From Oscillospiraceae bacterium (GTDB lineage: Bacteria > Bacillota > Clostridia > Oscillospirales > Ruminococcaceae), in assembly GCA_022793675.1 (NCBI GenBank), contig JAAWDH010000010.1:62001-126000 (forward strand): DNA of 64,000 nucleotides, in the 5' to 3' direction. Under the pieces are notes generated by a model that worked only from the letters and a program-made list of their open reading frames with translations, had not been told where the DNA came from and did no database searches. Shown piece after piece: positions 1 through 64,000 of the stretch (the stretch's first letter is position 1; each line of letters opens with the position of its first letter). The translations under genes were made by a program, and so were the position numbers.

Positions 1-1973
1 ATCGGTTCAAGCAGCGGGTGCAGGTAGGTAGTCCCCTCAGGATGCTGGCGGTTTTTGATATATTGGGGGATTGAAGCGGAGGGGCCGGGGCGGAAAATCG
101 AAGTCGCCGCCGTTAGGTCCTCAATGGAACGGGGCTTCATCTGAACAAGCAGCTGCCGCATCCCAGAGGACTCGAACTGGAACACCCCTTCGGTTTCGCC
201 GCGGGAAAACATTCCAAACACCTGTTTATCGTCCAATGGGATTTTTTTTATCGAAAACTCCGGCTGGAAGCGCTGCACTTCCTGCTCGCAGTGGTGGATA
301 ACCGTCAGGTTGCGCAGCCCCAGGAAGTCCATTTTCAAAAGCCCTAGCTCTTCCAGCGTCCCCATCGGGTACTGGGTAATCACCGACTCGTCGCTTTTTT
401 GCAGCGGCACATAATCCGATACCGGCGCGGCGGTAATGACAACCCCAGCGGCATGGGTGCCGGCATGGCGGGGCATCCCTTCCACCCGCTTGGCCATTTC
501 AATCAGCGCCCGAACCTCGCTGTTTGCCGCCATCATCTCCCGCAGCTCCGCCGAATCGCGCAGCGCCCGCTCCAGCGTCATTTTAGGGGCAAAAGGCACC
601 GCCTTGGCCACCTTGTCCACTACCTGATAACTTAAGCCCATCGCCCGCCCCACATCCCGGATCGCGGCCTTGGCCGCCATGGTGCCGAAGGTGATGATCT
701 GGGCCACATGGTCCGCGCCATAGCGGCGGACGACATAGTCAATAACCTCCTGCCGCCGTTCGTAGCAGAAGTCAACGTCGAAGTCTGGCATACTGATGCG
801 TTCCGGATTTAAAAAACGTTCAAAAATCAGGCCGTAATGGATCGGATCCACCCCTGTGATGCCGATACAGTAGGCGACAAGGCTTCCCGCCCCCGAGCCG
901 CGCCCCGGCCCTACCGGGATGCCCTGGCTTTTGGCGTAACGGATAAAGTCCCAGACAATCAGGTAATAGTCGACATAGCCCATCCGGGTGATAACGTCCA
1001 TCTCATATTCCCAGCGGGCTTGGATTTCCGGCGTAATTTCCCGATAGCGCTTTTTCAGCCCCCGTTGGGCGAGATCGTAAAAATAATCTTTTGCCTCCCG
1101 CCCATCCGGCACTGAAAAGTGCGGCAGCTTCAGCGCCCCAAAGGTAAATTCCAGGTTGCAGCGTTCGGCGATTTTCACGGTATTGTCCAGCGCGTCCTCA
1201 AAGCCTGGCAGCGCATCCTCCATTTCCGACCGGGATTTCAGGTAAAACTCATCCGTCGGGAACTCCATCGCCCCGCCGTCGCCGACGGTATGGCCGGTCT
1301 GGATACAGACCAGGATATTCTGCATCGCTGCGTCTTCCCTTTTTAGATAGTGGCAGTCATTGGTGGCGGCCAGCAGGATGCCGGTTTCCTCGGACAGCCG
1401 CCGCAGCTGCGGGAGGATGGCGCGCTGTTCGGCAATGCCATGGTTTTGCACCTCAAGGAAAAAATTCCCGCTGCCAAAGATATCCCGATAGCGCAGCGCC
1501 GTTTCTTTTGCGCCGGCATAGTCCCCAGACGTGAGCTTCCGGGGGATCTCGCCGGCCAGGCAGGCCGACAGCGCAATCAAGCCGCCGTTATACCGCCGCA
1601 GCAGCTCCAAATCAACCCGCGGCTTGCTGTAAAAGCCTTCCAGCCCGGCAAACGACACCAGCTGCATCAGGTTCTGGTAGCCCTCTTCGTTTTTGCACAG
1701 CAATACCAGATGATGAGGGGAATTGTCAACCTTATGCACCTTATCAAAACGGGTGCGCGGGGCGACATAGACCTCGCAGCCAATGATCGGCTTGACCCCT
1801 TCCTTTTTACAGGCTTTATAAAAATCGATGGCGCCGTAGAGCGCGCCATGGTCAGTGATAGCCGCCGCAGCCTGCCCCATCGCTTTAAGCTGCCGCGGGA
1901 TTTCCTTGATGCGGCAAGCGCCGTCTAAGAGGCTGTATTCTGTATGAAGGTGCAGATGGACAAAATCTTTCAT
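1..1973 (-). CDS. dnaE: DNA polymerase III alpha subunit, N-terminal part (runs off window)
   Basis: Catalytic subunit of the replicative DNA polymerase. Only the first ~657 codons are in the window; the 3' end lies beyond base 1. The protein opens with MKDFVHLHLHTEYSLLDG, the PHP domain start with its metal-binding HLH motif. It continues with the palm motif GPGRGSGAGSLVAY and the catalytic MPDFDVDF, which are diagnostic of the DnaE family. The ATG at 1973 is preceded by a strong AAAGGGGG ribosome binding site. It is the last gene of a minus-strand run with whiA and a thioesterase. PolC is a separate enzyme in Firmicutes and lacks this N-terminal arrangement, so DnaE is the better call. Confidence 0.96.
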   Translation of the reverse strand, partial: MKDFVHLHLHTEYSLLDGACRIKEIPRQLKAMGQAAAAITDHGALYGAIDFYKACKKEGVKPIIGCEVYVAPRTRFDKVHKVDNSPHHLVLLCKNEEGYQNLMQLVSFAGLEGFYSKPRVDLELLRRYNGGLIALSACLAGEIPRKLTSGDYAGAKETALRYRDIFGSGNFFLEVQNHGIAEQRAILPQLRRLSEETGILLAATNDCHYLKREDAAMQNILVCIQTGHTVGDGGAMEFPTDEFYLKSRSEMEDALPGFEDALDNTVKIAERCNLEFTFGALKLPHFSVPDGREAKDYFYDLAQRGLKKRYREITPEIQARWEYEMDVITRMGYVDYYLIVWDFIRYAKSQGIPVGPGRGSGAGSLVAYCIGITGVDPIHYGLIFERFLNPERISMPDFDVDFCYERRQEVIDYVVRRYGADHVAQIITFGTMAAKAAIRDVGRAMGLSYQVVDKVAKAVPFAPKMTLERALRDSAELREMMAANSEVRALIEMAKRVEGMPRHAGTHAAGVVITAAPVSDYVPLQKSDESVITQYPMGTLEELGLLKMDFLGLRNLTVIHHCEQEVQRFQPEFSIKKIPLDDKQVFGMFSRGETEGVFQFESSGMRQLLVQMKPRSIEDLTAATSIFRPGPSASIPQYIKNRQHPEGTTYLHPLLEP

Positions 1974-2021
1974 GGCTACAACCCCCTTTGCAGTCCCTGC
2001 TTCTAAGAAAATAACCAAGCA

Positions 2022-2052
2022 GCCCCCGCCCCGCGTTATGGGGAGCGGGGGC
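2022..2052 (-). terminator. GC-rich hairpin between the FakA-like gene and dnaE
   Basis: GCCCCCGC and GCGGGGGC form an 8-bp stem. On the minus strand it is followed by a T-rich stretch (TGCTTGGTTATTTTC). It sits in the 115-bp gap upstream of dnaE, so it may end or attenuate the upstream operon. A second small stem (AAACGCAG/CTGCGTTT) lies just before it at about 2066-2085. The U-tract is interrupted, so termination is only probable. Confidence 0.5.
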
Positions 2053-2088
2053 CTAACCTGCCTGCAAACGCAGCGTACCTGCGTTTTC

Positions 2089-2340
2089 CTAGCCCTGGAG
2101 GCCGCGGGCTTGGCGGCTCATATCCTCAATCACGATGTCAAAAATTTCCCCAAGAGAAGCGCAGTATTCCAGCACCTTCCAAGGCGTATTGGTGTGATAA
2201 TGGATCTTTACCAAATCCTCGTCCCCCACCGCCAGCAGGGAATCCCCTTCAAAATGCCCAATAATATAATCGTTGATCGCCTCTTCGTCGAGGTTTTCGC
2301 CCTCAATCAAAAGCTGGGTGTCATAACGGTATTCAAGCAT
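2089..2340 (-). CDS. Stand-alone FakA/YloV C-terminal-like domain, 83 aa
   Basis: The sequence resembles the last domain of the fatty-acid kinase FakA (YloV; DAK2-related). It has the pattern of a short strand, then SLLAVGDEDLVKIHYHTNTP, then KVLEYCASLGEIFDIVIEDM, which in FakA is DxLVKVHVHTNxPGxVLEYA...GxLxxIKIENM. The kinase and EDD domains are absent, so this is a single-domain protein. It starts 3 bp after the thioesterase stop and is clearly in the same operon as whiA and the thioesterase. Similar small proteins are annotated in Clostridia as 'kinase to dihydroxyacetone kinase'. I know of no function; it is not a kinase by itself. Confidence 0.7.
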   Translation of the reverse strand: MLEYRYDTQLLIEGENLDEEAINDYIIGHFEGDSLLAVGDEDLVKIHYHTNTPWKVLEYCASLGEIFDIVIEDMSRQARGLQG

Positions 2341-2343
2341 CGC

Positions 2344-2751
2344 TTACTCCTTTCGCTCGCCGACCACAAAGCCGCTGATGACCGAAGCCGCCGCTTTGCG
2401 GCCGGTATCGTCAAAAATATCCACCTGATAAAAGCAGGTGCTGCGGCCGTCCTTGACGCAGCGCGCCTCTGCAAACAGCCTCTCCCCTTTCGGCGCAGAA
2501 AAATAGCTGATTTGGTTTTGCAGCGACACCACTACCCGGCCGCCGCAGTTGCTGGCCACCGCAAAGGCAAAGTCCGCCATGGTGAACATCATGCCGCCCA
2601 TCACAGCGCCGCGGGCGTTGAGGTGCCGCCTATCCAGCGTACAGCTGACCTTGGCATAGCCTTCCCCGATTTCGTCAATAGCAATGCCGGTTGTTTCCGT
2701 AGCGTAGGTGTCTTTGGCAAAGTATTCCCTAGCCTCTTTCAATGTAAACAT
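2344..2751 (-). CDS. PaaI-type hotdog-fold acyl-CoA thioesterase, 135 aa
   Basis: This is a hotdog thioesterase of the PaaI/4HBT family, which hydrolyses acyl- or aryl-CoA thioesters in the cytoplasm. The length (135 aa) is normal for one hotdog domain. The motif LNARGAVMGGMMFTMADFAFA matches the family signature N.hG.vHGG.ifaLaD, with the usual His before GG replaced by Met (V-M-G-G). The substrate cannot be deduced. The gene lies 9 bp downstream of the whiA stop, with a CCTCC-type ribosome binding site (GGAGGAAAAA on the minus strand), and is part of the whiA-dnaE run. Confidence 0.85.
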   Translation of the reverse strand: MFTLKEAREYFAKDTYATETTGIAIDEIGEGYAKVSCTLDRRHLNARGAVMGGMMFTMADFAFAVASNCGGRVVVSLQNQISYFSAPKGERLFAEARCVKDGRSTCFYQVDIFDDTGRKAAASVISGFVVGERKE

Positions 2752-2760
2752 TTTTTCCTC

Positions 2761-3669
2761 CTATTCGCCCAATTCCGCCCGCAGGCGCTCCGCCGCCTCG
2801 GCAATCCGCCGCAGCCGGTGATTGACGCCGCTGCGCGACAGCGGCACCGACAGCCTCCCCGCCAGTTCCCGCAGCGAAAGCTCGCCGTTTTCAACCCGCA
2901 GCAGCGCCAGTTCCCGCAAATCCTCGTCCAGCCACCCAATCCCCCGGCGGCCGAGGATATACTGGATATCCTGAACCTGGCTGCTGGAGGCGGAGACGGT
3001 TTTTTTCAGGTTGGCCGTCTCACAGTTGGTAGTGCGGTTGACCTTGTTGCGGACGTCTTTCATGACCTTGATATCCATCAACTGCAGCACCGACCGCGTC
3101 GCCCCCAGGAATGTCAAAAAGTCTTCGATCTGTTCGCTTTCTTTCAGGTACAGCAGTTCGCTGCTTTTGCGTTTGGCGACTTTGAAGCGGATGCCCACCC
3201 CCTGCGCCAGCAGCAGCAGCTCCTCGGCAAGCAGCGGGTTTAGGGCGTTGATTTCCAGGTGGTACTCCCGCACCGGGCTGGTGACCGACCCGAAAGCAAG
3301 AAAAACCTCGCGGAAAAACGCGGCCTGGCAGCAGCGCCGCTCGACAAATGCCGGCGTCAGCCCGCCGCCCAGCGCAAAGTGCCTGGCCAGCAGCGCCCGC
3401 TGCCCTTCATCGGTGACGCAGACGGGGTAAATAGGCTTCTCCCCTTTCAGACGGCGCAGGTCGCTGCGGATCTCGGCCACTGTCCCAAAGGCCGCCAGCT
3501 CCTCCGCAAAACGGGTGGCTAAGGGCTTGCTTTCGGTTTTGAACACCGTTTCGCCGTCGGGAAAACTGCGGCTTAAAAGCAGCACGCCGTAAATCGCCGC
3601 CTCCCGGCAATGGAGCTTTTTCGGGGCTATCCCGCCAAGCTCCCGCTTGACTTCCTGACAAAACGACAC
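2761..3669 (-). CDS. whiA: DNA-binding protein WhiA
   Basis: WhiA is a conserved Gram-positive protein with a degenerate LAGLIDADG homing-endonuclease fold at the N-terminus and a C-terminal helix-turn-helix. In Streptomyces it controls sporulation genes; in Bacillus it affects cell division and chromosome segregation. At 302 aa it is a normal full-length protein. It begins MSFCQEVKRELGGI and carries RKSSELLYLKESEQIEDFL, NCETANLKKTVSASS and the C-terminal segment LRELAGRLSVPLSRSGVNHR, all typical of the family. The usual partners yvcJ/rapZ and yvcK are not next to it here; its neighbours are rhaM-like and a thioesterase. Confidence 0.95.
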   Translation of the reverse strand: MSFCQEVKRELGGIAPKKLHCREAAIYGVLLLSRSFPDGETVFKTESKPLATRFAEELAAFGTVAEIRSDLRRLKGEKPIYPVCVTDEGQRALLARHFALGGGLTPAFVERRCCQAAFFREVFLAFGSVTSPVREYHLEINALNPLLAEELLLLAQGVGIRFKVAKRKSSELLYLKESEQIEDFLTFLGATRSVLQLMDIKVMKDVRNKVNRTTNCETANLKKTVSASSSQVQDIQYILGRRGIGWLDEDLRELALLRVENGELSLRELAGRLSVPLSRSGVNHRLRRIAEAAERLRAELGE

Positions 3670-3690
3670 GCCAAAGCGCCTCCCTTCTGC

Positions 3691-4008
3691 CTATTCAAAC
3701 AGGAATACCTGCCGCAGCTTGGGCTGCGCGCCGGTCTCTGGATCCATTTCCATCTCCATAACATCCTTCATGTATTCGTTCCAGCGCGCCACGACTGGGC
3801 TTTCAGCCTGCACCTTTGCGGCATAGGCTGCGCCCTTTTCACACTCATAATACCCGAAAAGTTCGTTGCCCACATTCCAGATGGTGTAATTGGCAATCCC
3901 GGCTTCCCGCAGCAGGGACTGCATCTCTGGCCAGAGCGCTTCGTGGCGGCGGATATATTCCGCAAGCTGGCCTTCTTTGACAGTAGCCTTCCAAGCATAG
4001 CGTTCCAT
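3691..4008 (-). CDS. L-rhamnose mutarotase family protein, 105 aa
   Basis: RhaM-type proteins interconvert the alpha and beta anomers of L-rhamnose. The ~105-aa length and ferredoxin-like pattern fit: MERYAWKATVKEGQLAEYIRR, then HEALWPEMQSLLREAGI, then NYTIW and LFGYYECE. The His in RRHEALWPE, the Tyr in NYTIW and the YYE motif correspond to conserved family positions. The ATG at 4008 is chosen because GGAGGTAAAAAC precedes it; a longer frame upstream lacks a ribosome binding site. No rhamnose catabolic genes are nearby, so the true sugar is uncertain. Confidence 0.85.
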   Translation of the reverse strand: MERYAWKATVKEGQLAEYIRRHEALWPEMQSLLREAGIANYTIWNVGNELFGYYECEKGAAYAAKVQAESPVVARWNEYMKDVMEMEMDPETGAQPKLRQVFLFE

Positions 4009-4089
4009 GTTTTTACCTCCTATCATGGCAGCAGATGTGAAACTGGGCATAAAAAGGGCGGATCCCGCCAAAAGGCATCCAAGCCGGCC

Positions 4090-6669
4090 TTATATCCGGG
4101 CAAACCCCGCAGAAAACCCGAAGGAAAGGATCGGCCAGACCAGGGCGTAGCCGCAAAGGATCGGCATCGTCAGCTGCGGCAGCGCGCCCAGCGTCCAGAA
4201 AATCAGCAGCAGCAGGCAGCCTAAGCCAGCCGCCGTAGCCGCCAATACCCGGTTGAGCACCGCCAGCGTCTGCAAACGCTGGCAGGCCGTAAGCAGCGCC
4301 GCAAACCCGCTGGGGGAGCCGTCGTTGACCGCTACCGCCTGTTTGACCCGCACTTCGCCGGAAATGCGTTCCGCCTGGGCGCGGAGCTTCTGCGGAAGGA
4401 CTTTTATCTGCCGGGGATCCACATCCAGCAGCCGCGCCAAGCGCCCTGCGGTCAAAAAGCCGTCGGATACCGTCAGCAGTAGCCCCGAGCCGCCGTCCGT
4501 CAGCGACTGGACGGCGCGGCAGGGTTTTTCAAGCGGATGGAAGGTCAGTACAAATATCGCCGCCAGCTCGACGCCAGACGCCAGATAGAGCAGTTCACGG
4601 CCCTTATCTGTAAACCGTTTTTCATATTCAGCGCTGGGTGCTTTGATCTGATAAGCAGCCATCATCTCCCGGTTGCCCAACAGCACCCGCCGGTCCTCCA
4701 GCCAGCCGACGACCCCCTGGCCGTCAATCAGCTCGACGCTGGAAGCAGCGGCGCGGGGGGCAAGCCCGCCCAGCGCCTGGCCAAACAGTTCCGTCAGCAG
4801 GCTCCCGGAGCCTTGCAGCACCGACGCCGCGTCTACCAACGCCTGGTCAATCCGCGCGCCCTCAAAAGTCTTGATTGCCGCCATCTTTACTGCGGAAGGC
4901 GGGATCAGCTCTGCAACATCCATCAGCACTGCGCCGGTGGAGCGGTAGCGTTCCGCGGCCAGTTCGCCGCAGATCATGCCCCCTTCCTTTGCCGTCCGGC
5001 CCGCCAGCTGCGAGAAAGGGCAGGCTGTGCAGAGATAAGCGGAAGCCGGCGCGAAAAGGGCGATGGCCAGCGTAAACATCATCAGCGCAAAATGCTTTTG
5101 CCGGGTAACCACAAAGCCGGCAAGGGCGGCGGCAGCGCCGACGCCCAGTCCCAGCAGGGAAAGCTTTCTGCCTAGGGAATCGCTGGAATCGGCGGCGAGG
5201 AACATCATTTCGATATCGGCGACCGCCGCCGTCTTGCGGTTGGCCGCAGGCAGGCTGCCCCCCTCCGGCAGGCCTTTCATCAGTACCGCCGCCGTCTGCC
5301 CCCGGGCTAGATAGGGGACGTATTTGTCCCCGGGCTGCCGCAGCAGCGAAAGCCCCTTCAAAGCGCCCTTGCCCGTGAGCACCCGCCCAATACAGCCAAA
5401 CATCAACGCCAAAATCCCGACGGGCAGGTAGCAATGGATGGCAGGGTGGATAAAGCCCATCGGCCGGATGGTCAAAGCGGCCGTCTGGGCCGTCGCCGCC
5501 AGCCAGCAAAGGGCTGGCAGCGAATCGCGGTTGGGTTCCAGCCGCACAAGCGACCAAAGCCCGCCGCCAACCATCGGCAGGACTATGCCGCCCGCCCCCA
5601 GCGCCAGCGCCAGCAGCATCCCCATCAGCGTGAAACTGGGCGCCCATCCCGCCTGCTGCGCCCTGCTGCGCTCCATCAGCACCAACAGCACAGCAGAAAA
5701 GCAGAACAGCAAAAATAACACCCAACCCTGTAAGGAGGATGTCCGGCAGATGCCGTTTAAAATTGCTTCAGGATCGCCCTTATTATTCTCAATCGCGGCA
5801 CGGAAACAGGGGGCGGCCTTAGCGGGCGTCTCTTTGCCCGCCCGGCGGGATTCCTGCTCCCAAGAAGGAGGCTCGTCAATTGGGATCCGGCCGTCCACCG
5901 CGGCGGCCGCGTGCTCGGATGGAGGGGCCGGGCGGCTAGCGGCAGGAACGGCCCGGGTACTGGAAGGTTTAAAAGGCCTTTCTTCAGCAGCTGGCGGCCG
6001 AGGCTTTGGCCGCCTGGGCGGCGGAGGTTCCGGCGCCGGCTCTACTGCTTTTTTAGGCGCAGCCGGCTCTTCCGGCATTTTCTGGGCCGGGATTTCCCGG
6101 GGCGGGGGCGCGCCGGCACGGATGGCGTCAATATCAATCGAAATAGGGCCAGTGGTATAGGCATAGGCTTCGGGCTGCGGCCTTTCGGGGGACGGCACGG
6201 CCTGCCTTTCCGGCTGCTTAGGCGGCTCTGGCGCAGGCTCCTGCCGCGGCGTTTCCGGCGGCGCAGCGCGGCGCATTGACGAAAAGATGCTTTTTGGGGG
6301 TTCCGGGCGCTTGGGAACGGCGGATGGGGCCGGTCCTTTCCCAGCAGACGCGGCAGGTCCCGCCAAAGGCTTGACAGGCTCGGCAGGCGCTTCACGGCCG
6401 GCAGCCAGCTGCTGGAGCAGCTGGTCGACCGACGCGCCCGACGAGGGACTGAGCGACGCAGCAGGCCGCTTTTTCTTGGGGCGCAGGAAAACCCTGGTGG
6501 GCAGCTCCTCTCCCGAAGCCGGGTCAATGCCCGCATGGCTCTGTTCCTGCAAAAGCTCCTCCACCAGCTCTTCCACCAATGCGTCGACGCTGCTGGAAGG
6601 CTTTTTAGGGTCGCCCTGCTGCTCCAGCTCCCTTAGAATCTGGTCGATGGTGGGGTCGTTGCGGCTCAC
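4090..6669 (-). CDS. Degenerate P-type ATPase-like membrane protein with long disordered N-terminus, 859 aa
   Basis: Residues ~50-280 are a Pro/Ala/Glu-rich, probably disordered region. Residues ~312-545 contain about six membrane segments; two more lie at ~806-828 and ~834-855. Between them is a soluble part that lines up with the P and N domains of heavy-metal P1B ATPases. However, every catalytic motif is altered. The CPC-type membrane motif reads TACPFSQLAG (548-557). The phosphorylation loop DKTGTLT reads DVAELIP (D584). The TGD loop reads VSDG (~734-737). GDGxNDxPAL reads VNDGSPSGFAAL (~781-792). The N-domain pattern GVVGWLEDRRVLLGN (~652-666) is still recognisable. It therefore looks like a non-pumping pseudo-ATPase. 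It starts with GTG after AAAGGAGT and lies between rlmB and the rhaM-like gene. Function unknown. Confidence 0.75.
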   Translation of the reverse strand: MSRNDPTIDQILRELEQQGDPKKPSSSVDALVEELVEELLQEQSHAGIDPASGEELPTRVFLRPKKKRPAASLSPSSGASVDQLLQQLAAGREAPAEPVKPLAGPAASAGKGPAPSAVPKRPEPPKSIFSSMRRAAPPETPRQEPAPEPPKQPERQAVPSPERPQPEAYAYTTGPISIDIDAIRAGAPPPREIPAQKMPEEPAAPKKAVEPAPEPPPPRRPKPRPPAAEERPFKPSSTRAVPAASRPAPPSEHAAAAVDGRIPIDEPPSWEQESRRAGKETPAKAAPCFRAAIENNKGDPEAILNGICRTSSLQGWVLFLLFCFSAVLLVLMERSRAQQAGWAPSFTLMGMLLALALGAGGIVLPMVGGGLWSLVRLEPNRDSLPALCWLAATAQTAALTIRPMGFIHPAIHCYLPVGILALMFGCIGRVLTGKGALKGLSLLRQPGDKYVPYLARGQTAAVLMKGLPEGGSLPAANRKTAAVADIEMMFLAADSSDSLGRKLSLLGLGVGAAAALAGFVVTRQKHFALMMFTLAIALFAPASAYLCTACPFSQLAGRTAKEGGMICGELAAERYRSTGAVLMDVAELIPPSAVKMAAIKTFEGARIDQALVDAASVLQGSGSLLTELFGQALGGLAPRAAASSVELIDGQGVVGWLEDRRVLLGNREMMAAYQIKAPSAEYEKRFTDKGRELLYLASGVELAAIFVLTFHPLEKPCRAVQSLTDGGSGLLLTVSDGFLTAGRLARLLDVDPRQIKVLPQKLRAQAERISGEVRVKQAVAVNDGSPSGFAALLTACQRLQTLAVLNRVLAATAAGLGCLLLLIFWTLGALPQLTMPILCGYALVWPILSFGFSAGFARI

Positions 6670-6696
6670 TGCGGCTCACTCCTTTCGTCCAGCAGG

Positions 6697-7521
6697 TCAG
6701 CGTCCCGCCCCTGCCTCCATACGCTGTCTGGCAATTTCATACATCATAATACCGCCGGCCACCGAAGCATTCAGGGAGTTAACCTTTCCTAACATCGGCA
6801 GCGACACCAGCTGGTCGCATTTTTCCTTCAAAAGCCGGCTGATCCCGCGGCCCTCCGAGCCGACCACCAGCACGACGCCGCCAGAAAAGTTGGTGCTGTG
6901 CCAGCTGCCGCCCTCCATATCGCAGCCATAAAGCCATAAGCCCTTCTCTTTCAGCTCCTCTGCCGCCGAAACCAGGTTCCCAACCCGCGCCACCGGCAGA
7001 TGGGCCGCCGCGCCGGCCGACGACTTAAACACCGCCGCAGTCAGGCCCACGCCCCGGCGCTTGGGAATAACGATGCCATGTGCGCCGGCCGCTTCGGCAG
7101 TGCGGATCAGCGCCCCGAGGTTATGGGGGTCTTCAATTTCATCGGCTAAAATAATAAAAGGAGCCTCGCCGCGGCTGGCCGCCAGCTCCAACAGGTCGGA
7201 AAGCTCAGCGTACTCCGCCGCGGGCAGGGTCAGCGCCGCGCCTTGGTGACGGACGCCGCCAGCCATTGCATCCAGCTTTTCCGCCGAGACCTCCTTAACG
7301 GGGCAGCCCTGCTCCTTGGCTAACGTGATGATAGCCGAAAGGCCGTTTCGCTGCCCGGAAGCAATGTAGAGGGTGTCGGCCTGCCTGCCGGATTTTAAAA
7401 GCTCCAGCACGGCGTTGCGGCCGGCAACCAGGTTTTCGTACCCAGCCTCATGTTGAGGCTTCCTTCTAGCAGGCGCGCCCTTCTGCGGACGGCCTTGGGC
7501 GGGACGGGGTGGATTTTTCAT
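6697..7521 (-). CDS. rlmB: 23S rRNA (guanosine-2'-O-)-methyltransferase RlmB / SpoU family
   Basis: A SpoU (TrmH) family enzyme that transfers a methyl group from SAM to a ribose 2'-OH, most likely G2251 of 23S rRNA. After a basic N-terminal tail (~25 residues) comes the RNA-binding substrate domain (ENLVAGRNAVLELLKSGR). The SPOUT domain follows, with motif 1 EDPHNLGALIRTAEAAG, motif 2 VLVVGSEGRGISRLL and motif 3 PMLGKVNSLNASVAGGIMMYE. The length of 274 aa is normal. It is the first gene of the minus-strand run that continues into the P-type ATPase-like gene 27 bp away. Assignment to RlmB over other SpoU members is likely but not proven. Confidence 0.88.
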   Translation of the reverse strand: MKNPPRPAQGRPQKGAPARRKPQHEAGYENLVAGRNAVLELLKSGRQADTLYIASGQRNGLSAIITLAKEQGCPVKEVSAEKLDAMAGGVRHQGAALTLPAAEYAELSDLLELAASRGEAPFIILADEIEDPHNLGALIRTAEAAGAHGIVIPKRRGVGLTAAVFKSSAGAAAHLPVARVGNLVSAAEELKEKGLWLYGCDMEGGSWHSTNFSGGVVLVVGSEGRGISRLLKEKCDQLVSLPMLGKVNSLNASVAGGIMMYEIARQRMEAGAGR

Positions 7522-7642
7522 AAGAATCTGCCTTTCTTTTCAAGTGAAAATTTGTTGCGCTTAACCGCCGCCCGGCAAGTTGAGCAAAACGGCGGATGGG
7601 AAAACGCCCCCATTCGCCGTTTTGGTTTCATGCCAGGGAAAG

Positions 7643-8737
7643 TCAGCTTTTATAGATCTGGTCATAGAGATGGTTGGCAATGTCCAAAAAACGCTCCAGG
7701 AGTTTGGGGTCAAAACTGCCGCATTCGCCGCGGCAGATCATCTGCAGCGCCTTTTCGCTGCTATAGGCCGGCCGGTGGGACCAGTCGGTCAGCAGCGCGT
7801 CGTAAACGTCGGCCAAGCCGACAACCTGGGCAATTAACGGGATGGCGTCGCCCTTAAGGCCTGCCGGGAAACCGTCGCCGTTCCAACGTTCATGGTGGCA
7901 GCGGCAGATTTCCAGCGCGTAATCCATCAGCCCCGTCTCCCGCAAAGCGTCCATCTGTTCCAAGAACTCGCAGCCGCGGATGGGGTGTTGGCGCATCAGC
8001 TGTTCCTCGCTTTCCCGCAGCGGGGAGAAGCGGCTGGACTCGTCCTGGGTCAGGGCCATGCCGATATCGTGGAGGGCAGCCGCCTGGACAATCAGGTCAA
8101 TTTCTGCCTTTTTCGGCGCCTTATCCGGCCAATGCATCGCCAGATGGCGCAGGATCCCGCCTGTAAGGGCCTGGATCCGGTGGATATGTTCGCGGTGGCC
8201 GTCGCTGCCGAACTCGGTAACTGTCGCTAAGGCCTCGATAACGGCGCGGCTGGCGGCCAGCTGCTCGTCCAGGCGTTCCTCCATCTTTTTGGCCCGTTTG
8301 GCCAGCACCTCGGCCTGCTCCTCAATCAGCATCCGCAGCTGCAGTCTCGTCTCGTAAAGTTCAATGATGCTGCCGATGCGGCGGCGGATCAGCGCTGGGT
8401 TATAAGGTTTGTTGACCACGTCCATGACCCCAGCCGCATAGCCGCGGGCGATAGAAGCGGCGTCATTTTCCGCTGTAATCATGAAAAAAGGGATCCGCTG
8501 CAAAATCTCGCTGTCCTTCAGCGCGTCCAGCAGCTGGTAGCCGTCCATCACCGGCATCACCACATCCAGCAGCACCGCCGCAATCTGCCTAGGCCCGTAG
8601 TCGTCATCGTCTAGAATGTCCAACGCATCCTGCCCGTTTTCGGCCTCGGCAATCTCGTAATGATTGGAAAACATATCGCTGAGCACGGTGCGGTTCAGCC
8701 GGCTGTCATCCACAATCAGGATCTTTCTTCTACTCAC
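7643..8737 (-). CDS. Response regulator with C-terminal HD-GYP-type phosphodiesterase domain
   Basis: An N-terminal receiver domain (~residues 1-120) begins RRKILIVDDSRLNRTVL, with the acidic pair and the phospho-acceptor in AVLLDVVMPVMDGY. A short coiled linker leads to an HD-GYP-like domain (~185-355) with LHDIG, HHERWNGDGFPAGLKG and ADVYDAL. HD-GYP proteins hydrolyse c-di-GMP; here the GYP part reads GDGFP. I place the start at the GTG at 8737, because a sigma-A-like promoter at 8789-8818 lies just upstream. The open frame continues further up but runs through that promoter and into a repeat. No histidine kinase is adjacent. Confidence 0.88.
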   Translation of the reverse strand: MSRRKILIVDDSRLNRTVLSDMFSNHYEIAEAENGQDALDILDDDDYGPRQIAAVLLDVVMPVMDGYQLLDALKDSEILQRIPFFMITAENDAASIARGYAAGVMDVVNKPYNPALIRRRIGSIIELYETRLQLRMLIEEQAEVLAKRAKKMEERLDEQLAASRAVIEALATVTEFGSDGHREHIHRIQALTGGILRHLAMHWPDKAPKKAEIDLIVQAAALHDIGMALTQDESSRFSPLRESEEQLMRQHPIRGCEFLEQMDALRETGLMDYALEICRCHHERWNGDGFPAGLKGDAIPLIAQVVGLADVYDALLTDWSHRPAYSSEKALQMICRGECGSFDPKLLERFLDIANHLYDQIYKS

Positions 8738-8788
8738 CCGTACCACCACTTTCCCGGCAGTTTTGCTGCCATAATTCCGTTTCTTTCT

Positions 8789-8818
8789 ATTATAGCACAA
8801 ACCCACCTTTCCCGTCAA
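8789..8818 (-). promoter_or_regulatory. Sigma-A-type promoter for the HD-GYP gene
   Basis: On the minus strand TTGACG and TATAAT are separated by 18 bp (plus-strand ATTATA 8789-8794 and CGTCAA 8813-8818). The predicted transcript starts about 45 bases before the GTG at 8737. This placement decides the gene start. Confidence 0.7.
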
Positions 8819-8834
8819 GACGACCAGAAATACG

Positions 8835-9074
8835 GGGGTACGGGAGTACGGGTCGCTTTTGAAAAAGCTCCGCAAAACTTTTAATCCGCGCCGGAAATCC
8901 AGCAAGCCGGATTTCTGCTTCGGATAAACATAGCCGGTTCTCCCGCGGTTACGGGCAGGTGGTTTCAGCAGCTATCGACGCAGTAGGCGGTTGGGCGTGT
9001 GCTGACGCGTACCCTGGCGATTAAAAGTCTTTGCGGAGCTTTCTTCAGAAAGCGACCCGTACTCCTCGTACCCC
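8835..9074. mobile_element. R1 repeat, copy A (complete, MITE-like, ~240 bp)
   Basis: The two ends are imperfect inverted copies of about 55 bp. The left end starts GGGGTACGGGAGTACGGGTC and continues with CGCTTTTGAAAAAGCTCCGC and AAAACTTTTAATC. The right end, read on the other strand, starts GGGGTACGAGGAGTACGGGT and continues in the same way. The core (GGAAATCCAGCAAGCCGGAT, then CGGATAAACAT..GCCGGTTCTC, then TATCGACGCAG) recurs at 16.6-17.0 kb and, inverted, at 41.8 kb. No open frame of note lies inside. It looks like a non-autonomous mobile element; no transposase is visible in the window. Confidence 0.75.
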
Positions 9075-9091
9075 AGCAGGGCCAGCCGCCC

Positions 9092-9967
9092 TTAGCGGAA
9101 CTTTTCAATCAGGCCCATGATATAGCGGCCGGTTTTGGCCATCAGTACCATAACGTCAGGTTGCAGCTCCTTGGGGAAAGAAAGGGGCAGGTGGTCGGCC
9201 TCCAATGTGAAGTCGCCTTCATAGCCGATTTCAGCCAGCGCTTTGGCGACCTCCCCCCAATCCAGTTTTTCCAAAAACGGCAGGGTGTGGCAGTCCTGGA
9301 CATAATTCACATCCTGGACATGGAGGGCTTGCAGGCGGTTTTTGCCCATAGCCCGGATAAAATCCTGCGGTTCGATGCCCACAAGGGCTGTATGCCCCAG
9401 GTCTAGGCAGCCGACAACCCAGGGGCTGCCGACTGCGTCAAGCAGGCCGCAAAAGTCCTCCGGCGTCGAGCAGGAGCTGTCAACGATATAGTTGCGGCGT
9501 TTGTCCCGCTGCCACATATTCTCGGCGCAGACCCGGATGCCATATTCCTCACAGCAGGGGATTAAGCTCCTATAGAAGCGGACGTTTTCCTCAAAAAGGG
9601 CCGCCTTGTTCTCCGCGTAGGGGATATGGTGCTTGGGGTGGACGACGATATTTTTGACGCCCATCACGGCCGCCGCTGCCATAGAACGCTTAATCCAGCC
9701 GATAATATCGGTGTCAAAGGGTTCTTCTCCGCGGGAAGACGGAAAAGGGGCGTGGGCTTGGCTGAAGCCGATACCGCATTCGACGGCGACCTCTTTCAGT
9801 TTCAGGGCATGGCTGCGCCATTCATCGGTGCACCAGATGCCCTCCCCTCTGACCATTGGGAAAAACGACCAGTCAACGGCGTCAAAACCGGCTTTTGCTA
9901 AAATCCGGATGGTCTCTTCGTCGCCGAAATTCTGGGCAAGACAGGATGTCTGTGTAACCAAACGCAT
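9092..9967 (-). CDS. Sugar phosphate isomerase/epimerase family TIM-barrel protein, 291 aa
   Basis: Member of the AP-endonuclease-2-like TIM-barrel family (xylose isomerase-like; IolE/IolI-type), which isomerise or epimerise sugars with a divalent metal. Visible family features are KAGFDAVDWSFF near the start, SQAHAPFP (residues ~79-86), GVKNIVVHPKHH, ENMW, GCLDLGHTALVGI (metal-binding D and H), LHVQDVN and FTLEADHLP. The ATG at 9967 has an AAGGAGG site. The gene is alone between repeat copy A and a ~230-bp gap, so the pathway is unknown. Confidence 0.85.
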   Translation of the reverse strand: MRLVTQTSCLAQNFGDEETIRILAKAGFDAVDWSFFPMVRGEGIWCTDEWRSHALKLKEVAVECGIGFSQAHAPFPSSRGEEPFDTDIIGWIKRSMAAAAVMGVKNIVVHPKHHIPYAENKAALFEENVRFYRSLIPCCEEYGIRVCAENMWQRDKRRNYIVDSSCSTPEDFCGLLDAVGSPWVVGCLDLGHTALVGIEPQDFIRAMGKNRLQALHVQDVNYVQDCHTLPFLEKLDWGEVAKALAEIGYEGDFTLEADHLPLSFPKELQPDVMVLMAKTGRYIMGLIEKFR

Positions 9968-10201
9968 AGGTTGGCCCTCCTTTTATGCAAGCCTTCGTTA
10001 GAAGCAGATTTGCAGCGGCTTGCTTCCTTTCAGTATACACCTTTGTCAAAATAGATGCAACCGTTTAAACCAGAAAAACTGCCGAAAATCCACGCCCTTT
10101 TTCGGCATTGTGCCGCAAAAGGGCCGGCGGGGCTTCCGACGCATTTCTGCCCTTTTCGCAGGCTGGCGGGGGTATACTGGAATGGACAGGGAGGGGCGGG
10201 G

Positions 10202-11047
10202 ATGGAGATCTATCTGGATGTGCTGATCGGGCTGAATTTGTACATAACCTATGCGCTGCTGTGCTGCTGCGAGCTGCTGGGGCATTTCCAGGCAAAGCCG
10301 CTGCGCAAAGGCCTTTCGGCGCTATTGGGAGGGCTTTCAGCGCTGCTGATCCTCTGGCCGGAGCTGGGGGCGGCTACATTGACTGCTTTGCGGCTGGGGC
10401 TGGCGGCGGTACTGACCCTTATAGCTTTTGGCTATGGCGGCGCAGGAAAATTCTGGCGGAGGGTGGGACTTTTTTTCCTTATTAATTTCCTTTTTGCCGG
10501 GGTGATGATTGCCTGCTGGCTGGTATTTACGCCGCCAGGGATGGCCATCCGCAACGGCGTTGTCTACTTCCACCTGTCGGCGCTGACAATGGTTGCGGCA
10601 ACCATCGCCGCCTCGCTGGCGGTAAAAGGGCTGTCGACGCTGTTTTGGCGGCGGAAGCCGGAAGCGCTGCTGATGGAGGCCACCCTCACGGCCGACGGCA
10701 GGGAAACGGCGCTGCGCATCCTGCTGGATACGGGCAACCGCTTAGCTCTTTCTGGGGTACCGGTGGTGGTGTGCAGCAGGAAAAGCCTTGCCGCACTGCT
10801 GCCGGCAGAATTTTTTGCGGCGGCAGACGACCTGGCGGGGCTTTCTGGGCTTTCGGGGAGCAGCTGGGGGCGGCGCATCCGCCTTGTCCCCTGCGAAACC
10901 GCGGCAGGGAAAAAGCTGCTGCCGGCCTTCCGCCCCGACAGCTTTACCCGCAGCGACGGCGAACGGCTGGACTGTTTCGTGGCCGTTACTGACGGGGATT
11001 TCGGCGACGCTGACGGCGCTGCGCCGGAGGAATTATGGAAAAGCTAA
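10202..11047 (+). CDS. spoIIGA: Sporulation sigma-E factor processing peptidase SpoIIGA
   Basis: A membrane-embedded aspartic protease that removes the pro-sequence from sigma-E in the mother cell after asymmetric septation. The N-terminal half (residues ~5-145) holds about five hydrophobic segments starting MEIYLDVLIGLNLYITY. The C-terminal half contains LLDTGNRL, with catalytic Asp176 in the DTGN motif. The start at 10202 is used because GGAGGGGCGGGG precedes the ATG and the protein then begins like other SpoIIGA proteins. sigE follows 69 bp downstream, the expected pairing. The length (281 aa) is normal. Confidence 0.93.
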   Translation: MEIYLDVLIGLNLYITYALLCCCELLGHFQAKPLRKGLSALLGGLSALLILWPELGAATLTALRLGLAAVLTLIAFGYGGAGKFWRRVGLFFLINFLFAGVMIACWLVFTPPGMAIRNGVVYFHLSALTMVAATIAASLAVKGLSTLFWRRKPEALLMEATLTADGRETALRILLDTGNRLALSGVPVVVCSRKSLAALLPAEFFAAADDLAGLSGLSGSSWGRRIRLVPCETAAGKKLLPAFRPDSFTRSDGERLDCFVAVTDGDFGDADGAAPEELWKS

Positions 11048-11116
11048 AATATAGGTATCCCGGCGAGTGAAGCTAGCTGCGCCGGCCGAGTAAAAAAAGA
11101 AAGGCAGGAACCCACC

Positions 11117-11878
11117 ATGACCCGCACAATCAACCTGATCCATCACCCGTTCGCTGCGCTGAAGCGGCTTAGGCTGGCGGTCCGGCTTAAACTGGAAGCA
11201 TGGCTGGGCCGGCTGAGAAAGGCCGGCCGGCTGGACTATATCAACGGCGCGCAGTCCCTGCCGCCGCCGCTGACCCGCGAAGAGGAACAGCAAGCATTCG
11301 CGCTGCTGGCAACCGAACCGGCCAAGGCAAAGGAACTGCTGATTACCCATAATTTGCGGCTGGTGGTGTACATCGCCCGCAAATTCGAATCGACCGGCAC
11401 CGGACTTGAAGACCTGATCTCTATCGGCACAATCGGGCTGATTAAAGCGGTGGGCACCTTTTCGCCGGACAAGAAGATCAAGCTTGCAACCTACGCTTCC
11501 CGCTGCATTGAGAATGAAATCCTGATGCACCTGCGGAAAACCGCCCGCCAGAAGGCCGAGGTCTCCTTTGACGAGCCGCTGAACGTCGATTGGGACGGCA
11601 ACGAGCTGCTTTTGTCCGACGTGCTTGGGACCGATGAGGACTGCATCCGCCGCGATATGGAATATGAAGCTGAGAAAGAGGCTTTGCGGCAGGCGGTGGA
11701 ACGGCTCTGCGGCCGGGAACGCAGGATCATGGAGCTGCGCTTCGGGCTTGGCGGCAAAAAGGAACATACTCAAAAGGAGGTCGCCGACTTAATCGGCATC
11801 TCCCAATCCTACATTTCCCGGCTGGAAAAGCGGATCCTCAAACGGCTGGCGGCAGAGCTGCGGGAGGAGCTGGAATGA
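11117..11878 (+). CDS. sigE: RNA polymerase sporulation sigma factor SigE (pro-sigma-E)
   Basis: Mother-cell sigma factor made as an inactive precursor. The basic, amphipathic pro-region is at residues ~1-30. Region 2 follows ([57 protein letters not shown]). Region 4 ends with the helix-turn-helix [19 protein letters not shown]. The length of 253 aa is slightly longer than the Bacillus protein (239 aa). The gene is downstream of its protease spoIIGA. The third member often found here, sigG, does not follow; a small Cys-rich gene does. Confidence 0.95.
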
Positions 11879-11976
11879 GACGCAGCCATTATTGACACAG
11901 GCAGAAAAATTGCTGTAACCCCTCCTTTGCCCCGCGCATAGTATGGCGTACAACAAACAAAGGAGGGCAATCAACT

Positions 11977-12150
11977 ATGAATTGCTTTGGTAACAACAGC
12001 TGGTTCCTCATCATCATCCTGCTCCTGGTCTGCTGCTGCGGGAATGGCGGCAGCTCCGCCATCGGCAGCGGCTGCGGCTGTGGCTGCGGCATGAACAACG
12101 GCGGCTGCGGCTGCGGCAACAACGTCCCGGACTGCGGCTGCGGCTGCTAA
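11977..12150 (+). CDS. Small Cys/Gly-rich protein, 57 aa (possible spore-associated protein)
   Basis: Starts MNCFGNNSWFLIIILLLVCC, a short hydrophobic segment. It is followed by a run of Gly and Cys (GCGCGCG, CGCG, ending DCGCGC); 14 of the 57 residues are Cys. The ribosome binding site AAAGGAGGGC is very strong. The pattern matches small proteins called 'chorion class high-cysteine HCB protein 13' in Clostridia; that name only reflects composition. It starts 98 bp after sigE. A CATAGTATG box at 11937-11945 with AC about 17 bp upstream resembles a sigma-K type promoter, so late mother-cell expression is possible but unproven. A terminator follows. Confidence 0.75.
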   Translation: MNCFGNNSWFLIIILLLVCCCGNGGSSAIGSGCGCGCGMNNGGCGCGNNVPDCGCGC

Positions 12151-12179
12151 GAACTGGCGCTAGGCCCTAACGCCTAGAA

Positions 12180-12224
12180 AGCCCCAGGCTCAAGGAGGGA
12201 ACTCCAAGGCCTGGGGCTTTTTGC
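12180..12224 (+). terminator. Rho-independent terminator after the Cys-rich gene
   Basis: AGCCCCAGGC (12180-12189) pairs with GCCTGGGGCT (12209-12218) and is followed by TTTTTGCTT. It separates the sporulation cluster from the next transcription unit. Confidence 0.85.
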
Positions 12225-12311
12225 TTCAAGCGCAGCTTCTCCCGCCTGTCCAAAGCCAGATGGGAAACAGAATCCCGATGGAAAAAAATTCAGGTTTTCA
12301 GAAATTTTTGT

Positions 12312-12341
12312 TTGACAAATTATACTGTAGTATGCTATAAT
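12312..12341 (+). promoter_or_regulatory. Near-consensus sigma-A promoter with internal dyad
   Basis: TTGACA (12312-12317), 18-bp spacer, TATAAT (12336-12341). The spacer holds the small dyad ATACT-GT-AGTAT, which could bind a repressor. Transcription would start near 12348 and drive the long leader and the TVP38-type gene, perhaps also the two TrkA genes. Confidence 0.8.
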
Positions 12342-12347
12342 AAAGAA

Positions 12348-12552
12348 AAACAGAAAAGGACCCGCCCAGAAAGTCCGCCAAAAAGGGCTTTTGGGTGCCT
12401 ACAGCGCCAATCCCAGGCAGGTTCTGCCGTTTAAGCTGTAAACTTTCTGTTACCCTGAAGCCCTATCTGCCTTTGGGGCGTTTTGGTAGATAGAAACGCG
12501 GCGTATGGATGGGCTTTCGCCTGACCTTGCGCACAAAGGAGTGGGCTTTTGT
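12348..12552 (+). promoter_or_regulatory. Long, possibly structured 5' leader (three-way-junction-like fold)
   Basis: The ~205-nt leader can fold into nested stems found by eye. Stem P1, CAGAAAGT (12367-12374) with ACTTTCTG (12442-12449), encloses two arms. One is CCAAAA/TTTTGG (12378-12394). The other is ACAGC/GCTGT (12401-12405 with 12435-12439), capped by GGCAG-GTT-CTGCC (12416-12428). A separate 9-bp hairpin, CTATCTGCC/GGTAGATAG (12463-12493), follows and could be the expression switch. The ribosome binding site AAAGGAG is at 12535-12541. I do not recognise a known riboswitch class; the fold is a hypothesis. Confidence 0.4.
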
Positions 12553-13269
12553 ATGCAATCTAGCGACAAAACGAAAAAACTGATCCGCTGTACAGCTTGG
12601 GCCATCACCGGCTGCCTTGCAGGATTGCTTATCTGGTTTTTTACACTGTATGGCCGGGACATCTGGAACATTTTTTTAAGCGATAACCCTTCGGCGGCCA
12701 TGGAGGCTTTTATCCGTTCGCTGGGCGGATGGGGGCCGTTTGTACTGGTGCTTTTGCAGACGCTGCAAATCGCCATCGCTTTCCTTCCCGGCGAACCGGT
12801 GGAGCTGGCGGCGGGGATCCTCTACGGCGGCTTCTGGGGGTCTATCCTCTGCCTTGTCGGCGTGCTGATCGGATCGGCGCTGGTCTATTGGCTGGTGGCA
12901 AAGCTGGGCAAAAACGCCATTGACGCTTTCCATGACGGGAAAAGTATGCGCAAATTCAACAGCATCCCCGCTTTCAAGCAGGAAAAAAGCGCCGAAATAC
13001 TGACCTTTCTCCTATTCCTAATCCCTGGCATCCCGAAAGACTTCCTGACATTCGCAGCACCGCTGACGCCGATGAAGCCGCTGCGGTTCCTGCTTATTTC
13101 CACAGCTGCCCGCGCGCCGGGGATGTTTATTACCACCTTTGCCGGCGAAAGCCTATTGGCTGGGAATTTCTGGATGGCCGCCGGGCTTTACGGCATCCTG
13201 TTTGTCGGCGCTGTAATCGGCTTCTTCTTTTACCGCAGGGTCACCCGCGAAAGGACGGACAGGCCCTAA
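12553..13269 (+). CDS. TVP38/TMEM64 (SNARE-associated / DedA-like) membrane protein, 238 aa
   Basis: A polytopic membrane protein with about six hydrophobic segments. The family signature is FLPGEPVELAAGILYGGFWG, followed by LIGSALVYWLVAKLGK, then LFLIPGIPKDFLTFAAPLTP, which corresponds to the conserved second re-entrant loop. DedA/TVP38 proteins are implicated in lipid and membrane-potential homeostasis; the exact substrate is unknown. I use the ATG at 12553, preceded by AAAGGAGTGGGC, rather than an in-frame ATG at 12505 that has no good ribosome site. It is preceded by a strong promoter and long leader and followed after 44 bp by the TrkA pair. Confidence 0.88.
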   Translation: MQSSDKTKKLIRCTAWAITGCLAGLLIWFFTLYGRDIWNIFLSDNPSAAMEAFIRSLGGWGPFVLVLLQTLQIAIAFLPGEPVELAAGILYGGFWGSILCLVGVLIGSALVYWLVAKLGKNAIDAFHDGKSMRKFNSIPAFKQEKSAEILTFLLFLIPGIPKDFLTFAAPLTPMKPLRFLLISTAARAPGMFITTFAGESLLAGNFWMAAGLYGILFVGAVIGFFFYRRVTRERTDRP

Positions 13270-13313
13270 CGCCAAAACCTATATCCCCGAAAGGGACAAG
13301 GACGGTTGCTCAT

Positions 13314-13931
13314 ATGAATATTCTGATTGTAGGCTGCGGCCGGGTGGGCGCAGCGCTGGCTGGGGTGCTAAGCCGCGAAGGGCACGATGTGTCGATCGTC
13401 GACCGGCAGGAAAACGCCTTCAACCTGCTGCCCGAGGATTATACCGGCTATACGACGGTCGGGGTGCCCATCGACCAGGACGTGCTGCGCCGGGCAGGCA
13501 TCGAAAACTGCGAAGCGGTGGCGGCAGTAAGCCAGGACGACAACGTCAATATCATGGTCTGCCAGCTGGCTGAAGAGATTTTCAAAGTCAAAAAGGTCAT
13601 CGCCCGTATCTATGACCCGGCCCGCGAAAGCGTCTTTTCCCATTTTGGGCTGGACACCATCTGCCCAACCAATATCACGGTCGATTCTATGCACAGCGCC
13701 CTATTGGAACAGGAAGCCCAGCACCTAAGTTTTGGGTGCAACGCTGTGTCTTTCCGGAAAATCCCCGTCCCCCAGCACCTGGTCGGCATCAGCACCGACC
13801 AGGTCGACGAACCGGAGGGGGAGGAAATTTTTGCCGTACTGCGCGGCGGACGGCGGCTGGCTTTTGCTTCCCAGCAGCCACTGACGCTAGCGGCGGATGA
13901 CCAGCTGGTCATTGCCAAACTTACCGATTAG
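13314..13931 (+). CDS. TrkA/KtrA-type RCK potassium-transport regulator (first copy), 205 aa
   Basis: Cytoplasmic regulatory subunit with an N-terminal RCK Rossmann domain (MNILIVGCGRVGAALAGVL; GxGxxG nucleotide site, Asp in VDRQE at the end of strand 2). A shorter C-terminal RCK_C-like domain covers residues ~135-205. Such proteins bind NAD(H) or ATP/ADP and gate a Trk/Ktr membrane channel. The membrane subunit (TrkH/KtrB) is not in the window. The second copy follows directly, and the two may form a heteromeric ring. Confidence 0.9.
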   Translation: MNILIVGCGRVGAALAGVLSREGHDVSIVDRQENAFNLLPEDYTGYTTVGVPIDQDVLRRAGIENCEAVAAVSQDDNVNIMVCQLAEEIFKVKKVIARIYDPARESVFSHFGLDTICPTNITVDSMHSALLEQEAQHLSFGCNAVSFRKIPVPQHLVGISTDQVDEPEGEEIFAVLRGGRRLAFASQQPLTLAADDQLVIAKLTD

Positions 13932-13950
13932 CTTTTTGGGGGGATCCCTA

Positions 13951-14610
13951 TTGAATGTTATCATTATCGGCGGCGGCAAGCTCGGATATTACCTAGCACG
14001 GACGCTGATTGAACATGGCCACAGCCCGACGCTGGTGGAACAGGACAAGAAAACCAGCCTGCGTCTGGCCGACGAGCTGGACATCCCGGTGGTCTGCGGC
14101 GACGGCACCTTGATTGATTCCTTGCGGGCCGCCGGCATCAAGGAGGCCGACGCGCTGGTGGCGGTGACCGGCGAAGACGAACAGAACCTGGTGGCCTGCC
14201 AGCTGGCGAAAATGCTCTTTGGCGTCCGCCGCACAGTAGCTAAAGCCAATAACCCCAAAAATACCCAAGTCATGCGCCAGCTGGGCATCGATATCACCGT
14301 CTCGGCTACTGACATGATCGCCCGGCTGATCGAACGGGAAGTGGATCTGACTGCCATCAAGCAGGTGGTCTCCCTCAACCAGGGGGAGGCTTCCCTAAGT
14401 GAGATCACCCTTCCCGAAGACTACCGCTATGACGGCAGCCGACTTACTGACATCCGCCTTCCCGACCAGTCGGTCATCGTCTCTATCGAACGCGGGGGGG
14501 AAGTCATTATCCCCCGGGGCAGCACCCGGATCTGCTCCGGCGACAAACTGCTGATTATGGCAAAAAACGAAGTGCTCTATAAAGTCCAGGAAAAGCTGCG
14601 GCTGGAGTAA
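13951..14610 (+). CDS. TrkA/KtrA-type RCK potassium-transport regulator (second copy), 219 aa
   Basis: Same architecture as the preceding gene. An N-terminal Rossmann fold starts MNVIIIGGGKLGYYLARTL with an acidic residue after strand 2 (VEQD), then VVCGDGT and VAVTGEDEQNLVACQLAK. An RCK_C domain is at residues ~140-219. The start is taken as TTG at 13951, preceded by GGGGGGATC. The open frame continues upstream into the previous gene's end without a better start. The two RCK genes are adjacent and share only moderate similarity, so they are probably old paralogues. Confidence 0.88.
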   Translation: MNVIIIGGGKLGYYLARTLIEHGHSPTLVEQDKKTSLRLADELDIPVVCGDGTLIDSLRAAGIKEADALVAVTGEDEQNLVACQLAKMLFGVRRTVAKANNPKNTQVMRQLGIDITVSATDMIARLIEREVDLTAIKQVVSLNQGEASLSEITLPEDYRYDGSRLTDIRLPDQSVIVSIERGGEVIIPRGSTRICSGDKLLIMAKNEVLYKVQEKLRLE

Positions 14611-14646
14611 ACGGCCGGCATCAGCCCACAGAGAGGAAAGTTTGCG

Positions 14647-15225
14647 ATGTTTAATGAAAAAGCAGCAAAAATCTATGACTACATTCGGGATTGCATCCAA
14701 AACCACAACTTTTCCCCTACCGTACGGGAAATCTGTGAGCAGGTGGGCATCCGCTCCACCTCGACGGTGCACTATTACCTGAAAGTACTTGAAGACGAGG
14801 GCTTAATCCTCAAAGACCCGTTGAAAAAGCGCACCATCAAACTGCCGATGAGCTCAATGACGGTGCCGCTGTTGGGGACGGTAACGGCCGGGCAGCCCAT
14901 TACCGCTATCGAGGAAATCGAAGAATACATCCCAGTGGCCAACCTCCCCGGCAACAGCACCGACTATTTTGCCCTCCACGTCCGTGGGGAGAGCATGAGG
15001 GATGCCGGCATCCTTAACGGCGATATCGTCATTGTCCGCAAGACCCGTTCCTGCCAGAACGGCGACATTGTCGTTGCGCTGATGGAGGACGAGGCGACAG
15101 TCAAGCGCTTTTTCCGGGAAAAGGACCATTTCCGCTTGCAGCCCGAAAACCCTGATTTTGAACCGATCCGCGTTCGGGAACTGACCATCTTAGGGAAGGT
15201 CGCCGCCCTGCTGCGCAACTATTGA
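14647..15225 (+). CDS. lexA: LexA repressor
   Basis: SOS repressor. An N-terminal winged helix (residues ~1-65; [20 protein letters not shown]) is followed by an S24 self-cleaving peptidase domain. The scissile Ala-Gly pair is A81-G82 (VTAGQP), the catalytic Ser is S116 (RGESM), and the general-base Lys is K153 (ATVKRFF). The length of 192 aa is slightly short but complete. It starts 36 bp after the second RCK gene. I see no GAAC-N4-GTTC SOS box directly upstream, so autoregulation is not obvious here. A terminator follows. Confidence 0.95.
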
Positions 15226-15232
15226 TTTTGCC

Positions 15233-15269
15233 GCGCACAAGCCCGCCTTAGGGGTTTGTGCGCTTTTTT
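15233..15269 (+). terminator. Rho-independent terminator after lexA
   Basis: GCGCACAAGCCC (15233-15244) pairs with GGGTTTGTGCGC (15252-15263), followed by six Ts. It closes the lexA transcription unit before the mannosidase gene. Confidence 0.88.
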
Positions 15270-15292
15270 GCTGTAGAAAGGAGCTTTCCGAT

Positions 15293-16585
15293 ATGATTAC
15301 CCCCAGCCTTGCCGCCCTTCTCAAGCAGGCCGAAAGCCGTTTTGCCGACCGCCCCGCCCTGCTTGAAACATTTAAAAACGCCTTCCTCTCCACCATCGAA
15401 ACCACCCTGCGCCCGCTGCCCTGCGATGAAACCTTTGTCATCACCGGCGATATCCCGGCTATGTGGCTGCGGGATTCCTCGGCGCAGGTCCGCCACTACC
15501 TTCCCTTCACCAGCAGCGACCCCGAATTAGCCCGCTTAATCGAAGGGCTGATTGCCCGCCAGGCTGCCTGCATCCTCCTAGACCCCTACGCCAACGCCTT
15601 TAATGAAGATCCCGACGGCAGCCGCTGGTGCGAAGACCACACCCAGCACCTGAAAGGGGTCTGGGAACGCAAATACGAGGTCGATTCCCTCTGCTATCCC
15701 GTCCAGCTTAGCTACCTCTACTGGAAAGCCAGCGGTTCCGCCCGCATTTTCACGCCGCGGCTGCGCGAAGCTTTTTGGGCAATCGTCCGCACCTTTATCA
15801 CTGAACAGCGCCATTTTGAGCGCTCCCCCTACCGCTTTATCCGCCCCGAGGAAAGCTGCAACGGCTTAGAACAGGAAACCCTCCAAAACGGCGGCATGGG
15901 GATGCCAGTCAATTACACTGGTATGACCTGGTCAGGCTTCCGGCCCTCTGACGATGCCTGCGATTTTGGCTACCTGATCCCCGCCAATATGTTTGCGGTG
16001 GTCATACTCGGCTATATGATGGAGATGGCCAAGGAAGGTTTTGACGACCCTATCCTTTATGAAGCCGCCCGCAAGCTCCGCCATGAAATTGACTATGGTA
16101 TCCGCCATTACGGCATTTACCGCCACCCCGTCTTTGGGCCTATCTACGCCTATGAGACCGACGGATTCGGCAACTATAACCTGATGGACGACGCCAACGT
16201 CCCAAGCCTCCTATCCATCCCCTATCTGGGCTACCGGCCCGCCGACGACCCCATTTATCAGAACACCCGCCGCTTTATCCTCAGCAGCGAAAACCCCCAC
16301 TACCACGCGGGCACAGCTGCCGCCGGCATCGGCAGCCCCCATACGCCGAAAGGCTACATCTGGCCGATTGCGCTTTCTATGCAGGGGCTGACGGCGGACA
16401 GCAAAGCTGAAGCAGAAACCTTGATGGGACAGCTGCTCGAAGCCGACGGCGGCTGCCGGCTGATGCATGAAAGCTTTGACCCCAACGACCCCAACCATTT
16501 TACGCGGCCCTGGTTTGCCTGGGCAAACAGCCTGTTCGCCGAACTAGTCTATAAAACTTATCTAGCAACGGACTGTGCCCGCTGA
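15293..16585 (+). CDS. Glycoside hydrolase family 125 exo-alpha-1,6-mannosidase
   Basis: GH125 enzymes remove terminal alpha-1,6-linked mannose by an inverting, metal-independent mechanism. The 430-aa protein has family-typical blocks: [22 protein letters not shown] near residue 50, [55 protein letters not shown], and [17 protein letters not shown] at the end. There is no signal peptide, so it acts in the cytoplasm on imported oligosaccharides such as host N-glycan fragments. The last residues (~ATDCAR) and the stop are encoded by the first unit of a 27-bp tandem repeat, so the natural C-terminus may have been altered. A ribosome site AGGAGC precedes the ATG. Confidence 0.93.
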
Positions 16586-16646
16586 CAATTCGCAACGGAC
16601 TGTGCCCGCTAACAATTCGCGGCGGGCTGTGCCCGCTGACAATTCG
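16566..16646. repeat. Three tandem 27-bp units at the 3' end of the GH125 gene
   Basis: The unit is approximately CAACGGACTGTGCCCGCTGA followed by CAATTCG. Copies start at 16566, 16593 and 16620; a fourth isolated copy is at 16811-16837 inside the R1 cluster. The first unit contains the TGA stop codon of the GH125 gene. Confidence 0.85.
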
Positions 16647-17037
16647 CGGCGGAAATCCAGCAAGCCGGATTTCTGCTGCGGATAAACATGGCCGGTTCTC
16701 TCGCGGTTACGGGCAGGCGGTTCCTGCTCCTATCGACGCAGCAGGCGGCTAAACGTGTGCTGACACGTACCCTGGCGATTAAAAGTCTTTGCGGAGCTTT
16801 CTTCAGAAAGCGGCGGGCTGTGCCCGCTGACAATTCGCGTCGGAAATCCAGCAAGCCAGATTTCTGCTGCGGATAAACATGGCCGGTTCTCTCGCGGTCA
16901 CGGGCAGGCGGTTCCAGTTCCTATCGGCAGCAGCTATCGACGCAGCAGGCGGCTAGATGTATGCTGACACGTACCCTGGCGATTAAAAGTCTTTGCGGAG
17001 CTTTCTTCAGAAAGCGACCCGTACTCCTCGTACTCCT
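16647..17037. mobile_element. R1 repeat, copy B (two partial elements in tandem)
   Basis: Two near-identical blocks with a period of 191 bp, the 27-bp-unit junctions starting at 16621 and 16812. Each has the R1 core (GGAAATCCAGCAAGCC.., GGATAAACATGGCCGGTTCT, TATCGACGCAGCAGGCGGC) and the R1 right end (ACGTACCCTGGCGATTAAAA, then GTCTTTGCGGAGC). Only the second block retains the terminal GACCCGTACTCCTCGTACTCC-like end. The left terminal repeat is missing and is replaced by the 27-bp unit. Apart from the pepC promoter, nothing else is visible in this 565-bp gap. Confidence 0.75.
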
Positions 17038-17051
17038 TCAAAACAAAAGCC

Positions 17052-17080
17052 TTGACTTTTTGGCTGAACAGGGGTAAACT
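17052..17080 (+). promoter_or_regulatory. Sigma-A-type promoter for pepC
   Basis: TTGACT (17052-17057), 17-bp spacer, TAAACT (17075-17080). It lies just after the end of R1 copy B and 70 bp upstream of the pepC start. Confidence 0.6.
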
Positions 17081-17150
17081 GGAGTTATAGGGGCCGGGCT
17101 GCCGGCTGCCCTAAAATCTGCTTGCTATCAGACGAAAGGAGTTCTCTGTT

Positions 17151-18488
17151 ATGAACCAGACACCCATTACCGAAAGCCAGCTGCAGAGCTGGTCAGAGCA
17201 TTTCAATGGCTGCCCGCAGCGCCGTTTGGCGGAGCTGGCGCTGGCCAAAGCCGCGCTGAACGACGCCGCTTATGTTTCTAAAGGCGCGTATGCGATGCGG
17301 CAGAAGTTCTCAGTGGAGATCGAAACGCTGGAGGTCACCAACCAGCAAGCCAGCGGCCGCTGCTGGCTGTTTGCCGCCACCAACGTCCTGCGGGAAAAGA
17401 TCGCCAAAGATAAAAATCTTGAAAAATTTGAGCTTTCCCAAAGCTACCTCGCTTTCTGGGACAAATTTGAACGCGCCAACTATTTCCTCGAAAGCATCCT
17501 GGAAACAGCCTCCCTCCCCGCCGACGACCGGGTCGTCGCCCATATCCTGACTACTGGCGTCCACGACGGCGGCCAGTGGGATATGTTCGTCAACATTGTT
17601 GAAAAATACGGTATCGTCCCCAAAGACGTTTACGACGAGACCTACCAGTCCAGCCACACCGGCATGATGAACAGCATCCTTAACCGCAGCTTGAAAGCCG
17701 CCGCCGTTAAGCTGCGCGGTATGGTTGCCGCTGGCGCTTCTGAAGCGGAGATCGGCAAGGCCAAAGGCGAGATTTTAGACAAGGTGTACGGGTTCCTGTG
17801 CAGCTGCTACGGCGAACCGCCCAAAACCTTCGATTTCGAGTACGTTGACAAAGACAAAGCCTACCACATCGAACGGGGCTGTACGCCGCTGGGCTTCTAC
17901 CGCGACAATATCGGCGATATGCTGGCAAAAACCGTCAGCATCATCAACGCGCCCACCGCCGACAAGCCCTACCGCAAAACCTTTACCGTCCGCTTTTTGG
18001 GCAACGTCATCGGCGGCAAGCCGGTCAAACACCTGAACCTGCCAATGGAAGACTTCAAAAAGGCGATTATCGCCCAGCTGCAAGCCGGAAAAGTAGTCTG
18101 GTTCGGCAGCGACGTCGGCAAATTCGGCGAACGCGTCGGGGGTATTTGGGACGACGGCACCTTCAATTTCGAGCTGCTGACTGGGCTTGACCTGGATATT
18201 TCCAAAGAGGACAGCCTCAACTACTGGTTCTCGGCGATGAACCACGCGATGGTCATCACTGGTGTGAACCTTGACGAAAATGGCAATCCTACCCGCTGGA
18301 AAATCGAAAACAGCTGGGGTGAAAAGAGCGGCGAAAAAGGCTTTTACGTCTGCTCGGACAGCTGGTTTGACCAGTACGTCTACCAGGCTGCGGTCGAGAT
18401 TGAATATTTAGGGGAGCTGGCTTCCCTCTGGGCGCAGGAACCCGTTGAACTGGATCCTTGGGATCCGATGGGCACCCTGGCCGATTAA
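17151..18488 (+). CDS. pepC: Aminopeptidase C (C1 peptidase, bleomycin-hydrolase family)
   Basis: A cytoplasmic cysteine aminopeptidase that trims peptides from the N-terminus and usually forms a hexameric barrel. The 445-aa length is normal. The papain-type triad is visible: Cys71 in QQASGRCWLFAATN, His365 in AMNHAMVITGV and Asn387 in KIENSWG. The C-terminal tail that plugs the active site in this family is present (ends ~DPMGTLAD). It is a single-gene unit with its own promoter and a strong terminator. Confidence 0.95.
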   Translation: MNQTPITESQLQSWSEHFNGCPQRRLAELALAKAALNDAAYVSKGAYAMRQKFSVEIETLEVTNQQASGRCWLFAATNVLREKIAKDKNLEKFELSQSYLAFWDKFERANYFLESILETASLPADDRVVAHILTTGVHDGGQWDMFVNIVEKYGIVPKDVYDETYQSSHTGMMNSILNRSLKAAAVKLRGMVAAGASEAEIGKAKGEILDKVYGFLCSCYGEPPKTFDFEYVDKDKAYHIERGCTPLGFYRDNIGDMLAKTVSIINAPTADKPYRKTFTVRFLGNVIGGKPVKHLNLPMEDFKKAIIAQLQAGKVVWFGSDVGKFGERVGGIWDDGTFNFELLTGLDLDISKEDSLNYWFSAMNHAMVITGVNLDENGNPTRWKIENSWGEKSGEKGFYVCSDSWFDQYVYQAAVEIEYLGELASLWAQEPVELDPWDPMGTLAD

Positions 18489-18508
18489 GCGGATATTGAG
18501 CAAAGGGG

Positions 18509-18545
18509 CCGCCCCCGGTTTCTGGCAAGCCGGGGGCGGTTTTAC
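18509..18545 (+). terminator. Rho-independent terminator after pepC
   Basis: CCGCCCCCGG (18509-18518) pairs with CCGGGGGCGG (18530-18539), followed by TTTT. Confidence 0.85.
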
Positions 18546-18574
18546 GCAATTATCAAAAAAGGCGGCGACAATTT

Positions 18575-19513
18575 ATGGATAACCTGATTATCAGCCTGAA
18601 CGCAGTACTGCCGCTGATGCTCTGCATGGCGGCAGGCTACCTGTTCCGGCGGCTGGGGCTGGGGGACGAGGCGTTTTACAGCAAATGCAACAGCCTTTGT
18701 TTCAAGACCTTCCTGCCAATGATGCTGTTTGTCAATATTTACGACTCCGACCTATCGGCGGCGCTGGAACCAAGGCTTTTCCTGTTTGCGCTCGGCGCGA
18801 TTTTGGGAATTTTCCTGCTGAGTTTTTTAGCCATCCCGCTGATGGTCAAGGAGAACAGCCGGCGGGCCGTGCTGATCCAGGGGATTTTCCGCAGCAATTA
18901 CGTCCTCTTCGGCGTGCCGATCGCCGTCAACCTCTACGGCGCAGAGAATGCCGCCCCAGCGGCACTGCTGGCGGCGGCGGCCGTACCGCTGTTTAACGTG
19001 CTGGCGGTAGTGGCGCTGGAATATTATTCCCCGAAGAAAACGGGGGCAAAGTCGGTGCTGCTGGGGATTGCCAAAAACCCGCTGATCTGGGGAGCTGTCA
19101 TTGGGCTGCTGTTCCAGCTGCTGCACATCCGGCTTCCGCAGCCTGTATACAAGGCGGTTTCCGACCTGGGGAAAATGGCGACGCCGCTTGCGCTGGTAGC
19201 GCTTGGCGCAACTTTCCGCTTCAAGGCGGTGGGAAAAAACCTGCGTTATTTGCTGATCGGCGTGCTGGGGCGGATTGTGGTAACGCCGCTGCTGACGCTG
19301 CCGCTGGCGGCACTGCTGGGCTTTAGGGGTGTTGGCTTCCTATCGCTGCTGGTGCTGTTTTCTTCGCCCACGGCAGTATCCTCTTACACAATGGCCGCTG
19401 CCGCCGGCCATGACGCTGAACTCGCCGGCCAGCAGGTTGTCTTCACCAGCGCCTGCGCCCTTTTTTCAGTTTTTCTCTGGATTTTTGTCAGCAAAACCTT
19501 GGGACTGATTTAG
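18575..19513 (+). CDS. AEC family transporter (auxin efflux carrier-like permease)
   Basis: A 312-aa integral membrane protein with about ten hydrophobic segments arranged as two five-helix halves, typical of the AEC/BART superfamily. Visible blocks are NAVLPLMLCMAAGYLFRRLG at the N-terminus, FRSNYVLFGVPIAVNLYG in the first half, and FSSPTAVSSYTMAAAAGHD in the second, corresponding to the conserved crossover motif. Family members export small carboxylates such as malate; the substrate is unknown here. It lies directly after pepC with no promoter seen. Its stop codon abuts R1 copy C. Confidence 0.9.
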   Translation: MDNLIISLNAVLPLMLCMAAGYLFRRLGLGDEAFYSKCNSLCFKTFLPMMLFVNIYDSDLSAALEPRLFLFALGAILGIFLLSFLAIPLMVKENSRRAVLIQGIFRSNYVLFGVPIAVNLYGAENAAPAALLAAAAVPLFNVLAVVALEYYSPKKTGAKSVLLGIAKNPLIWGAVIGLLFQLLHIRLPQPVYKAVSDLGKMATPLALVALGATFRFKAVGKNLRYLLIGVLGRIVVTPLLTLPLAALLGFRGVGFLSLLVLFSSPTAVSSYTMAAAAGHDAELAGQQVVFTSACALFSVFLWIFVSKTLGLI

Positions 19514-19625
19514 GGAGTACGACGCTTTTTGAAAGAAAGCCTAGCTTAGCAAAGCTAAGCTGCAAAAACTTTTCATCGCCCGGGTAGCCGTCAGCACAGC
19601 TTTACACGCCTACTGCGTCGGCCGC
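19514..19625. mobile_element. R1 repeat, copy C (one end plus core fragment)
   Basis: Contains the R1 end GGAGTACGACGCTTTTTGAA followed by AGAAAGCC, a perfect internal hairpin (TAGCTTAGCAAAGCTAAGC), and GCAAAAACTTTTCATCGCCC. It ends with the core CGCCTACTGCGTCGG. The core overlaps the last codons and stop of the metallopeptidase gene on the other strand. It fills the space between two convergent genes and may also serve as a bidirectional terminator. Confidence 0.7.
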
Positions 19626-20320
19626 CAGCCTTGGACGGCCAGCTGCCGGCTTACCTCCCGCATCCGTTCGCGGCATTCCCGCCAGTCGGGGATGAGGGAT
19701 TCTACGGCCTGCCAGAAGCTGCGGCTATGGTCAAAATGCTTGATATGGCAGAGTTCGTGTACAGTCAGATAATCAAGGTCGCGGCTGCTGCAAAACAGCG
19801 CTTTCCAGGTAAATTCAAGGTCGCCGCCGGCAGCCTGACAGCTCCCCCAACGGCAGTTAACGCCGCTGATGGTGATTTTGCCGAGTTTTTCGGACGCGAT
19901 ACCCAGCAACGGAGCGAAATGGCTGACACGCTGGCTGAAGGCCTCTTTGGCAAGCAGCCTGCAAGCGGCGGCGATTGCGCGCTTTGGGTTAGGTTCGTTT
20001 TTGGGCAGCAGCAGGGTGTCGTCTGTAAAACCCGCTTCTTCAGCCTGTTCCAGCCGGAAGGGCCTGCCCATTAAGGTGACGGACGTTCCAGTGGCTAAAG
20101 GGTTTTCCGCAGCGGCGGCATAGGCGGCTAGGCGCTTTTGTATCCAAGCCATATGCTGTATGACGGCCTGCAGGGCGAGTTTAAGCGGGAATTTTTGCGG
20201 CGCGCGGACAGTGACAACCCGGTCGGCGGATACTGAAATGCCTACAGTGCGGCGGCTCGACCGCACCAGACGGCAGGTTAACCCTTGGCAGCTGAATGAT
20301 GTGACAGGAGAGGATTTCAT
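19610..20320 (-). CDS. YgjP/SprT-like zinc metallopeptidase (M48-related), 236 aa
   Basis: The zinc motif is HELCH (residues 188-192), in the context YLTVHELCHIKHFDHSRSFW. The preceding NCRWGSC is a hallmark of the YgjP/WLM family. Substrates are unknown; relatives have been linked to DNA-protein crosslink repair by similarity only. The start codon is the ATG at 20320, preceded by AAAGGAGC, and it shares the palindrome CATG with the divergent gene. The last four residues (RPTQ) and the stop codon lie in a core segment of R1 copy C, so the 3' end appears to be repeat-derived. Confidence 0.87.
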   Translation of the reverse strand: MKSSPVTSFSCQGLTCRLVRSSRRTVGISVSADRVVTVRAPQKFPLKLALQAVIQHMAWIQKRLAAYAAAAENPLATGTSVTLMGRPFRLEQAEEAGFTDDTLLLPKNEPNPKRAIAAACRLLAKEAFSQRVSHFAPLLGIASEKLGKITISGVNCRWGSCQAAGGDLEFTWKALFCSSRDLDYLTVHELCHIKHFDHSRSFWQAVESLIPDWRECRERMREVSRQLAVQGWRPTQ

Positions 20321-21101
20321 GACAAGCTCCTTTGAATATGTATTGGATCCGCTGCTTTTTGAGGAAGGGCGCTTGCTGGCTATGGAAGGGTTCACCGGTT
20401 TTACCGCTCCCCGCAGCAGGGGCGGCATCGGTGTACTAGGTGAAAAATCGGTACATAGGGTGCTCAAATATTGCTGCAGCCCCGCTGCCGACGGGCAGGA
20501 AGTGCCTATTGGCGGCTATGTGGCTGACGTGGTCGGTGAAGAAGGGATCATTGAGATCCAAACTGCCCATTTCGAGCGGCTGCGGGACAAGCTTGCGGCC
20601 TTCCTCCCCTGCTGCCCGGTAACGGTGGTCTGGCCCGCCGAAGCGGAAAAATGGCTCTGTACGGTTGACCCTGCCACCGGCGAGCTGCTCTCCCGCCGCA
20701 AATCGCCGCTGCATCAGCGCCCGGTGGATATTTTTGCCGAACTTTACCGTCTGAAAAGCCTGCTTCCCTCACCAGGCCTGCGCTTCTGCATCGCCTTATT
20801 GGAGACGGAAGAGTACCGTTACCGCCTGCCCAAAGGGCGCAGGCGGACGGTGCGCTGCGACCGCATCCCGCTGAAATTGCTGGGGCAGGTCTGCCTAAGT
20901 GTACCCAGCGATTACCTGGCGCTGCTGCCGGACGGCCTGCCGGAAGTGTTCGGCGCAAAGGAAACAGCAGCGCTGGGAAAAATGAGCGGCGATTTGGCGC
21001 GGATGATGCTGAACGTGATGGAGGCCGCAGGCGCGCTTGCGCCCGCCGGAAAGGACGGCAGGCGCAAACTATTCATCAGGAATAGGGAAGACCCGGCATG
21101 A
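20319..21101 (+). CDS. Conserved hypothetical protein, possible PD-(D/E)XK nuclease, 260 aa
   Basis: I do not recognise a named family. An N-terminal segment with LGEKSVHRVLK (residues ~40-50) is followed by GGYVADVVGEEGIIEIQTAHF. D70 and E79-I-Q81 in that stretch match the D...(E/D)XK-like arrangement seen in restriction-endonuclease-fold proteins with Gln in place of Lys. E42 could supply the helix glutamate. The C-terminal third (residues ~210-250) is helical and basic at the end. The start ATG at 20319 is preceded by GACAGGAGAGGA and overlaps the start of the divergent metallopeptidase. Nuclease activity is inferred only. Confidence 0.6.
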   Translation: MTSSFEYVLDPLLFEEGRLLAMEGFTGFTAPRSRGGIGVLGEKSVHRVLKYCCSPAADGQEVPIGGYVADVVGEEGIIEIQTAHFERLRDKLAAFLPCCPVTVVWPAEAEKWLCTVDPATGELLSRRKSPLHQRPVDIFAELYRLKSLLPSPGLRFCIALLETEEYRYRLPKGRRRTVRCDRIPLKLLGQVCLSVPSDYLALLPDGLPEVFGAKETAALGKMSGDLARMMLNVMEAAGALAPAGKDGRRKLFIRNREDPA

Positions 21102-21260
21102 TGTTATCCATTATATCCAGGGCTTTGAGCCGTGAGACAAGATAGACGCTTGTATTTTCGATAAGCAGATGGGTTGGACTGCTGCTTACACATGAGGATA
21201 AAATCCTTTGCTGGGGAAACATCGATATAGGCTAAAGTGAAGCCGTACCCGCTCAATTAT

Positions 21261-22253
21261 TCAGCCGTTTAAAATGCTGTCAATGGCTTCCAGTTCATCC
21301 TCAGTAAAGCCCAAATGGGCCGCTGCCCCAACGTTCTCTTCAATCTGGGAGAGCCTGCTTGCGCCGATAATCAGCGAACAAACCGCTTTCTGGCGCAAAC
21401 ACCAGGCCAACGCCATCTGGGAGAGACTCTGACCGCGGGCGGCGGCGATTTCATGGAGTTTTTTCGCTTTGCCTACGTTCTCCGGCGTCACCCGCTCTGG
21501 GGTAAGGAATTTGCTGGAACCGCCGGCCCGCGAATCGGCAGGGATGCCGTCAAAATAACGGCTGGTCAACAGGCCCTGTGCCAACGGTGAGAAACAGATA
21601 GCCCCAACGCCTTTTTCGTCGAGCAAGTCCAGAAGGCCGTCTTCTTCCACCCAGCGGTTGAACATCGAATAGGAGGGCTGGTGAATTAAGCAGTGCACCC
21701 CCATCTCCGCCAAAATATCAATGGCCTTGCGGGCCTCAGCGGATTTATAGTTGGAAATGCCGACATAGAGGGCTTTGCCCTGCCGCACCAGCGTCGCCAG
21801 CGCGTCCATGGTCTCTTCAAGCGGAGTGTCAGGGTCGGGACGGTGATGGTAAAAAATATCGACATAGTCAAGGCCCATCCGCTTGAGGCTCTGGTCGCAG
21901 GAAGCGATCAGGTTCTTTTTGGAGCCCCATTCGCCGTAGGGGCCTTCCCACATATAATAGCCGGCCTTGCTGGAGATAATCAGTTCGTCGCGGTAGGGCG
22001 CCAAGTCCTTTTTAAGGATAGCCCCAAAGGTTTCCTCGGCGCTGCCCGCAGGGGGGCCGTAGTTGTTGGCAAGATCAAAATGGGTAATCCCCAGGTCAAA
22101 AGCCCCAAGCACCATCTCCCGCGCCTTTTCAAACGGCACCTCGCCGCCAAAATTGTGCCACAGCCCTAACGAAAGGAAAGGCAGCCGGATGCCGCTTTTG
22201 CCGCAGCGGTTGTAAATCATACTGTCATACCGGTCTGGATTTGCTCGATACAT
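21261..22253 (-). CDS. Aldo/keto reductase, YghZ / glyceraldehyde-3-phosphate reductase type, 330 aa
   Basis: An NADPH-dependent TIM-barrel oxidoreductase. The protein opens CGKSGIRLPFLSLGLWHNFG and shows FDLANNYGPPAGSAEE (catalytic Asp and Tyr55-type region), SSKAGYYMWEGPYGEWGSKK (catalytic Lys) and YVDIFYHHRPDPDTP (catalytic His). These are close to E. coli YghZ, which reduces methylglyoxal and L-glyceraldehyde 3-phosphate. The start at 22253 has the site GGGAGG. It is the last gene of a three-gene operon with a GNAT and a second aldo-keto reductase. A ~160-bp region before the neighbouring plus-strand gene end shows nothing clear. Confidence 0.9.
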   Translation of the reverse strand: MYRANPDRYDSMIYNRCGKSGIRLPFLSLGLWHNFGGEVPFEKAREMVLGAFDLGITHFDLANNYGPPAGSAEETFGAILKKDLAPYRDELIISSKAGYYMWEGPYGEWGSKKNLIASCDQSLKRMGLDYVDIFYHHRPDPDTPLEETMDALATLVRQGKALYVGISNYKSAEARKAIDILAEMGVHCLIHQPSYSMFNRWVEEDGLLDLLDEKGVGAICFSPLAQGLLTSRYFDGIPADSRAGGSSKFLTPERVTPENVGKAKKLHEIAAARGQSLSQMALAWCLRQKAVCSLIIGASRLSQIEENVGAAAHLGFTEDELEAIDSILNG

Positions 22254-22267
22254 TATAGAATGCCTCC

Positions 22268-22801
22268 CTAATTTTTTGTCAGCTCACTGGCTAAGTGGAA
22301 AATGCCGGCTTCAAAGGCGAGGGGCCGGCCCTGCCCATCCCGATAGAAAGCCTGCTGCGTCGTCCCGGCCTGTTTAAAGCCCAGCCGCTCCAGCAGCCGG
22401 CAGGAAGGCGCGTTGGCTAAAGCCGTATGGGCGGTAAATTCCTGAATGCCACGCTCTGCCAACGCCGCCATCACCGTCCGGCAGCTCTCCGCGGCATAGC
22501 CCCTCCCCTGGAAAGCCGATTTAAAGCAGTACCCCAGATCATAAGCCCCGCTGTCCTGCCGCCGGAAGCAGACATAGCCGATAAGCTCCGGCTTATTTTT
22601 CTCAAAGACGGCAAAGAACAGCTCCGACTGCGCAAACCGCCAAGTCAGCAGCCGCACATCTTCGTCGCTTTCAGGCAGCGGCGCGTCGTAAATGTGATAA
22701 GGCGACTGTCTGAAATCCTCGAAAAGCCCCTTGACATCCAGCCAGTCCGCCGCCAGCATACTGCGGATATAGAGCCTTTCGCTGTTGAGCATCAGGTACA
22801 T
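22268..22801 (-). CDS. GNAT family N-acetyltransferase, 177 aa
   Basis: Acyl-CoA-dependent acetyltransferase of the RimJ/RimL-like group. It starts LNSERLYIRSMLAADWLDV (substrate side). It has the acetyl-CoA binding block LGYCFKSAFQGRGYAAESCRTVM, with the Q/RxxGxG/A motif, and the family's NAPSCRLLERLGF near the end. The target is unknown. Its ATG overlaps the stop of the upstream aldo-keto reductase (TGATG), implying translational coupling. Confidence 0.88.
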   Translation of the reverse strand: MYLMLNSERLYIRSMLAADWLDVKGLFEDFRQSPYHIYDAPLPESDEDVRLLTWRFAQSELFFAVFEKNKPELIGYVCFRRQDSGAYDLGYCFKSAFQGRGYAAESCRTVMAALAERGIQEFTAHTALANAPSCRLLERLGFKQAGTTQQAFYRDGQGRPLAFEAGIFHLASELTKN

Positions 22802-23823
22802 CAGACCTTGGTCCGCCCCGCGAGGATCTCTTTATAATCTGCGAGGTTCTGCTGAAGCAGCGCGGGCGTATCCAGCTCATAGGGGCATTTGCTGCTGCAC
22901 TGGTTGCAGTGAAGGCACTCTTCAATCTTCATCATCATCGCCTGCCCCTGTTCGTCAAGCCAGCCGGCCGACGGGCTGCGGCGGATCAGCTGCGACATCC
23001 GGGCGCACTGGTTAATTTGAATCCCAACCGGGCAGGGCATACAATAGCCGCAAGAACGGCAGAAGCTGCCGGAAAGCTCCTTGCGGTCGCGCTCAATCAT
23101 CGCCTTGATTTCCTCGGTCATTGCGGGCGGTTCGGTCATATAGCCGATAAATTCATCCAGCTCCGCCTCCCGCTGTACCCCCCAAATGGGCAGCGTGTTG
23201 TCAAACTGCGCCTGCCAGGCATAGGCCGCAGCGCCGCTGGTAATCAGCCCGCCGGACAGCCCCTTCATCGAAATAAAGCCGACGTTTTCCTTTTTGCACA
23301 GTTCCACCAGCGCCAGCTCCTTTTCAGTCGCCAGATAGCAGAAAGGAAATTGCAGCGTATCGTAAAGTCCTGAACGCACCGCCTCCTCGGCGACGTGCAG
23401 CCGGTGGTTGGTCAGGCCGATAAAGCGGATTTTACCCTGTTCCCGCGCCGTGAGCATTGCCTCATAAAGGCCGGTACCGTCGCCGGGCTTGGGGCAGAAA
23501 GCGGGGTTGTGGAACTGGTAGATATCGATATGGTCGGTGCGCAGCAGCGAAAGGCTGGTCTCTAAATCCTTCCAAAACCCTTCAACCGTCGTTGACGGCG
23601 TCTTGGTAGCGATGATAATCTGGCCGCGGACATCGCTTAAAGCGAGGCCGATTTTTTTCTCGCTGTCGGAATAGCTGCGGGCCGTGTCAAAAAAAGTGAT
23701 GCCCGCATGAAACGCCTTTTTAAGGAGCATCCCAGCGTATTCCTCTGAAACTCGCTGGATCGGCAGCGCGCCAAAGCCGTTTTTGTTGACGGTAAGCCCA
23801 GTGCGTCCAAGTGTAACCTGCAT
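22801..23823 (-). CDS. Aldo/keto reductase with C-terminal ferredoxin-like 4Fe-4S domain, 340 aa
   Basis: The N-terminal ~250 residues form the aldo-keto reductase barrel (LGRTGLTVNKNGFGALPIQR; FDTARSYSDSEKKIG with catalytic Asp/Tyr; IATKTP with Lys; YQFHNP with His). Two Cys clusters then follow: CRSCGYCMPCPVGI at ~residues 253-266 and CLHCNQCSSKCPYELDTP near residues 310-327, binding one or two 4Fe-4S clusters. This fusion is common in anaerobes, but the substrate is unknown. The ATG at 23823 follows AAAGGACG. The gene heads a three-gene operon behind a MerR-type promoter. Confidence 0.9.
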   Translation of the reverse strand: MQVTLGRTGLTVNKNGFGALPIQRVSEEYAGMLLKKAFHAGITFFDTARSYSDSEKKIGLALSDVRGQIIIATKTPSTTVEGFWKDLETSLSLLRTDHIDIYQFHNPAFCPKPGDGTGLYEAMLTAREQGKIRFIGLTNHRLHVAEEAVRSGLYDTLQFPFCYLATEKELALVELCKKENVGFISMKGLSGGLITSGAAAYAWQAQFDNTLPIWGVQREAELDEFIGYMTEPPAMTEEIKAMIERDRKELSGSFCRSCGYCMPCPVGIQINQCARMSQLIRRSPSAGWLDEQGQAMMMKIEECLHCNQCSSKCPYELDTPALLQQNLADYKEILAGRTKV

Positions 23824-23863
23824 TATAATCGTCCTTTCTGGGTTGAATTTTACGCTTATCCCT

Positions 23864-23894
23864 ATTATACACCCTGGAGCACACTCCAAGTCAA
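23864..23894 (-). promoter_or_regulatory. MerR-type promoter with 19-bp spacer and operator dyad
   Basis: On the minus strand TTGACT and TATAAT are 19 bp apart. The spacer contains the dyad TGGAG-TGTG-CTCCA (23875-23888). A 19-bp spacer with a centred dyad is the hallmark of promoters activated by MerR-family regulators (AdhR/NmlR-like), which often control aldehyde-detoxifying reductases. No MerR gene is in the window. The -35 side touches R1 copy D. Confidence 0.7.
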
Positions 23895-24113
23895 GTACGG
23901 AGGTACAACGCTTTTTGAAAGAAAGCCTAGCTTAGCAAAGCTAAGCTGCAAAAACTTTTAATCGCCCGGGTAGCTGGGCAATTAACCATAGCCGCCTACT
24001 GCGTCGGCAGCTGTCGACGCAGTAGGCGTTTGCATATGGGGTACTCAGGTATCCTGGCGACTAAAAAGTTTTGCAAGGCTTTTTCAAAAGCCGTCGTACT
24101 CCCGCACCTTCGT
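23895..24113. mobile_element. R1 repeat, copy D (both ends, symmetrical core)
   Basis: The left end starts GTACGGAGGTACAACGCTTT and continues TTGAAAGAAAGC; the right end is its imperfect inverse (AAGGCTTTTTCAAAAGCCGTCGTAC on the plus strand, about 25 bp). The centre is a perfect 13-bp inverted repeat, GCCTACTGCGTCG and CGACGCAGTAGGC (23994-24028). The whole element could fold into one long hairpin. It separates the aldo-keto reductase operon promoter from the ABC exporter 3' end. Confidence 0.75.
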
Positions 24114-24118
24114 ATCCC

Positions 24119-25870
24119 CTACGAAAGCGCGAACTGACTGTTATAGAGATTGGCGTAAAAACCGTTTTGGGCGAGGAGGGACTGGTGGTTGCCCTGCTCG
24201 ATGATATGGCCGTCCTTCATGACCAGAATCACGTCGGCCTCGCGAATGGTAGAGAGGCGGTGGGCGACAATAAAGCTGGTGCGGCCTTCCATCAGGCGGG
24301 CAAAAGCGGCCTGAATGCGCTGTTCGGTGCGGGTATCGATAGAGGAGGTGGCTTCGTCAAGGATCAGCATCGGCGGGCGGCAGAGCATGACGCGGGTAAT
24401 ACAGAGAAGCTGCTTCTGGCCCTGGGAAAGGCCGCCGCCATCTTCAGTGATAACGGTGTCGTAGCCGTCGGGCAGGCGCTTGATAAAGCTGTGGGCGTGG
24501 GCTGCTTTTGCGGCGGCGACAATCTCTTCGTCGGTAGCGTCGGGGCGGCCCATGGCGATATTCTCACGGATGGTACCGGTTTTGAGCCAGGTTTCTTGCA
24601 GCACCATGCCATAGCTGGTACGCAGGCTGTGGCGGGTCAGATGGCGGATATCCTGGCCGCTGACCGAAATGCTGCCGCTGTCCACATCATAAAAACGCAT
24701 CAGCAGGTTGATCACCGTGGTTTTGCCGCAGCCAGTAGGGCCGACAATCGCAACGCGCTGGCCAGGCTGGACGGCGAGGTTCAGATTTTCGATCAGTTTC
24801 TGCTCAGGGGTATAGGAGAAGGAAACATCAGTAAGCGAAACCCGACCGTCGGCATCCGTCAGGACAACGGCGTCTGTAGGTTCGGGGGGTTGGGGCGGTT
24901 CCTCAATCAGTTCAAAAATCCGCCCTGCGCAGGCCAAGGCATTCTGAAGCTCGGTGACAACGCCGGAGATTTCATTAAAAGGTTTGGTGTACTGGTTGGC
25001 GTAACTGAGGAAGCAGGAGAGCTGGCCGACGGTGATCTGGCCCGCCACAGCCGACAGCGCACCAGTGATGGCTACGCCGGCATAGACAAGGTTGTTGACA
25101 AAACGGGTGGCGGGGTTGGTGATGGAGGAAAAGAAAATCGCTTTCAGCGAGCAGCGTTCCAGCCGCCCATTGATTTCATCGAACTGCTCCAGCACCTTTT
25201 CCTGGCGGCCGTAAGCCTGCACCACTTTCTGGTTGCCGACCATCTCGTCAATCAGCGCTGTCTGCTCGCCGCGGGTCTCCGACTGCAATTTGAACATGGA
25301 GAAGGTGCGTTTGGCGATAAAAGCCGCCACAAACAGCGAAATCGGCGTAATCAGCAGCACCACCAGCGCGATAGAAGGGCTGCGGACCAAGATGATGCAC
25401 AGCGTCCCAAGGATGGTGATAACGCCGGTGAACAGCTGGGTAAAGCCCATCAGCAGGCCGTCGGCGAACTGGTCGACGTCGGCGATCACCCGGCTGACTA
25501 CCTCGCCGTAGGAGTGGCCGTCAATATAGCCCAGCGGCAGGATGGAAATGTGTCTGAAGGCTTCGTCGCGGATATCCCGTATCGTGCGATAGGCAATCAG
25601 GTTGTTGCAGGCGTTCATCAGCCACTGGAACACAGCTGTCAGCATAATGACGATGCCCAGCTTTATCAGGATGTTGCCGATGCCTGCAAAGTCGACACGC
25701 CCTTTGTCGATAATCAGGTCAATGGCGTCGCCAGTCAATACCGGCGCATACAGCGTCAATGCCACTGTGGCCGCCGCAGCCAGGATAGACAGCGCCAGAT
25801 AGACGCGGTAGCGTTTAATCCTTTTGAGCACCTTGCGGAGGGTTTCGGCCTGTTTGGGGTTCTTTTTCAT
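24119..25870 (-). CDS. ABC exporter half-transporter (permease-ATPase), consensus NBD partner, 583 aa
   Basis: A type IV ABC exporter of the multidrug/lipid class. The six-helix membrane domain spans ~residues 20-310 and the ATPase domain ~340-580. Walker A is GPTGCGKTT, signature LSQGQKQL, Walker B MLILDEATSSID with the catalytic Glu, and the switch His is in IVAHRLS. Signature residue 3 is Q instead of G. It overlaps the upstream partner by 4 bp, so the two are cotranslated. Together they most likely form a heterodimer with one full and one degenerate ATP site. Substrate unknown. Confidence 0.93.
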   Translation of the reverse strand: MKKNPKQAETLRKVLKRIKRYRVYLALSILAAAATVALTLYAPVLTGDAIDLIIDKGRVDFAGIGNILIKLGIVIMLTAVFQWLMNACNNLIAYRTIRDIRDEAFRHISILPLGYIDGHSYGEVVSRVIADVDQFADGLLMGFTQLFTGVITILGTLCIILVRSPSIALVVLLITPISLFVAAFIAKRTFSMFKLQSETRGEQTALIDEMVGNQKVVQAYGRQEKVLEQFDEINGRLERCSLKAIFFSSITNPATRFVNNLVYAGVAITGALSAVAGQITVGQLSCFLSYANQYTKPFNEISGVVTELQNALACAGRIFELIEEPPQPPEPTDAVVLTDADGRVSLTDVSFSYTPEQKLIENLNLAVQPGQRVAIVGPTGCGKTTVINLLMRFYDVDSGSISVSGQDIRHLTRHSLRTSYGMVLQETWLKTGTIRENIAMGRPDATDEEIVAAAKAAHAHSFIKRLPDGYDTVITEDGGGLSQGQKQLLCITRVMLCRPPMLILDEATSSIDTRTEQRIQAAFARLMEGRTSFIVAHRLSTIREADVILVMKDGHIIEQGNHQSLLAQNGFYANLYNSQFALS

Positions 25871-27591
25871 GCTCTCGCCTCCTTAGGGAATTGGGAATAA
25901 TAGATTTCCTGATAGACCGGGCAGCTCGCCAGCAGTTCTTCATGGCTGCCGATACCGGCCATCTCGCCGTCGTCCAGAACGATGATTTTATCGGCGTATT
26001 GGATGGTCGAAGCGCGCTGGGAAACGATAAAGACGGTAACGCCGGCAGCATTTTCACGGATGGCCTTGCGGAGCTTGGCATCGGTGGCAAAGTCCAGCGC
26101 CGACGCGCTGTCGTCAAGGATCAGGATCTCCGGTTCGCGGATCATCGCCCGGGCAATGGTCAGGCGCTGACGCTGGCCGCCGGAAAGGTTCTTGCCGCCT
26201 TGTTCGATGCGCTCGTCAAGGCCGTCCGCCTTCTGTTCGACAAACTCGCGGGACTGGGAAATTTCCAGCGCCCGCCAGATTTCTTCCTCGGTGGCATCCT
26301 CCTTGCCCCAGGAAAGGTTCTCGCGGATGCTGCCTTTAAAAAGGACGGCTTTCTGCATGACAATCCCCACTTTGCTGCGCAGGGCGGCAAGGGGCAGTTC
26401 CCGCACGTCCTTCCCCCCGACCAGCACCCGGCCGGCTGTGGCGTCGTAAAAACGGGGGATCAGGTTCACCAACGACGATTTGCCCGAACCAGTGCCGCCG
26501 ATAATGCCGATGGTCTCGCCGCGCTTGGCGGTGAAGGAGATACCGGTCAGCGACTCCGCGCCGGCATTTTTGTAGGCAAGCGAAACGTTTTCAAAAACGA
26601 CGGCATCTTCGCTGCTGCCGAAGCTTTCCCTGCCGGTGTCGGCCATCGACGAGCTGACTTCCATCACGGCCGAGATGCGCCGGGCGCAGGCCAGCGCTTT
26701 GGTGACGGTGATAATCAGGTTGGCGAGTTTAATCAGCTCGACAAGGATCTGGGACATATAGTTGACCAGCGCGATGACCTCGCCCTGGGTCAGCTTGCCG
26801 GTGTCAACCTGCACCCCGCCGACCCAGATGACGGCCACAATCGCCAGGTTGATGATGACATAGGTAATGGGGTTCATCAGCGCCGATACGCGGCCGACAA
26901 ACAGCTGTAAGCGGGAGAGGTTCTCGTTGGCGTCCGAAAAGCGGCCTTTTTCTTCTTCCTCTTTGCCGAAGGCGCGGATGACCCGCACGCCGGTCAGGTT
27001 CTCGCGGGTAACGCCCAGCACCCGGTCAAGCCCGGACTGCACTTTTTGGTACATAGGGATGCTCCACAGCATAATCCCGAATACGACAAGCGATAGGAGC
27101 GGGATGGTGACTACAAAAATCAGCGCGGCTTTGACATCAACCGTGAAGGCCATGATCATTGCGCCGAAGACAACGAAGGGGGAGCGCAGGAAAAGCCGAA
27201 GGGCCAGGTTCAGCCCCGATTGTACCTGGTTTAAGTCGCTGGTCATGCGGGTAATCAGCGTCGAGGTGCCGATGGTGTCGGTTTCGGTGAAGGAGAGGCT
27301 TTGTACATGGGCAAAAAGCGCGCGCCGAAGCTTTGTCGAAAAGCCCACCGAGGCCTTGGCGGCAAAATATTGGGCGGTAATCGAGCAGACAAGGCCGATG
27401 ATGCCCAGCCCTACTAAAATCAGGCACATTTGGATGATGTAAGCCCGGTCGCCGTTACCAATGCCTTTGTCGACAATGGCGGCCATGACCAGTGGGGTCA
27501 ACAGCTCGAAGGACGCCTCCAGCAGCTTAAAAAGCGGCCCCAGCACCGATTCCAGCTTGTAAGCGTTTAAGTAAACTAAAAGTTTTCTCAT
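25867..27591 (-). CDS. ABC exporter half-transporter with degenerate ATPase site, 574 aa
   Basis: Same architecture as its partner: six membrane helices to about residue 300, then an ATPase domain. Walker A is GGTGSGKSS and the signature is a perfect LSGGQRQRL. Walker B reads ILILDDSASALD, with Asp in place of the catalytic Glu, and the switch region is IVSQRAS, with Gln in place of His. These changes fall in the same composite site as the partner's LSQGQ signature, as in BmrC/BmrD and TM287/288. The ATG follows AGAAAGGAT. A LysR gene is divergently transcribed 242 bp away and may regulate the pair. Confidence 0.93.
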   Translation of the reverse strand: MRKLLVYLNAYKLESVLGPLFKLLEASFELLTPLVMAAIVDKGIGNGDRAYIIQMCLILVGLGIIGLVCSITAQYFAAKASVGFSTKLRRALFAHVQSLSFTETDTIGTSTLITRMTSDLNQVQSGLNLALRLFLRSPFVVFGAMIMAFTVDVKAALIFVVTIPLLSLVVFGIMLWSIPMYQKVQSGLDRVLGVTRENLTGVRVIRAFGKEEEEKGRFSDANENLSRLQLFVGRVSALMNPITYVIINLAIVAVIWVGGVQVDTGKLTQGEVIALVNYMSQILVELIKLANLIITVTKALACARRISAVMEVSSSMADTGRESFGSSEDAVVFENVSLAYKNAGAESLTGISFTAKRGETIGIIGGTGSGKSSLVNLIPRFYDATAGRVLVGGKDVRELPLAALRSKVGIVMQKAVLFKGSIRENLSWGKEDATEEEIWRALEISQSREFVEQKADGLDERIEQGGKNLSGGQRQRLTIARAMIREPEILILDDSASALDFATDAKLRKAIRENAAGVTVFIVSQRASTIQYADKIIVLDDGEMAGIGSHEELLASCPVYQEIYYSQFPKEARA

Positions 27592-27653
27592 AAGCGGTAT
27601 ATCCTTTCTGTTTTATCTTTCAGCTTAGGATGGCGTTTCGCTTGCTGCGGCAA

Positions 27654-27716
27654 GCGACCAGGGTGCCGCCCTGGACCCGCCCAAGGGCTGCAGGCCTTGA
27701 AAATCCCAACCCTTGG
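27654..27716 (-). repeat. R2 repeat, copy 1 (63-bp GC-rich hairpin unit)
   Basis: Read on the minus strand it is CCAAGGGTTGGGATTTTCAA, then ...CCCTTGGGCGGGTCCAGGG, then CGGCACCCTGGTCGC. The same 63-bp unit occurs at 31242-31304 with few differences. CCAGGG..CCCTGG and the CTTG/CAAG arms give two small hairpins. It lies between the ABC operon and the divergent LysR gene. Confidence 0.65.
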
Positions 27717-27761
27717 CAAAACGCAGCGGGCGCCGCCTTGATTTTCACACGGTTTTATGAT

Positions 27762-27824
27762 ACCATATTTCTAGCCATATGAAAATGATTTTTTAAATAT
27801 GGTTTTGATATTTTTTCCATATGG
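27762..27824 (+). promoter_or_regulatory. Inverted repeats upstream of the LysR gene
   Basis: ACCATATTT (27762-27770) and AAATATGGT (27795-27803) form a perfect 9-bp inverted pair. CCATATG (27775-27781) recurs as the palindrome CCATATGG (27817-27824), next to the ribosome binding site GGGAGGA. This AT-rich array is a plausible LysR-type autoregulatory region. Confidence 0.45.
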
Positions 27825-27833
27825 GAGGATGTT

Positions 27834-28751
27834 ATGGATCTGAAACAGCTTGGTTATTTTGTCACCGTTGCCAGGGAAGGCAGCATCTCTGCGGCCGCCC
27901 GCAAACTCTACCTCTCCCAGCCGCCCCTCTCCGCCCAGATGAAGACGCTGGAGCGGGAACTGGGATGCGTGCTTTTTGAACGGGGTTCCCGTAAGATACA
28001 GCTTACCCAGGCTGGGAGGCTGCTCTACGACCGGGCGGTAGCGCTGCTGGAAATGAGCGAGATGACCCGTCGGGAAATGCTCGACTACCGCCAGGGTTCT
28101 GAGGGCACGCTGCGGCTGGGGGTGGTGTCGTCGGTCGGCAGCACCCTGCTGCGCCGCTGGGTAATACGTTTTTGCACCGGGCACCCTAAGATCCACTACG
28201 AGCTTTTTGAAGCCAATACCTATGAACTGTTGGAAGAGCTGCGCGCCGGCCTTCTTGACCTGGCCATTGTCCGCAGCCCTTTTAATGACAAAGGGCTGCA
28301 GTGCTTGACCTTGGCGTCCGAGCCAATGATGGCCGTTGCCCTGCCGCCGCTGCTTCCTGCCTCTTCCGACCCCATCCCCTTGAGCGCCCTCTGCGGCAAG
28401 CCGCTGATCTATTACCGGCGCTGGGAGCAGGTGCTGGAAGACGCTTTCGCTGAACAGAGGCTTGCGCTGTCGGTCTTCTGCAAAAACGACGACGCCCGCA
28501 CCACCGCCTTCTGGGCGGCCGCAGGCTTGGGGATAGGCATCCTGCCGGCGTCGATGGCCCCGCTGCTGCCGCCGGGAGTCGCCGCCCATCCAATCAGCGA
28601 AGGACGCCTTTGTTCAAAGATTTTTGCCGTCCGCGACCCCAGCGGCTATTTCTCCACCATCGCCGGAATGTTTTTGGAGCATCTGGCCGCCGCCACACGG
28701 CAGGACAGCGATACGACCGAAACTGACGAAGAAGACGAAGAGGAAGATTGA
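27834..28751 (+). CDS. LysR-family transcriptional regulator, 305 aa
   Basis: The N-terminal winged helix-turn-helix is typical (MDLKQLGYFVTVAREGSISAAARKLYLSQPPLSAQMKTLE, residues 1-40). A linker helix and the periplasmic-binding-like co-inducer domain follow from ~90 to 290 (LRLGVVSSVGSTLL ... FWAAAGLGIGILPASM). The tail is unusually acidic (TDEEDEEED). It is divergent from the ABC exporter and upstream of the DUF1538-PII pair, so either could be its target. Inducer unknown. Confidence 0.92.
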   Translation: MDLKQLGYFVTVAREGSISAAARKLYLSQPPLSAQMKTLERELGCVLFERGSRKIQLTQAGRLLYDRAVALLEMSEMTRREMLDYRQGSEGTLRLGVVSSVGSTLLRRWVIRFCTGHPKIHYELFEANTYELLEELRAGLLDLAIVRSPFNDKGLQCLTLASEPMMAVALPPLLPASSDPIPLSALCGKPLIYYRRWEQVLEDAFAEQRLALSVFCKNDDARTTAFWAAAGLGIGILPASMAPLLPPGVAAHPISEGRLCSKIFAVRDPSGYFSTIAGMFLEHLAAATRQDSDTTETDEEDEEED

Positions 28752-28802
28752 CCGCCCTAGAAGGACAGTTGTAACCATTTTTTAAACCTTTTTTGGAACT
28801 GG

Positions 28803-28842
28803 TTGTACCTGCAATGAAAGTATGATACAATGATAGTATCAT
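28803..28842 (+). promoter_or_regulatory. Promoter with overlapping operator upstream of the DUF1538 gene
   Basis: TTGTAC (28803-28808), 17-bp spacer, TACAAT (28826-28831). The inverted repeat ATGATAC-N7-GTATCAT (28822-28842) covers the -10 box and likely start site, the position expected for a repressor operator. Confidence 0.55.
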
Positions 28843-28885
28843 TTAAATAGGAAAGAACCTTGGACAACACAGACGAAAGGTACGG

Positions 28886-30427
28886 ATGCCTATGCAATTC
28901 CGGCAAAATGAACTGCTGAAGGAAAAAATGGCCGAATCTTTGGCTTCGGCCCTGCCTATTACCGCCATTGTGCTGGTGCTGAGCGTGACGATTGCGCCGC
29001 TGGAACCGGGTACGCTGATCTTGTTCCTATTCGGCGCGCTGATGCTGATTTTCGGCATGGGGCTGTTCACGCTGGGGGTGGATATGTCTATGCTGCCGAT
29101 GGGGGAAGGCATCGGCATCCAGCTAAGCCGTTCCCGCCGGATTGTCTTATCGATGGCAATCTGCCTTCTGCTGGGGGCGGTGATTACCATCGCCGAACCG
29201 GACTTGCAGGTGCTGGCGGAAAAGGTGCCAGCCATTCCCAACCTGGTGCTGATTTTGACGGTAGCGGCAGGCGTCGGGGTGTTTTTGGTGATTGCCGAGC
29301 TGCGTATGCTGTTAAAAATCCCCCTTTCCTATACGTTGATTTTTTTCTATGGCTTGGTCTTTCTGCTGTCCTTTTTCACCCCGAATTCTTTTATCCCGGT
29401 GTCCTTTGATTCAGGCGGGGTGACCACTGGGCCGATTACGGTGCCCTTTATCATGGCGCTGGGCATCGGCATGGCTTCAATCCGAAGCGACAAAAACTCC
29501 AGCAGCGACAGTTTCGGCTTGATTGCTTTATGCAGTATTGGGCCAATCCTGTCGGTGATGATCCTGGGGATTTTTTACCAGCCTGACAGCGCCGCCTACA
29601 CCTCCCCGGCATCCAATTTAGTGGAAGTGGTGACCACCCGTTCTGCTGCAAAGGCGTTTACAGCAGCGCTGCCAGTTTATGCGGCGGAAGTGGCGGGGAC
29701 GTTTTTACCGGTTGTAGCGATGTTTTTCATTTTCCAGCTGGTATCCAGACGGTTCCACCGGCATCAGCTGCTGCGAATCGGCACCGGGCTTGTCTACAGC
29801 TACATCGGCCTTGTGCTGTTTTTGACCGGCGTCAGCGTCGGCTTTATGCCGGCGGGGGAAGTTATCGGCATTGCCATCGCCGAAAGCGGCCATAAATGGA
29901 TGCTGGTACCAGTGGGGATGCTGATTGGCTATTTCATTGTCAAAGCAGAGCCGGCGGTACAGGTGCTGACAAAACAGGTTGAAGAGATTTCTAACGGCTC
30001 TATTACCCAGCGTTCGATCCAGTTGGCACTGTCGGCAGGGATCTGCATTTCCTCAGGGCTTGCGATGCTGCGGATCCTGACGGGGTTGAACATTTTGTGG
30101 ATTTTGGCGCCTGGGTATTTGGTTTCTTTGGCGCTGGCCCTTTTTGTGCCGCAGATTTTTACCGGCATCGCCTTTGACTCCGGCGGCGTCGCAAGCGGCC
30201 CGATGACCGCAACCTTCCTGCTGCCGTTGGCCATGGGGGCCTGCGAGGCGCTGGGCGGCAATTTGCTGACCGACGCCTTCGGCATTGTCGCGCTGGTGGC
30301 GATGACGCCGTTATGCACCATCCAGCTGCTGGGGCTTGCGGTGCGCTTCCGCCAGCGTGCGGAAAAACGCCGGATGCAGGCCCGCCTTGACCAAATGGAC
30401 GACTGCATGGTTTACTTTGACGCATAG
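28886..30427 (+). CDS. DUF1538 family membrane protein, 513 aa
   Basis: A polytopic membrane protein built from two similar halves. Each half contains the signature loop FDSGGV: FDSGGVTTGPITVPFIMALG in the first (residues ~175-195) and FDSGGVASGPMTATFLLPL in the second (~430-450). The family is predicted to transport something unknown. A PII-like gene follows 11 bp later, which suggests that the transporter is controlled by a PII-type signal, as AmtB is by GlnK. The start is either the ATG at 28886 or that at 28892; both lie near AAAGGTACG. An operator-like dyad lies upstream. Confidence 0.88.
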   Translation: MPMQFRQNELLKEKMAESLASALPITAIVLVLSVTIAPLEPGTLILFLFGALMLIFGMGLFTLGVDMSMLPMGEGIGIQLSRSRRIVLSMAICLLLGAVITIAEPDLQVLAEKVPAIPNLVLILTVAAGVGVFLVIAELRMLLKIPLSYTLIFFYGLVFLLSFFTPNSFIPVSFDSGGVTTGPITVPFIMALGIGMASIRSDKNSSSDSFGLIALCSIGPILSVMILGIFYQPDSAAYTSPASNLVEVVTTRSAAKAFTAALPVYAAEVAGTFLPVVAMFFIFQLVSRRFHRHQLLRIGTGLVYSYIGLVLFLTGVSVGFMPAGEVIGIAIAESGHKWMLVPVGMLIGYFIVKAEPAVQVLTKQVEEISNGSITQRSIQLALSAGICISSGLAMLRILTGLNILWILAPGYLVSLALALFVPQIFTGIAFDSGGVASGPMTATFLLPLAMGACEALGGNLLTDAFGIVALVAMTPLCTIQLLGLAVRFRQRAEKRRMQARLDQMDDCMVYFDA

Positions 30428-30438
30428 GGGGACGGCGT

Positions 30439-31113
30439 ATGAACAAAGACAGCTTTAAACTGATCATTACCATTGTCGAACGCGGCAAAGGCAAAAATGT
30501 TTTGGCAATGTACTCCGGCCACCGCGTCCAAGCCCACCTCCAATGCGCCGGCCGGGGGACGGCCTCTTCCGAACTGATGGATACCTTTGGCTTTGGTACC
30601 GCCGAACGGGATGTGCTGATCAGCCTAGCGCCCAGCCCTGACGCCGACCGGCTGCTGCAGCGGCTGGAGGATGCCACCCACGCGGCGCTGCGGGCCAAGG
30701 GCATTGCCTTTTCTATGAGTTTAAACGCGATGAATAACCTGTTGGCGGCTGCGCTTCTGAATAGTGCCGCCGCTGAGGAAGAGGAGGAACCTTTGATGGA
30801 GAAAAAAGGCCGGGCAATGAGCTTGATCCTGGCGGCGGTAGACCAGGGCAGCACTGACGACGTGATGAACTCTGCCCGTGAAGCAGGGGCCAGGGGCGGC
30901 ACTGTGCTGCGCGCCCGCTGGGCTGGCGGCAAGGCTATTGAACAGTTTTACGGCATTATGATCCAGGAAGAAAAAGAGATTATTGCTATTGTAGCCAGTG
31001 CAGAACGGCGGAACGCAATTCTTGAAGCGATCAACAAAAACCACGGCCTGCGCTCTGATGCGCATGGCATGATTTGTTCCGTACCGCTGGACAAAGTGGC
31101 GAGAATTGGGTAA
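30439..31113 (+). CDS. Tandem PII-like signalling protein, 224 aa
   Basis: Two PII-like ferredoxin-fold domains in one chain. Domain 1 (residues ~5-105) starts FKLIITIVERGKGKNVL and has GRGTASSELMDTFGFGTAERDV, where a PII T-loop would be. Domain 2 (~125-224) has LILAAVDQGSTDDVMNSARE and GARGGTVLRARWAGG, a glycine-rich ligand loop. PII proteins sense nucleotides and 2-oxoglutarate; the ligand here is unknown. The canonical T-loop tyrosine motif is not seen. The gene is cotranscribed with the DUF1538 membrane protein, its probable partner. Confidence 0.82.
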   Translation: MNKDSFKLIITIVERGKGKNVLAMYSGHRVQAHLQCAGRGTASSELMDTFGFGTAERDVLISLAPSPDADRLLQRLEDATHAALRAKGIAFSMSLNAMNNLLAAALLNSAAAEEEEEPLMEKKGRAMSLILAAVDQGSTDDVMNSAREAGARGGTVLRARWAGGKAIEQFYGIMIQEEKEIIAIVASAERRNAILEAINKNHGLRSDAHGMICSVPLDKVARIG

Positions 31114-31415
31114 TGCCTGCTGGGATTTTATCTTTTTGGAGCTTCGCTTCTCAAAGCTTTGCCAGCCAGACATGAAAGGCCGCCTAATTGAAGATAGACG
31201 GCCTCAGCTTGTCGAAAAAATTCTGTGTTTTCCTAAGATTGCCAAGGATTGGGATTCTCAAGGGGCGCGCCCCTTGAGCGGGTCCAGGGCAGCGCCCTGG
31301 TCGCCCTCCTCAGAGGGCGAAATCCCTTATTTTTTCATAATATTGCAGGGCCAGGGGCGAACTTTCCTGTGGAAAGCGGCCCTCATGGCCGCGGCCTGCA
31401 AAACGTGAAATCCCC
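31114..31415. other. Non-coding gap with a cluster of GC-rich hairpins
   Basis: No convincing gene. It holds several perfect or near-perfect stems: AAGGGGCGCGCCCCTT (31260-31275), CCAGGGC/GCCCTGG (31284-31300), GCCCTC-CTCA-GAGGGC (31303-31318), CTTTCC/GGAAAG (31363-31377) and GGCCGCGGCC near 31389. The R2 unit at 31242-31304 is part of it. It lies between convergent genes, so it may end transcription in both directions. Confidence 0.6.
31242..31304 (+). repeat. R2 repeat, copy 2 (63 bp)
   Basis: Same length and nearly the same sequence as the copy at 27654-27716, but on the opposite strand: CCAAGGATTGGGATTCTCAA ... CGGGTCCAGGGCAGCGCCCT GGTCGC. Differences in the central loop (GGCGCGCC versus CCTGCAGC) keep the pairing. 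Confidence 0.7.
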
Positions 31416-32819
31416 TTATTCCACCGACAATAGGATACGGATATTTTCCCGATCCTTTTCCTTTTCACCGTCAGACAGCGCCTCGTAAGGCACCAGGTCG
31501 GTATGGATCCGCCGCGCGGCATCCTTATGCCTGCCATCCCCAGGCTGGCCGCAGCGCCAGTTGTTCAGCTGATGGTACCTACACCAGCGAATATGTTCCA
31601 GCTCTGAAAGCGCCTCCAGGCAGTCTGCGCCCAGATGCTCTGGGTCCTCCCCTACCGCAGCCAGCATCTTCAGCCGCACCTCATGGTAATCGGCGGCACT
31701 GATATTGGAATAACGAGTAAAGCCATCCAATTTGGCCCACTGCTCCTCCTTATCGGCCTCGGTATCCGCCGCGCCGCCGTAAAGCACCGCATAACGCAGG
31801 TTGATGCGTTTAGCGCGCTCGAAAAGGGTATCGCTGAGGATATAGGGAAGCTTCTGGGCCTCCCCTTTCCAATCAAATATCCGCAGCCGCCCTTGGCTTT
31901 CCAAAAGCTTGGGCATCTCATTGGCAGTAAAAACATCGATCTTCTGGCAGAGGGTCGCAGCCAGCAAGTCCTGCACTGTCCCCATCTGCCCCTTCTGGGC
32001 CAGGACAATGACGGCCTTTGCTTCCTCCAGCAGCGGGATCTGCCCATACCAAGGTTCCCCATGAAAAATAACTGGGTCGCTGATAGCGGAAAGTTCGGGA
32101 TGGACACCCAGGAAATGCCGGCCGTCGCCGAAAATATGATATTCAATATGCTGATTTGGGTCAAAAATATTATTCTGCAAAGCATAGGTTAAAAGCTGCT
32201 CCCCCAGTATCCCGCAGCCAATAAACACCACCTTCATCTGATGGCCGCAGGCCGCGGAATCCCTGTAAAGCTCCCGCTGTTTCCAAAAAAGCCTGGCCGC
32301 CGTCTCTTCTGGACAGAACAGCCGCAGCTTGGCGTCGGCGACCGACTGGGCCGGCAGGGACCGGCACTGGAAATAGACCGCCGCCCCCGCCAGCGCCGCA
32401 CGGTTTTTTTGGTAGAAGAGGAAATTTTCTTCTTCGCTGCCCATCAGGATATAGCTTTGCGCCCGGACAAAGGAAAAATCCTCCCGGCCGTCGATCCCCT
32501 TAGCGCCCAGCTGGGCAAGGACCTCCTTCCGTTCCGGCCCGTATACAGCCACGCTCTGCTGGCGCAGATAGCGCACAAAGGCCCTGATCCGGTAACGCAC
32601 CGCCGAAAACAGCATCAGCATCCCGCTCAGCGTAGCCAGCGGCGCTATCCAGCGGGCAATTTCGGTCAGCAAGTTGGGCGTCGGATCCTGATACTCCATC
32701 CCATACATACAAAGGCCATAAAAAACAGCGTCCCCAAATACCTCCCCCGCCAGCATAAAGCCGGCAACTGCTATTATTAGCGGGATGCCCAGCAGGCAGC
32801 TCCTCAAAACCTTTTTCAT
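31416..32819 (-). CDS. Two-TM protein with Rossmann (TrkA-N/RCK-like) domains and C-terminal RyR domain, 467 aa
   Basis: Two membrane segments at ~residues 7-26 and 55-75 flank a short external loop. A first Rossmann-like region (~88-180) has no clear nucleotide motif. A second (~195-300) has KVVFIGCGILGEQLL, a GxGxxG site. The last ~65 residues match the RyR domain of ryanodine receptors and bacterial relatives: ELEHIRWCRYHQLNNWRCG, AARRIHTDLVPYEALSDGEK, KDRENI. This suggests a ligand-gated membrane effector. The ATG at 32819 follows AAGGAAGG; an upstream TTG is less likely. It is the last gene of the DHH-TIR-TPR-RyR cassette. Confidence 0.78.
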   Translation of the reverse strand: MKKVLRSCLLGIPLIIAVAGFMLAGEVFGDAVFYGLCMYGMEYQDPTPNLLTEIARWIAPLATLSGMLMLFSAVRYRIRAFVRYLRQQSVAVYGPERKEVLAQLGAKGIDGREDFSFVRAQSYILMGSEEENFLFYQKNRAALAGAAVYFQCRSLPAQSVADAKLRLFCPEETAARLFWKQRELYRDSAACGHQMKVVFIGCGILGEQLLTYALQNNIFDPNQHIEYHIFGDGRHFLGVHPELSAISDPVIFHGEPWYGQIPLLEEAKAVIVLAQKGQMGTVQDLLAATLCQKIDVFTANEMPKLLESQGRLRIFDWKGEAQKLPYILSDTLFERAKRINLRYAVLYGGAADTEADKEEQWAKLDGFTRYSNISAADYHEVRLKMLAAVGEDPEHLGADCLEALSELEHIRWCRYHQLNNWRCGQPGDGRHKDAARRIHTDLVPYEALSDGEKEKDRENIRILLSVE

Positions 32820-32841
32820 CCAAACCTTCCTTTCCAAACAC

Positions 32842-32890
32842 TTCCTGAAGAAAAGCCTAACTTAACGAAAGGCTTTTATCGCCTGGGTGT
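32842..32890. repeat. R1 repeat, degenerate end fragment
   Basis: CTTCCTGAAGAAAAGCCTAA followed by CTTAACGAAAGGCTTTTATCGCCTGGGTG matches the R1 end (TTTCTGAAGAAAGC..CTTTTAATCGCC) with several changes. It sits in the 86-bp gap between the TPR gene and the RyR gene of the cassette. Confidence 0.5.
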
Positions 32891-32905
32891 TTGTGCGCAT
32901 AGCTG

Positions 32906-34033
32906 TCAAGCCCTGCCGGCCAGCAGGTTCAGCCGCCGCTGGTACAGCGGCTCGCCAGGGTACTGTACAGCCAACCGCGCCCAAATTTTTTCCGCCCTGT
33001 CAAACAGCAGCCGCTGGTTATTCCCGGTTTCCTTCAGCGCAATATTGTAATAAATCAGCGCCAGGTCGTCAAGCAGCTCCGGATTTTCCCCAGCCTTATC
33101 GAGCAGTGCCGTCCGCAGTTCCAGACACTCTTTATAATAGATGGCGGCCCCGTTCAAGTCGCCTTCCTCCCGGCAGATATTCCCCAAACATTCCAGCAGC
33201 ACCGAAAGCCTGCGGCAGCTGAAAATGTCGTTGGACAAAGCGGCCATCCGCCTGAACAGCGGCAGGCTTCGTTCGCCGAACTCCCTAGCCTGTGCATAAT
33301 CCTCATACATGGTCAACGGCACAATAGCGCCCATTACATTGTCAGAGAATACCAAAAGGAGCGTCTCCTCAGGCAAAGGCAGCTTCGCTTGGGCCTGCGT
33401 CAGTACCCGCCGCTGTAAGCCTGCCGCCTGCTGGTAATAAAGCAGGGCCTGCACAGGCCTTTTCAGGCCCTCCGCCAGTTCCGCAAGATACTGGTAGCTG
33501 AAAGAAAGGTTTATTCCATCAACCGGCTGCCCGCTTTCAAGGAACAGTTCCCGCCGCGGCGCCATCCCGTCCTGATAGGCCTTCCAGGCTTCGGAAAAAC
33601 GGCCTTGCGCTTGATAGAGCTGCCCCAGCTCTGTTAGGGAAGCGGTATAGACGCGGATGTCTTTGCGTATTGCGCGGCTCTGATCGGCATAGATCAGCCG
33701 TCCAAATTGGGCGGTAGCCTGCTTCAGGTAGGCTTCGGCCTCGCTGAAGCGGCCTTCAGCCCGGAGAACTGCCCCTAGGGATTCATAACTGGTACCCAGG
33801 CAGCGGACGGCGGCGTCTGTCCCAAACGCCTGGACCAGCTCCGACGCCAGCTCGCAGCAGCTCAAATACGCCCCCTCTGCTGCGGAAAGGTTCCCCGCTT
33901 TCTGCAAGGAATCGCCAAATACCCAAATCTCCTGCCACAGCCGCTGGCCATTCTGCTCATTTCTACAGCCGTCATACTGCGCCCACAGCCGCTCAATGCC
34001 CTCCGGCAGCGCTGCGCCCTGATAATCCTGCAT
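32906..34033 (-). CDS. Tetratricopeptide-repeat protein, 375 aa
   Basis: All-helical protein with TPR-type repeats along its length, for example LSAAEGAYLSCCELASEL, FSEAEAYLKQATAQFG, FSEAWKAYQDGM, RPVQALLYYQQAAGLQRR, YAQAREFGERSLPLF and DLNGAAIYYKECLELR. No signal peptide, membrane segment or catalytic motif is visible. It starts 16 bp after the double-TIR gene stop and resembles that protein's TPR half, so it may be a scaffold or paralogue derived from it. It probably bridges the TIR enzyme and the RyR membrane protein. Confidence 0.82.
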   Translation of the reverse strand: MQDYQGAALPEGIERLWAQYDGCRNEQNGQRLWQEIWVFGDSLQKAGNLSAAEGAYLSCCELASELVQAFGTDAAVRCLGTSYESLGAVLRAEGRFSEAEAYLKQATAQFGRLIYADQSRAIRKDIRVYTASLTELGQLYQAQGRFSEAWKAYQDGMAPRRELFLESGQPVDGINLSFSYQYLAELAEGLKRPVQALLYYQQAAGLQRRVLTQAQAKLPLPEETLLLVFSDNVMGAIVPLTMYEDYAQAREFGERSLPLFRRMAALSNDIFSCRRLSVLLECLGNICREEGDLNGAAIYYKECLELRTALLDKAGENPELLDDLALIYYNIALKETGNNQRLLFDRAEKIWARLAVQYPGEPLYQRRLNLLAGRA

Positions 34034-34048
34034 TAGACGCGCCTCCTT

Positions 34049-36505
34049 TCAAAACCAGATTTGTGATAGGATAAGGTCCCGCTGGCGGAGATTGGCGCTG
34101 CTTGGCTCTTTTTCAGCAAGCTCCGCCCAGATCCTATAGGCTTCCAAAATCGCCGGGCGGCCTTCCTCCTCCGGCGCTGTGCGGCTAACGTTATAAAGGG
34201 CGGAGGCCAGCGTGCCCCGGCTTTTTGTGGTCGAGAGCAGGGCGTCCAGGTCCCGGAACATCCCAGCGCAGCGCTGGCGGAATATATTGGCCCGCACATT
34301 GTCGCCCATCCTCTCATAAACGTTCCCCAAATGGCCGCAGGTGACGGCCACATTGTTTTTATCTGTGGCGGCAGATGATTTTTGATAGAGCTTTTCGCTG
34401 ATGCGCAGGTCTTCCAGGAAATACTGCTCCGCGCCGGCATAGTCTTCCTCGGCTAGGCAGACCTGCCCCATGCGGTTGCAGCTGACGGAAAGGTTTGTAA
34501 GGCTTGTCCGCGTTTCCGCTTCCTCGACTGTCTCGCGGGCCAACATGAAGCCTTTCCGGCACCAGGACTTCGCCTCGTCCATGCGTTTTTGCTCCAAGCA
34601 GGCAAGCCCCACGCGGGTATAGGCAAAGGAGAGCCTATCCTTGGATTCCACTGTATGCTGTTCCTCATGGAGCTTTTCACGCAGCGCCGCCCCTTCGCGG
34701 TAAAAACGCTCGGCCTGGGCCAAATCGCCCTTAAATCGGTAGAAGTCCCCGACCTTCATACAGGAATTCGCGACGCTGGCCCTGCTTTGCAGGTCCTGCT
34801 GTTCCATCAAAAGCTCCTTAAAAAGCTTAAACGACTGCTGATAGGCAGCTTCGCTCTGGGTAAGGTCCCCAAGCTCCAGGAAAATATCGGCAAGCTTTTC
34901 GCAGGCGACGGCAAAGGAACGCTTGACCGCGGCTGTCTGCAATTCCTCATAAAGGAGGCGGCTCATCTCCCGGCTTTTCTGGTAATGCCCCAGCGCGCCA
35001 TCGTAATCGCCTTGGGAAAGGCACAGCGTCCCCAGACGTTCATGGAACAGCAAAATGTCGCTCATCAGCTCGGCGCTGTCGTCCACGTCAAGCAGCCGCA
35101 CCGACAGCGCAAGCCCTTCTTCAAACTGTTCCCGCGCGCCGGCAAAGTCGCCTTTTGCCTGATAAATATCGCCGACCAGGCTATAGGCAGAGCTTAGGCA
35201 GCGGCCCGCACTCGCTAAGCCGAACCGTGCTGTCAGCTCCTCGGCAACCCTTTCCATTTGCAGATACGCGCTTTCGGCAGCGGCAACGTCCCGCTGCTCC
35301 CAGAAAAAGTCCCCCTGGCTGCGCAGGCCGTTAAACAGCTTGATCCCATCCGGAAGGCTGCGGCTTTCCCTGTATTTTTTGCCCAGCGCCTCCGTCAGGC
35401 GCTGCTGCCAGCAAAGGGCCGTACGGTAATTGCGGGAGACGCCGTCGCCGCTGCGGTACATCTCCACCAGTTTTTCCATCGCGCGGACAGAACCGCCCTC
35501 GGCCGCCCCGGTAATCATCTCCAGGCCTTTTGCGCGGTCGGCTTCCACATCGACGCCGCTTAAATAGGCCATGCCAATTAGGAAGTTATGCTCGGGGGAA
35601 TTGTCGTTCCCCTGGATGTTCAGTTTTGCCATTTCCCGCTGCAGCGCCTGGGTTAAGGCGGCGGTGTTGCAGATATCAATACAGTTCGGCAGGGCGGCAA
35701 AGCTGTTTTTCAGCAAGCCTTCATCGGTATGTACCGCTTCTACCGGAATAATCGGCTTGCCGGCGCTGCGGGCCATCGGGTATTCGGTGCTGACCACATA
35801 GTTCGGCTCGTTGACCATATTCGGGGTGACCACCAGCGTCACCAAGCTGCTCTTATCCAGCGCTTCTTTGATGGAATCGTTAAAATTCTGCCCTGGCACC
35901 AGGAACTCATCGTACCAGATCGCGATATCCCGGCAGAAATCGTTGGCATGGATAGCCTTCATCAGCTGCCCGATATGCTCGCGGTCCTTTTTGCGGTAGC
36001 TGAGGAAAATATAGGCGTCAAAGGCATTGCGGATTTCGTCCGCCAGGCTGTCCCCGACCAATACCGAGGAAAGAAACTTATCCAGCTTTTCTTCATAGCT
36101 GACGTCTGAAACATAGCAGTCCTTCCGGACTAAAATTTGCAGCTCGCGGCATTTTTCGTTAAACAGTCTCTGCATATCATTGGGCAGGTTTTCGTCCGCC
36201 AGCATCAACACCGGGATATGCCGCTCCATTGCAAAGACAAACTCCCGCTGCAGCGCCCAGTTGGGCTCGGTTAAGAACCGCGCCGTTACCGGAATGGCAA
36301 ACAGGTTCATCCGCTCTAGGATGGACAGGTCTTCCGGCTGGGCCGCCGGATCCTTTTTACAGAAAACCGCACAGTTCTGCCGCGAAAGGATTTCTCCGGC
36401 GGTTTTTTCCCAATAAAGGAAGGCGTCCAATGGGTGGGCGGTAAAGTAAACTTTGGGCTTGCCTTGGGGGGTGGCCCCCGCCCGTGTTTTATAAGTCAGC
36501 TCCAT
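34049..36505 (-). CDS. Double-TIR, Sel1 and TPR repeat protein, 818 aa
   Basis: A first TIR-like domain (residues ~17-130; KPKVYFTAHP ... NLFAIPVTARFLTEPNWALQ) looks degenerate. A second, better-conserved TIR domain (~162-275) has DAYIFLSYRKKD, IWYDEFLVPGQ, SLVTLVVTPNMV and the putative catalytic Glu241 in NYVVSTEYPMA, the position of the NAD-cleaving glutamate. One or two Sel1-like repeats (~305-375) and many TPRs (~395-800) follow. TIR domains of this type can hydrolyse or cyclise NAD. The ATG at 36505 has AGGGGGAGGG in front and overlaps the DHH gene by 17 bp. An in-frame start 24 bp upstream is less likely. Confidence 0.85.
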   Translation of the reverse strand: MELTYKTRAGATPQGKPKVYFTAHPLDAFLYWEKTAGEILSRQNCAVFCKKDPAAQPEDLSILERMNLFAIPVTARFLTEPNWALQREFVFAMERHIPVLMLADENLPNDMQRLFNEKCRELQILVRKDCYVSDVSYEEKLDKFLSSVLVGDSLADEIRNAFDAYIFLSYRKKDREHIGQLMKAIHANDFCRDIAIWYDEFLVPGQNFNDSIKEALDKSSLVTLVVTPNMVNEPNYVVSTEYPMARSAGKPIIPVEAVHTDEGLLKNSFAALPNCIDICNTAALTQALQREMAKLNIQGNDNSPEHNFLIGMAYLSGVDVEADRAKGLEMITGAAEGGSVRAMEKLVEMYRSGDGVSRNYRTALCWQQRLTEALGKKYRESRSLPDGIKLFNGLRSQGDFFWEQRDVAAAESAYLQMERVAEELTARFGLASAGRCLSSAYSLVGDIYQAKGDFAGAREQFEEGLALSVRLLDVDDSAELMSDILLFHERLGTLCLSQGDYDGALGHYQKSREMSRLLYEELQTAAVKRSFAVACEKLADIFLELGDLTQSEAAYQQSFKLFKELLMEQQDLQSRASVANSCMKVGDFYRFKGDLAQAERFYREGAALREKLHEEQHTVESKDRLSFAYTRVGLACLEQKRMDEAKSWCRKGFMLARETVEEAETRTSLTNLSVSCNRMGQVCLAEEDYAGAEQYFLEDLRISEKLYQKSSAATDKNNVAVTCGHLGNVYERMGDNVRANIFRQRCAGMFRDLDALLSTTKSRGTLASALYNVSRTAPEEEGRPAILEAYRIWAELAEKEPSSANLRQRDLILSQIWF

Positions 36506-38027
36506 AACCCTCCCCCTTCTCCGGCTCATAAGTCAAGGCAAAAACATCGCCCCTGATGATGTAGATATCGCTGAGGTTGTTTTCCCGCGCCACCAGATAG
36601 TCCCCCGGTTCCCCCAGCATATATTCCTCCCTGCCCAGCTGGAAAACCTTTGTCCGGCGGGTCAGCAGGCGGGCGCGGACCTGCGCGCCTTTGGGGGTAC
36701 AGGCAAAGATATGCCCCGCGAGCGGGCGGTGCTCTTCATTGACGGCGCTCACCGCATCCTCTACCGCCCGCAGCTCCTTGGCGGCCAGCGGCAGGGGCGC
36801 ATCAGAAAGGGAATTATTGGCGAGAAGCCTTGCTTTGTCGTTGACATAGACTTCCTGCCTGACCCCGACCATCAGATACAAGTCATTCGAGACTGTTTCC
36901 AGCCGGTCGCCTTCCAGCATCCGAACCTTCAGCTTGGTGTGGGGCGGATAGACATCCGCCGCCCGGATATAGCCAACCGGCACCGGCTTTTTGCGGTAGA
37001 GGGGGTCTGCCGACAGATCAATCCGGCAGCTTTCCGCGCGGATAATATCCTGCTCGGCAAAATAATCCTCCATCCGCGCCGTCAAAAAACGGTGGACGCT
37101 GCTGCCAAGCTCCCTAGGGTCGATGGCATGGTACTTCAAAATCTCAATAGGCAGGAAACCGCCGGCCTTGCGCTCATGGCCGCCCCCGCCGCAAAGGTAA
37201 GCCGCCAGGTCGCTGGCCCTGGTTTCAGCGGTGCAGCTGCGGATAGAAAGCTTGGCCCCGCCGGGCAGCATACAATAGGCGATACAGCAGTCCACCATAT
37301 CGGCCTCGATCATCTGGTCGGAAATAAGCCCTAAGAGGTTGGGGTCGCAGGGCTCTACCTCGGCGACGGCGTAACGGCAGGGCTCGCGGTAGTCGCAGCC
37401 GGCCAGCGCCTGCCCCACGATCCGTAGCTCTTCAGTGGAAAGGTTGTACATCTTAAACTCGTTGAGGGCGCTGTCGATGCATTGCAGCTCCAACGCATCC
37501 CGCATCGCCCGGTCAGTTAGATGGTAGATTTCCTGCAGTTTGCAGGTGTCCATGAAAAGGCCGTAATAGAGGGCGGTAGCCAGCACAGGGTCTTTGGAGA
37601 CGTCAAAGCCCTCGTCCCGCAGCATATCCCAGACAATGGTCGCGCAAGCGCCGTAGTTATCGCGGACCTCCTGCTCCCACAGCCCGGAAAGGCCGTCCCG
37701 CCTAAGGGTATGGTGGTCGATTGCCGCAAACTGTTCCGCTGGGAAGGGTTTTACGTTGCGTTCCCCCGGCTGGCAGTCCACCGTCAGCAGCAGCGGCGGC
37801 TTTTCTTTTAGTTCCTCTATGTATTCAATCGGGATCTCCAGACGCTCGACCATCCGTTTTAGGTTGCTTTTGCCGATAGGGCTGCCGCCATAGATTAGGC
37901 GGGCCTCCTTGCCGTGGGCTTTTAGGTAGCAGAAAACCCCGAAACCGCTGGCAATCGCATCAGCGTCCGGGTTATCATGGCATTGGATGACAATCTGTTC
38001 AAAATTCAACAATGCGCTTAATTTCAT
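36489..38027 (-). CDS. DHH/DHHA1 phosphoesterase with extra C-terminal domain, 512 aa
   Basis: The N-terminal DHH domain has HDNPDADAIASGFG, DCQPGERN, AIDHHTLRRDG and FMDTCK, the metal-binding set of nanoRNase/c-di-AMP phosphodiesterase-type enzymes. The DHHA1 domain carries GGGGHERKAGGF (~residues 285-296). The last ~180 residues are an added domain with YRKKPVPVGYI and PGDYLVARENN..DVFALTYEPE, a pattern I know from small phage-type proteins. Plain NrnA-like proteins end near residue 320. It heads the cassette and overlaps the TIR gene, so it may cleave a nucleotide signal made there. The actual substrate is unknown. Confidence 0.85.
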   Translation of the reverse strand: MKLSALLNFEQIVIQCHDNPDADAIASGFGVFCYLKAHGKEARLIYGGSPIGKSNLKRMVERLEIPIEYIEELKEKPPLLLTVDCQPGERNVKPFPAEQFAAIDHHTLRRDGLSGLWEQEVRDNYGACATIVWDMLRDEGFDVSKDPVLATALYYGLFMDTCKLQEIYHLTDRAMRDALELQCIDSALNEFKMYNLSTEELRIVGQALAGCDYREPCRYAVAEVEPCDPNLLGLISDQMIEADMVDCCIAYCMLPGGAKLSIRSCTAETRASDLAAYLCGGGGHERKAGGFLPIEILKYHAIDPRELGSSVHRFLTARMEDYFAEQDIIRAESCRIDLSADPLYRKKPVPVGYIRAADVYPPHTKLKVRMLEGDRLETVSNDLYLMVGVRQEVYVNDKARLLANNSLSDAPLPLAAKELRAVEDAVSAVNEEHRPLAGHIFACTPKGAQVRARLLTRRTKVFQLGREEYMLGEPGDYLVARENNLSDIYIIRGDVFALTYEPEKGEGYGADL

Positions 38028-38049
38028 AAAAACACCTCTGTTATTCTCC

Positions 38050-38739
38050 CTATTTTTTCGTACAGCTTACCGTAACCGCCCCAACGCTCAAAGCTCCGGC
38101 CGCCAACAGCGCCCGCGCCGCTTCCCGCAGCGTCGAGCCAGTCGTCAGCACGTCGTCGCAGACCAGCACCCGCAGGCCCGCCGCCCCTTCTGAAGCGCGA
38201 TAAGCTCCCAACAGGTTCTGCCGCCGTTCCTCACCGTCCAGGTCATGCTGCGGGCGGGTCTCGCGGGTTTTGGCGAGCAGCGGTTCTGTGGGGATGCCGG
38301 TTTCCTCCGATAGGAAGCGGCTGAGCAGCGCCGATTGGTTATAGCCCCGCCGGCGCTGCTTTTTCGCCGTCATTGGCACTGGGACTATTACGTCCCAGCC
38401 GGAAGTATCCTCCATAAGCTCCGCCAAACATCTCGCCAGCGTCCTTGCATAGCCCGGACGGCGGTAAAATTTCATGGCCAGCACCGCCTCCCTGGCAATA
38501 CCTTCATGGTAAAAGCAGCTCTGCGTCATCGCAAGCAGCCGTTCCTCTCTGCAGACGCAGCCCCGCTTGCCGCAAAAAGGGCAGTGGGCCGCCTGCTCTA
38601 CCCTAGGAAGCTCTGGCAGGCAGTTTGGGCAGCAATTTTCCTCCGGCAGCATGACTTTCCCGCAGAAAGGGCAACGCCTAGGGAAAAATATCCGCACCAG
38701 CAGCGCTTTGGCCTGTTTGGTTTTCTCTCTGCCATCCAT
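38050..38739 (-). CDS. comF: ComF family phosphoribosyltransferase-like protein
   Basis: An N-terminal zinc ribbon with several CxxC pairs (CPFCGK, CCPNC, CPFCGKRGC) is followed by a type I phosphoribosyltransferase fold with the PRPP loop VLVCDDVLTTGST and the upstream YNQSALLSR motif typical of ComF. ComF is needed for DNA uptake in competent Bacillus, probably on the cytoplasmic side. The length (229 aa) is normal. It follows argS by 3 bp and precedes the DHH-TIR cassette by 22 bp. dprA elsewhere in this window would be a functional partner. Confidence 0.92.
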   Translation of the reverse strand: MDGREKTKQAKALLVRIFFPRRCPFCGKVMLPEENCCPNCLPELPRVEQAAHCPFCGKRGCVCREERLLAMTQSCFYHEGIAREAVLAMKFYRRPGYARTLARCLAELMEDTSGWDVIVPVPMTAKKQRRRGYNQSALLSRFLSEETGIPTEPLLAKTRETRPQHDLDGEERRQNLLGAYRASEGAAGLRVLVCDDVLTTGSTLREAARALLAAGALSVGAVTVSCTKK

Positions 38740-38742
38740 TAC

Positions 38743-40494
38743 TCACATCCGTTCCACAGTCTCGATCCCCAGCACGTCAAGATGCTTTTCCAGCACCTTT
38801 TTGACCATCCTGCACAGAGCAAGCCAGCTTTCACGCTTTTTTTCGTCTTCTTCCGCGAGGATATGGTTGTCGTGATAGAAACGGGAAAACAGTGCCGCCA
38901 GCTGGTAGGCGTTTTCACAGAGGTTGTTGGGGGCTTTTTCCTCAAAAGCGCGTTCAAAGACGGCGCCTGTCAGCAAAAGGTTCAGCCATAGCTCGCGGTC
39001 GGCGTCATTGTAGATGCCGAAAAGCTGACACGCTCCGCCGCCGGCCTTTTGCAGGATAGAATTGATGCGGGTGACGGTGTAAAGCAGGTAGGTGCCGGTT
39101 TTGCCCTCAAAAGAGAGGAAACGCTCTAAGTCAAAGATATAGTCCTTGCCGCGCTGGTTGATCAAATCCCCAAATTTCAGCGCCGCAACCCCTACTTTGC
39201 GGGCTGTTTCCTGGCGCTCCGGCTCCGAGACAAAGGCGGATCCGGCAAGTTTTTCGCCGGCGGCCTCCTCTACCGCAGCGATCAGGTCGGCAAGCCGCAT
39301 CACCCCGCCGTCGCGGGTCTTATACGGCTTGCCGTCGCTGCCGTTCATCGTGCCAAAGCCCAGATAGGCAAGTTCAGCATGATCGGCTATTAGCCCGGCT
39401 TTTCTTGCGCAGCGGAACACCTGGGTGAAATGGAGTTCCTGGCGCTTGTCCACAACATACCAGATACGGTTTGGGGAAAAATCCTGTTGGCGCTGCATGA
39501 TTGTTGCCAGGTCGGTGGTGGCATAGATGCTAGAATTGTCGGATTTCCTGACAATTACCGGCGGCATCGGCGCTTTGTCGCCTTCCTCCGCCACATCTAC
39601 AACCAGCGCCCCTTCGCTGCGGCGCAGCAGCTCCTTTTCATCCAGCAGCGCCATCAGCGGCTCGACATAGCGGTCGGCGTCGCTTTCGCCGTACCAGAGG
39701 TCGAAGTCTACGCCGAGTTTCTGGTAATTGCCTTTCATATCGGCCACAGATACCCGCAGGATCTCCTTCCACAAGGCGATATAGCCTGGACGGCCGCTTT
39801 GAAGCTCGCAGGTTGCCAGATGGGCCTTTTCCTTAAAGGCAGCGTCTTCTTTACTGCGCTTGCTGGCAAAGGGGTAGATTTCATTCAGGTCGGCGGCAGA
39901 GAGCGCCGAAACCGTCTCGGTTTCCGGGTCGAAATCCGGCGCAAAGCAGCGCCAATCCGGGTACCGCTCGGAAAGCTCAGCAATCACCAGCCCGATCTGC
40001 AGCCCCCAGTCCCCCAGATGCACATCCCCCAGTACCCGGTGTCCGACCGCCCTAGCCAGCCGTTTTAACGCCTCGCCGATAATCGCGGAGCGCAGATGCC
40101 CAATATGCAGCGGCTTTGCCACGTTGGGGCCGCCGTAGTCGATAATGATGGTTTCAGGGAAATCGGCCTGGTGGATCCCAAGATGCGGGTCGGCCATCTG
40201 CGTTTTAGCAGCCTCGGCCAAAAAAACGTCTGTGACTGTCAGGTTTAGAAAACCTGGCCGCACAGCCTGGACTTCAGCAAAAATAAGGTTTTCCGCGAGG
40301 ACAGCCGCAACCTCCCCGGCAATAACAAAGGGGGCCTTGTGATACTGTTTGGCTGCGGCAAACGCGCCATTGCACTGGAACTGGCAGAGATCCAGCCGGT
40401 CGGACAGCCCGACCACCCCCAGCGCCGGGTCATAGCCGCACTGGGCAAAAGCCGCTGCCGTCAATTCAGTCAGAGTCTGGGTAATGGGTTTCAT
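38743..40494 (-). CDS. argS: Arginine--tRNA ligase
   Basis: Class I aminoacyl-tRNA synthetase charging tRNA-Arg. The 583-aa protein has the ArgS N-terminal (Add1) domain, then YGGPNVAKPLHIGHLRSAIIGE with the HIGH motif. The catalytic core includes the family stretch RKSDNSSIYATTDLAT. The C-terminal anticodon-binding all-helical domain ends with the DALR-type block (NAYQLAALFSRFYHDNHIL). KMSKS is normally degenerate in ArgS. It lies 80 bp downstream of pfk, with a GGCAGGG/CCCTGCC hairpin in between. Confidence 0.97.
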   Translation of the reverse strand: MKPITQTLTELTAAAFAQCGYDPALGVVGLSDRLDLCQFQCNGAFAAAKQYHKAPFVIAGEVAAVLAENLIFAEVQAVRPGFLNLTVTDVFLAEAAKTQMADPHLGIHQADFPETIIIDYGGPNVAKPLHIGHLRSAIIGEALKRLARAVGHRVLGDVHLGDWGLQIGLVIAELSERYPDWRCFAPDFDPETETVSALSAADLNEIYPFASKRSKEDAAFKEKAHLATCELQSGRPGYIALWKEILRVSVADMKGNYQKLGVDFDLWYGESDADRYVEPLMALLDEKELLRRSEGALVVDVAEEGDKAPMPPVIVRKSDNSSIYATTDLATIMQRQQDFSPNRIWYVVDKRQELHFTQVFRCARKAGLIADHAELAYLGFGTMNGSDGKPYKTRDGGVMRLADLIAAVEEAAGEKLAGSAFVSEPERQETARKVGVAALKFGDLINQRGKDYIFDLERFLSFEGKTGTYLLYTVTRINSILQKAGGGACQLFGIYNDADRELWLNLLLTGAVFERAFEEKAPNNLCENAYQLAALFSRFYHDNHILAEEDEKKRESWLALCRMVKKVLEKHLDVLGIETVERM

Positions 40495-40574
40495 AACTGC
40501 TCCTTTTGAGGTTTTATTGGATAGGGCGAAGGGGCAGGGAGCCGACGGCCCCCTGCCTTAAGGCTTATATTTGG

Positions 40575-41648
40575 TCAATCGCCGAAGGAAACGCCCATAT
40601 CCTTGGCGACAACGATCATCTGGTCGTCGGGCGAAACCATCTTGGCCTTCCCGGCGATCTCGGAAAGCTTATTCTGGGTGATGGTATTGCCCACCTTCGC
40701 CACCGTGACGCCGAACTGTTTTTTCTGGATCAGCCCTGCCGCATAAGCGCCGAACTGGGTCGATAGCACTCGGTCGTAAGCCGATGGCGCACCACCCCGC
40801 TGCAGATGCCCGGGGATAACCACCCGGCACTCGCAGCCAGCCTTTTCGGTAATGGCCGCCGCAATTTTTTCGGAAATGGTCTTATAGCCTGCTTCGGCGC
40901 GGGCCGCCAGCCGTTCGCGCCGCTTTTTCGGCTCGCTTTTCTCGGCCGCCCCCTCCGCCACGGCAATAATTGAAAAAGCTTTGCCGCTTTCGGCACGCTT
41001 TTTGACCGCCTTGACCACCTTGTCCATATCGAAGGGGATTTCTGGCAGTAAGATAATGTCTGCGCCGCCGGCCACGCCAGCGTAAAGGGTCAGCCAACCG
41101 GTTTTGTTGCCCATCAGCTCCACCACCATACAGCGCCCGTGGCTGGCGGCCGTCGTATGCAGCCGGTCGATGGCCTCCGTCGCAATATCCAGCGCAGTAT
41201 GGAACCCAAAGGTCACGTCGCTGCCGTAAAGGTCGTTGTCGATGGTCTTGGGCAGCCCGATGACATTCAGCCCCTCGTCCGCCAACAAAGCAGCGGTTTT
41301 ATGGGTGCCGTTACCGCCCAAAATCAGCAGGCAGTCCAGTTTCATCTTCTTGTAGTTTGCCTTCATCGCCTTGACCTTGTCCACATTGTCCTCGCCGATG
41401 ACCCGCATCTGCTTAAAAGGTTGGCGGGATGTGCCAAGGATGGTGCCGCCCAGGGTCAAAATCCCGGAAAAGTCCGATTGCTTCATTACCTTGTATTCGC
41501 CTTCAATAAGCCCGCGGTAGCCGTCGATAATACCGATGATTTCCACATCGTCCATCAGCTCATAGGCCGCTTTGGCCACGCCGCGGATAACCGCATTCAG
41601 GCCGGGGCAGTCGCCGCCGCTGGTCAGGATACCGATTCTTGTTGACAT
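40575..41648 (-). CDS. pfkA: 6-phosphofructokinase
   Basis: Phosphorylates fructose-6-phosphate to the 1,6-bisphosphate, the committed glycolytic step. The protein starts MSTRIGILTSGGDCPGLNAV. It has GGNGTHKTA at the phosphate-donor site, LPKTIDNDLYGSDVTFGFHTA with the catalytic TIDND, and VELMGNKTGWL. Gly after Asn in GGNGT favours ATP over pyrophosphate as donor, although the usual Asp is replaced by Asn, a variant common in clostridial long-type enzymes. The length (357 aa) is longer than E. coli PfkA (320 aa). It has its own promoter. Confidence 0.93.
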   Translation of the reverse strand: MSTRIGILTSGGDCPGLNAVIRGVAKAAYELMDDVEIIGIIDGYRGLIEGEYKVMKQSDFSGILTLGGTILGTSRQPFKQMRVIGEDNVDKVKAMKANYKKMKLDCLLILGGNGTHKTAALLADEGLNVIGLPKTIDNDLYGSDVTFGFHTALDIATEAIDRLHTTAASHGRCMVVELMGNKTGWLTLYAGVAGGADIILLPEIPFDMDKVVKAVKKRAESGKAFSIIAVAEGAAEKSEPKKRRERLAARAEAGYKTISEKIAAAITEKAGCECRVVIPGHLQRGGAPSAYDRVLSTQFGAYAAGLIQKKQFGVTVAKVGNTITQNKLSEIAGKAKMVSPDDQMIVVAKDMGVSFGD

Positions 41649-41700
41649 AAAATTACCCCCTTTGGAAATATGCGCCGCAATAGCTGCGGTTACTAAGAAT

Positions 41701-41729
41701 ATTGTACCACAAATTCCCTGATATGACCA
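41701..41729 (-). promoter_or_regulatory. Likely promoter of the phosphofructokinase gene
   Basis: On the minus strand TGGTCA and TACAAT are separated by 17 bp (plus-strand ATTGTA 41701-41706, TGACCA 41724-41729). It lies about 50 bp upstream of the start codon. Confidence 0.5.
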
Positions 41730-41766
41730 GACCCTAAAGAAATTATTCCGACTAAAGATACGGAAA

Positions 41767-41963
41767 GTACGACGCTTTCTGAAGAAAGCTTAGCAAAGAC
41801 TTTTAATCGCCAGGATACCTGTCAACACAGATCTACACGCCTACTGCATCGGTAGGGATAGCTGGAATCGCCTACCTGTAACCACGAGAGAACCGGCCAA
41901 ATTTTTCCGCAGCAGAAATCCGGTTTGCTGGATTTCCGGCGTGAATTGTCGGCGACACGCCGT
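41767..41963 (-). mobile_element. R1 repeat, copy F (inverted orientation)
   Basis: The end GTACGACGCTTTCTGAAGAA..CTTTTAATCGCCAGGATACC is at 41767-41819. The core then runs in reverse relative to copy B: GAGAACCGGCC..CCGCAGCAGAAATCC..GGATTTCCGGCGTGAATTGTC. It ends in the same GACAATTC junction found in the 27-bp units at 16.6 kb. It sits between the pfk promoter and the tRNA terminator. Confidence 0.7.
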
Positions 41964-41980
41964 CTGCTGGGGTAAATAAT

Positions 41981-42022
41981 AAATCCGAACCTTGTATCCC
42001 TATCGGATAAAGGTTCGGATTT
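41981..42022 (-). terminator. Long hairpin terminator downstream of tRNA-Ala
   Basis: AAATCCGAACCTT (41981-41993) pairs perfectly with AAGGTTCGGATTT (42010-42022), with an inner TATCC/GGATA stem. On the minus strand it is followed by ATTATTTACC. It ends the tRNA transcript. Confidence 0.8.
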
Positions 42023-42033
42023 ATATGACTGGA

Positions 42034-42106
42034 TGGACCCGAAGGGGATCGAACCCTCGACCTCTGCGATGCGAACGCAGCGCTCTCCCAGCTGAGCCAC
42101 GAGCCC
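42034..42106 (-). tRNA. tRNA-Ala (anticodon CGC)
   Basis: The 73-nt cloverleaf reads from 42106 down. The acceptor GGGCTCG pairs with CGGGTCC and includes the alanine identity pair G3-U70. The D arm contains GCTC..GAGC, the anticodon stem CTGCG/CGCAG holds the loop TTCGCAT (anticodon CGC, reading GCG), and the T arm is GAGGG-TTCGATC-CCCTT. The discriminator is A73 and CCA is not encoded. A promoter lies at 42157-42185 and a long hairpin terminator downstream. Confidence 0.96.
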
Positions 42107-42156
42107 AAATACCATAATTTCTGCGCAAGGAGGTGCGCCCCCTTAATGCAAGAACT

Positions 42157-42185
42157 ATTATAGCATAAAAATTGGGATTTGTACA
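42157..42185 (-). promoter_or_regulatory. Promoter of the tRNA-Ala gene
   Basis: On the minus strand TGTACA and TATAAT are 17 bp apart (plus-strand ATTATA 42157-42162, TGTACA 42180-42185), about 50 bp upstream of the tRNA 5' end. Confidence 0.65.
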
Positions 42186-42256
42186 GCCCTATTTTCAATT
42201 TTTTCAAAATTTTTTTCTGCGGAGCAGGAATACCCGCCTGGACAGTGCTTTGCCAT

Positions 42257-42288
42257 GCTGCCGGGGACGTTTTATAGCCCCCGGCAGC
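42257..42288 (-). terminator. Strong hairpin after rsfS, no U-tract
   Basis: GCTGCCGGGG pairs with CCCCGGCAGC (10 bp). It is 9 bases past the rsfS stop, but no T-run follows on the minus strand, so it may instead protect the mRNA 3' end. Confidence 0.4.
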
Positions 42289-42296
42289 GGTAAATT

Positions 42297-42656
42297 TCAA
42301 TCCTGCTTCAACAGATGGGAAATATCCGTCTGCTCGCCATCGGCCCAAAGCCGCTCCAGGTCGTAAAAGCTCCGGGTCTCCTTCTGGAAAATATGCACCA
42401 CCACGTCGCTGTAGTCCAGCACAATCCAGTTTTCAGAATGGTAGCCTTCAATCTTATGGGGTTCGATGCCCGAAAGCCCCAGCTGGTAATCCACTTCGTC
42501 GGCCAGCATCTTGACCTGGGTCGAACTGCTGCCGGCGGCAATAACAAAATAGTCGGCAAGGATGGTCAGGTCGCCGATCCGTATCGCGCGGATATCCTCC
42601 GCTTTTTTGCCGTCAAGGATCGTAACGATTTTTTCCATCAGCTGCTTCGCTTCCAT
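42297..42656 (-). CDS. rsfS: Ribosomal silencing factor RsfS
   Basis: RsfS binds ribosomal protein L14 and blocks joining of the two ribosomal subunits during starvation. The 119-aa protein has the family blocks KAEDIRAIRIGDLTILADYFVI, SSTQVKMLADEVD and SENWIVLDYSDVVVHIF. The ATG at 42656 is used because GGAGGAT precedes it; a longer frame overlaps the LCP gene. It ends the usual yhbY-nadD-yqeK-LCP-rsfS cluster. Confidence 0.95.
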   Translation of the reverse strand: MEAKQLMEKIVTILDGKKAEDIRAIRIGDLTILADYFVIAAGSSSTQVKMLADEVDYQLGLSGIEPHKIEGYHSENWIVLDYSDVVVHIFQKETRSFYDLERLWADGEQTDISHLLKQD

Positions 42657-42669
42657 AATATCCTCCTTT

Positions 42670-43749
42670 TCAGTCCCCGCCGCCCAGCAGGTCGGTGATG
42701 GTACTGTCGTTATTGTCATAATAATCGGTGCTGTTGCGCAGCTCCTGCATCCGCAGCTTATCCGCCGGGACGGGGTCGCTGTATGGACGGAAATGCTCGT
42801 TAAGCATCCCGGCGGCCACCTCCTTATGGATGGTCCAGACCGATTGGCCGTTGCTGGCAGTCGCCCCTTCGCCGGGCAAAGTATAGAAAGAGATGTTGTC
42901 GGTATTCAGCGCCAGCACCTCCGGCGCCAGCTCCAGCACCGTCCCCACCCGCAGGTCAGTCGTTACCTCCTGCATCAGGATCGGCACCAGCCGTGTCACC
43001 TCCGACATGGAGATACCTTTGAATTTTTTGAACAACGCCGCTAAAAACTGCCGCTGGGCATTGATCCGGCCAATATCGCCGCCGCTGCGGTGGTAACGTT
43101 CCCGGACGAATTTTTCGGCTTTTAGGCCGTCTAGAGTCTGTAGGCCTGGCCTGAAGGTCACGCCCTCTAGGGTGAAGCTTTCCTGCACGTCGATCTCCAC
43201 CCCGCCGACGGCGTCCACCACGTTGATAAAGCCGTCCATGTTGATGTTGACATAGTGGTCAAGAGGGATGGAAAGCTGGTCATAAATCGCCTGGGCCAGC
43301 CCCTCCAGGCCGCTGCGGCCATAGATGGCGTTGATTTTGCCGGTGGACGAAACGTTAGTGCCAACCCAGGTGTCGCGCGGGATTTGCAGCACATCCACGT
43401 TGTTGTTGTCCAAATCCAGCTGCACCACCATAATCACATCGGTCAGCTGCCCGCGTACCGTGCCGGCGCTTGTATCATTGCGGGTATAATCGATGCCTGT
43501 TACCAGGAAATTCACCGTATGCTGCTGCTGGGTGCTGGGGGTCTTGATATCCTCGCCGATGCTGACGGTATGGTTGCCGCCGCTGCCGGCGCCGGACTCC
43601 CCGCTGACTACCTCGGCCAGCGGCGACCAGTTCATCAGCGAAACATACCCCAGCGCCAGCGCTGAGCCGCAAATCATCAGAATGGACAAAAGCAGCAGCA
43701 GCCTGTCCCCTTTGGGCATCCGGCGGCCGGCAGCCATTTTTTTTGCCAT
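42670..43749 (-). CDS. LCP (LytR-CpsA-Psr) family cell-wall glycopolymer transferase
   Basis: LCP enzymes attach teichoic acids or other glycopolymers to peptidoglycan outside the cell. A short cytoplasmic basic tail and one membrane segment (~residues 15-38) are followed by the LCP domain (~85-260), with NFLVTGIDYTRNDTSAGTVRGQLTDV, LQIPRDTWV and IGRINAQRQFLAAL, which contain the conserved Arg and Asp residues for polyprenyl-pyrophosphate and metal binding. The length of 359 aa is normal. A gene of this family between yqeK and rsfS is common in Clostridia. Confidence 0.93.
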   Translation of the reverse strand: MAKKMAAGRRMPKGDRLLLLLSILMICGSALALGYVSLMNWSPLAEVVSGESGAGSGGNHTVSIGEDIKTPSTQQQHTVNFLVTGIDYTRNDTSAGTVRGQLTDVIMVVQLDLDNNNVDVLQIPRDTWVGTNVSSTGKINAIYGRSGLEGLAQAIYDQLSIPLDHYVNINMDGFINVVDAVGGVEIDVQESFTLEGVTFRPGLQTLDGLKAEKFVRERYHRSGGDIGRINAQRQFLAALFKKFKGISMSEVTRLVPILMQEVTTDLRVGTVLELAPEVLALNTDNISFYTLPGEGATASNGQSVWTIHKEVAAGMLNEHFRPYSDPVPADKLRMQELRNSTDYYDNNDSTITDLLGGGD

Positions 43750-43850
43750 GAAGCCTCACATCGCCTTTCCCCGTACGGCCCTGCCGCAGCGTCAGCCCCC
43801 GGCAAAGCCCGATACAGATTATGATAATAGCATTGGTTTCAATGCAGGCC

Positions 43851-44474
43851 CTACGCCACTGTCACGCCCTGCCCCACCAGCTCGTGGTAACAGGCCAACG
43901 TGTCAGGGTGCAGGAGCTTCCCACGGCCTGCCAGGTCGCAGATCAGGAATTTCATCGAATAGAGCAACGCCTGATCAAGGTTTTGGTCGGCAAGCGCACA
44001 GGTTTTCTGGAAATCCGGGTAATCCCGGTCGGCAGAGGTCAGGTCTGCCAGATAGACCACCTTTTCCAACAGGCTCATCCCTGCCCGTCCGGTGGTATGG
44101 TAGCGGACTGCGTTTAGGACATCCTTGTCTGCAATCCCCAGCTCCCCCTTTAAATAGGCGGCCCCGCCGATAGCGTGCCAAAGCTGGGGTGCAGCGCGGT
44201 CTTCTTCTGTTAGCAGTATATCAGAATCTTCAATAAATTGCAACAGTTTTTTATGCTCCATATCCTTCATAATATCATGTAAAAGCCCGGCAAGCCGCGC
44301 TTTCCCAGCATCTGCGCCATTTTTTTCCGCCAAAAAAACCGCCCGCTCCATCACCGCCAGCGAATGCTTGTAGCGCTTTCTGGAAAGTTTTTCCAAGAGC
44401 AGGGCCCCATAGCTTGTCCAAGGCTCCCCTTCCGGCAATGCTGGAAGGGCTTTGCGTTTTTTGCCAGCACCCAT
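43851..44474 (-). CDS. yqeK: HD-domain Ap4A hydrolase YqeK
   Basis: YqeK is a metal-dependent HD hydrolase that symmetrically cleaves diadenosine tetraphosphate to two ADP. The motifs are RYKHSLAVMERA, LAGLLHDIMKDM (the HD pair), WHAIGGAAYL, AVRYHTTGR and VVYLADLTSADRDYP. The start is uncertain: ATG at 44474 has GGTGAGG just upstream, while GTG at 44483 would add three residues. It sits between nadD and LCP as in other Firmicutes. Confidence 0.92.
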   Translation of the reverse strand: MGAGKKRKALPALPEGEPWTSYGALLLEKLSRKRYKHSLAVMERAVFLAEKNGADAGKARLAGLLHDIMKDMEHKKLLQFIEDSDILLTEEDRAAPQLWHAIGGAAYLKGELGIADKDVLNAVRYHTTGRAGMSLLEKVVYLADLTSADRDYPDFQKTCALADQNLDQALLYSMKFLICDLAGRGKLLHPDTLACYHELVGQGVTVA

Positions 44475-44498
44475 CGTCCTCACCTATCTGTTGACTTT

Positions 44499-45104
44499 TT
44501 ATTGTTTATCCTTTTTATATAATTTGTTTGCAGCAATGTAATCCGCCACGGACGGCGGCAGCAGCGCCGATGGGTCCCCGCCGCCCTGGATCATCCGCCT
44601 GATCTGGGTCGAGGATACCGGCAGCGGCTCTGCTGGGATTACCGTGACCCGTCCCGGCGCAAGGGCAGCGGCCTTCCGCCGCAGCGCGGGAAGTTCGTCC
44701 GCTTCCCGCGCCAGCACGGCCAGCGCCGCCAGCTTCAAAATATCCCGCCAACGGAACCACTGGTCAAAGGTCAGCAGCATATCCGACCCCATCAGCAGTG
44801 TCAGCTGACTTTTAGGGAACAGCACCGCCAGCTTTTCCAGCGTATAGATGGTATAGCTTTTGCCCTTCGATTTCAGCTCGATATCGCTGACCTGCGCGTT
44901 GGGGATTTCCGCTGCGGCAAGCTGGAGCATCTCCAGCCGCGCCGCCCCCGGCGCCAAGTCCTCCGCCGCCTTATGGGGCGGGATGCGCGCCGGGATGAAC
45001 AGCAGCCGGTCAAACCCAAGCGCTGCCTGGACTTTGGCCGCCAAATGCAGATGCCCTAGGTGCACCGGGTTGAAGGTGCCGCCATAAATCGCAATCTGTT
45101 CCAT
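44499..45104 (-). CDS. nadD: Nicotinate-nucleotide adenylyltransferase
   Basis: Adenylates nicotinic acid mononucleotide to deamido-NAD in NAD synthesis. The 201-aa protein has the nucleotidyltransferase motif IAIYGGTFNPVHLGHLHLA, the GSDMLLTFDQWFRW substrate block and the C-terminal VSSTQIRRMIQ (ISSTxIR motif). It is 17 bp from yhbY and 15-25 bp from yqeK, consistent with one operon. Confidence 0.95.
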   Translation of the reverse strand: MEQIAIYGGTFNPVHLGHLHLAAKVQAALGFDRLLFIPARIPPHKAAEDLAPGAARLEMLQLAAAEIPNAQVSDIELKSKGKSYTIYTLEKLAVLFPKSQLTLLMGSDMLLTFDQWFRWRDILKLAALAVLAREADELPALRRKAAALAPGRVTVIPAEPLPVSSTQIRRMIQGGGDPSALLPPSVADYIAANKLYKKDKQ

Positions 45105-45121
45105 CCTGTCCCCCTGCTGGG

Positions 45122-45424
45122 TCAGCCGTCCAGCTGGATGACTGGCTTTTCGGGGTTGGGGCGGTAGAGGGTGATACGGGTACCTAAGATCTGCACCACC
45201 AGGCAGTCGGCGGCCTCCGCCAGTTCTGCCGCGGCCTCCTTGGCCGTATAAAGGCTGTTTTCCAGCACCCTGATTTTGATCAGTTCGCGGGCCTTCAGGG
45301 CGTCGGCCACCTGCTTGACTGTATTTTCATTGATGCCGCCTTTGCCCACCTGCAGGATGGTGTCCAGGCCATTAGCCATCGCCCGCAGCCGGGCGCGCTG
45401 TTTGCTGGTAATCGTCATTTCCAT
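45122..45424 (-). CDS. yhbY: YhbY (CRM domain) RNA-binding protein
   Basis: A single CRM domain of 100 aa that binds pre-50S ribosomal particles. Family features are LTSKQRARLRAMANGL-like TITSKQRARLRA, the loop VGKGGINENTVKQ (GxxG), LIKIRVLEN and QILGTRITLYRP. ATG 45424 follows AAAGGAC; a second ATG at 45418 is possible. It precedes nadD as usual. Confidence 0.93.
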   Translation of the reverse strand: MEMTITSKQRARLRAMANGLDTILQVGKGGINENTVKQVADALKARELIKIRVLENSLYTAKEAAAELAEAADCLVVQILGTRITLYRPNPEKPVIQLDG

Positions 45425-45467
45425 TTTTCCATGTCCTTTTCTGCTGGCATTCATGCTGCCCAGCCCT

Positions 45468-46157
45468 TCAGTGTTCCTTCAGATAAGCCATAAGCTTTCT
45501 CACGGCAGCGCCCCGATGGCTGACAGCGTCCTTTTCCGCAGCCTCCAGCTCGGCGATGCTCCGTTCCCCAAGCATAAAAATTGGGTCGTAGCCAAAGCCC
45601 TTTCCGCCCCGTTCCTCAAAGCCGATTTCCCCGCGGCATTCCCCGACAAACAGGTGCTCGTCGCCGTCCTGGTCCAGGTAGGCAATCGCACAGACAAAAC
45701 GGGCAGCACGGTCTTCCACGCCGGCCATCTCCCGCAGCACTTTCAGGTTCTTGTCGTGGCTGGTGGCCCCTTCGCCGCCATAGCGCGCCGAATAGATTCC
45801 CGGCTGGCCGTTTAAGGCGTCGATACACAACCCGGAATCGTCCGCAATGACTGGGCAGCCGGTCAGGGCGTAAACCGCCCGCGCCTTCAAAAGGGCGTTC
45901 TCGGCAAAGCTCTTGCCGGTCTCTTCCACGTCCAGTTCCACCGGCAGCACCCGACAGCCAATGGGGGCGAGCATCCGCTCCATCTCAGCAGCCTTATGGA
46001 GGTTACCAGTAGCAAACATCAGCTCCCGTTGGGGCTTTGCCTTGCGCCCGCCAATCACGCCAACCGAACAGGCAACCGTAGGATGTTTATACTGTTTATA
46101 GAGATAAGCCGCGCCGGCAGCCAACGCCCCCAACAACAGCAGGTTTTTAAGCTTCAT
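45468..46157 (-). CDS. rdgB: XTP/dITP diphosphatase (RdgB/HAM1) with N-terminal membrane anchor, 229 aa
   Basis: House-cleaning enzyme that hydrolyses XTP, ITP and dITP. The catalytic domain starts near residue 46 (ELMFATGNLHKAAEMERML) and has SFAENALLKARA, ADDSGLCIDAL, GIYSARYGG and the C-terminal SHRGAAVRKL. Residues 1-26 (MKLKNLLLLGALAAGAAYLY) are a hydrophobic segment not found in ordinary RdgB proteins. It is nearly identical to the starts of the next two upstream genes. No internal start with a ribosome site is seen before the catalytic domain, so the fusion appears real and would tether the enzyme to the membrane. Confidence 0.9.
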   Translation of the reverse strand: MKLKNLLLLGALAAGAAYLYKQYKHPTVACSVGVIGGRKAKPQRELMFATGNLHKAAEMERMLAPIGCRVLPVELDVEETGKSFAENALLKARAVYALTGCPVIADDSGLCIDALNGQPGIYSARYGGEGATSHDKNLKVLREMAGVEDRAARFVCAIAYLDQDGDEHLFVGECRGEIGFEERGGKGFGYDPIFMLGERSIAELEAAEKDAVSHRGAAVRKLMAYLKEH

Positions 46158-46341
46158 CCCCGTTTTCCTCCTCATTTGACAGCCTATCGCTGTCAGCGTC
46201 CTCGTTTTCAGCAGCCCTTGGCAGGTCGTCTTCATCGAAAAAACAGCCGCCGTTTATCTCCTCGTCTTCCTTATACCTCCTGTACAGCCAAACTGCGCCA
46301 GCAGCCAGCGCACCGAACAGTAATAACCCTTTCAGTTTCAT
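46147..46341 (-). CDS. Small membrane-anchored acidic protein, 64 aa
   Basis: The hydrophobic start MKLKGLLLFGALAAGAVWLY is followed by RRYK and an acidic tail (EDEE, FFDEDD, EENGDEA). The N-terminus is nearly the same as those of the flanking genes (rdgB fusion and the heptapeptide-repeat protein). It overlaps the rdgB start by 11 bp and the upstream gene by 4 bp. No known function; it looks like a duplicated anchor with a diverged tail. Confidence 0.75.
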   Translation of the reverse strand: MKLKGLLLFGALAAGAVWLYRRYKEDEEINGGCFFDEDDLPRAAENEDADSDRLSNEEENGDEA

Positions 46342-46682
46342 TGTTGGTCCTCCTTCTCTTCTGATTCTGGAAACTTGCCGTCAAATATTGGCATATCTCC
46401 ATGAAACGCTGGTATATCGCCGTCAAACGCCGGCATATCTCCGTCAAACGCCGGCATATCTCCGTCAAATGCTGGTATATCGCCGTCAAACGCCGGCATA
46501 TCTCCGTCAAACGTTGGTATGTCGCCGTCAAACGCCGGTATGTCGCCGTCAAAATCAGGCTCCGGGAAGTCTTTGCCGTCAGGAGCGGCGTCCGACGCGC
46601 TTTTGCCGTCCTGATACTTTTTATAAAACCAGGCCGCCCCCGCAGCCAAGGCACCTAACAGAATAATCTTTCCCAGTTTCAT
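46338..46682 (-). CDS. Membrane-anchored protein with heptapeptide DGD(I/M)PAF repeats, 114 aa
   Basis: The anchor MKLGKIILLGALAAGAAWFY (residues 1-20) is followed by KKYQ and a short linker. Residues 45-100 are eight consecutive 7-residue units of the form DGD(I/M)PAF, with HGDMPIF as the last. The tail is acidic (SEEKEDQQ). Asp-Gly-Asp in each unit could bind divalent cations or form a regular extended chain; this is a guess. The ATG at 46682 is used because it aligns the anchor with its two neighbours; the frame extends 7 codons further. It lies 23 bp downstream of ftsY. Confidence 0.78.
   Translation of the reverse strand: MKLGKIILLGALAAGAAWFYKKYQDGKSASDAAPDGKDFPEPDFDGDIPAFDGDIPTFDGDMPAFDGDIPAFDGDMPAFDGDMPAFDGDIPAFHGDMPIFDGKFPESEEKEDQQ
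46383..46550 (-). repeat. Eight tandem 21-bp units inside the heptapeptide-repeat gene
   Basis: Exact 21-bp period, in frame, encoding DGD(I/M)PAF. Most changes are silent or Ile/Met swaps. The register is maintained with no insertions, as expected for slippage or unequal recombination under coding selection. Confidence 0.9.
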
Positions 46683-46705
46683 GGTTTTCTTCTCCCTTAT
46701 CATGT

Positions 46706-47611
46706 TTATTCAAACAGCGCCCGGACGAAATCCTCCGGCTGGAAAGGCTGTAGGTCGTCGATCTTCTCGCCGACCCCGACAAACCGCACCGGCAGCCCCA
46801 GCTGGTTCTTTAAGGCGATGACAATCCCGCCCTTGGCCGTACCGTCAAGTTTGGTCAGCACAATGCCGGTGATGTCGGCAGCCTCTTTGAAAAGCTCGGC
46901 CTGGCTGACGGCGTTCTGGCCGGTGGTCGCGTCCAGCACCAGCAGTACCTCGACATCACAGCCCTCTGCCTTTTGGCTGACGATACGGAACATTTTGTGC
47001 AGCTCGGCCATCAGGTTCTTTTTGTTGTGCAGCCGCCCGGCCGTGTCAATCAGCAGGATATCCGTCCCGCGGGCCTTGGCCGCCTCAATGGAATCATACA
47101 CCACCGCCGCCGGATCGGAGCCTTCCTGGTGCCGTACCATATCCACGCCACTGCGTTCCGCCCAGACCGCCAGCTGGTCGATTGCCGCTGCTCGGAAGGT
47201 ATCCGCCGCCCCTAAAAGCACCTTCTTGCCCTCCGCCTTATAGCGGGCGGCTAGCTTGCCGATGGTGGTGGTCTTGCCTGCGCCGTTGACACCGATGACA
47301 AAAACGATGGACGGCTGGGTTGCAAGGGACAGCGGGCGTTCCTCGGCAAGCATCTCGGCGATAATCTCCCGCAAAAGCCCGGTGACCGCGCCAGTATCGG
47401 TGGCGCCGGTCTCTTTGATCTTTTTCCGCAGCGCCGCGATAATCCCTTCGGCGGTCTGCATCCCGACGTCGGACATAATCAGCGTCTCTTCCAGCTCTTC
47501 CAAAAAGTCTTCGTCGATTTTGGTGAAGGAATGGATGACCCCCTCCACCTTTTTCATCATCGACTCTTTCGTCTTACGAAGCCCTTCCTTTAGTTTGTCA
47601 AAAAGCCCCAT
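46706..47611 (-). CDS. ftsY: Signal recognition particle receptor FtsY
   Basis: SRP receptor GTPase that docks ribosome-nascent chains at the membrane. The short N-terminal helix and N domain (residues ~1-90) precede the G domain, with VFVIGVNGAGKTTTIGKLAARY (G1), GAADTFRAAAIDQL, LIDTAGRLHNKKNLM (G3), LTKLDGTAKGG (G4) and FVGVGEKIDDLQPF. No acidic A domain is present, as in other Gram-positives. The length is 301 aa. It follows smc by 15 bp. Confidence 0.97.
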   Translation of the reverse strand: MGLFDKLKEGLRKTKESMMKKVEGVIHSFTKIDEDFLEELEETLIMSDVGMQTAEGIIAALRKKIKETGATDTGAVTGLLREIIAEMLAEERPLSLATQPSIVFVIGVNGAGKTTTIGKLAARYKAEGKKVLLGAADTFRAAAIDQLAVWAERSGVDMVRHQEGSDPAAVVYDSIEAAKARGTDILLIDTAGRLHNKKNLMAELHKMFRIVSQKAEGCDVEVLLVLDATTGQNAVSQAELFKEAADITGIVLTKLDGTAKGGIVIALKNQLGLPVRFVGVGEKIDDLQPFQPEDFVRALFE

Positions 47612-47626
47612 AAATCGTCCCTCCTT

Positions 47627-50600
47627 TTATGAATCAGCCTGCCCAGCCATCAACCCGGCCGACAGTTCAGCCACCTTCAGTTCCAAAAGCTTGGAAACCC
47701 CCTGTTCCTGCATCGTCACCCCATAAAGCACATCGGCCTCTTCCATCGTGCCCCGCCGGTGGGTAATCAGGATAAACTGCGTCCGGCTGCAAAGCCCCTT
47801 CAGGTAGGCGGCATAGCGGGCGACGTTGACATCGTCGAGCGCCGCCTCAATCTCGTCAAGCACGCAAAAGGGCGCGGGCCGCACCGCTAAAATGGCAAAG
47901 TAGATAGCAATCGCCACAAAAGCCTGCTCGCCGCCGGAAAGCGCTGCTAGGTTCTTGATAATCTTGCCCGGCGGCTGCACAAAAATTTCAATGCCGCAGT
48001 TTAAAACATCGTTAGGGTCGTCCAGCTGGAGACTGGCGCTGCCGCCGTCGAACAGCTGCTGGAAAATCTCGCCGAAATGGCGGTTGACCGAAGTGAAGCT
48101 CTCCTTGAAGATCCGTTCCATCTCCCCAGTCAGCCCGTCAATCAGCCCTAAAAGCTCATCGCGGGCATTGGCGGCGTCGTCAACCTGGGCTTTTAGGAAA
48201 CGGTAGCGCTCCGATACCTCTTTGTATTCCTCAATCGCCGATAGGTTGACATTCCCTAGGGCTTTGATTTGGTTCTTTAGGCCCGCCAGCTCCCGCGCCG
48301 CTGCGGCCGGGTCGGGGATTTCCAGCGCTATGGCCGCCGCCTCGCTGCGGGTCAGCTCGTATTCCTCCCAAAGCTTTTGGATGATGCCGTCATAATCCTT
48401 CTGGGCCGCGAGCTTCTGCTCTGAAAGCCTTGCCAGCTCCCCGGCGGCCCGCTCCTTTTGAGCGGAAAGCTCGCCCGCCTGCTGGCGGAGTTTCGTAGCC
48501 TCGCCTTCAGCTTCGGTCTGGCGTTCGCCGGACTGGAGGATACGTTCGCCGTATTCCTCAATCTGCCGGGAAAAGGCGGCTTCCTCGCCGGCCATCCGCT
48601 CGCGGGCAAGCTGGAGTTCCTTTGCTTTGGTTTCCAGCTCCTCTTTCTTCTTCAGCTGCGCCGCCGCCGCGCCCTTATCGCTGGACTTCTGCTCCCGCAG
48701 GGCCTTGGCATTCTGCAGCGCCGCGTCAAGGTCCTTCTGCAGCCCCATCTCCCGCACCGAACAGTCCGACAGCGCCGCAAGAAGCGCCTCCCGCTCTTTG
48801 GCGAAAGCGTCGCCCTGCCCCTGCTGCCGGGCAAGCTCCCCATGGACTTCGGCCTGTTCCTTGGCAAGCCCTTCCAGCGAAACCTTTGCCGCCGCCGCCT
48901 TTTCTTTGCCGTCGGCAATCCGTTTGGCGCTGTCGGCCTGCTGGGCTGCCAACTGCTGTCTGCGCTTGGCAAGCTGCGGCTGGCTTAACAGGTAGCGTTT
49001 CTTCTCCCCTTCAAAGCGGATGCTGTCCTCCCCGGCCGTGGCCAGCTCGTCCTGCACCCCTTTCATTTCGGCTTTCAGCCTGCCGATCTCCGCAGAAAGT
49101 CCGTCCGCCTCTGCCGCCAGCGCGCTTTTCTGCCCGTCCAGCGCCCGGCCCTCCTGAAGCAGCCGCTCCGCCTCGTTTTTTCGGCTGAGCAGCCCGCGTT
49201 CCCTGGCCGCCGAACCGCCGGTAAAGGAGCCGCCGGCGTTGACCTGCTGGCCGTCCAGGCTCACCACGCGGAAACGATAGCCAAAACGCTTGGCAATCTC
49301 CCCGGCGGCGTCCAGGTCCTCCGCAATAACAATCCGCCCCAGCAAAAAACGCACAACCCCTTCATAGCGCGGATCGCACTTTACCAGCTCCGGCCCAAGC
49401 CCCAGATACCCTGGGCAGCCGGCAAGCCCTTGCTCCTGCAGCATATTCCCCTTGATAGAGGTCAGCGGCAGGAAGGTCGCCCGGCCCGCCCGTTCCTGCT
49501 GCAGCCGCCGGATGCAGCTTTTCGCCGTCCCTTCGTCCTCAACAACCAGGTTTTGCAGCGCCCCGCCTAACGCCGTCTCAATCGCCAGCGTATAGGGCTC
49601 TTCAACCGTCAGCAGGCTAGCCACAGTGCCGTGGACGCCGGCAAGGCTGCCGTTTTTCTTCCAGCGCATGACGGCGCGCACACTCTGGGCAAAACCTTCG
49701 AGGTTCTCTTCCAGGTCAAGCAGCAATTTGGCCCGCTGTAGTTTTTCCTGCTGCTGAAGCGCTAATTCCTGCTGCCTTTCCCGCAGACCGTCCAGCCGAT
49801 TCTGCCGCCCCGCAAGCTTCATTTCATAGCCCGCAAGGGCGTTTTGCAGGGTGTCCCTGTGCCCTGCGATCTCTGAAAGCAGCCCGTCAAGCTCCGCCAG
49901 CGCCTCTGCTTCGTCGGCAGCCTGCTTTTCAATAGCCAGCAGCTCCTCCCCCGCCTGGCTAAGCCGGAGCTGCTCGTCCGCCATGCCGCCCTGCAGGCCG
50001 GCAATGGCCATATTGTGCCGGGAAATGTCCAGCTCAATCTGCTGGGCGCGCCCAGTGAGGGCTGTTAGCCGCTCCCCGGCGTCCTTATCCTGCCTCGCCA
50101 GCGCCTGCTGGTTTTCCCGCAGCGCCGCCCGTTCGTCGCCAAGCGCCGCCAGCGCCCCGCGGATCCCCTGGGCCTTGTCCTCCCAGACGGCAATCTGCCG
50201 GTCAGCCTCTTTGGAAGATTCCTCCTGCCTTTCCAGCGCCTCTTCCGCCTCGCGGATGCCCTCCAGCGTATGGCCAAGCTCATTTTCCCGCACCGCGGCG
50301 TCGGCCTTCAGCCCGGCAAGCCTAGCCTGGACGTTCTCGCGGATACGGCGGTATTCATCGCTTTTGGCCGCCCAGCCGTTGCGCCGGTCGTAGGCTGCCG
50401 CAATCTCCGTTTCCAGCTTCTCCGCCGCAGCCGCCAGCCGCTCCTCCTCGCCTTTGGCGATCAGCCAGCGGTTCTCCTGCCCTTTCAGCGCGCTGCGGTA
50501 CTGCTCCAGCGTCTTCAGCCAAAGGGACACCTCCAACGCCTTTTTCTCCTCGGACAGCTTCAAAAAAGCTGCTGCCTTCTCCGACTGGGCCTGCAGCGGC

Positions 50601-51208
50601 CCCACCCGGCCTTCCAGCTCGTTTAAAATATCGTAAAGCCGCAGCAGGTTCTCCTGCGCCCCCTCAAGCTTCCGCTCGGCTTCGGTACGGCGGTAGCGGA
50701 ATTTGGAAATGCCTGCCGCCTCCTCAAAGATTTCGCGGCGCTCTTTGCCCTTAGCGCCGACAATCTCGGCGATGCGCCCCTGGCCGATCATTGCATAGCC
50801 GTCCCGGCCAAGGCCGGTATCCATAAACAGCTCGTTGATGTCCTTGAGCCGGACAGCCGCGCCGTTGACCAGATATTCGCTTTCGCCGGAGCGGTAGTAG
50901 CGCCGGGTGATGATCACCTCGTCGCTGTCCACCGCCAGCGCCCTGTCCCCATTGTCAAAAGAAAGGGATACCATCGCCCAGCCCTGGGCCTTGCGGGAAG
51001 CTGTGCCGGAAAAAATAACATCCTCCATCCGCCCGCCGCGGAGGGTTTTGGTAGACTGTTCCCCCATCACCCAGCGGATGGCGTCGCTGATGTTGGACTT
51101 GCCGGAGCCGTTGGGGCCTACCACAGCGGTCAGCCCTTTATTAAAGGTAATCTTCGTTTTGTCAGGGAAGGACTTGAAGCCCTGGATCTCCAACGACTTT
51201 AAAAGCAT
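47627..51208 (-). CDS. smc: Chromosome segregation protein SMC
   Basis: ATPase core of the bacterial condensin, which loads at parS/ParB sites and aligns chromosome arms. The 1193-aa length is standard. The N-terminal ATPase half has VVGPNGSGKSNISDAIRWVMG (Walker A). Two long coiled coils (~170-500 and ~670-1020) flank the hinge (~520-640; GVHGTVASLLTVEEPYTLAIE). The C-terminal half has ALSGGEQAFVAIAIYFAI (signature) and PFCVLDEIEAALDDVNVARY (Walker B, D-loop). The order rnc - radical SAM - smc - ftsY is typical for Clostridia. Confidence 0.97.
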   Translation of the reverse strand: MLLKSLEIQGFKSFPDKTKITFNKGLTAVVGPNGSGKSNISDAIRWVMGEQSTKTLRGGRMEDVIFSGTASRKAQGWAMVSLSFDNGDRALAVDSDEVIITRRYYRSGESEYLVNGAAVRLKDINELFMDTGLGRDGYAMIGQGRIAEIVGAKGKERREIFEEAAGISKFRYRRTEAERKLEGAQENLLRLYDILNELEGRVGPLQAQSEKAAAFLKLSEEKKALEVSLWLKTLEQYRSALKGQENRWLIAKGEEERLAAAAEKLETEIAAAYDRRNGWAAKSDEYRRIRENVQARLAGLKADAAVRENELGHTLEGIREAEEALERQEESSKEADRQIAVWEDKAQGIRGALAALGDERAALRENQQALARQDKDAGERLTALTGRAQQIELDISRHNMAIAGLQGGMADEQLRLSQAGEELLAIEKQAADEAEALAELDGLLSEIAGHRDTLQNALAGYEMKLAGRQNRLDGLRERQQELALQQQEKLQRAKLLLDLEENLEGFAQSVRAVMRWKKNGSLAGVHGTVASLLTVEEPYTLAIETALGGALQNLVVEDEGTAKSCIRRLQQERAGRATFLPLTSIKGNMLQEQGLAGCPGYLGLGPELVKCDPRYEGVVRFLLGRIVIAEDLDAAGEIAKRFGYRFRVVSLDGQQVNAGGSFTGGSAARERGLLSRKNEAERLLQEGRALDGQKSALAAEADGLSAEIGRLKAEMKGVQDELATAGEDSIRFEGEKKRYLLSQPQLAKRRQQLAAQQADSAKRIADGKEKAAAAKVSLEGLAKEQAEVHGELARQQGQGDAFAKEREALLAALSDCSVREMGLQKDLDAALQNAKALREQKSSDKGAAAAQLKKKEELETKAKELQLARERMAGEEAAFSRQIEEYGERILQSGERQTEAEGEATKLRQQAGELSAQKERAAGELARLSEQKLAAQKDYDGIIQKLWEEYELTRSEAAAIALEIPDPAAAARELAGLKNQIKALGNVNLSAIEEYKEVSERYRFLKAQVDDAANARDELLGLIDGLTGEMERIFKESFTSVNRHFGEIFQQLFDGGSASLQLDDPNDVLNCGIEIFVQPPGKIIKNLAALSGGEQAFVAIAIYFAILAVRPAPFCVLDEIEAALDDVNVARYAAYLKGLCSRTQFILITHRRGTMEEADVLYGVTMQEQGVSKLLELKVAELSAGLMAGQADS

Positions 51209-51232
51209 GAACGTTACCCTTTCTGCAATCAG

Positions 51233-52231
51233 TTATGGGCTGGCGGCCTGCTGCTCCAGCCGCCAGCTTCCCGGTACTGCCGCCCTGTCTTCGCGGATGG
51301 CAACTGCATACCCCATCCCCGCCCAGTGCCGCAGATTCTGTTTTTGGTGCCCCGCTGTCCGGGAACGGTCTTTGGGGTGCACCCACAACGTCAGCGCCGC
51401 CCCTTCCGGGAAACCTGCCAGCGCCTTGTCTACAGCCTCCTGAATGGCCGCCCCCTCACAGAGTTCCCGGAAGGCCGGGTGGTACGGCCCCGCCAGCAGG
51501 TTTTCTTCCAGCGAGCGCTCGGCCTGCAGCCCTACCCGGATTACCTTGACGCCAGCCTTTTTAAAGATCTCCATCAGCGCGGCGCACTGCCTGACTGCCT
51601 CTTCAAGCGTCAGCGGCTGATACTGTCCCGCCAGAAACAGTTCCGCCATCCGCGTGCCTTTCAGCGTAAGCGCAGGGTAGATGCGCACCGTCGCCGGCTT
51701 TAAGGCTATCAGCCGCTCCGCCGTCCTGGCAGCGCCGCCTTCCTGCTCACCCGGCAGCCCGACCATCATCTGCACCCCCAGCTCCAAGCCGGCGCTGTGG
51801 ATCAGCGCTGCGGCCTGTATCACACCAGCAGCGGTATGCCCCCGGCCGTTAAGCGCCAGCACCCGGTCGTCCATCGACTGGGCCCCAAGCTCCACCGCCC
51901 GCACTTGGTAATGCTTCAAAATAGCCAAAACCTCGCCATCAATGCCGTCGGGCCGGGTCGAACAGCGGATGCCCGCCGCCTTCCCCGCCGCTACAAACGG
52001 ATAAGCCGCCTCCAAAAAAGCCGCCATTTCCGTCCGGGGCAGGCAGGTGAAGCTGCCGCCAAAAAAGGCAATCTCTGTCCCCGGCGGCTGGGGATGCAAA
52101 AAAGCCCTTTCCAAGGCCGCGGAAACCTCTGCCGCCGTCACCGGTTCGCCCTGTCCCGAAACCGCCCGCTGGTCGCAGAAGCTGCAGCGGTGGCGGCAGC
52201 CCTTATGGGGAATGAAAAAGGCGATGCTCAC
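51233..52231 (-). CDS. Elp3-like radical SAM protein, 332 aa
   Basis: The cluster-binding motif is CRHRCSFC (CxxxCxxC) near the start, followed by the SAM-binding stretch IAFFGGSFTCLPR and the Elp3-type ELGAQSMDDRVLALNGRGHT and GVQMMVGLPGEQEG. The C-terminal part differs from tRNA-modifying Elp3, and no acetyltransferase domain is present. A gene of this type between rnc and smc is common in Clostridia, but its substrate is not known to me. It starts with GTG overlapping the rnc stop. Confidence 0.88.
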   Translation of the reverse strand: MSIAFFIPHKGCRHRCSFCDQRAVSGQGEPVTAAEVSAALERAFLHPQPPGTEIAFFGGSFTCLPRTEMAAFLEAAYPFVAAGKAAGIRCSTRPDGIDGEVLAILKHYQVRAVELGAQSMDDRVLALNGRGHTAAGVIQAAALIHSAGLELGVQMMVGLPGEQEGGAARTAERLIALKPATVRIYPALTLKGTRMAELFLAGQYQPLTLEEAVRQCAALMEIFKKAGVKVIRVGLQAERSLEENLLAGPYHPAFRELCEGAAIQEAVDKALAGFPEGAALTLWVHPKDRSRTAGHQKQNLRHWAGMGYAVAIREDRAAVPGSWRLEQQAASP

Positions 52232-52944
52232 AGGTCGTAACCCATCAGCTTGAGGGCCTCCCTGGCAGCGTTCTGCTCGGCCTGCTTTTTGCTGCTGCCC
52301 TCGCCGCAGCCGATGACGTTGGAGTTCAAAAGCACCTGGGCCGTGAAAACCTTAGCATGGTCAGGCCCCCGCTCCTCAACCATCACATACTCGATCTTTT
52401 CCTCGCGGTTCTGCTGGATAATCTCCTGAAGCGCCGTCTTATAATCAGCCAGCGCGTGCAGGCCGCGGGTATCCAGCGTTTTAGGGATAAACCCCATGAC
52501 AAAGCGCTGGGCAGGCTCGTAACCGCTGTCGAGATAAATCGCCGCGATCAGCGCCTCGAAGGCGTCGGCGAGGATCGACGGCCGCCGCCGCCCGCCGGTC
52601 ATCTCCTCCCCCTTGCCCAGCCGCAGGTACTCCCCCAGCTGCAGCTGGCTGGCAAAGCCGTCCAGCGCCTTTTCGCAGACTAGACTTGCCCGCAGCTTGG
52701 TCAGCTCCCCCTCTGGCACATCCTTAAAAGTCAAAAATAGATGTTTGGCCACAATCACCGACAAAACCGAATCGCCCAGGAATTCCAGCCGTTCATTGTT
52801 TTTGCCGTGCTTTTTGCCCTCGTTGGCAAACGAGGAATGGGTCAGCGCCTGCTGCAGCAGCCGCGGGTTTTTAAAGGTATAACCAATTTTCTGCTGCAAG
52901 TCAGAAAGCTTTTGCTGTTCCACTGCTTCTGTCAAATCAATCAC
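52228..52944 (-). CDS. rnc: Ribonuclease III
   Basis: Double-strand-specific endonuclease that processes rRNA and structured mRNAs. The catalytic domain (residues ~10-160) has NNERLEFLGDSVLSVIVA, the signature with metal-binding acids, and later DAFEALIAAIYLDSG. The dsRNA-binding domain (~165-238) ends SSKKQAEQNAAREAL. The 238-aa length is normal. The start is GTG. It overlaps the radical SAM gene by 4 bp. Confidence 0.97.
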   Translation of the reverse strand: MIDLTEAVEQQKLSDLQQKIGYTFKNPRLLQQALTHSSFANEGKKHGKNNERLEFLGDSVLSVIVAKHLFLTFKDVPEGELTKLRASLVCEKALDGFASQLQLGEYLRLGKGEEMTGGRRRPSILADAFEALIAAIYLDSGYEPAQRFVMGFIPKTLDTRGLHALADYKTALQEIIQQNREEKIEYVMVEERGPDHAKVFTAQVLLNSNVIGCGEGSSKKQAEQNAAREALKLMGYDL

Positions 52945-52951
52945 TCACTTT

Positions 52952-53566
52952 CTATAGCGGGCAGGCAGCCTGTTTTTGGAAAGCCTCGATCTGCCCTGCA
53001 AAAAAGGCCTTCACCGCCGCAACGCCCTCCTCTCGGAGCGGCCGGCCGGCAGCGTCTTCCACCATCTCGGAAATGCTATCCAACGGATACCCTGGGTGCA
53101 GCGGCCGCAGCGCCTCCCCCCGCAAGTAAAACGCCCAGCCCCTGGCCAGCCGTTCCGGCATCAGGAAACAGGCAGCCCCGCCGCCCGGGAAAGCAATCGC
53201 ATAACCGTTGAACCAGGCAGCCTCCACCCGTCCGCCAAGGCTTTGGGCCAGCGCGCTGTAATGCCTGACCATCTCCGCGTCGGTAAGTTCCCGCCCGCCG
53301 ACCCGGCGTACAAACACGCCCGGCTGCCTGGGGTCGTCCCGGGGCAGGGAAAGCAGATAGAGCGCCGAGTCGTTGGCCATCGCCGGCTTCTGGAAATGGG
53401 CCGCATAGCCTTTCGCTTTCAGCAGCGCATTTTCCGCAGGGTCGCGCCCTGCTTCCTCCACCGGCACCGAACAGGGCGCAGCCAACAGGGCAACGCCCAT
53501 CCCCTCAAAAAGAGGCGCTAAGGACGCCGGCTTGGCCGGGTTTTTGCTGCCAATGATGATTTCCAC
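52952..53566 (-). CDS. HAM1/RdgB-like non-canonical NTP pyrophosphatase paralogue A, 204 aa
   Basis: The start MEIIIGSKNPAKPASLAPLF resembles the (A/S)(T/S)xNxxK nucleotide motif of HAM1 proteins. DPAENALLKAKGYA is the family helix and MANDSALYLLSLP replaces the usual ADDSGLxVxAL. It lacks the C-terminal SHRxxA motif. The catalytic Asp pair is thus reduced to ND. It starts with GTG after AGAGGAAG, 7 bp upstream of rnc. With its HD neighbour and paralogue B it forms a possible nucleotide-sanitising cassette; the substrate is unknown and may differ from XTP. Confidence 0.75.
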   Translation of the reverse strand: MEIIIGSKNPAKPASLAPLFEGMGVALLAAPCSVPVEEAGRDPAENALLKAKGYAAHFQKPAMANDSALYLLSLPRDDPRQPGVFVRRVGGRELTDAEMVRHYSALAQSLGGRVEAAWFNGYAIAFPGGGAACFLMPERLARGWAFYLRGEALRPLHPGYPLDSISEMVEDAAGRPLREEGVAAVKAFFAGQIEAFQKQAACPL

Positions 53567-53603
53567 TGTAAACTTCCTCTCTAAGGGGCGCGGCAGCCCC
53601 CTT

Positions 53604-54191
53604 TCAAAAAGCGCCGTCCGCCTGTATCCCTAACTCCCGGCAAACAGACTCGAAGCGCTGCCTTTCGCTGGGCTTCAGCGGCGCTGCGGGATCGTAAAGC
53701 CCATGCTGGAGCACATCGGCGTCGACTAGGATTTCCTCAAAAGGAGTATGCCGCCCGCCCTTATCGCTATGGACATAAATAGCCGAAGCAATGGCGTCGA
53801 TCTCATCATCACTAGCAAGCCCCAACGCCTCCAGTACTTTCGCCGCGCAGGCTGCGCCTTTACGGCCGTGATCCTCCGTATCGCTGGCAATATAGCCGTA
53901 AAAATCGTGAAGCAGGCCGGCCATTGCCGCCAATTCGGGGGCTTCGCCCCGCCTTTTGGCCAGCAGCGCCGCCGCAAAAGCCACCCCGTTCAGATGCGCC
54001 AGCCCTTCCTGGAAATCACTGATGGGAAGCCCCGCCATAACCGCGTAAATCGCGCCGCGGAGCTTGCCGAGACGGCCCTTTTCAATAGGATTCTCCGCCG
54101 CTGTCCGCATCAGCGAAACAGCCGCCCTTACCCGTGCCGCAGCCACTTTGGGCCAACGGCTGCAACTGTCCTGCAACAACGCTTCATTCAC
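53604..54191 (-). CDS. HD-domain protein (probable phosphohydrolase), 195 aa
   Basis: The HD-type metal site is visible as LAHLNGVAFAAALLAKRRGE (first His), MAGLLHDFYGYIA (HD pair), DHGRKGAACAAKVLEAL, IYVHSDKG and ILVDADVLQHGLYD (last Asp). This order is typical of small HD hydrolases acting on nucleotides or phosphates. It starts with GTG after AGGAGG and overlaps the HAM1-like gene upstream by 8 bp. No closer functional name can be given. Confidence 0.82.
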   Translation of the reverse strand: MNEALLQDSCSRWPKVAAARVRAAVSLMRTAAENPIEKGRLGKLRGAIYAVMAGLPISDFQEGLAHLNGVAFAAALLAKRRGEAPELAAMAGLLHDFYGYIASDTEDHGRKGAACAAKVLEALGLASDDEIDAIASAIYVHSDKGGRHTPFEEILVDADVLQHGLYDPAAPLKPSERQRFESVCRELGIQADGAF

Positions 54192-54822
54192 CCTTTTGCC
54201 CTCCTTCTTCCATCATGCCAAGCAGCGCTGCCAACGCCCGTTCCCGGATACGCCTGCCGCGCAGCGCCGACGAACCGTCAGCCTCCCGTTCCGAAAAGTA
54301 CCGCCCGCTGTCCGCCTCCACCGAAATACAGTGAAGGGGCTTGCCCACCAGCAACTCGCCGCGGGGCTTGTCCGTGAGGTAAAACTGCCAGGAAAGCGGC
54401 TGGCCCTCGCGGTCATCGCCTGAAACCACCCGGCCATCAGGCAGCGCCGCGCCAAAACCGCTCACCCACTGGCAGAGCGCCTTCCCGCCCAACTCATGGG
54501 CAAGCGCCATATAATACGCAAGCATTTCCTCGTCGTCCATCCGCCGGCCCGCCGCCCTGCGGACATACAACCCGGGCTGGCGGGGATCGTCCGGCTGCAG
54601 CGAGAGGATGTAAAGCCCGGAATCAAAAGAAAGGGTTGGCAGGTTTGACGCTTCACAATAGGCCTTCGCCTTAATAGCGGCATTTTCGGCGGGCGAGCTG
54701 CCGGTCTCTTCCGGATCGATGGGGAACCTAGTGCCGCTTACCGCTTCAAAGCCCCGCCCTTGCAAAAACTGTGCCACTTCGTCCACCTTGCCGGGGTTGC
54801 CGCTGCCAATCAGGATCTGCAT
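54184..54822 (-). CDS. HAM1/RdgB-like non-canonical NTP pyrophosphatase paralogue B, 212 aa
   Basis: It starts MQILIGSGNPGKVDEVAQFL, with the SGNxGK nucleotide motif intact, and has SSPAENAAIKAKAY and SFDSGLYILSLQPDD. It shares the unusual DDPRQPG(L/V)(Y/F)VRR stretch with paralogue A, so the two arose by duplication. The standard C-terminal SHRxxA is absent here also. It lies directly after plsX (no gap) and overlaps the HD gene. In many Firmicutes acpP or fab genes occupy this place. Confidence 0.8.
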   Translation of the reverse strand: MQILIGSGNPGKVDEVAQFLQGRGFEAVSGTRFPIDPEETGSSPAENAAIKAKAYCEASNLPTLSFDSGLYILSLQPDDPRQPGLYVRRAAGRRMDDEEMLAYYMALAHELGGKALCQWVSGFGAALPDGRVVSGDDREGQPLSWQFYLTDKPRGELLVGKPLHCISVEADSGRYFSEREADGSSALRGRRIRERALAALLGMMEEGGQKGE

Positions 54823-55836
54823 TTACTCCGCCTCCGTTTCGCCCTGCTGCTTCAGCGCAGCCATCGCTTTAACGATCTCGCCGTTGACATCAGACTGGAC
54901 AAAATCCCTTGCCTGACGGATGGCATTCTTGAAAGCTTTGGCGTTGGAGCTGCCATGGGCCTTAATCACGGGCTTGGCTGCGCCCAAAAGCGGCGCGCCG
55001 CCGTATTCGGTATAATCCATCGCCTTTTTAAAGGCCTTAATCTGACCCATAACCAGCAGCGCCGCAAGTTTCCCTGCACCAGAGCCGAACATCCCCTTCA
55101 GCTTCTTCGAGAACATCGACCCCAACCCCTCAGTCAGCTTCAGCACCACGTTGCCGGTAAAACCGTCAGCCACTGCTACGTCCACAGCGCCTGCCGGCAA
55201 TTCGCGCGCTTCAACGTTGCCAGTAAAGTTGACCGGAGCCGCGCTGAGGGCCTTATACGCCTGGAGCTGCAGCTCGCCGCCCTTGGTGTCCTCACTGCCC
55301 ACATTGACAAGCCCCACGCGGGGGTTTTTGACCCGCAGTACCTTTTCCATATAGATGCTGCCCATCACGCCGAAGTGGGTCAGCGTTTCGGGCTTGCAGT
55401 CCAGGTTCGCACCGGCGTCCATCAGCAGATAGCAGCCGTCAATCGTCGGGATCGCCGTTGCCAGCCCGGCGCGCTTGACGCCCTTGATCCGGCGGATGAT
55501 AAAATTCGCCCCTACTGCAATTGCGCCAGTGCTGCCGCCGGAAACAAAGGCGTCGCCTTTCCCTTCCTTTAACAGGTTGAAAGCCGCCGCCATCGAAGAC
55601 TGGGACTTGGCCTTCAAAAGGCTTACTGGGTCGTCGTGCATCGTAATCACATCCGGCGCATGGGCAATCTCAATGCCGGAAAGGGAAATGTTATGCTGGG
55701 CGGCGGTTTCCCGAAGCTTTTGCTCGTCGCCGGTCACGATAATCCCGACGCCGTATTCCGCCGCCGCCAGCGCGCAGCCCTCCAGCACGCTGAGCGGCGC
55801 ATTGTCGCCGCCAAAGCCGTCTACAATAATTTTCAT
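54823..55836 (-). CDS. plsX: Phosphate acyltransferase PlsX
   Basis: Converts acyl-ACP to acyl-phosphate, the first step of phosphatidic acid synthesis in most bacteria. The 337-aa protein begins MKIIVDGFGGDNAPLSVLEG and has DDPVSLLKAKSQSSMAAAFNLLKEG, FVSGGSTGAIAVGANF, MDAGANLDCKPETL and ADGFTGNVVLKLTEGLGS, all typical. It sits downstream of a lipoprotein gene and upstream of the HAM1-HD-HAM1 cassette. Confidence 0.96.
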   Translation of the reverse strand: MKIIVDGFGGDNAPLSVLEGCALAAAEYGVGIIVTGDEQKLRETAAQHNISLSGIEIAHAPDVITMHDDPVSLLKAKSQSSMAAAFNLLKEGKGDAFVSGGSTGAIAVGANFIIRRIKGVKRAGLATAIPTIDGCYLLMDAGANLDCKPETLTHFGVMGSIYMEKVLRVKNPRVGLVNVGSEDTKGGELQLQAYKALSAAPVNFTGNVEARELPAGAVDVAVADGFTGNVVLKLTEGLGSMFSKKLKGMFGSGAGKLAALLVMGQIKAFKKAMDYTEYGGAPLLGAAKPVIKAHGSSNAKAFKNAIRQARDFVQSDVNGEIVKAMAALKQQGETEAE

Positions 55837-55887
55837 CGCTCAGTCCTCCTGGCAATCAGCGCTTATTTTCGTGAAGCCCCGATGCAG

Positions 55888-56361
55888 TCAAAAAATTGGT
55901 TCTGTCGCAGAGATGGTAAAAGAACCCTCCGCCTCCCTGCCCACCGCCTTGATCCGCCAACGCCCTATCGAAAGGTCGGCGGTCAGCGAAAAATCTTCGC
56001 CGTCATCGGCATTATAAAAAGTCTCCACCCCGTTTTCAGAAACCAGTATCAGCTTAAACGCCCCGCTCTCGATTTTGGCGCTGCCAGAGAGGGTAACCTC
56101 GCCAGGGACAGGGATTTTCAGCGAATCCCAGAGGGTTTCCGCACCAGTAAAAAGGCCGAAACTGCCGTTATAAACGGCGCTGTCGGAATCTGATTCTGTA
56201 GCCACTTTATGGTTTTTATAGGAAAAGCTGTCCGCCGCCATCAAGACCTTATCTTCACCGTCGAACATTGCCAGCTGAAGCTCCCTATGCCTGCCGCAGC
56301 TGCTTAAAAGGATCGCCAGCGCCGCTATCAAAACAAGCGGCTTGATGCGCCTATTTTTCAT
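55888..56361 (-). CDS. Predicted lipoprotein of unknown function, 157 aa
   Basis: A basic N-terminus and hydrophobic stretch end in the lipobox LLSSC (Cys22), so the mature protein should be lipid-anchored outside the membrane. The rest is a small beta-rich domain with no recognised motif (AMFDGEDKVLMAADSFSYKN ... SIGRWRIKAVGREAEGSFTI). The ATG at 56361 is chosen because it gives a proper signal peptide; the open frame extends into trmFO. It overlaps the trmFO 3' end by 11 bp. Confidence 0.75.
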   Translation of the reverse strand: MKNRRIKPLVLIAALAILLSSCGRHRELQLAMFDGEDKVLMAADSFSYKNHKVATESDSDSAVYNGSFGLFTGAETLWDSLKIPVPGEVTLSGSAKIESGAFKLILVSENGVETFYNADDGEDFSLTADLSIGRWRIKAVGREAEGSFTISATEPIF

Positions 56362-57694
56362 GCCCAGGCCCCCCTTCAGGGATCCCGGCCGCTTGGAGGC
56401 TGCCTTTGAGCGAGGCAACGGCCCGCTCTGCCAGCGCCAGGTAGCGGAGCCTTTTGTCCTTTACCCGTTCCGGCAGCGGCGGCAGAAGCCCCATACTCGC
56501 CCCCATTGGCTGGAAGTCCGATTCGGTGTTGACAATATGGTCAGAAAGCGCCCCCAGCATGGTATCGGAAGGCAGGACAAGCGGCGCAAGCCCCAGCAGC
56601 GCCCGCGCCAAATGGTGCCCGCAAAGCAGCCCGCTGGCCGCCGACTCCATGTACCCCTCCACGCCGGTCATCTGTCCGGCAAACCAGAGGTTTGGCCGGC
56701 CTTTCAGCTGGAAAAAGCGATTTAAAAGGCGCGGGGAATCGAGGAAAGTGTTGCGGTGCATGACCCCATAGCGGACAAACTCCGCCGCCTGAAGGCCGGG
56801 GATCATCGAGAATACCCGCTTTTGTTCGCCCCATTTCAGGTTGGTTTGGAAACCGACCAAGTTATAAAGGGTACCTGCGTTATTTTCCCGCCGCAGCTGC
56901 ACCACAGCCCAAGGCCGACGCCCAGTGCGGGGGTCGCGCAGCCCCACCGGCTTCAGCGGGCCAAAGCGGATGGTATCCGGCCCGCGCTTGGCCATAACCT
57001 CAATAGGCATACAGCCCTCATAGACCCGGAAGCCTTCATCGAAAGCATGGAGCGCTGCGCCCTCAGCGCCAACCAAGGCATTGTAAAAGGTTTCATATTC
57101 TTCTTTATCCATCGGGCAGTTAAGATAATCGTCTTCGCCGCGGCCATAGCGGGACGCTGCAAAAACTACGCTGCGGTCAATGCTGTCGGCCGATACAATC
57201 GGCGCGGCGGCGTCAAAAAAGCTCAGCCGCCCAGCCCCAGTCACCTGGACGATTTCCGCCGCCAGCTTATCGCTGGTCAGCGGCCCAGTAGCGATAATCG
57301 CCGGAGCGTCACCCAGGGCCGTCACCTCTTCCCCAATGATGCGGATATGGGGGTTTTCACGGATTTGTTGGGTGACCAGGTCGGAAAAACGATAACGGTC
57401 TACCGCCAGCGCCCCGCCTGCCGCGACAGCCGATTTCTCGGCGCAGGGAAGGAGCAGGGATCCCAAAAGGCGCATTTCTTCCTTCAGCAGTCCGGAAGCC
57501 GATTCCAGCCGGGAGGCCTTCAAAGAGTTGGAACAGACAAGTTCCGCCAAGCCGGGATACTGATGGGCAGGGGAATATTGTTTGGGCTTCTGCTCATAAA
57601 GAGCGACGGAAAAGCCGTATTTTGTCAGGATATTGGCGGCTTCACACCCCGCAAGGCCGCCGCCGACCACTGTAACCTCTCCCACCCGCATCAT
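56351..57694 (-). CDS. trmFO: Folate-dependent tRNA uridine-54 methyltransferase TrmFO
   Basis: Makes ribothymidine at position 54 of tRNA using methylenetetrahydrofolate and FAD. The FAD motif VTVVGGGLAGCEAANILTKYG is at the N-terminus. ELVCSNSLKASRLESASGLLKEE, with the catalytic-region Cys, and GQMTGVEGYMESAASGLLCG near the C-terminus are family hallmarks. The length (447 aa) is normal. Its ATG overlaps the topA stop (ATGA); a second ATG at 57691 is also possible. topA-trmFO is a common pairing in Firmicutes. Confidence 0.96.
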   Translation of the reverse strand: MMRVGEVTVVGGGLAGCEAANILTKYGFSVALYEQKPKQYSPAHQYPGLAELVCSNSLKASRLESASGLLKEEMRLLGSLLLPCAEKSAVAAGGALAVDRYRFSDLVTQQIRENPHIRIIGEEVTALGDAPAIIATGPLTSDKLAAEIVQVTGAGRLSFFDAAAPIVSADSIDRSVVFAASRYGRGEDDYLNCPMDKEEYETFYNALVGAEGAALHAFDEGFRVYEGCMPIEVMAKRGPDTIRFGPLKPVGLRDPRTGRRPWAVVQLRRENNAGTLYNLVGFQTNLKWGEQKRVFSMIPGLQAAEFVRYGVMHRNTFLDSPRLLNRFFQLKGRPNLWFAGQMTGVEGYMESAASGLLCGHHLARALLGLAPLVLPSDTMLGALSDHIVNTESDFQPMGASMGLLPPLPERVKDKRLRYLALAERAVASLKGSLQAAGIPEGGPGHEK

Positions 57695-59817
57695 GCTTCA
57701 GCCTCAGCGGTTTCGGCAGCCTCGGCGCTGCTGCCGTTTTTCTCGGCCGCCCGCTCATAGCTGCATTCCGCGTTGGAGCAATGGATCTTTGCGCCCCGCC
57801 CCATCTTTTTTAACAGCGTTTTGCCGCACTGTGGGCAGTTTTCGGCAATTGGGGTATCCCAGGTCATAAAGTCGCAAGCCGGGTTATGCTCGCAGCCGAA
57901 AAATTTCTTGCCCTTGCGGGATTTTTTCTCCAGGATCTTGCCGCCGCATTTGGGACAGGCCCCAGGGGCCTCCACCGCGATGCGCTTGGTGTTGCGGCAT
58001 TCAGGGAACCCGGGACAAGCAAGGAACTTGCCGTAGCGGCCCATTTTGATGACCATATTGCGGCCGCATTTTTCACAGACGATGTCGGTTTCCTCGTCCG
58101 GGACTTTCATGCGGATATCCTTCATTTCCTCCTCGGCTTTGGCAAGGGTGCTGGCAAAATCGCCGTAAAATTCTTCCAAGGTCTTGACCCAGGCTTTTTT
58201 CCCTTCACCCACTAAGTCAAGGTCGCTTTCCATATGGGCGGTGAAGGCGGCGTCCACAACGTCGGCAAAATGGTCTTTCATCAGCGTCGTGGTGATTTCG
58301 CCTAAGATGGTGGGCTTCAGCTGCTTGCCTTCGCGCTCGATATAGTGGCGGTCGAGGATGGTGGTGATGGTCGGAGAATAGGTGGAAGGCCGGCCAATGC
58401 CATTTTCTTCCAGCACTTTAATCAGCGAGGCCTCGGTAAACCGTGGGGGCGGCTGGGTGAAATGCTGGCTGCCGTTGAGGGAAGACACTTTCAGCGCGTC
58501 CCCTTCCTCAAGCGGCGGCAGCGCGCCTTCCTTCTCCTCCTCGTCGTCGCGGCCCTCCACATAAAGGACAGTAAATCCGTCGAATTTGACTGAAAAGCCA
58601 TTGGCTTTGAACAGGTACTCGCCAGCGTTAATATCGGCGGCAACGGTGTTGTATTCGGCGTTCGCCATCTGGCTGGCAATAAAACGCTCCCAAATGAGCT
58701 TATAGAGCTTATACTGGTCGGAGGTCAGGCTTTCCTTGACCTTGTCCGGCGACATCTCCGGCATCGTCGGGCGGATGGCCTCGTGGGCATCCTGGGCGTT
58801 GTTTTTGGACTTATAGACACGGGGGGCGTCGGGCAGGTAGGTTTTGCCGTAACGATCTTCAATAAAAGCGGCGGCGGCGGCCTTGGCCTCGTCGGAAATC
58901 CGCAGCGAATCGGTACGCATATAGGTAATCAGGCCCACCGCCCCAAGCTTGGGCAGGTCGACGCCTTCGTAAAGTTCCTGGGCTGCGCGCATTGTGCGGC
59001 GGGATTGGAAATTGAGCTTGCGAGAGGCCTCCTGCTGTAAGGTAGAGGTGGTAAAGGGGGGCGCTGGAGATTTTTTGCGCACGCCTTTTTTGATTTTCCC
59101 GACCGTGAAGGCGACATCCTGCAGGCCAGCCAGCACCGCGTCGGTCTCTTCCTTGGTTTTCAGCTCCATCCGTTCGCCGGCGCGGCCGTAGAATTTGGCG
59201 AGGAAAGCCTTGCGGGAAGTTTTGGCGGTGAGTTTGGCTTCGATGCTCCAGTATTCTTCCGGGCAGAAAGCGCGGATTTCCTCTTCGCGGTCGACGATCA
59301 TCCGCACGGTCACCGACTGCACCCGCCCGGCGCTAAGCCCCGGTTTGACCTTTTTCCAAAGGAAAGGGGAAAGCTTATAGCCGACAATACGATCAAGCAC
59401 CCGCCTTGCCTGCTGGGCGTTGACCAAATCCATATCGATCTGCCGGGGATGGGCCATCCCTTCTTTGACGCCAGTGCGGGTAATTTCATTGAAGGTCACC
59501 CGGTTGGCTTCGGCCACATCCAGGCTGAGGATATGGGCCAGGTGCCAAGAAATAGCCTCGCCTTCGCGGTCGGGGTCGGTTGCGAGATAGATACGGTCGC
59601 ATTTTTTGGCGGCCTCCCGCAGCGCTTTAATTGTATCCGATTGCCGCCGGATATTCAGGTATTTGGGCGTAAAGCCGTTGTCGACGTCGACGCCCAGCGT
59701 ACTTTTGGGCAGATCGCGAACATGGCCCATAGAGGCCACTACTTCATAATTTTTCCCCAAATATTTTTTGATGGTTTTTGCCTTAGCAGGCGACTCTACA
59801 ATCACCAGATTTTTCAT
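57691..59817 (-). CDS. topA: DNA topoisomerase I
   Basis: Relaxes negative supercoils by single-strand passage. It starts KNLVIVESPAKAKTIKKYLG (TOPRIM domain), has DPDREGEAISWHLA with the acidic triad, and the active-site Tyr in LITYMRTDSLRIS. The C-terminus carries three four-Cys zinc ribbons (CEKCGRNM..CPGFPEC; CPKCGGK..CEHNPAC; CPQCGK..CSNAEC). It is 708 aa when started at the ATG 59817, which has GGAACGAAGCT upstream; the frame continues 23 codons further without need. Confidence 0.97.
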   Translation of the reverse strand: MKNLVIVESPAKAKTIKKYLGKNYEVVASMGHVRDLPKSTLGVDVDNGFTPKYLNIRRQSDTIKALREAAKKCDRIYLATDPDREGEAISWHLAHILSLDVAEANRVTFNEITRTGVKEGMAHPRQIDMDLVNAQQARRVLDRIVGYKLSPFLWKKVKPGLSAGRVQSVTVRMIVDREEEIRAFCPEEYWSIEAKLTAKTSRKAFLAKFYGRAGERMELKTKEETDAVLAGLQDVAFTVGKIKKGVRKKSPAPPFTTSTLQQEASRKLNFQSRRTMRAAQELYEGVDLPKLGAVGLITYMRTDSLRISDEAKAAAAAFIEDRYGKTYLPDAPRVYKSKNNAQDAHEAIRPTMPEMSPDKVKESLTSDQYKLYKLIWERFIASQMANAEYNTVAADINAGEYLFKANGFSVKFDGFTVLYVEGRDDEEEKEGALPPLEEGDALKVSSLNGSQHFTQPPPRFTEASLIKVLEENGIGRPSTYSPTITTILDRHYIEREGKQLKPTILGEITTTLMKDHFADVVDAAFTAHMESDLDLVGEGKKAWVKTLEEFYGDFASTLAKAEEEMKDIRMKVPDEETDIVCEKCGRNMVIKMGRYGKFLACPGFPECRNTKRIAVEAPGACPKCGGKILEKKSRKGKKFFGCEHNPACDFMTWDTPIAENCPQCGKTLLKKMGRGAKIHCSNAECSYERAAEKNGSSAEAAETAEAEA

Positions 59818-59911
59818 AGCTTCGTTCCTTTCGATTGGATTGACCGCCTTTATGCGGCGTTCTCGGACACGGAGCAGCAAACGCAAGCGTTTTCTCCTCC
59901 GCGCCTGAGAG

Positions 59912-59992
59912 GCATTTCAAGGTCATTCGCATGGCCTTTCGCGCAGCTTCGCTGCGCGGAGCTGCGGGCCGCGTCCGCGGCCCGCCTTGAAT
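59912..59992. repeat. Nested palindromic element between dprA and topA
   Basis: Two adjacent GC stems, CGCGCAGC-TTC-GCTGCGCG (59939-59957) and GCGGGCCGCG/CGCGGCCCGC (59963-59984), lie inside an outer pair CATTTCAAGG (59912-59921) and CCTTGAATG (59984-59992). No T-run follows. It resembles a REP/BIME-type intergenic element more than a terminator. No other copy is in the window. Confidence 0.5.
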
Positions 59993-60001
59993 GGCAAACA
60001 G

Positions 60002-61222
60002 TCAGCCCATGCGCTCGTAACGCTGCCCGGAAAGCATCCGCGCCAACCCTGCCAGTTCCAGCTCTGTAAGCAGCGTCAATAGTTCATAGGAGGCAAGCCC
60101 TGTGCTTTCCATCAGCTCCTCCACCTGTTTAGGCCCTTCCCCCAGCATCAGCAATACCTGCCGCTGCTGATCGGTAAGCCATTCCGGCAGCGGCGCAGGC
60201 GCGGCGTTTGCCGTCTTATCGGGCGGAGCAGAAGTCCCTGGCTCGTCTTTCGCCCGCTTTTTCTTTTCAGGCGCAGCTTTCGCCGGCCGCTTGCCCGGGC
60301 GGCTGCCCGTCATATCTGCCGCCGGCATCCGTTCCATGTCGAGCACCGGTTCAAAGCGGCTGAGGTAATAATCCAGGATATCCCGGGCCGACAGGATGAC
60401 CTGTGCGCCATCGCGGATAGCCGGCGCAATCCCCATGCAGGTATTGCTGAAAATATCGTTGGGCGGCAGACAGAAAATATCCTTCCCCTGCTCAAGCGCA
60501 TGGGTAATAGTCAGCAAAGCGCCGCTGCGGGTCGGCGTCTGGGAAATCAGCACCCCTTCCGACAGCCCGGCAATCAGCCGGTTGCGGATGCGGAAATAGT
60601 GCCGGTCTTCCTTGGTACCCGGCGGCAATTCGCTGATAAGCGCGCCTTGCGCCGGTATCTCTTTGCGGACATATTCAGTTTTAGCAGGATAGTTGACCCC
60701 AAAACCGCAGGCCAGCACGCCGACTGTAACCCCTTTTGCCCGCAACGCCCCAAGGTGGGCGTATTCGTCGCAGCCCGCCGCACAGCCGCTGACAATCACC
60801 GCGCCCGCCCTTGCCAGCTGGAAGCTGACATTGCCGGTAGCGCGGCGGTAATAGTCGTTTACCGAACGCGTCCCCACAATGCCGATGGTCAGCAGCTGGT
60901 CAAGGTTGGCAAGGGAACCCTGGCAGTAAAGCACCGGCGGCGGGAATTCGATATGGAGAAGCCTTCTGGGATAATCCTCATCCTGCATCGTCAGGATATG
61001 GACGCCCAGCTGCCCGCACCGTTCAAGCACGCCCTCGGCCATCGCCAGCGGCACCTTCTTCAGCCGCCTGACATCCTCCGCCCCAAGGAAGGGGAACGGA
61101 AGGCTGCCTTGGCGTTCATAGATTTCCCTTGGCGTCAGCTCCTCCAAAAGCTGCAGCATCTTCGGGTTGGCAGGCGGGAAACAAAGCGTCACCCAAACCC
61201 AATAAAGCAGATCTTCTCTCAT
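60002..61222 (-). CDS. dprA: DNA-processing protein DprA
   Basis: Binds incoming single-stranded DNA and loads RecA during transformation. The Rossmann-like core shows IGIVGTRSVNDYYRRATGN, GAVIVSGCAAGCDEYAHLGAL (SGxAxGxDxxAH), VLACGFGVNYP, IISELPPGT-like ALISELPPGT, RNRLIAGLSEGVLI and SGALLTITHALEQGK. A Pro/Ala/Lys-rich linker leads to a C-terminal winged helix (~340-406). The ATG 61222 follows GGAGGGC. It precedes topA; comF elsewhere supports a competence role. Confidence 0.94.
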   Translation of the reverse strand: MREDLLYWVWVTLCFPPANPKMLQLLEELTPREIYERQGSLPFPFLGAEDVRRLKKVPLAMAEGVLERCGQLGVHILTMQDEDYPRRLLHIEFPPPVLYCQGSLANLDQLLTIGIVGTRSVNDYYRRATGNVSFQLARAGAVIVSGCAAGCDEYAHLGALRAKGVTVGVLACGFGVNYPAKTEYVRKEIPAQGALISELPPGTKEDRHYFRIRNRLIAGLSEGVLISQTPTRSGALLTITHALEQGKDIFCLPPNDIFSNTCMGIAPAIRDGAQVILSARDILDYYLSRFEPVLDMERMPAADMTGSRPGKRPAKAAPEKKKRAKDEPGTSAPPDKTANAAPAPLPEWLTDQQRQVLLMLGEGPKQVEELMESTGLASYELLTLLTELELAGLARMLSGQRYERMG

Positions 61223-61262
61223 TGCAAAGCCCTCCGTTGGCCGCAGTTTCAATTTCTGGTTT

Positions 61263-61652
61263 TCAGGCGTCTTCTAAGTCGGAATGGGTGAACAGCACTT
61301 GGTTTTGGCTCTCCCAGTCCCGTTTCAGGTTATAGCGGAATTTGCCGCGGTAGGCCCCGGCGATCTCTTCGGGCGTGACCCCAAGCGCCAGCATCATATC
61401 GTTCAGATACATCAGCACGTCGCAGACCTCTTCCAAAAAGCAGGAGCGCACACCTCCCTGCCCAAGGATTTCCTGATAGCCCTTCTTTTTGAAGATGGCG
61501 ACAATCTCCCCCATCTCCTCAAAGGCCCAAAGGAGCTTACTCTGCGCCAGTTCCGGCGGCAGCCCGCCCCAATCAGGATGGGCGTCGTGAAGGGCCCTTT
61601 GCAGCGCAAACATTTCCTCAAAGGCGATATCTTTCTTTTGCTGCCCATCCAT
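61263..61652 (-). CDS. MazG-like NTP pyrophosphohydrolase, 129 aa
   Basis: All-alpha NTP-PPase fold with metal-binding motifs EEMGEIVAIFKKKG (ExxE) and FLEEVCDVLMYLNDMM (ExxD). The size fits a single MazG-like domain that cleaves nucleoside triphosphates to monophosphates. The ATG 61652 follows GGGAGAGG; longer frames overlap luxS. It is the fourth nucleotide-cleaning type enzyme in this window, along with RdgB and the two HAM1 paralogues. Confidence 0.85.
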   Translation of the reverse strand: MDGQQKKDIAFEEMFALQRALHDAHPDWGGLPPELAQSKLLWAFEEMGEIVAIFKKKGYQEILGQGGVRSCFLEEVCDVLMYLNDMMLALGVTPEEIAGAYRGKFRYNLKRDWESQNQVLFTHSDLEDA

Positions 61653-61666
61653 GCCGCACCTCTCCC

Positions 61667-62128
61667 TTATTGCTCGTAAACCATTTTGTCCGGCGTCCAG
61701 TCCGCTAAAACGGCCGCCATATCTGCGCCGTAAGCCTTGGCTTTGGCGAGATTGTGGTCCAGGTAGTTGCCGCATTCAATCGCAGCGGCGCCAGGCACCT
61801 CGCCTTCAAAATCCGCGGCAAACTGGCAGCCTTCGCGGATCAGCCTAATGGCTTCTTCTTTGCTCACCGAATCCCGCAGGATGATGTAAAACCCCGTGCG
61901 GCAGCCCATCGGCCCCACATAGACTACCTGGTCGGAATAACTGGAATTGCGGGCAAAGGTAGCCATCAGGTGCTCAAAGGTATGCAGGCCGTCGTTTTCC
62001 AGATAGACGCCGCCGTTGGGCAGCACCATCCGCAGGTCATAGGTGACGCAATCCCCGTCCACACGGGAAACGTAAAGCCCTTTTTTCAGCTTATTATGAT
62101 TGATACAGAAGGATTCAATCCGTTTCAT
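61667..62128 (-). CDS. luxS: S-ribosylhomocysteine lyase LuxS
   Basis: Cleaves S-ribosylhomocysteine to homocysteine and DPD, the precursor of autoinducer-2. The 153-aa protein has the metal site HTFEHLMAT (HxxEH), the downstream metal ligand and catalytic region GPMGCRTGFYIIL, and the conserved CGNYLDHNLAKAKAY. The ATG 62128 follows AAGGGGAA. It is in the run with mazG-like and dprA. The SAH nucleosidase partner (mtnN) is not in the window. Confidence 0.96.
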   Translation of the reverse strand: MKRIESFCINHNKLKKGLYVSRVDGDCVTYDLRMVLPNGGVYLENDGLHTFEHLMATFARNSSYSDQVVYVGPMGCRTGFYIILRDSVSKEEAIRLIREGCQFAADFEGEVPGAAAIECGNYLDHNLAKAKAYGADMAAVLADWTPDKMVYEQ

Positions 62129-62157
62129 AAGAATTTCCCCTTTCAGTTGCAGAATAA

Positions 62158-62850
62158 TCAAAACAGGTCTGCCATCTGCCGGTATTCCTTATCAGGTTCG
62201 CGGCCGGAAAAGGCGTCTGCCGCCAGTTTTTCTGTCCAGAGGAAGTTAAAAACCTGCAATAAGTAATACCACTGCCCGCTGTCGTAATCCTGCCGGCGTC
62301 CGTTATAACAAAGCCTGCCATACTGGCCTTCACATAAAATAAAGGCCGTTTCGCAGAGCAGATCCTTCCGATAAAACGAAGAACTAGGGTTTTCAAATTC
62401 CTCGTTGCGGCCCCGGCGCAGGGGCAAGTCTGTCCGCCCATCATGGCAAAAACGCACCCGAAGCCCGGCTTTTTCCTGCTGAAGGCAGATGTTAGGCAGC
62501 GAAAGCTGTGCAATGCTGTCAAAAGCTTGGTAGCAGCTGCCCATTATCATCTTTTCCCGCTGGAGCATCCTCTCCCGACAGCTTTCAGGAGACAGGCGGC
62601 CCCATGCCGCCCAAGCACGGCGGTTCTCCTCCAACGCTGTGAGAATCTTCCCTGGCTGCTGGAAAAAATGGAGCTGGTGCAGCAGCGCTTTGCTGGATTC
62701 TCCCCAACCCGGCGGCCGCCAGCCTGCGGGACGCTCGGTCAGCGGCTGCGCCAGCGGAAAGCCGCTTCTCAGTTTTGCGTCAGCCAACCCGCGGCAGCGT
62801 TTGTCCCAGCTAAGCGTCAGCCGCTGAACAAGCAGCAGGCCGGCCTTCAT
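62158..62850 (-). CDS. Hypothetical protein coupled to an RNA methyltransferase gene, 230 aa
   Basis: I do not recognise a family. The protein is soluble and rich in Arg, Trp and Cys, with a Pro-rich patch near residues 40-50 and a central helical stretch (LHQLHFFQQPGKILTALEEN). The second half has RVRFCHDGRTDLPLRRGRN and ends QVFNFLWTEKLAADAF. It may be a catalytically diverged or lineage-specific protein. The ATG at 62850 overlaps the stop of the SpoU gene as ATGA, so the two are translationally coupled. luxS follows 29 bp later. Confidence 0.6.
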   Translation of the reverse strand: MKAGLLLVQRLTLSWDKRCRGLADAKLRSGFPLAQPLTERPAGWRPPGWGESSKALLHQLHFFQQPGKILTALEENRRAWAAWGRLSPESCRERMLQREKMIMGSCYQAFDSIAQLSLPNICLQQEKAGLRVRFCHDGRTDLPLRRGRNEEFENPSSSFYRKDLLCETAFILCEGQYGRLCYNGRRQDYDSGQWYYLLQVFNFLWTEKLAADAFSGREPDKEYRQMADLF

Positions 62851-63629
62851 CGGACAGCGCCCCGCGACGAGGCCTCCCACATCAAAATCGCGGCTGCCAT
62901 CGCAGCGTTTAAGGATTCGGCCCGGCCCCGCATCGGGATGGTCACCTGGCGGCTGCAGCAGCCCACCTGTTTTGGCGAAAGTCCATTGCCCTCGTTGCCG
63001 ATGACGATGACAGTTTTTGGGGGGAATTGCAGCTGGCCAAGCGGTTCAGCCTCGCCGACCACTGCGGCAAAGCTGGTAAAGCCGCTTTCCCGCAGGAAAT
63101 CCGCCATATCTGTCACTAGTACCGGCATCCGGAAACTGGAGCCCATCGCTGCCCGCAAGGTCTTAAGGCTATAAAGGTCGCAGCATTCCCGGCTGAGCAC
63201 CACGCCATCCATCCCCATTGCGTCGGCGGTGCGGATCATCGTCCCTACGTTGCCAGGGTCTTGTAGGTCCCAAAGCCCTAGGAGACATCCGCCCTCTTCC
63301 ATTTTAGCAAGATTTACAGGATTGTCAAGCATTGAACAGACAGCGTAAACCCCTTGGGGGGTTTGGGACTGGGCCAGCCGCTGCTCTACGCCCTCGGAAA
63401 CGGCCGCGCAAACCCCCGAAATTTCTGGAGGCAAAGCCTCGCCATGGCGCTCAAGCCAGCGCTCGCCGGCAAATACCGACCGGATTTCCACCCCGCAGCG
63501 CAGCGCTTCCAACAGCAGCTTTTCCCCTTCTAGGACAAAAGTGCCCTGCCGCTGCCGTTCCTTTCGGGAAACAGCAAGTTTTGCGTAAGCCTTGATCCGG
63601 GCGTTATCCTTTGAGGTAATTTTTTCCAT
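62847..63629 (-). CDS. TrmH/SpoU-family RNA 2'-O-ribose methyltransferase, 260 aa
   Basis: An N-terminal substrate-binding domain (MEKITSKDNARIKAYAKL, FVLEGEKLLLEALRCG) precedes the SPOUT domain, with LWDLQDPGNVGTMIRTADAMG (motif 1), VIVIGNEGNGLS (motif 2) and VTIPMRGRAESLNAAMAAAILMWE (motif 3). It is a paralogue of the rlmB-like gene at 6.7-7.5 kb. Family members of this subtype (YsgA-like) methylate rRNA. The ATG 63629 is used because it begins the conserved start; the frame extends nine codons further. Confidence 0.92.
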   Translation of the reverse strand: MEKITSKDNARIKAYAKLAVSRKERQRQGTFVLEGEKLLLEALRCGVEIRSVFAGERWLERHGEALPPEISGVCAAVSEGVEQRLAQSQTPQGVYAVCSMLDNPVNLAKMEEGGCLLGLWDLQDPGNVGTMIRTADAMGMDGVVLSRECCDLYSLKTLRAAMGSSFRMPVLVTDMADFLRESGFTSFAAVVGEAEPLGQLQFPPKTVIVIGNEGNGLSPKQVGCCSRQVTIPMRGRAESLNAAMAAAILMWEASSRGAVR

Positions 63630-63676
63630 GCTAACCCTGAACCCTCCGTTCCCCAACCGGCGTTATAAACAAGCAA

Positions 63677-63704
63677 ACGCCCTGAGTCATGGCGACCCGG
63701 GCGT
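63677..63704 (-). terminator. Terminator-like hairpin after rplT
   Basis: ACGCCC (63677-63682) pairs with GGGCGT (63699-63704). On the minus strand it is followed by TTGCTTGTTT. It lies 15 bases past the rplT stop. Confidence 0.65.
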
Positions 63705-63718
63705 CCGCTACCATACGC

Positions 63719-64000
63719 TTATAAAGCAGCTTTTGCTTTTTCAACGAGCGCGGTGAAGCCGGCCTCGTCATGGATAGCGATCTCAGACAACATTTTGCGG
63801 TTAAGCGTAATGCCGGCCTTTTTCAGGCCGTTCATGAACTGAGAATAGTTGATGCCGTTCATCTTGCAGCCAGCGGAAATACGGGTAATCCAAAGCCTTC
63901 TGAAATCGCGCTTTTTCTGTTTGCGGCCGATGTAGGCATACTGGCCGGACTTCCAGACTGCTTCTTTCGCGGTCTTGAACAGTTTGCTTTTGCCGCCCCA
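63719..64000 (-). CDS. rplT: 50S ribosomal protein L20, C-terminal part (runs off window)
   Basis: The last 93 codons and stop are present; about 25 N-terminal codons lie beyond the window. The sequence [17 protein letters not shown], followed by [22 protein letters not shown] and MLSEIA, is diagnostic for L20, which binds 23S rRNA early in 50S assembly and represses its own operon. infC and rpmI would be expected just upstream, outside the window. Confidence 0.97.

Follow-up and report, generated by a model that had tools for sequence, protein, structure and literature searches.

The pseudo-pump gene and its neighbours

The window, the whole 64,000-nucleotide stretch of DNA that was analysed, contains on its minus strand one uninterrupted 859-residue frame with a GTG start at 6669 and a stop at 4090, preceded by a ribosome-binding site (Table 1). 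It encodes a membrane protein with the looks of a heavy-metal P1B ATPase, here called the pseudo-pump. The frame is intact, as the earlier note on this DNA had stated, and a homologue exists in nearly every genome of the order. Directly upstream lies rlmB, with its stop codon 27 nt from the pseudo-pump gene. Downstream, by reading of the sequence, a small gene that begins 18 nt after the pseudo-pump stop (3691-4071, minus strand) resembles L-rhamnose mutarotase, and the gene at 2761-3669 (minus strand) resembles whiA. Further along the window, on the plus strand, a gene for a membrane protein followed by one for a sporulation-type sigma factor (10055-11878) resembles, again by reading, the spoIIGA-sigE pair, from which the organism is probably a spore former.

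Table 1. Features of the pseudo-pump locus (window coordinates)
Feature	Position	Strand	Basis
Pseudo-pump gene; P1B-like membrane protein predicted to be catalytically dead, 859 aa	4090..6669	-	ORF, family, profile, predicted model
rlmB, 23S rRNA 2'-O-methyltransferase, TrmH/SpoU family, upstream partner	6697..7521	-	sequence similarity and position
Ribosome-binding site region, AAAGGAG about 8 nt before the GTG start	6672..6685	-	sequence
N-terminal Pro-rich tail, residues 1-285	5815..6669	-	composition; disorder predicted by analogy with modelled orthologue L098
N-terminal helical motif TIDQILRELEQQ, residues 7-18, the window's version of VDDILEEIKRKK	6616..6651	-	motif pattern, L098 model
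Second motif-like copy VDALVEELVEELLQEQ, residues 28-43	6541..6588	-	motif pattern
Third motif-like copy VDQLLQQL, residues 81-88	6406..6429	-	motif pattern
Membrane helices MA, MB, M1, M2, residues 300-444	5338..5772	-	predicted model; CopA alignment
Remnant A domain without TGE loop, residues 445-494	5188..5337	-	CopA alignment, model, segment lengths
Membrane helices M3-M4, residues 495-546	5032..5187	-	CopA alignment, model
CPC-equivalent position APA, residues 540-542	5044..5052	-	alignment; family counts
Former DKTGT site (DVAEL) and family-specific stretch DVAELIPPSAVKMAAIKTFEGARIDQALVDA	4828..4920	-	alignment, family counts
N domain, residues 600-712; retains its fold and the GQGVVG loop but not the catalytic His	4534..4872	-	CopA alignment, counts, structure comparison
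P domain, second part, residues 713-790; VSD at TGD position, no GDGxxND, shortened before M5	4300..4533	-	conservation mapping, segment lengths
Membrane helices M5-M6, residues 786-858	4096..4314	-	model, conservation mapping

Homology and predicted fold

Pfam returned no match for the window protein; of 78 relatives, five gave a weak match to HAD hydrolases and the others nothing. All 78 relatives of alignment A3 match the NCBIfam CopA model (PRK10671); the window protein matches it with an E-value of 1.3e-11 and 43.5 bits, far under the curated cut-off of 1316. A single-sequence search with the window protein reaches LpCopA at E 2.1e-5, and the family profile reaches it at E 1.4e-20, with other copper pumps below that. 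The window's own genome encodes a complete CopA of 865 residues (locus L170, 4149-6746, contig 58 of G000), which possesses all the catalytic motifs and metal-binding domains at both ends and served as the positive control. The pseudo-pump aligns to this intact CopA in two blocks, the first comprising MA to M2 and the second M3-M4 together with the P and N domains.

The AlphaFold2 model of residues 286-859, built from 78 sequences, has a pLDDT of 92.7 and a pTM of 0.88, and displays the features expected of P-type descent: eight helices, a split P domain and an inserted N domain. Foldseek with this model ranks P1B pumps first (4bbj, E 3.4e-16), and VIA-align superposes it on LpCopA (3rfu) with a Z-score of 23.6 over 486 residues and an rmsd of 9.1, a value that indicates domains placed differently, as they are between states of real pumps. 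The same core was modelled, with a pLDDT of about 95, for a second, independently chosen full-length member (L098). By profile matches and predicted structures, the pseudo-pump family is homologous to P1B pumps. The P1B-like topology and P/N-domain pattern seen by the earlier note are borne out by PRK10671, the LpCopA profile match and the predicted fold, and its suggested HMM and structure comparison found a relation where none might have appeared. The eight-helix topology with MA and MB and the P/N fold are common to the family and the P1B-1 copper ATPases (CopA; LpCopA 3rfu, 4bbj). Unlike CopA, the family is without CPC, DKTGT, TGE, HP, TGD and GDGxxND, its A domain is halved, and a Pro-rich tail stands in place of the metal-binding domain.

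Loss of catalytic and metal-binding features

Motifs were counted in 150 distinct family members from about 25 GTDB families. At the DKTGT position neither the Lys nor the final Thr is found in any member, and the Asp is kept in 84/150, including the window protein, where the motif reads DVAEL (residues 584-588) as first reported. The losses are thus common to the orthologues, and the intact DKTGT that would have marked a recent pseudogene was not found among them. The CPC motif had been matched to CPF, but this was misplaced: CPC aligns with APA (residues 540-542), and CPF lies ten residues further on (550-552) and is not the metal site. Across the family the first Cys of CPC is present in 7/150, the second in none, and the M4 proline in 127/150. 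The His of the N-domain HP motif is absent from all 150. TGD, which is VSD in the window protein (734-736), has lost its Gly in every member and kept its Asp in 146/150; GDGxxND is missing from the window protein and from the other members alike, so the alteration of both motifs was read correctly. The second Gly of the N-domain GxG is kept in 148/150, the first is lost in about half, and few stretches of the family are as well conserved as the loop EDGxGLSAWV. The claim that every key residue had been lost therefore holds for most of them but not for the TGD Asp, the second GxG Gly or, in the members noted above, the DKTGT Asp. The motif III Lys and both motif IV Asp residues are gone from the family. 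Six genuine P1B pumps recovered from the same loci do have DKTGT, so the motif alignment is sound.

The loss exceeds the motifs. The M2-M3 stretch, which corresponds to the A domain, measures 72 residues versus 134 in the same genome's CopA and has no TGE, and the distance from TGD to M5 is 70 residues versus 104; the N-domain stretch is of unchanged length (150 versus 152). At the former DKTGT site the family has its own consensus, D-A-x-D-L-F-P-x-G-x-V-x-L-x-G-I-K-T-F-x-x-x-R-I-D. Strongly conserved polar residues (R150, N140, N154 and K144 in model numbering) cluster at the M2 end and in the remnant A domain, and few conserved polar residues are found within the membrane helices.

P-type ion pumps are defined by their aspartyl-phosphate cycle. 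The HAD site has lost its nucleophile, its Lys and its metal-binding Asp, so that under the established P-type mechanism phosphorylation chemistry would not be expected. We infer from the loss of all three HAD-site catalytic groups and of half the A domain that the family is non-catalytic. The family descends from P1B pumps yet lacks every functional hallmark tested, and it should not be filed as one.

The N-terminal tail

The first 285 residues of the window protein are 20% Pro and 28% charged, in agreement with the Pro-rich N-terminus of about 280 residues described earlier. Most members open with a motif like YSVDDILEEIKRKK, which in deeper families is FSLEDILAEF; 20 to several hundred disordered residues follow before the first membrane helix. 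In the L098 model the motif is an isolated helix with a pLDDT of about 90, and linker residues 28-184 are under 50. The motif pattern occurs in 90/116 tails, with 96 copies observed versus 0.6 in shuffles, an excess that is partly circular because the pattern was written from the same sequences. The rows of alignment A4 were chosen for having the tail motif. Three separate motif-like copies are present in the window tail.

No neighbouring ORF was seen to carry the motif at its N-terminus, and a DNA-pattern search of 14 genomes for other proteins that start with it gave, besides the family, only internal, unrelated matches. The idea that this order's RlmB has a special basic N-terminal extension to meet the acidic tail motif found no support (median 17 versus 12 residues, net charge equal). 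The tail cannot be essential everywhere, since members of about 553 residues in family f10 (G366 and other f10 genomes; L248) are without it entirely. These tailless members constitute a natural test of the tail's role.

Distribution, gene order and selection

Scored as one match at E 1e-30 or better, the family is single-copy in 222/245 genomes of the window's order and in 176/185 of those of good quality; some of the order's genomes outside the 222 hold a member at a weaker E-value. No full-length member was found in approximately 570 genomes sampled outside the order (about 290 of the phylum and 279 of the class), where only the split match pattern of genuine pumps was detected, with a best E-value of about 1e-28. 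Among the named carriers are Anaerotruncus, Caproiciproducens, Acetanaerobacterium, Negativibacillus, Anaeromassilibacillus and Merdimmobilis, and from these names the order, which consists mostly of gut-dwelling bacteria, is most likely Oscillospirales in GTDB terms. Phylogenetic analysis places the family in a single clade on a very long branch (support 100/100, recovered in 100% of bootstraps). An apparent second copy in Merdimmobilis (L090:6160-8844) was rejected as a scaffold gap filled with N: the long run of N joins a repeated segment of rlmB to the start of the pseudo-pump, and looks like a scaffolding artefact. The orthologue of G058 (L018 / L265) has an in-frame TGA within the conserved core, which may be a sequencing error, decay or recoding.

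In 106/115 loci with enough sequence the gene immediately upstream, on the same strand, is rlmB, and an RlmB relative is on the same strand in all 40 deep loci, which represent about 22 families of the order. Beyond rlmB, no neighbour is conserved throughout the order; an EF-G-like gene, a DNA glycosylase and SpoIIE each occur in minorities of loci.

When close relatives are compared in pairs, dN/dS is 0.02-0.09 in the pseudo-pump core, against 0.01-0.09 in RlmB and 0.08-0.29 in the tail. Purifying selection on the core is strong, nearly as tight as that on a housekeeping rRNA methyltransferase, and the dN/dS comparison that had been proposed speaks against relaxed selection. As a family, the pseudo-pumps present neither relaxed selection nor broken frames. 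The suggestion of a retained non-catalytic role rather than decay is supported by the near-universal single copy, the low dN/dS and the fixed operon position.

Origin of the family

In five genera of an outgroup family (f162), an intact CopA gene overlaps rlmB or lies within 8 nt of it (loci L327-L330 and L334, in G590, G622, G673, G694 and G647). These CopAs keep the metal-binding domain, TGES, CPC and DKTGT, the four full-length ones also keep TGD and GDGxND, and together they form one clade. The rlmB-copA pairing was found in 0/34 rlmB loci from other outgroup families. The slot directly behind rlmB and the fold family are common to the f162 CopA and the pseudo-pump; unlike the pseudo-pump, the f162 CopA has all catalytic and metal motifs intact and an N-terminal metal-binding domain. 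Such a pair would be the expected remnant of an ancestral rlmB-copA operon, and it hints that a working pump may have been converted in place from an active operon of this kind. The ancestral pump would have been inactivated in the window's order, and the tail would have taken the place of the metal-binding domain. The tree does not place the pseudo-pump family beside the rlmB-linked CopAs, a joint clade being neither supported nor rejected (AU p 0.27), and the RlmB tree has no resolution at depth.

Discussion

What could a P1B-like protein do once phosphorylation, dephosphorylation and metal binding have been lost? The family probably performs a structural or recruiting job that has not been previously described. 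In the reading that we prefer, to which we give an even chance, it is an ancient, order-wide pseudo-pump that acts as a membrane-anchored, non-catalytic scaffold or receptor whose tail recruits a cytosolic partner. The eight-helix membrane part and the P and N domains would have been kept as a folded platform, the VDDILEEIKRKK-type helix of the tail would dock the partner, and the P/N domain, inert and bearing the family-specific conserved face DLFPxGxVxLxGIKTFxxxRID, would hold or position it at the membrane. RlmB or another ribosome or translation factor would be the first candidate, solely because of the fixed gene pair, and the fixed order with rlmB may equally be operon inertia. A bolder version, unlikely as it stands, has an rlmB-linked copper pump converted once, at the root of the order, into a nearly indispensable non-transporting receptor whose conserved tail helix holds a cytosolic machine (perhaps RlmB or ribosomes) at the membrane.

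Other roles can be imagined for a dead pump. It is quite unlikely that the protein is a ligand sensor, in which a nucleotide or some other small molecule still bound by the N domain alters the availability of the tail: the near-invariant GxG Gly (148/150) and the well conserved EDGxGLSAWV loop would suit such a role, but all 150 members lack the ATP-stacking His and about half lack the first Gly. Less probable again is a passive channel or carrier that moves another solute without ATP. The full set of eight membrane helices is retained and conserved, with the M4 proline in 127/150, but few conserved polar residues lie in those helices, the strongly conserved ones cluster at the M2 end and in the remnant A domain, and the large conserved P and N domains would lack a role. 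We regard as lower still the chance that the pseudo-pump is a regulatory or chaperone subunit of an active P1B pump, for example in a hetero-dimer with CopA. Fold and ancestry are in common and the window's genome also holds an intact CopA; however, several pseudo-pump genomes (G529, G401 and G402) have no other P1B match at E 1e-5, the gene is paired with rlmB rather than with a metal pump, and the tail has no metal-binding domain. That the protein is still an enzyme, with an alternative catalytic residue in the HAD site, is very improbable: the TGD Asp (146/150) and Lys and Asp residues that are invariant in the family and lie close to the former site would be available, but with the motif III Lys and both motif IV Asp gone and the nucleophile Asp variable (84/150), no Mg-phosphoryl site remains. 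A decaying pseudogene, or a recent loss in the window genome alone, is hardly credible and is refuted by orthologue conservation and dN/dS, for although the catalytic motifs are destroyed and one orthologue (G058) has an in-frame TGA, the losses are identical in all 150 members across about 25 GTDB families with open frames and one copy per genome, dN/dS is far below 1, and the predicted fold is of high confidence.

Some known proteins are comparable in part. PcrP of Pseudomonas aeruginosa (PA2803 subfamily) is an inactive HAD-fold protein that works through protein binding (PMC12632274), and so provides a precedent for a dead HAD-fold protein that binds partners instead; unlike the pseudo-pump it is a soluble, phosphonatase-like HAD with no membrane part and is not a P-type pump. 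ATP13A5, one of the weakly active P5 ATPases, is a P-type protein without detected autophosphorylation (PMC5837089); unlike the pseudo-pump, ATP13A5 keeps the P-type motifs, and the negative assay may be technical. In apicomplexan guanylyl cyclase alpha, a P4-ATPase module brings the P-type pump fold into a signalling protein (PMC7858053), but there the conserved catalytic Asp is kept and needed. In those parts of a 2023 review that bear on inactive or degenerate forms, no bacterial family without an aspartyl-phosphate cycle appears (PMC10654040). Our literature search for inactive P-type ATPases or an rlmB-linked ATPase returned nothing relevant, and the pseudo-pump would appear to work unlike any P-type ATPase described in the literature searched.

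Genome annotation is likely to label this protein a 'metal ATPase', which on present evidence is wrong. Among bacteria, the family would be a clear example of a P-type pump that has become a protein without transport function. A whole gut-abundant order keeps exactly one such protein, under strong selection, beside an rRNA methyltransferase gene; should it prove essential, it would offer a target or marker specific to this lineage.
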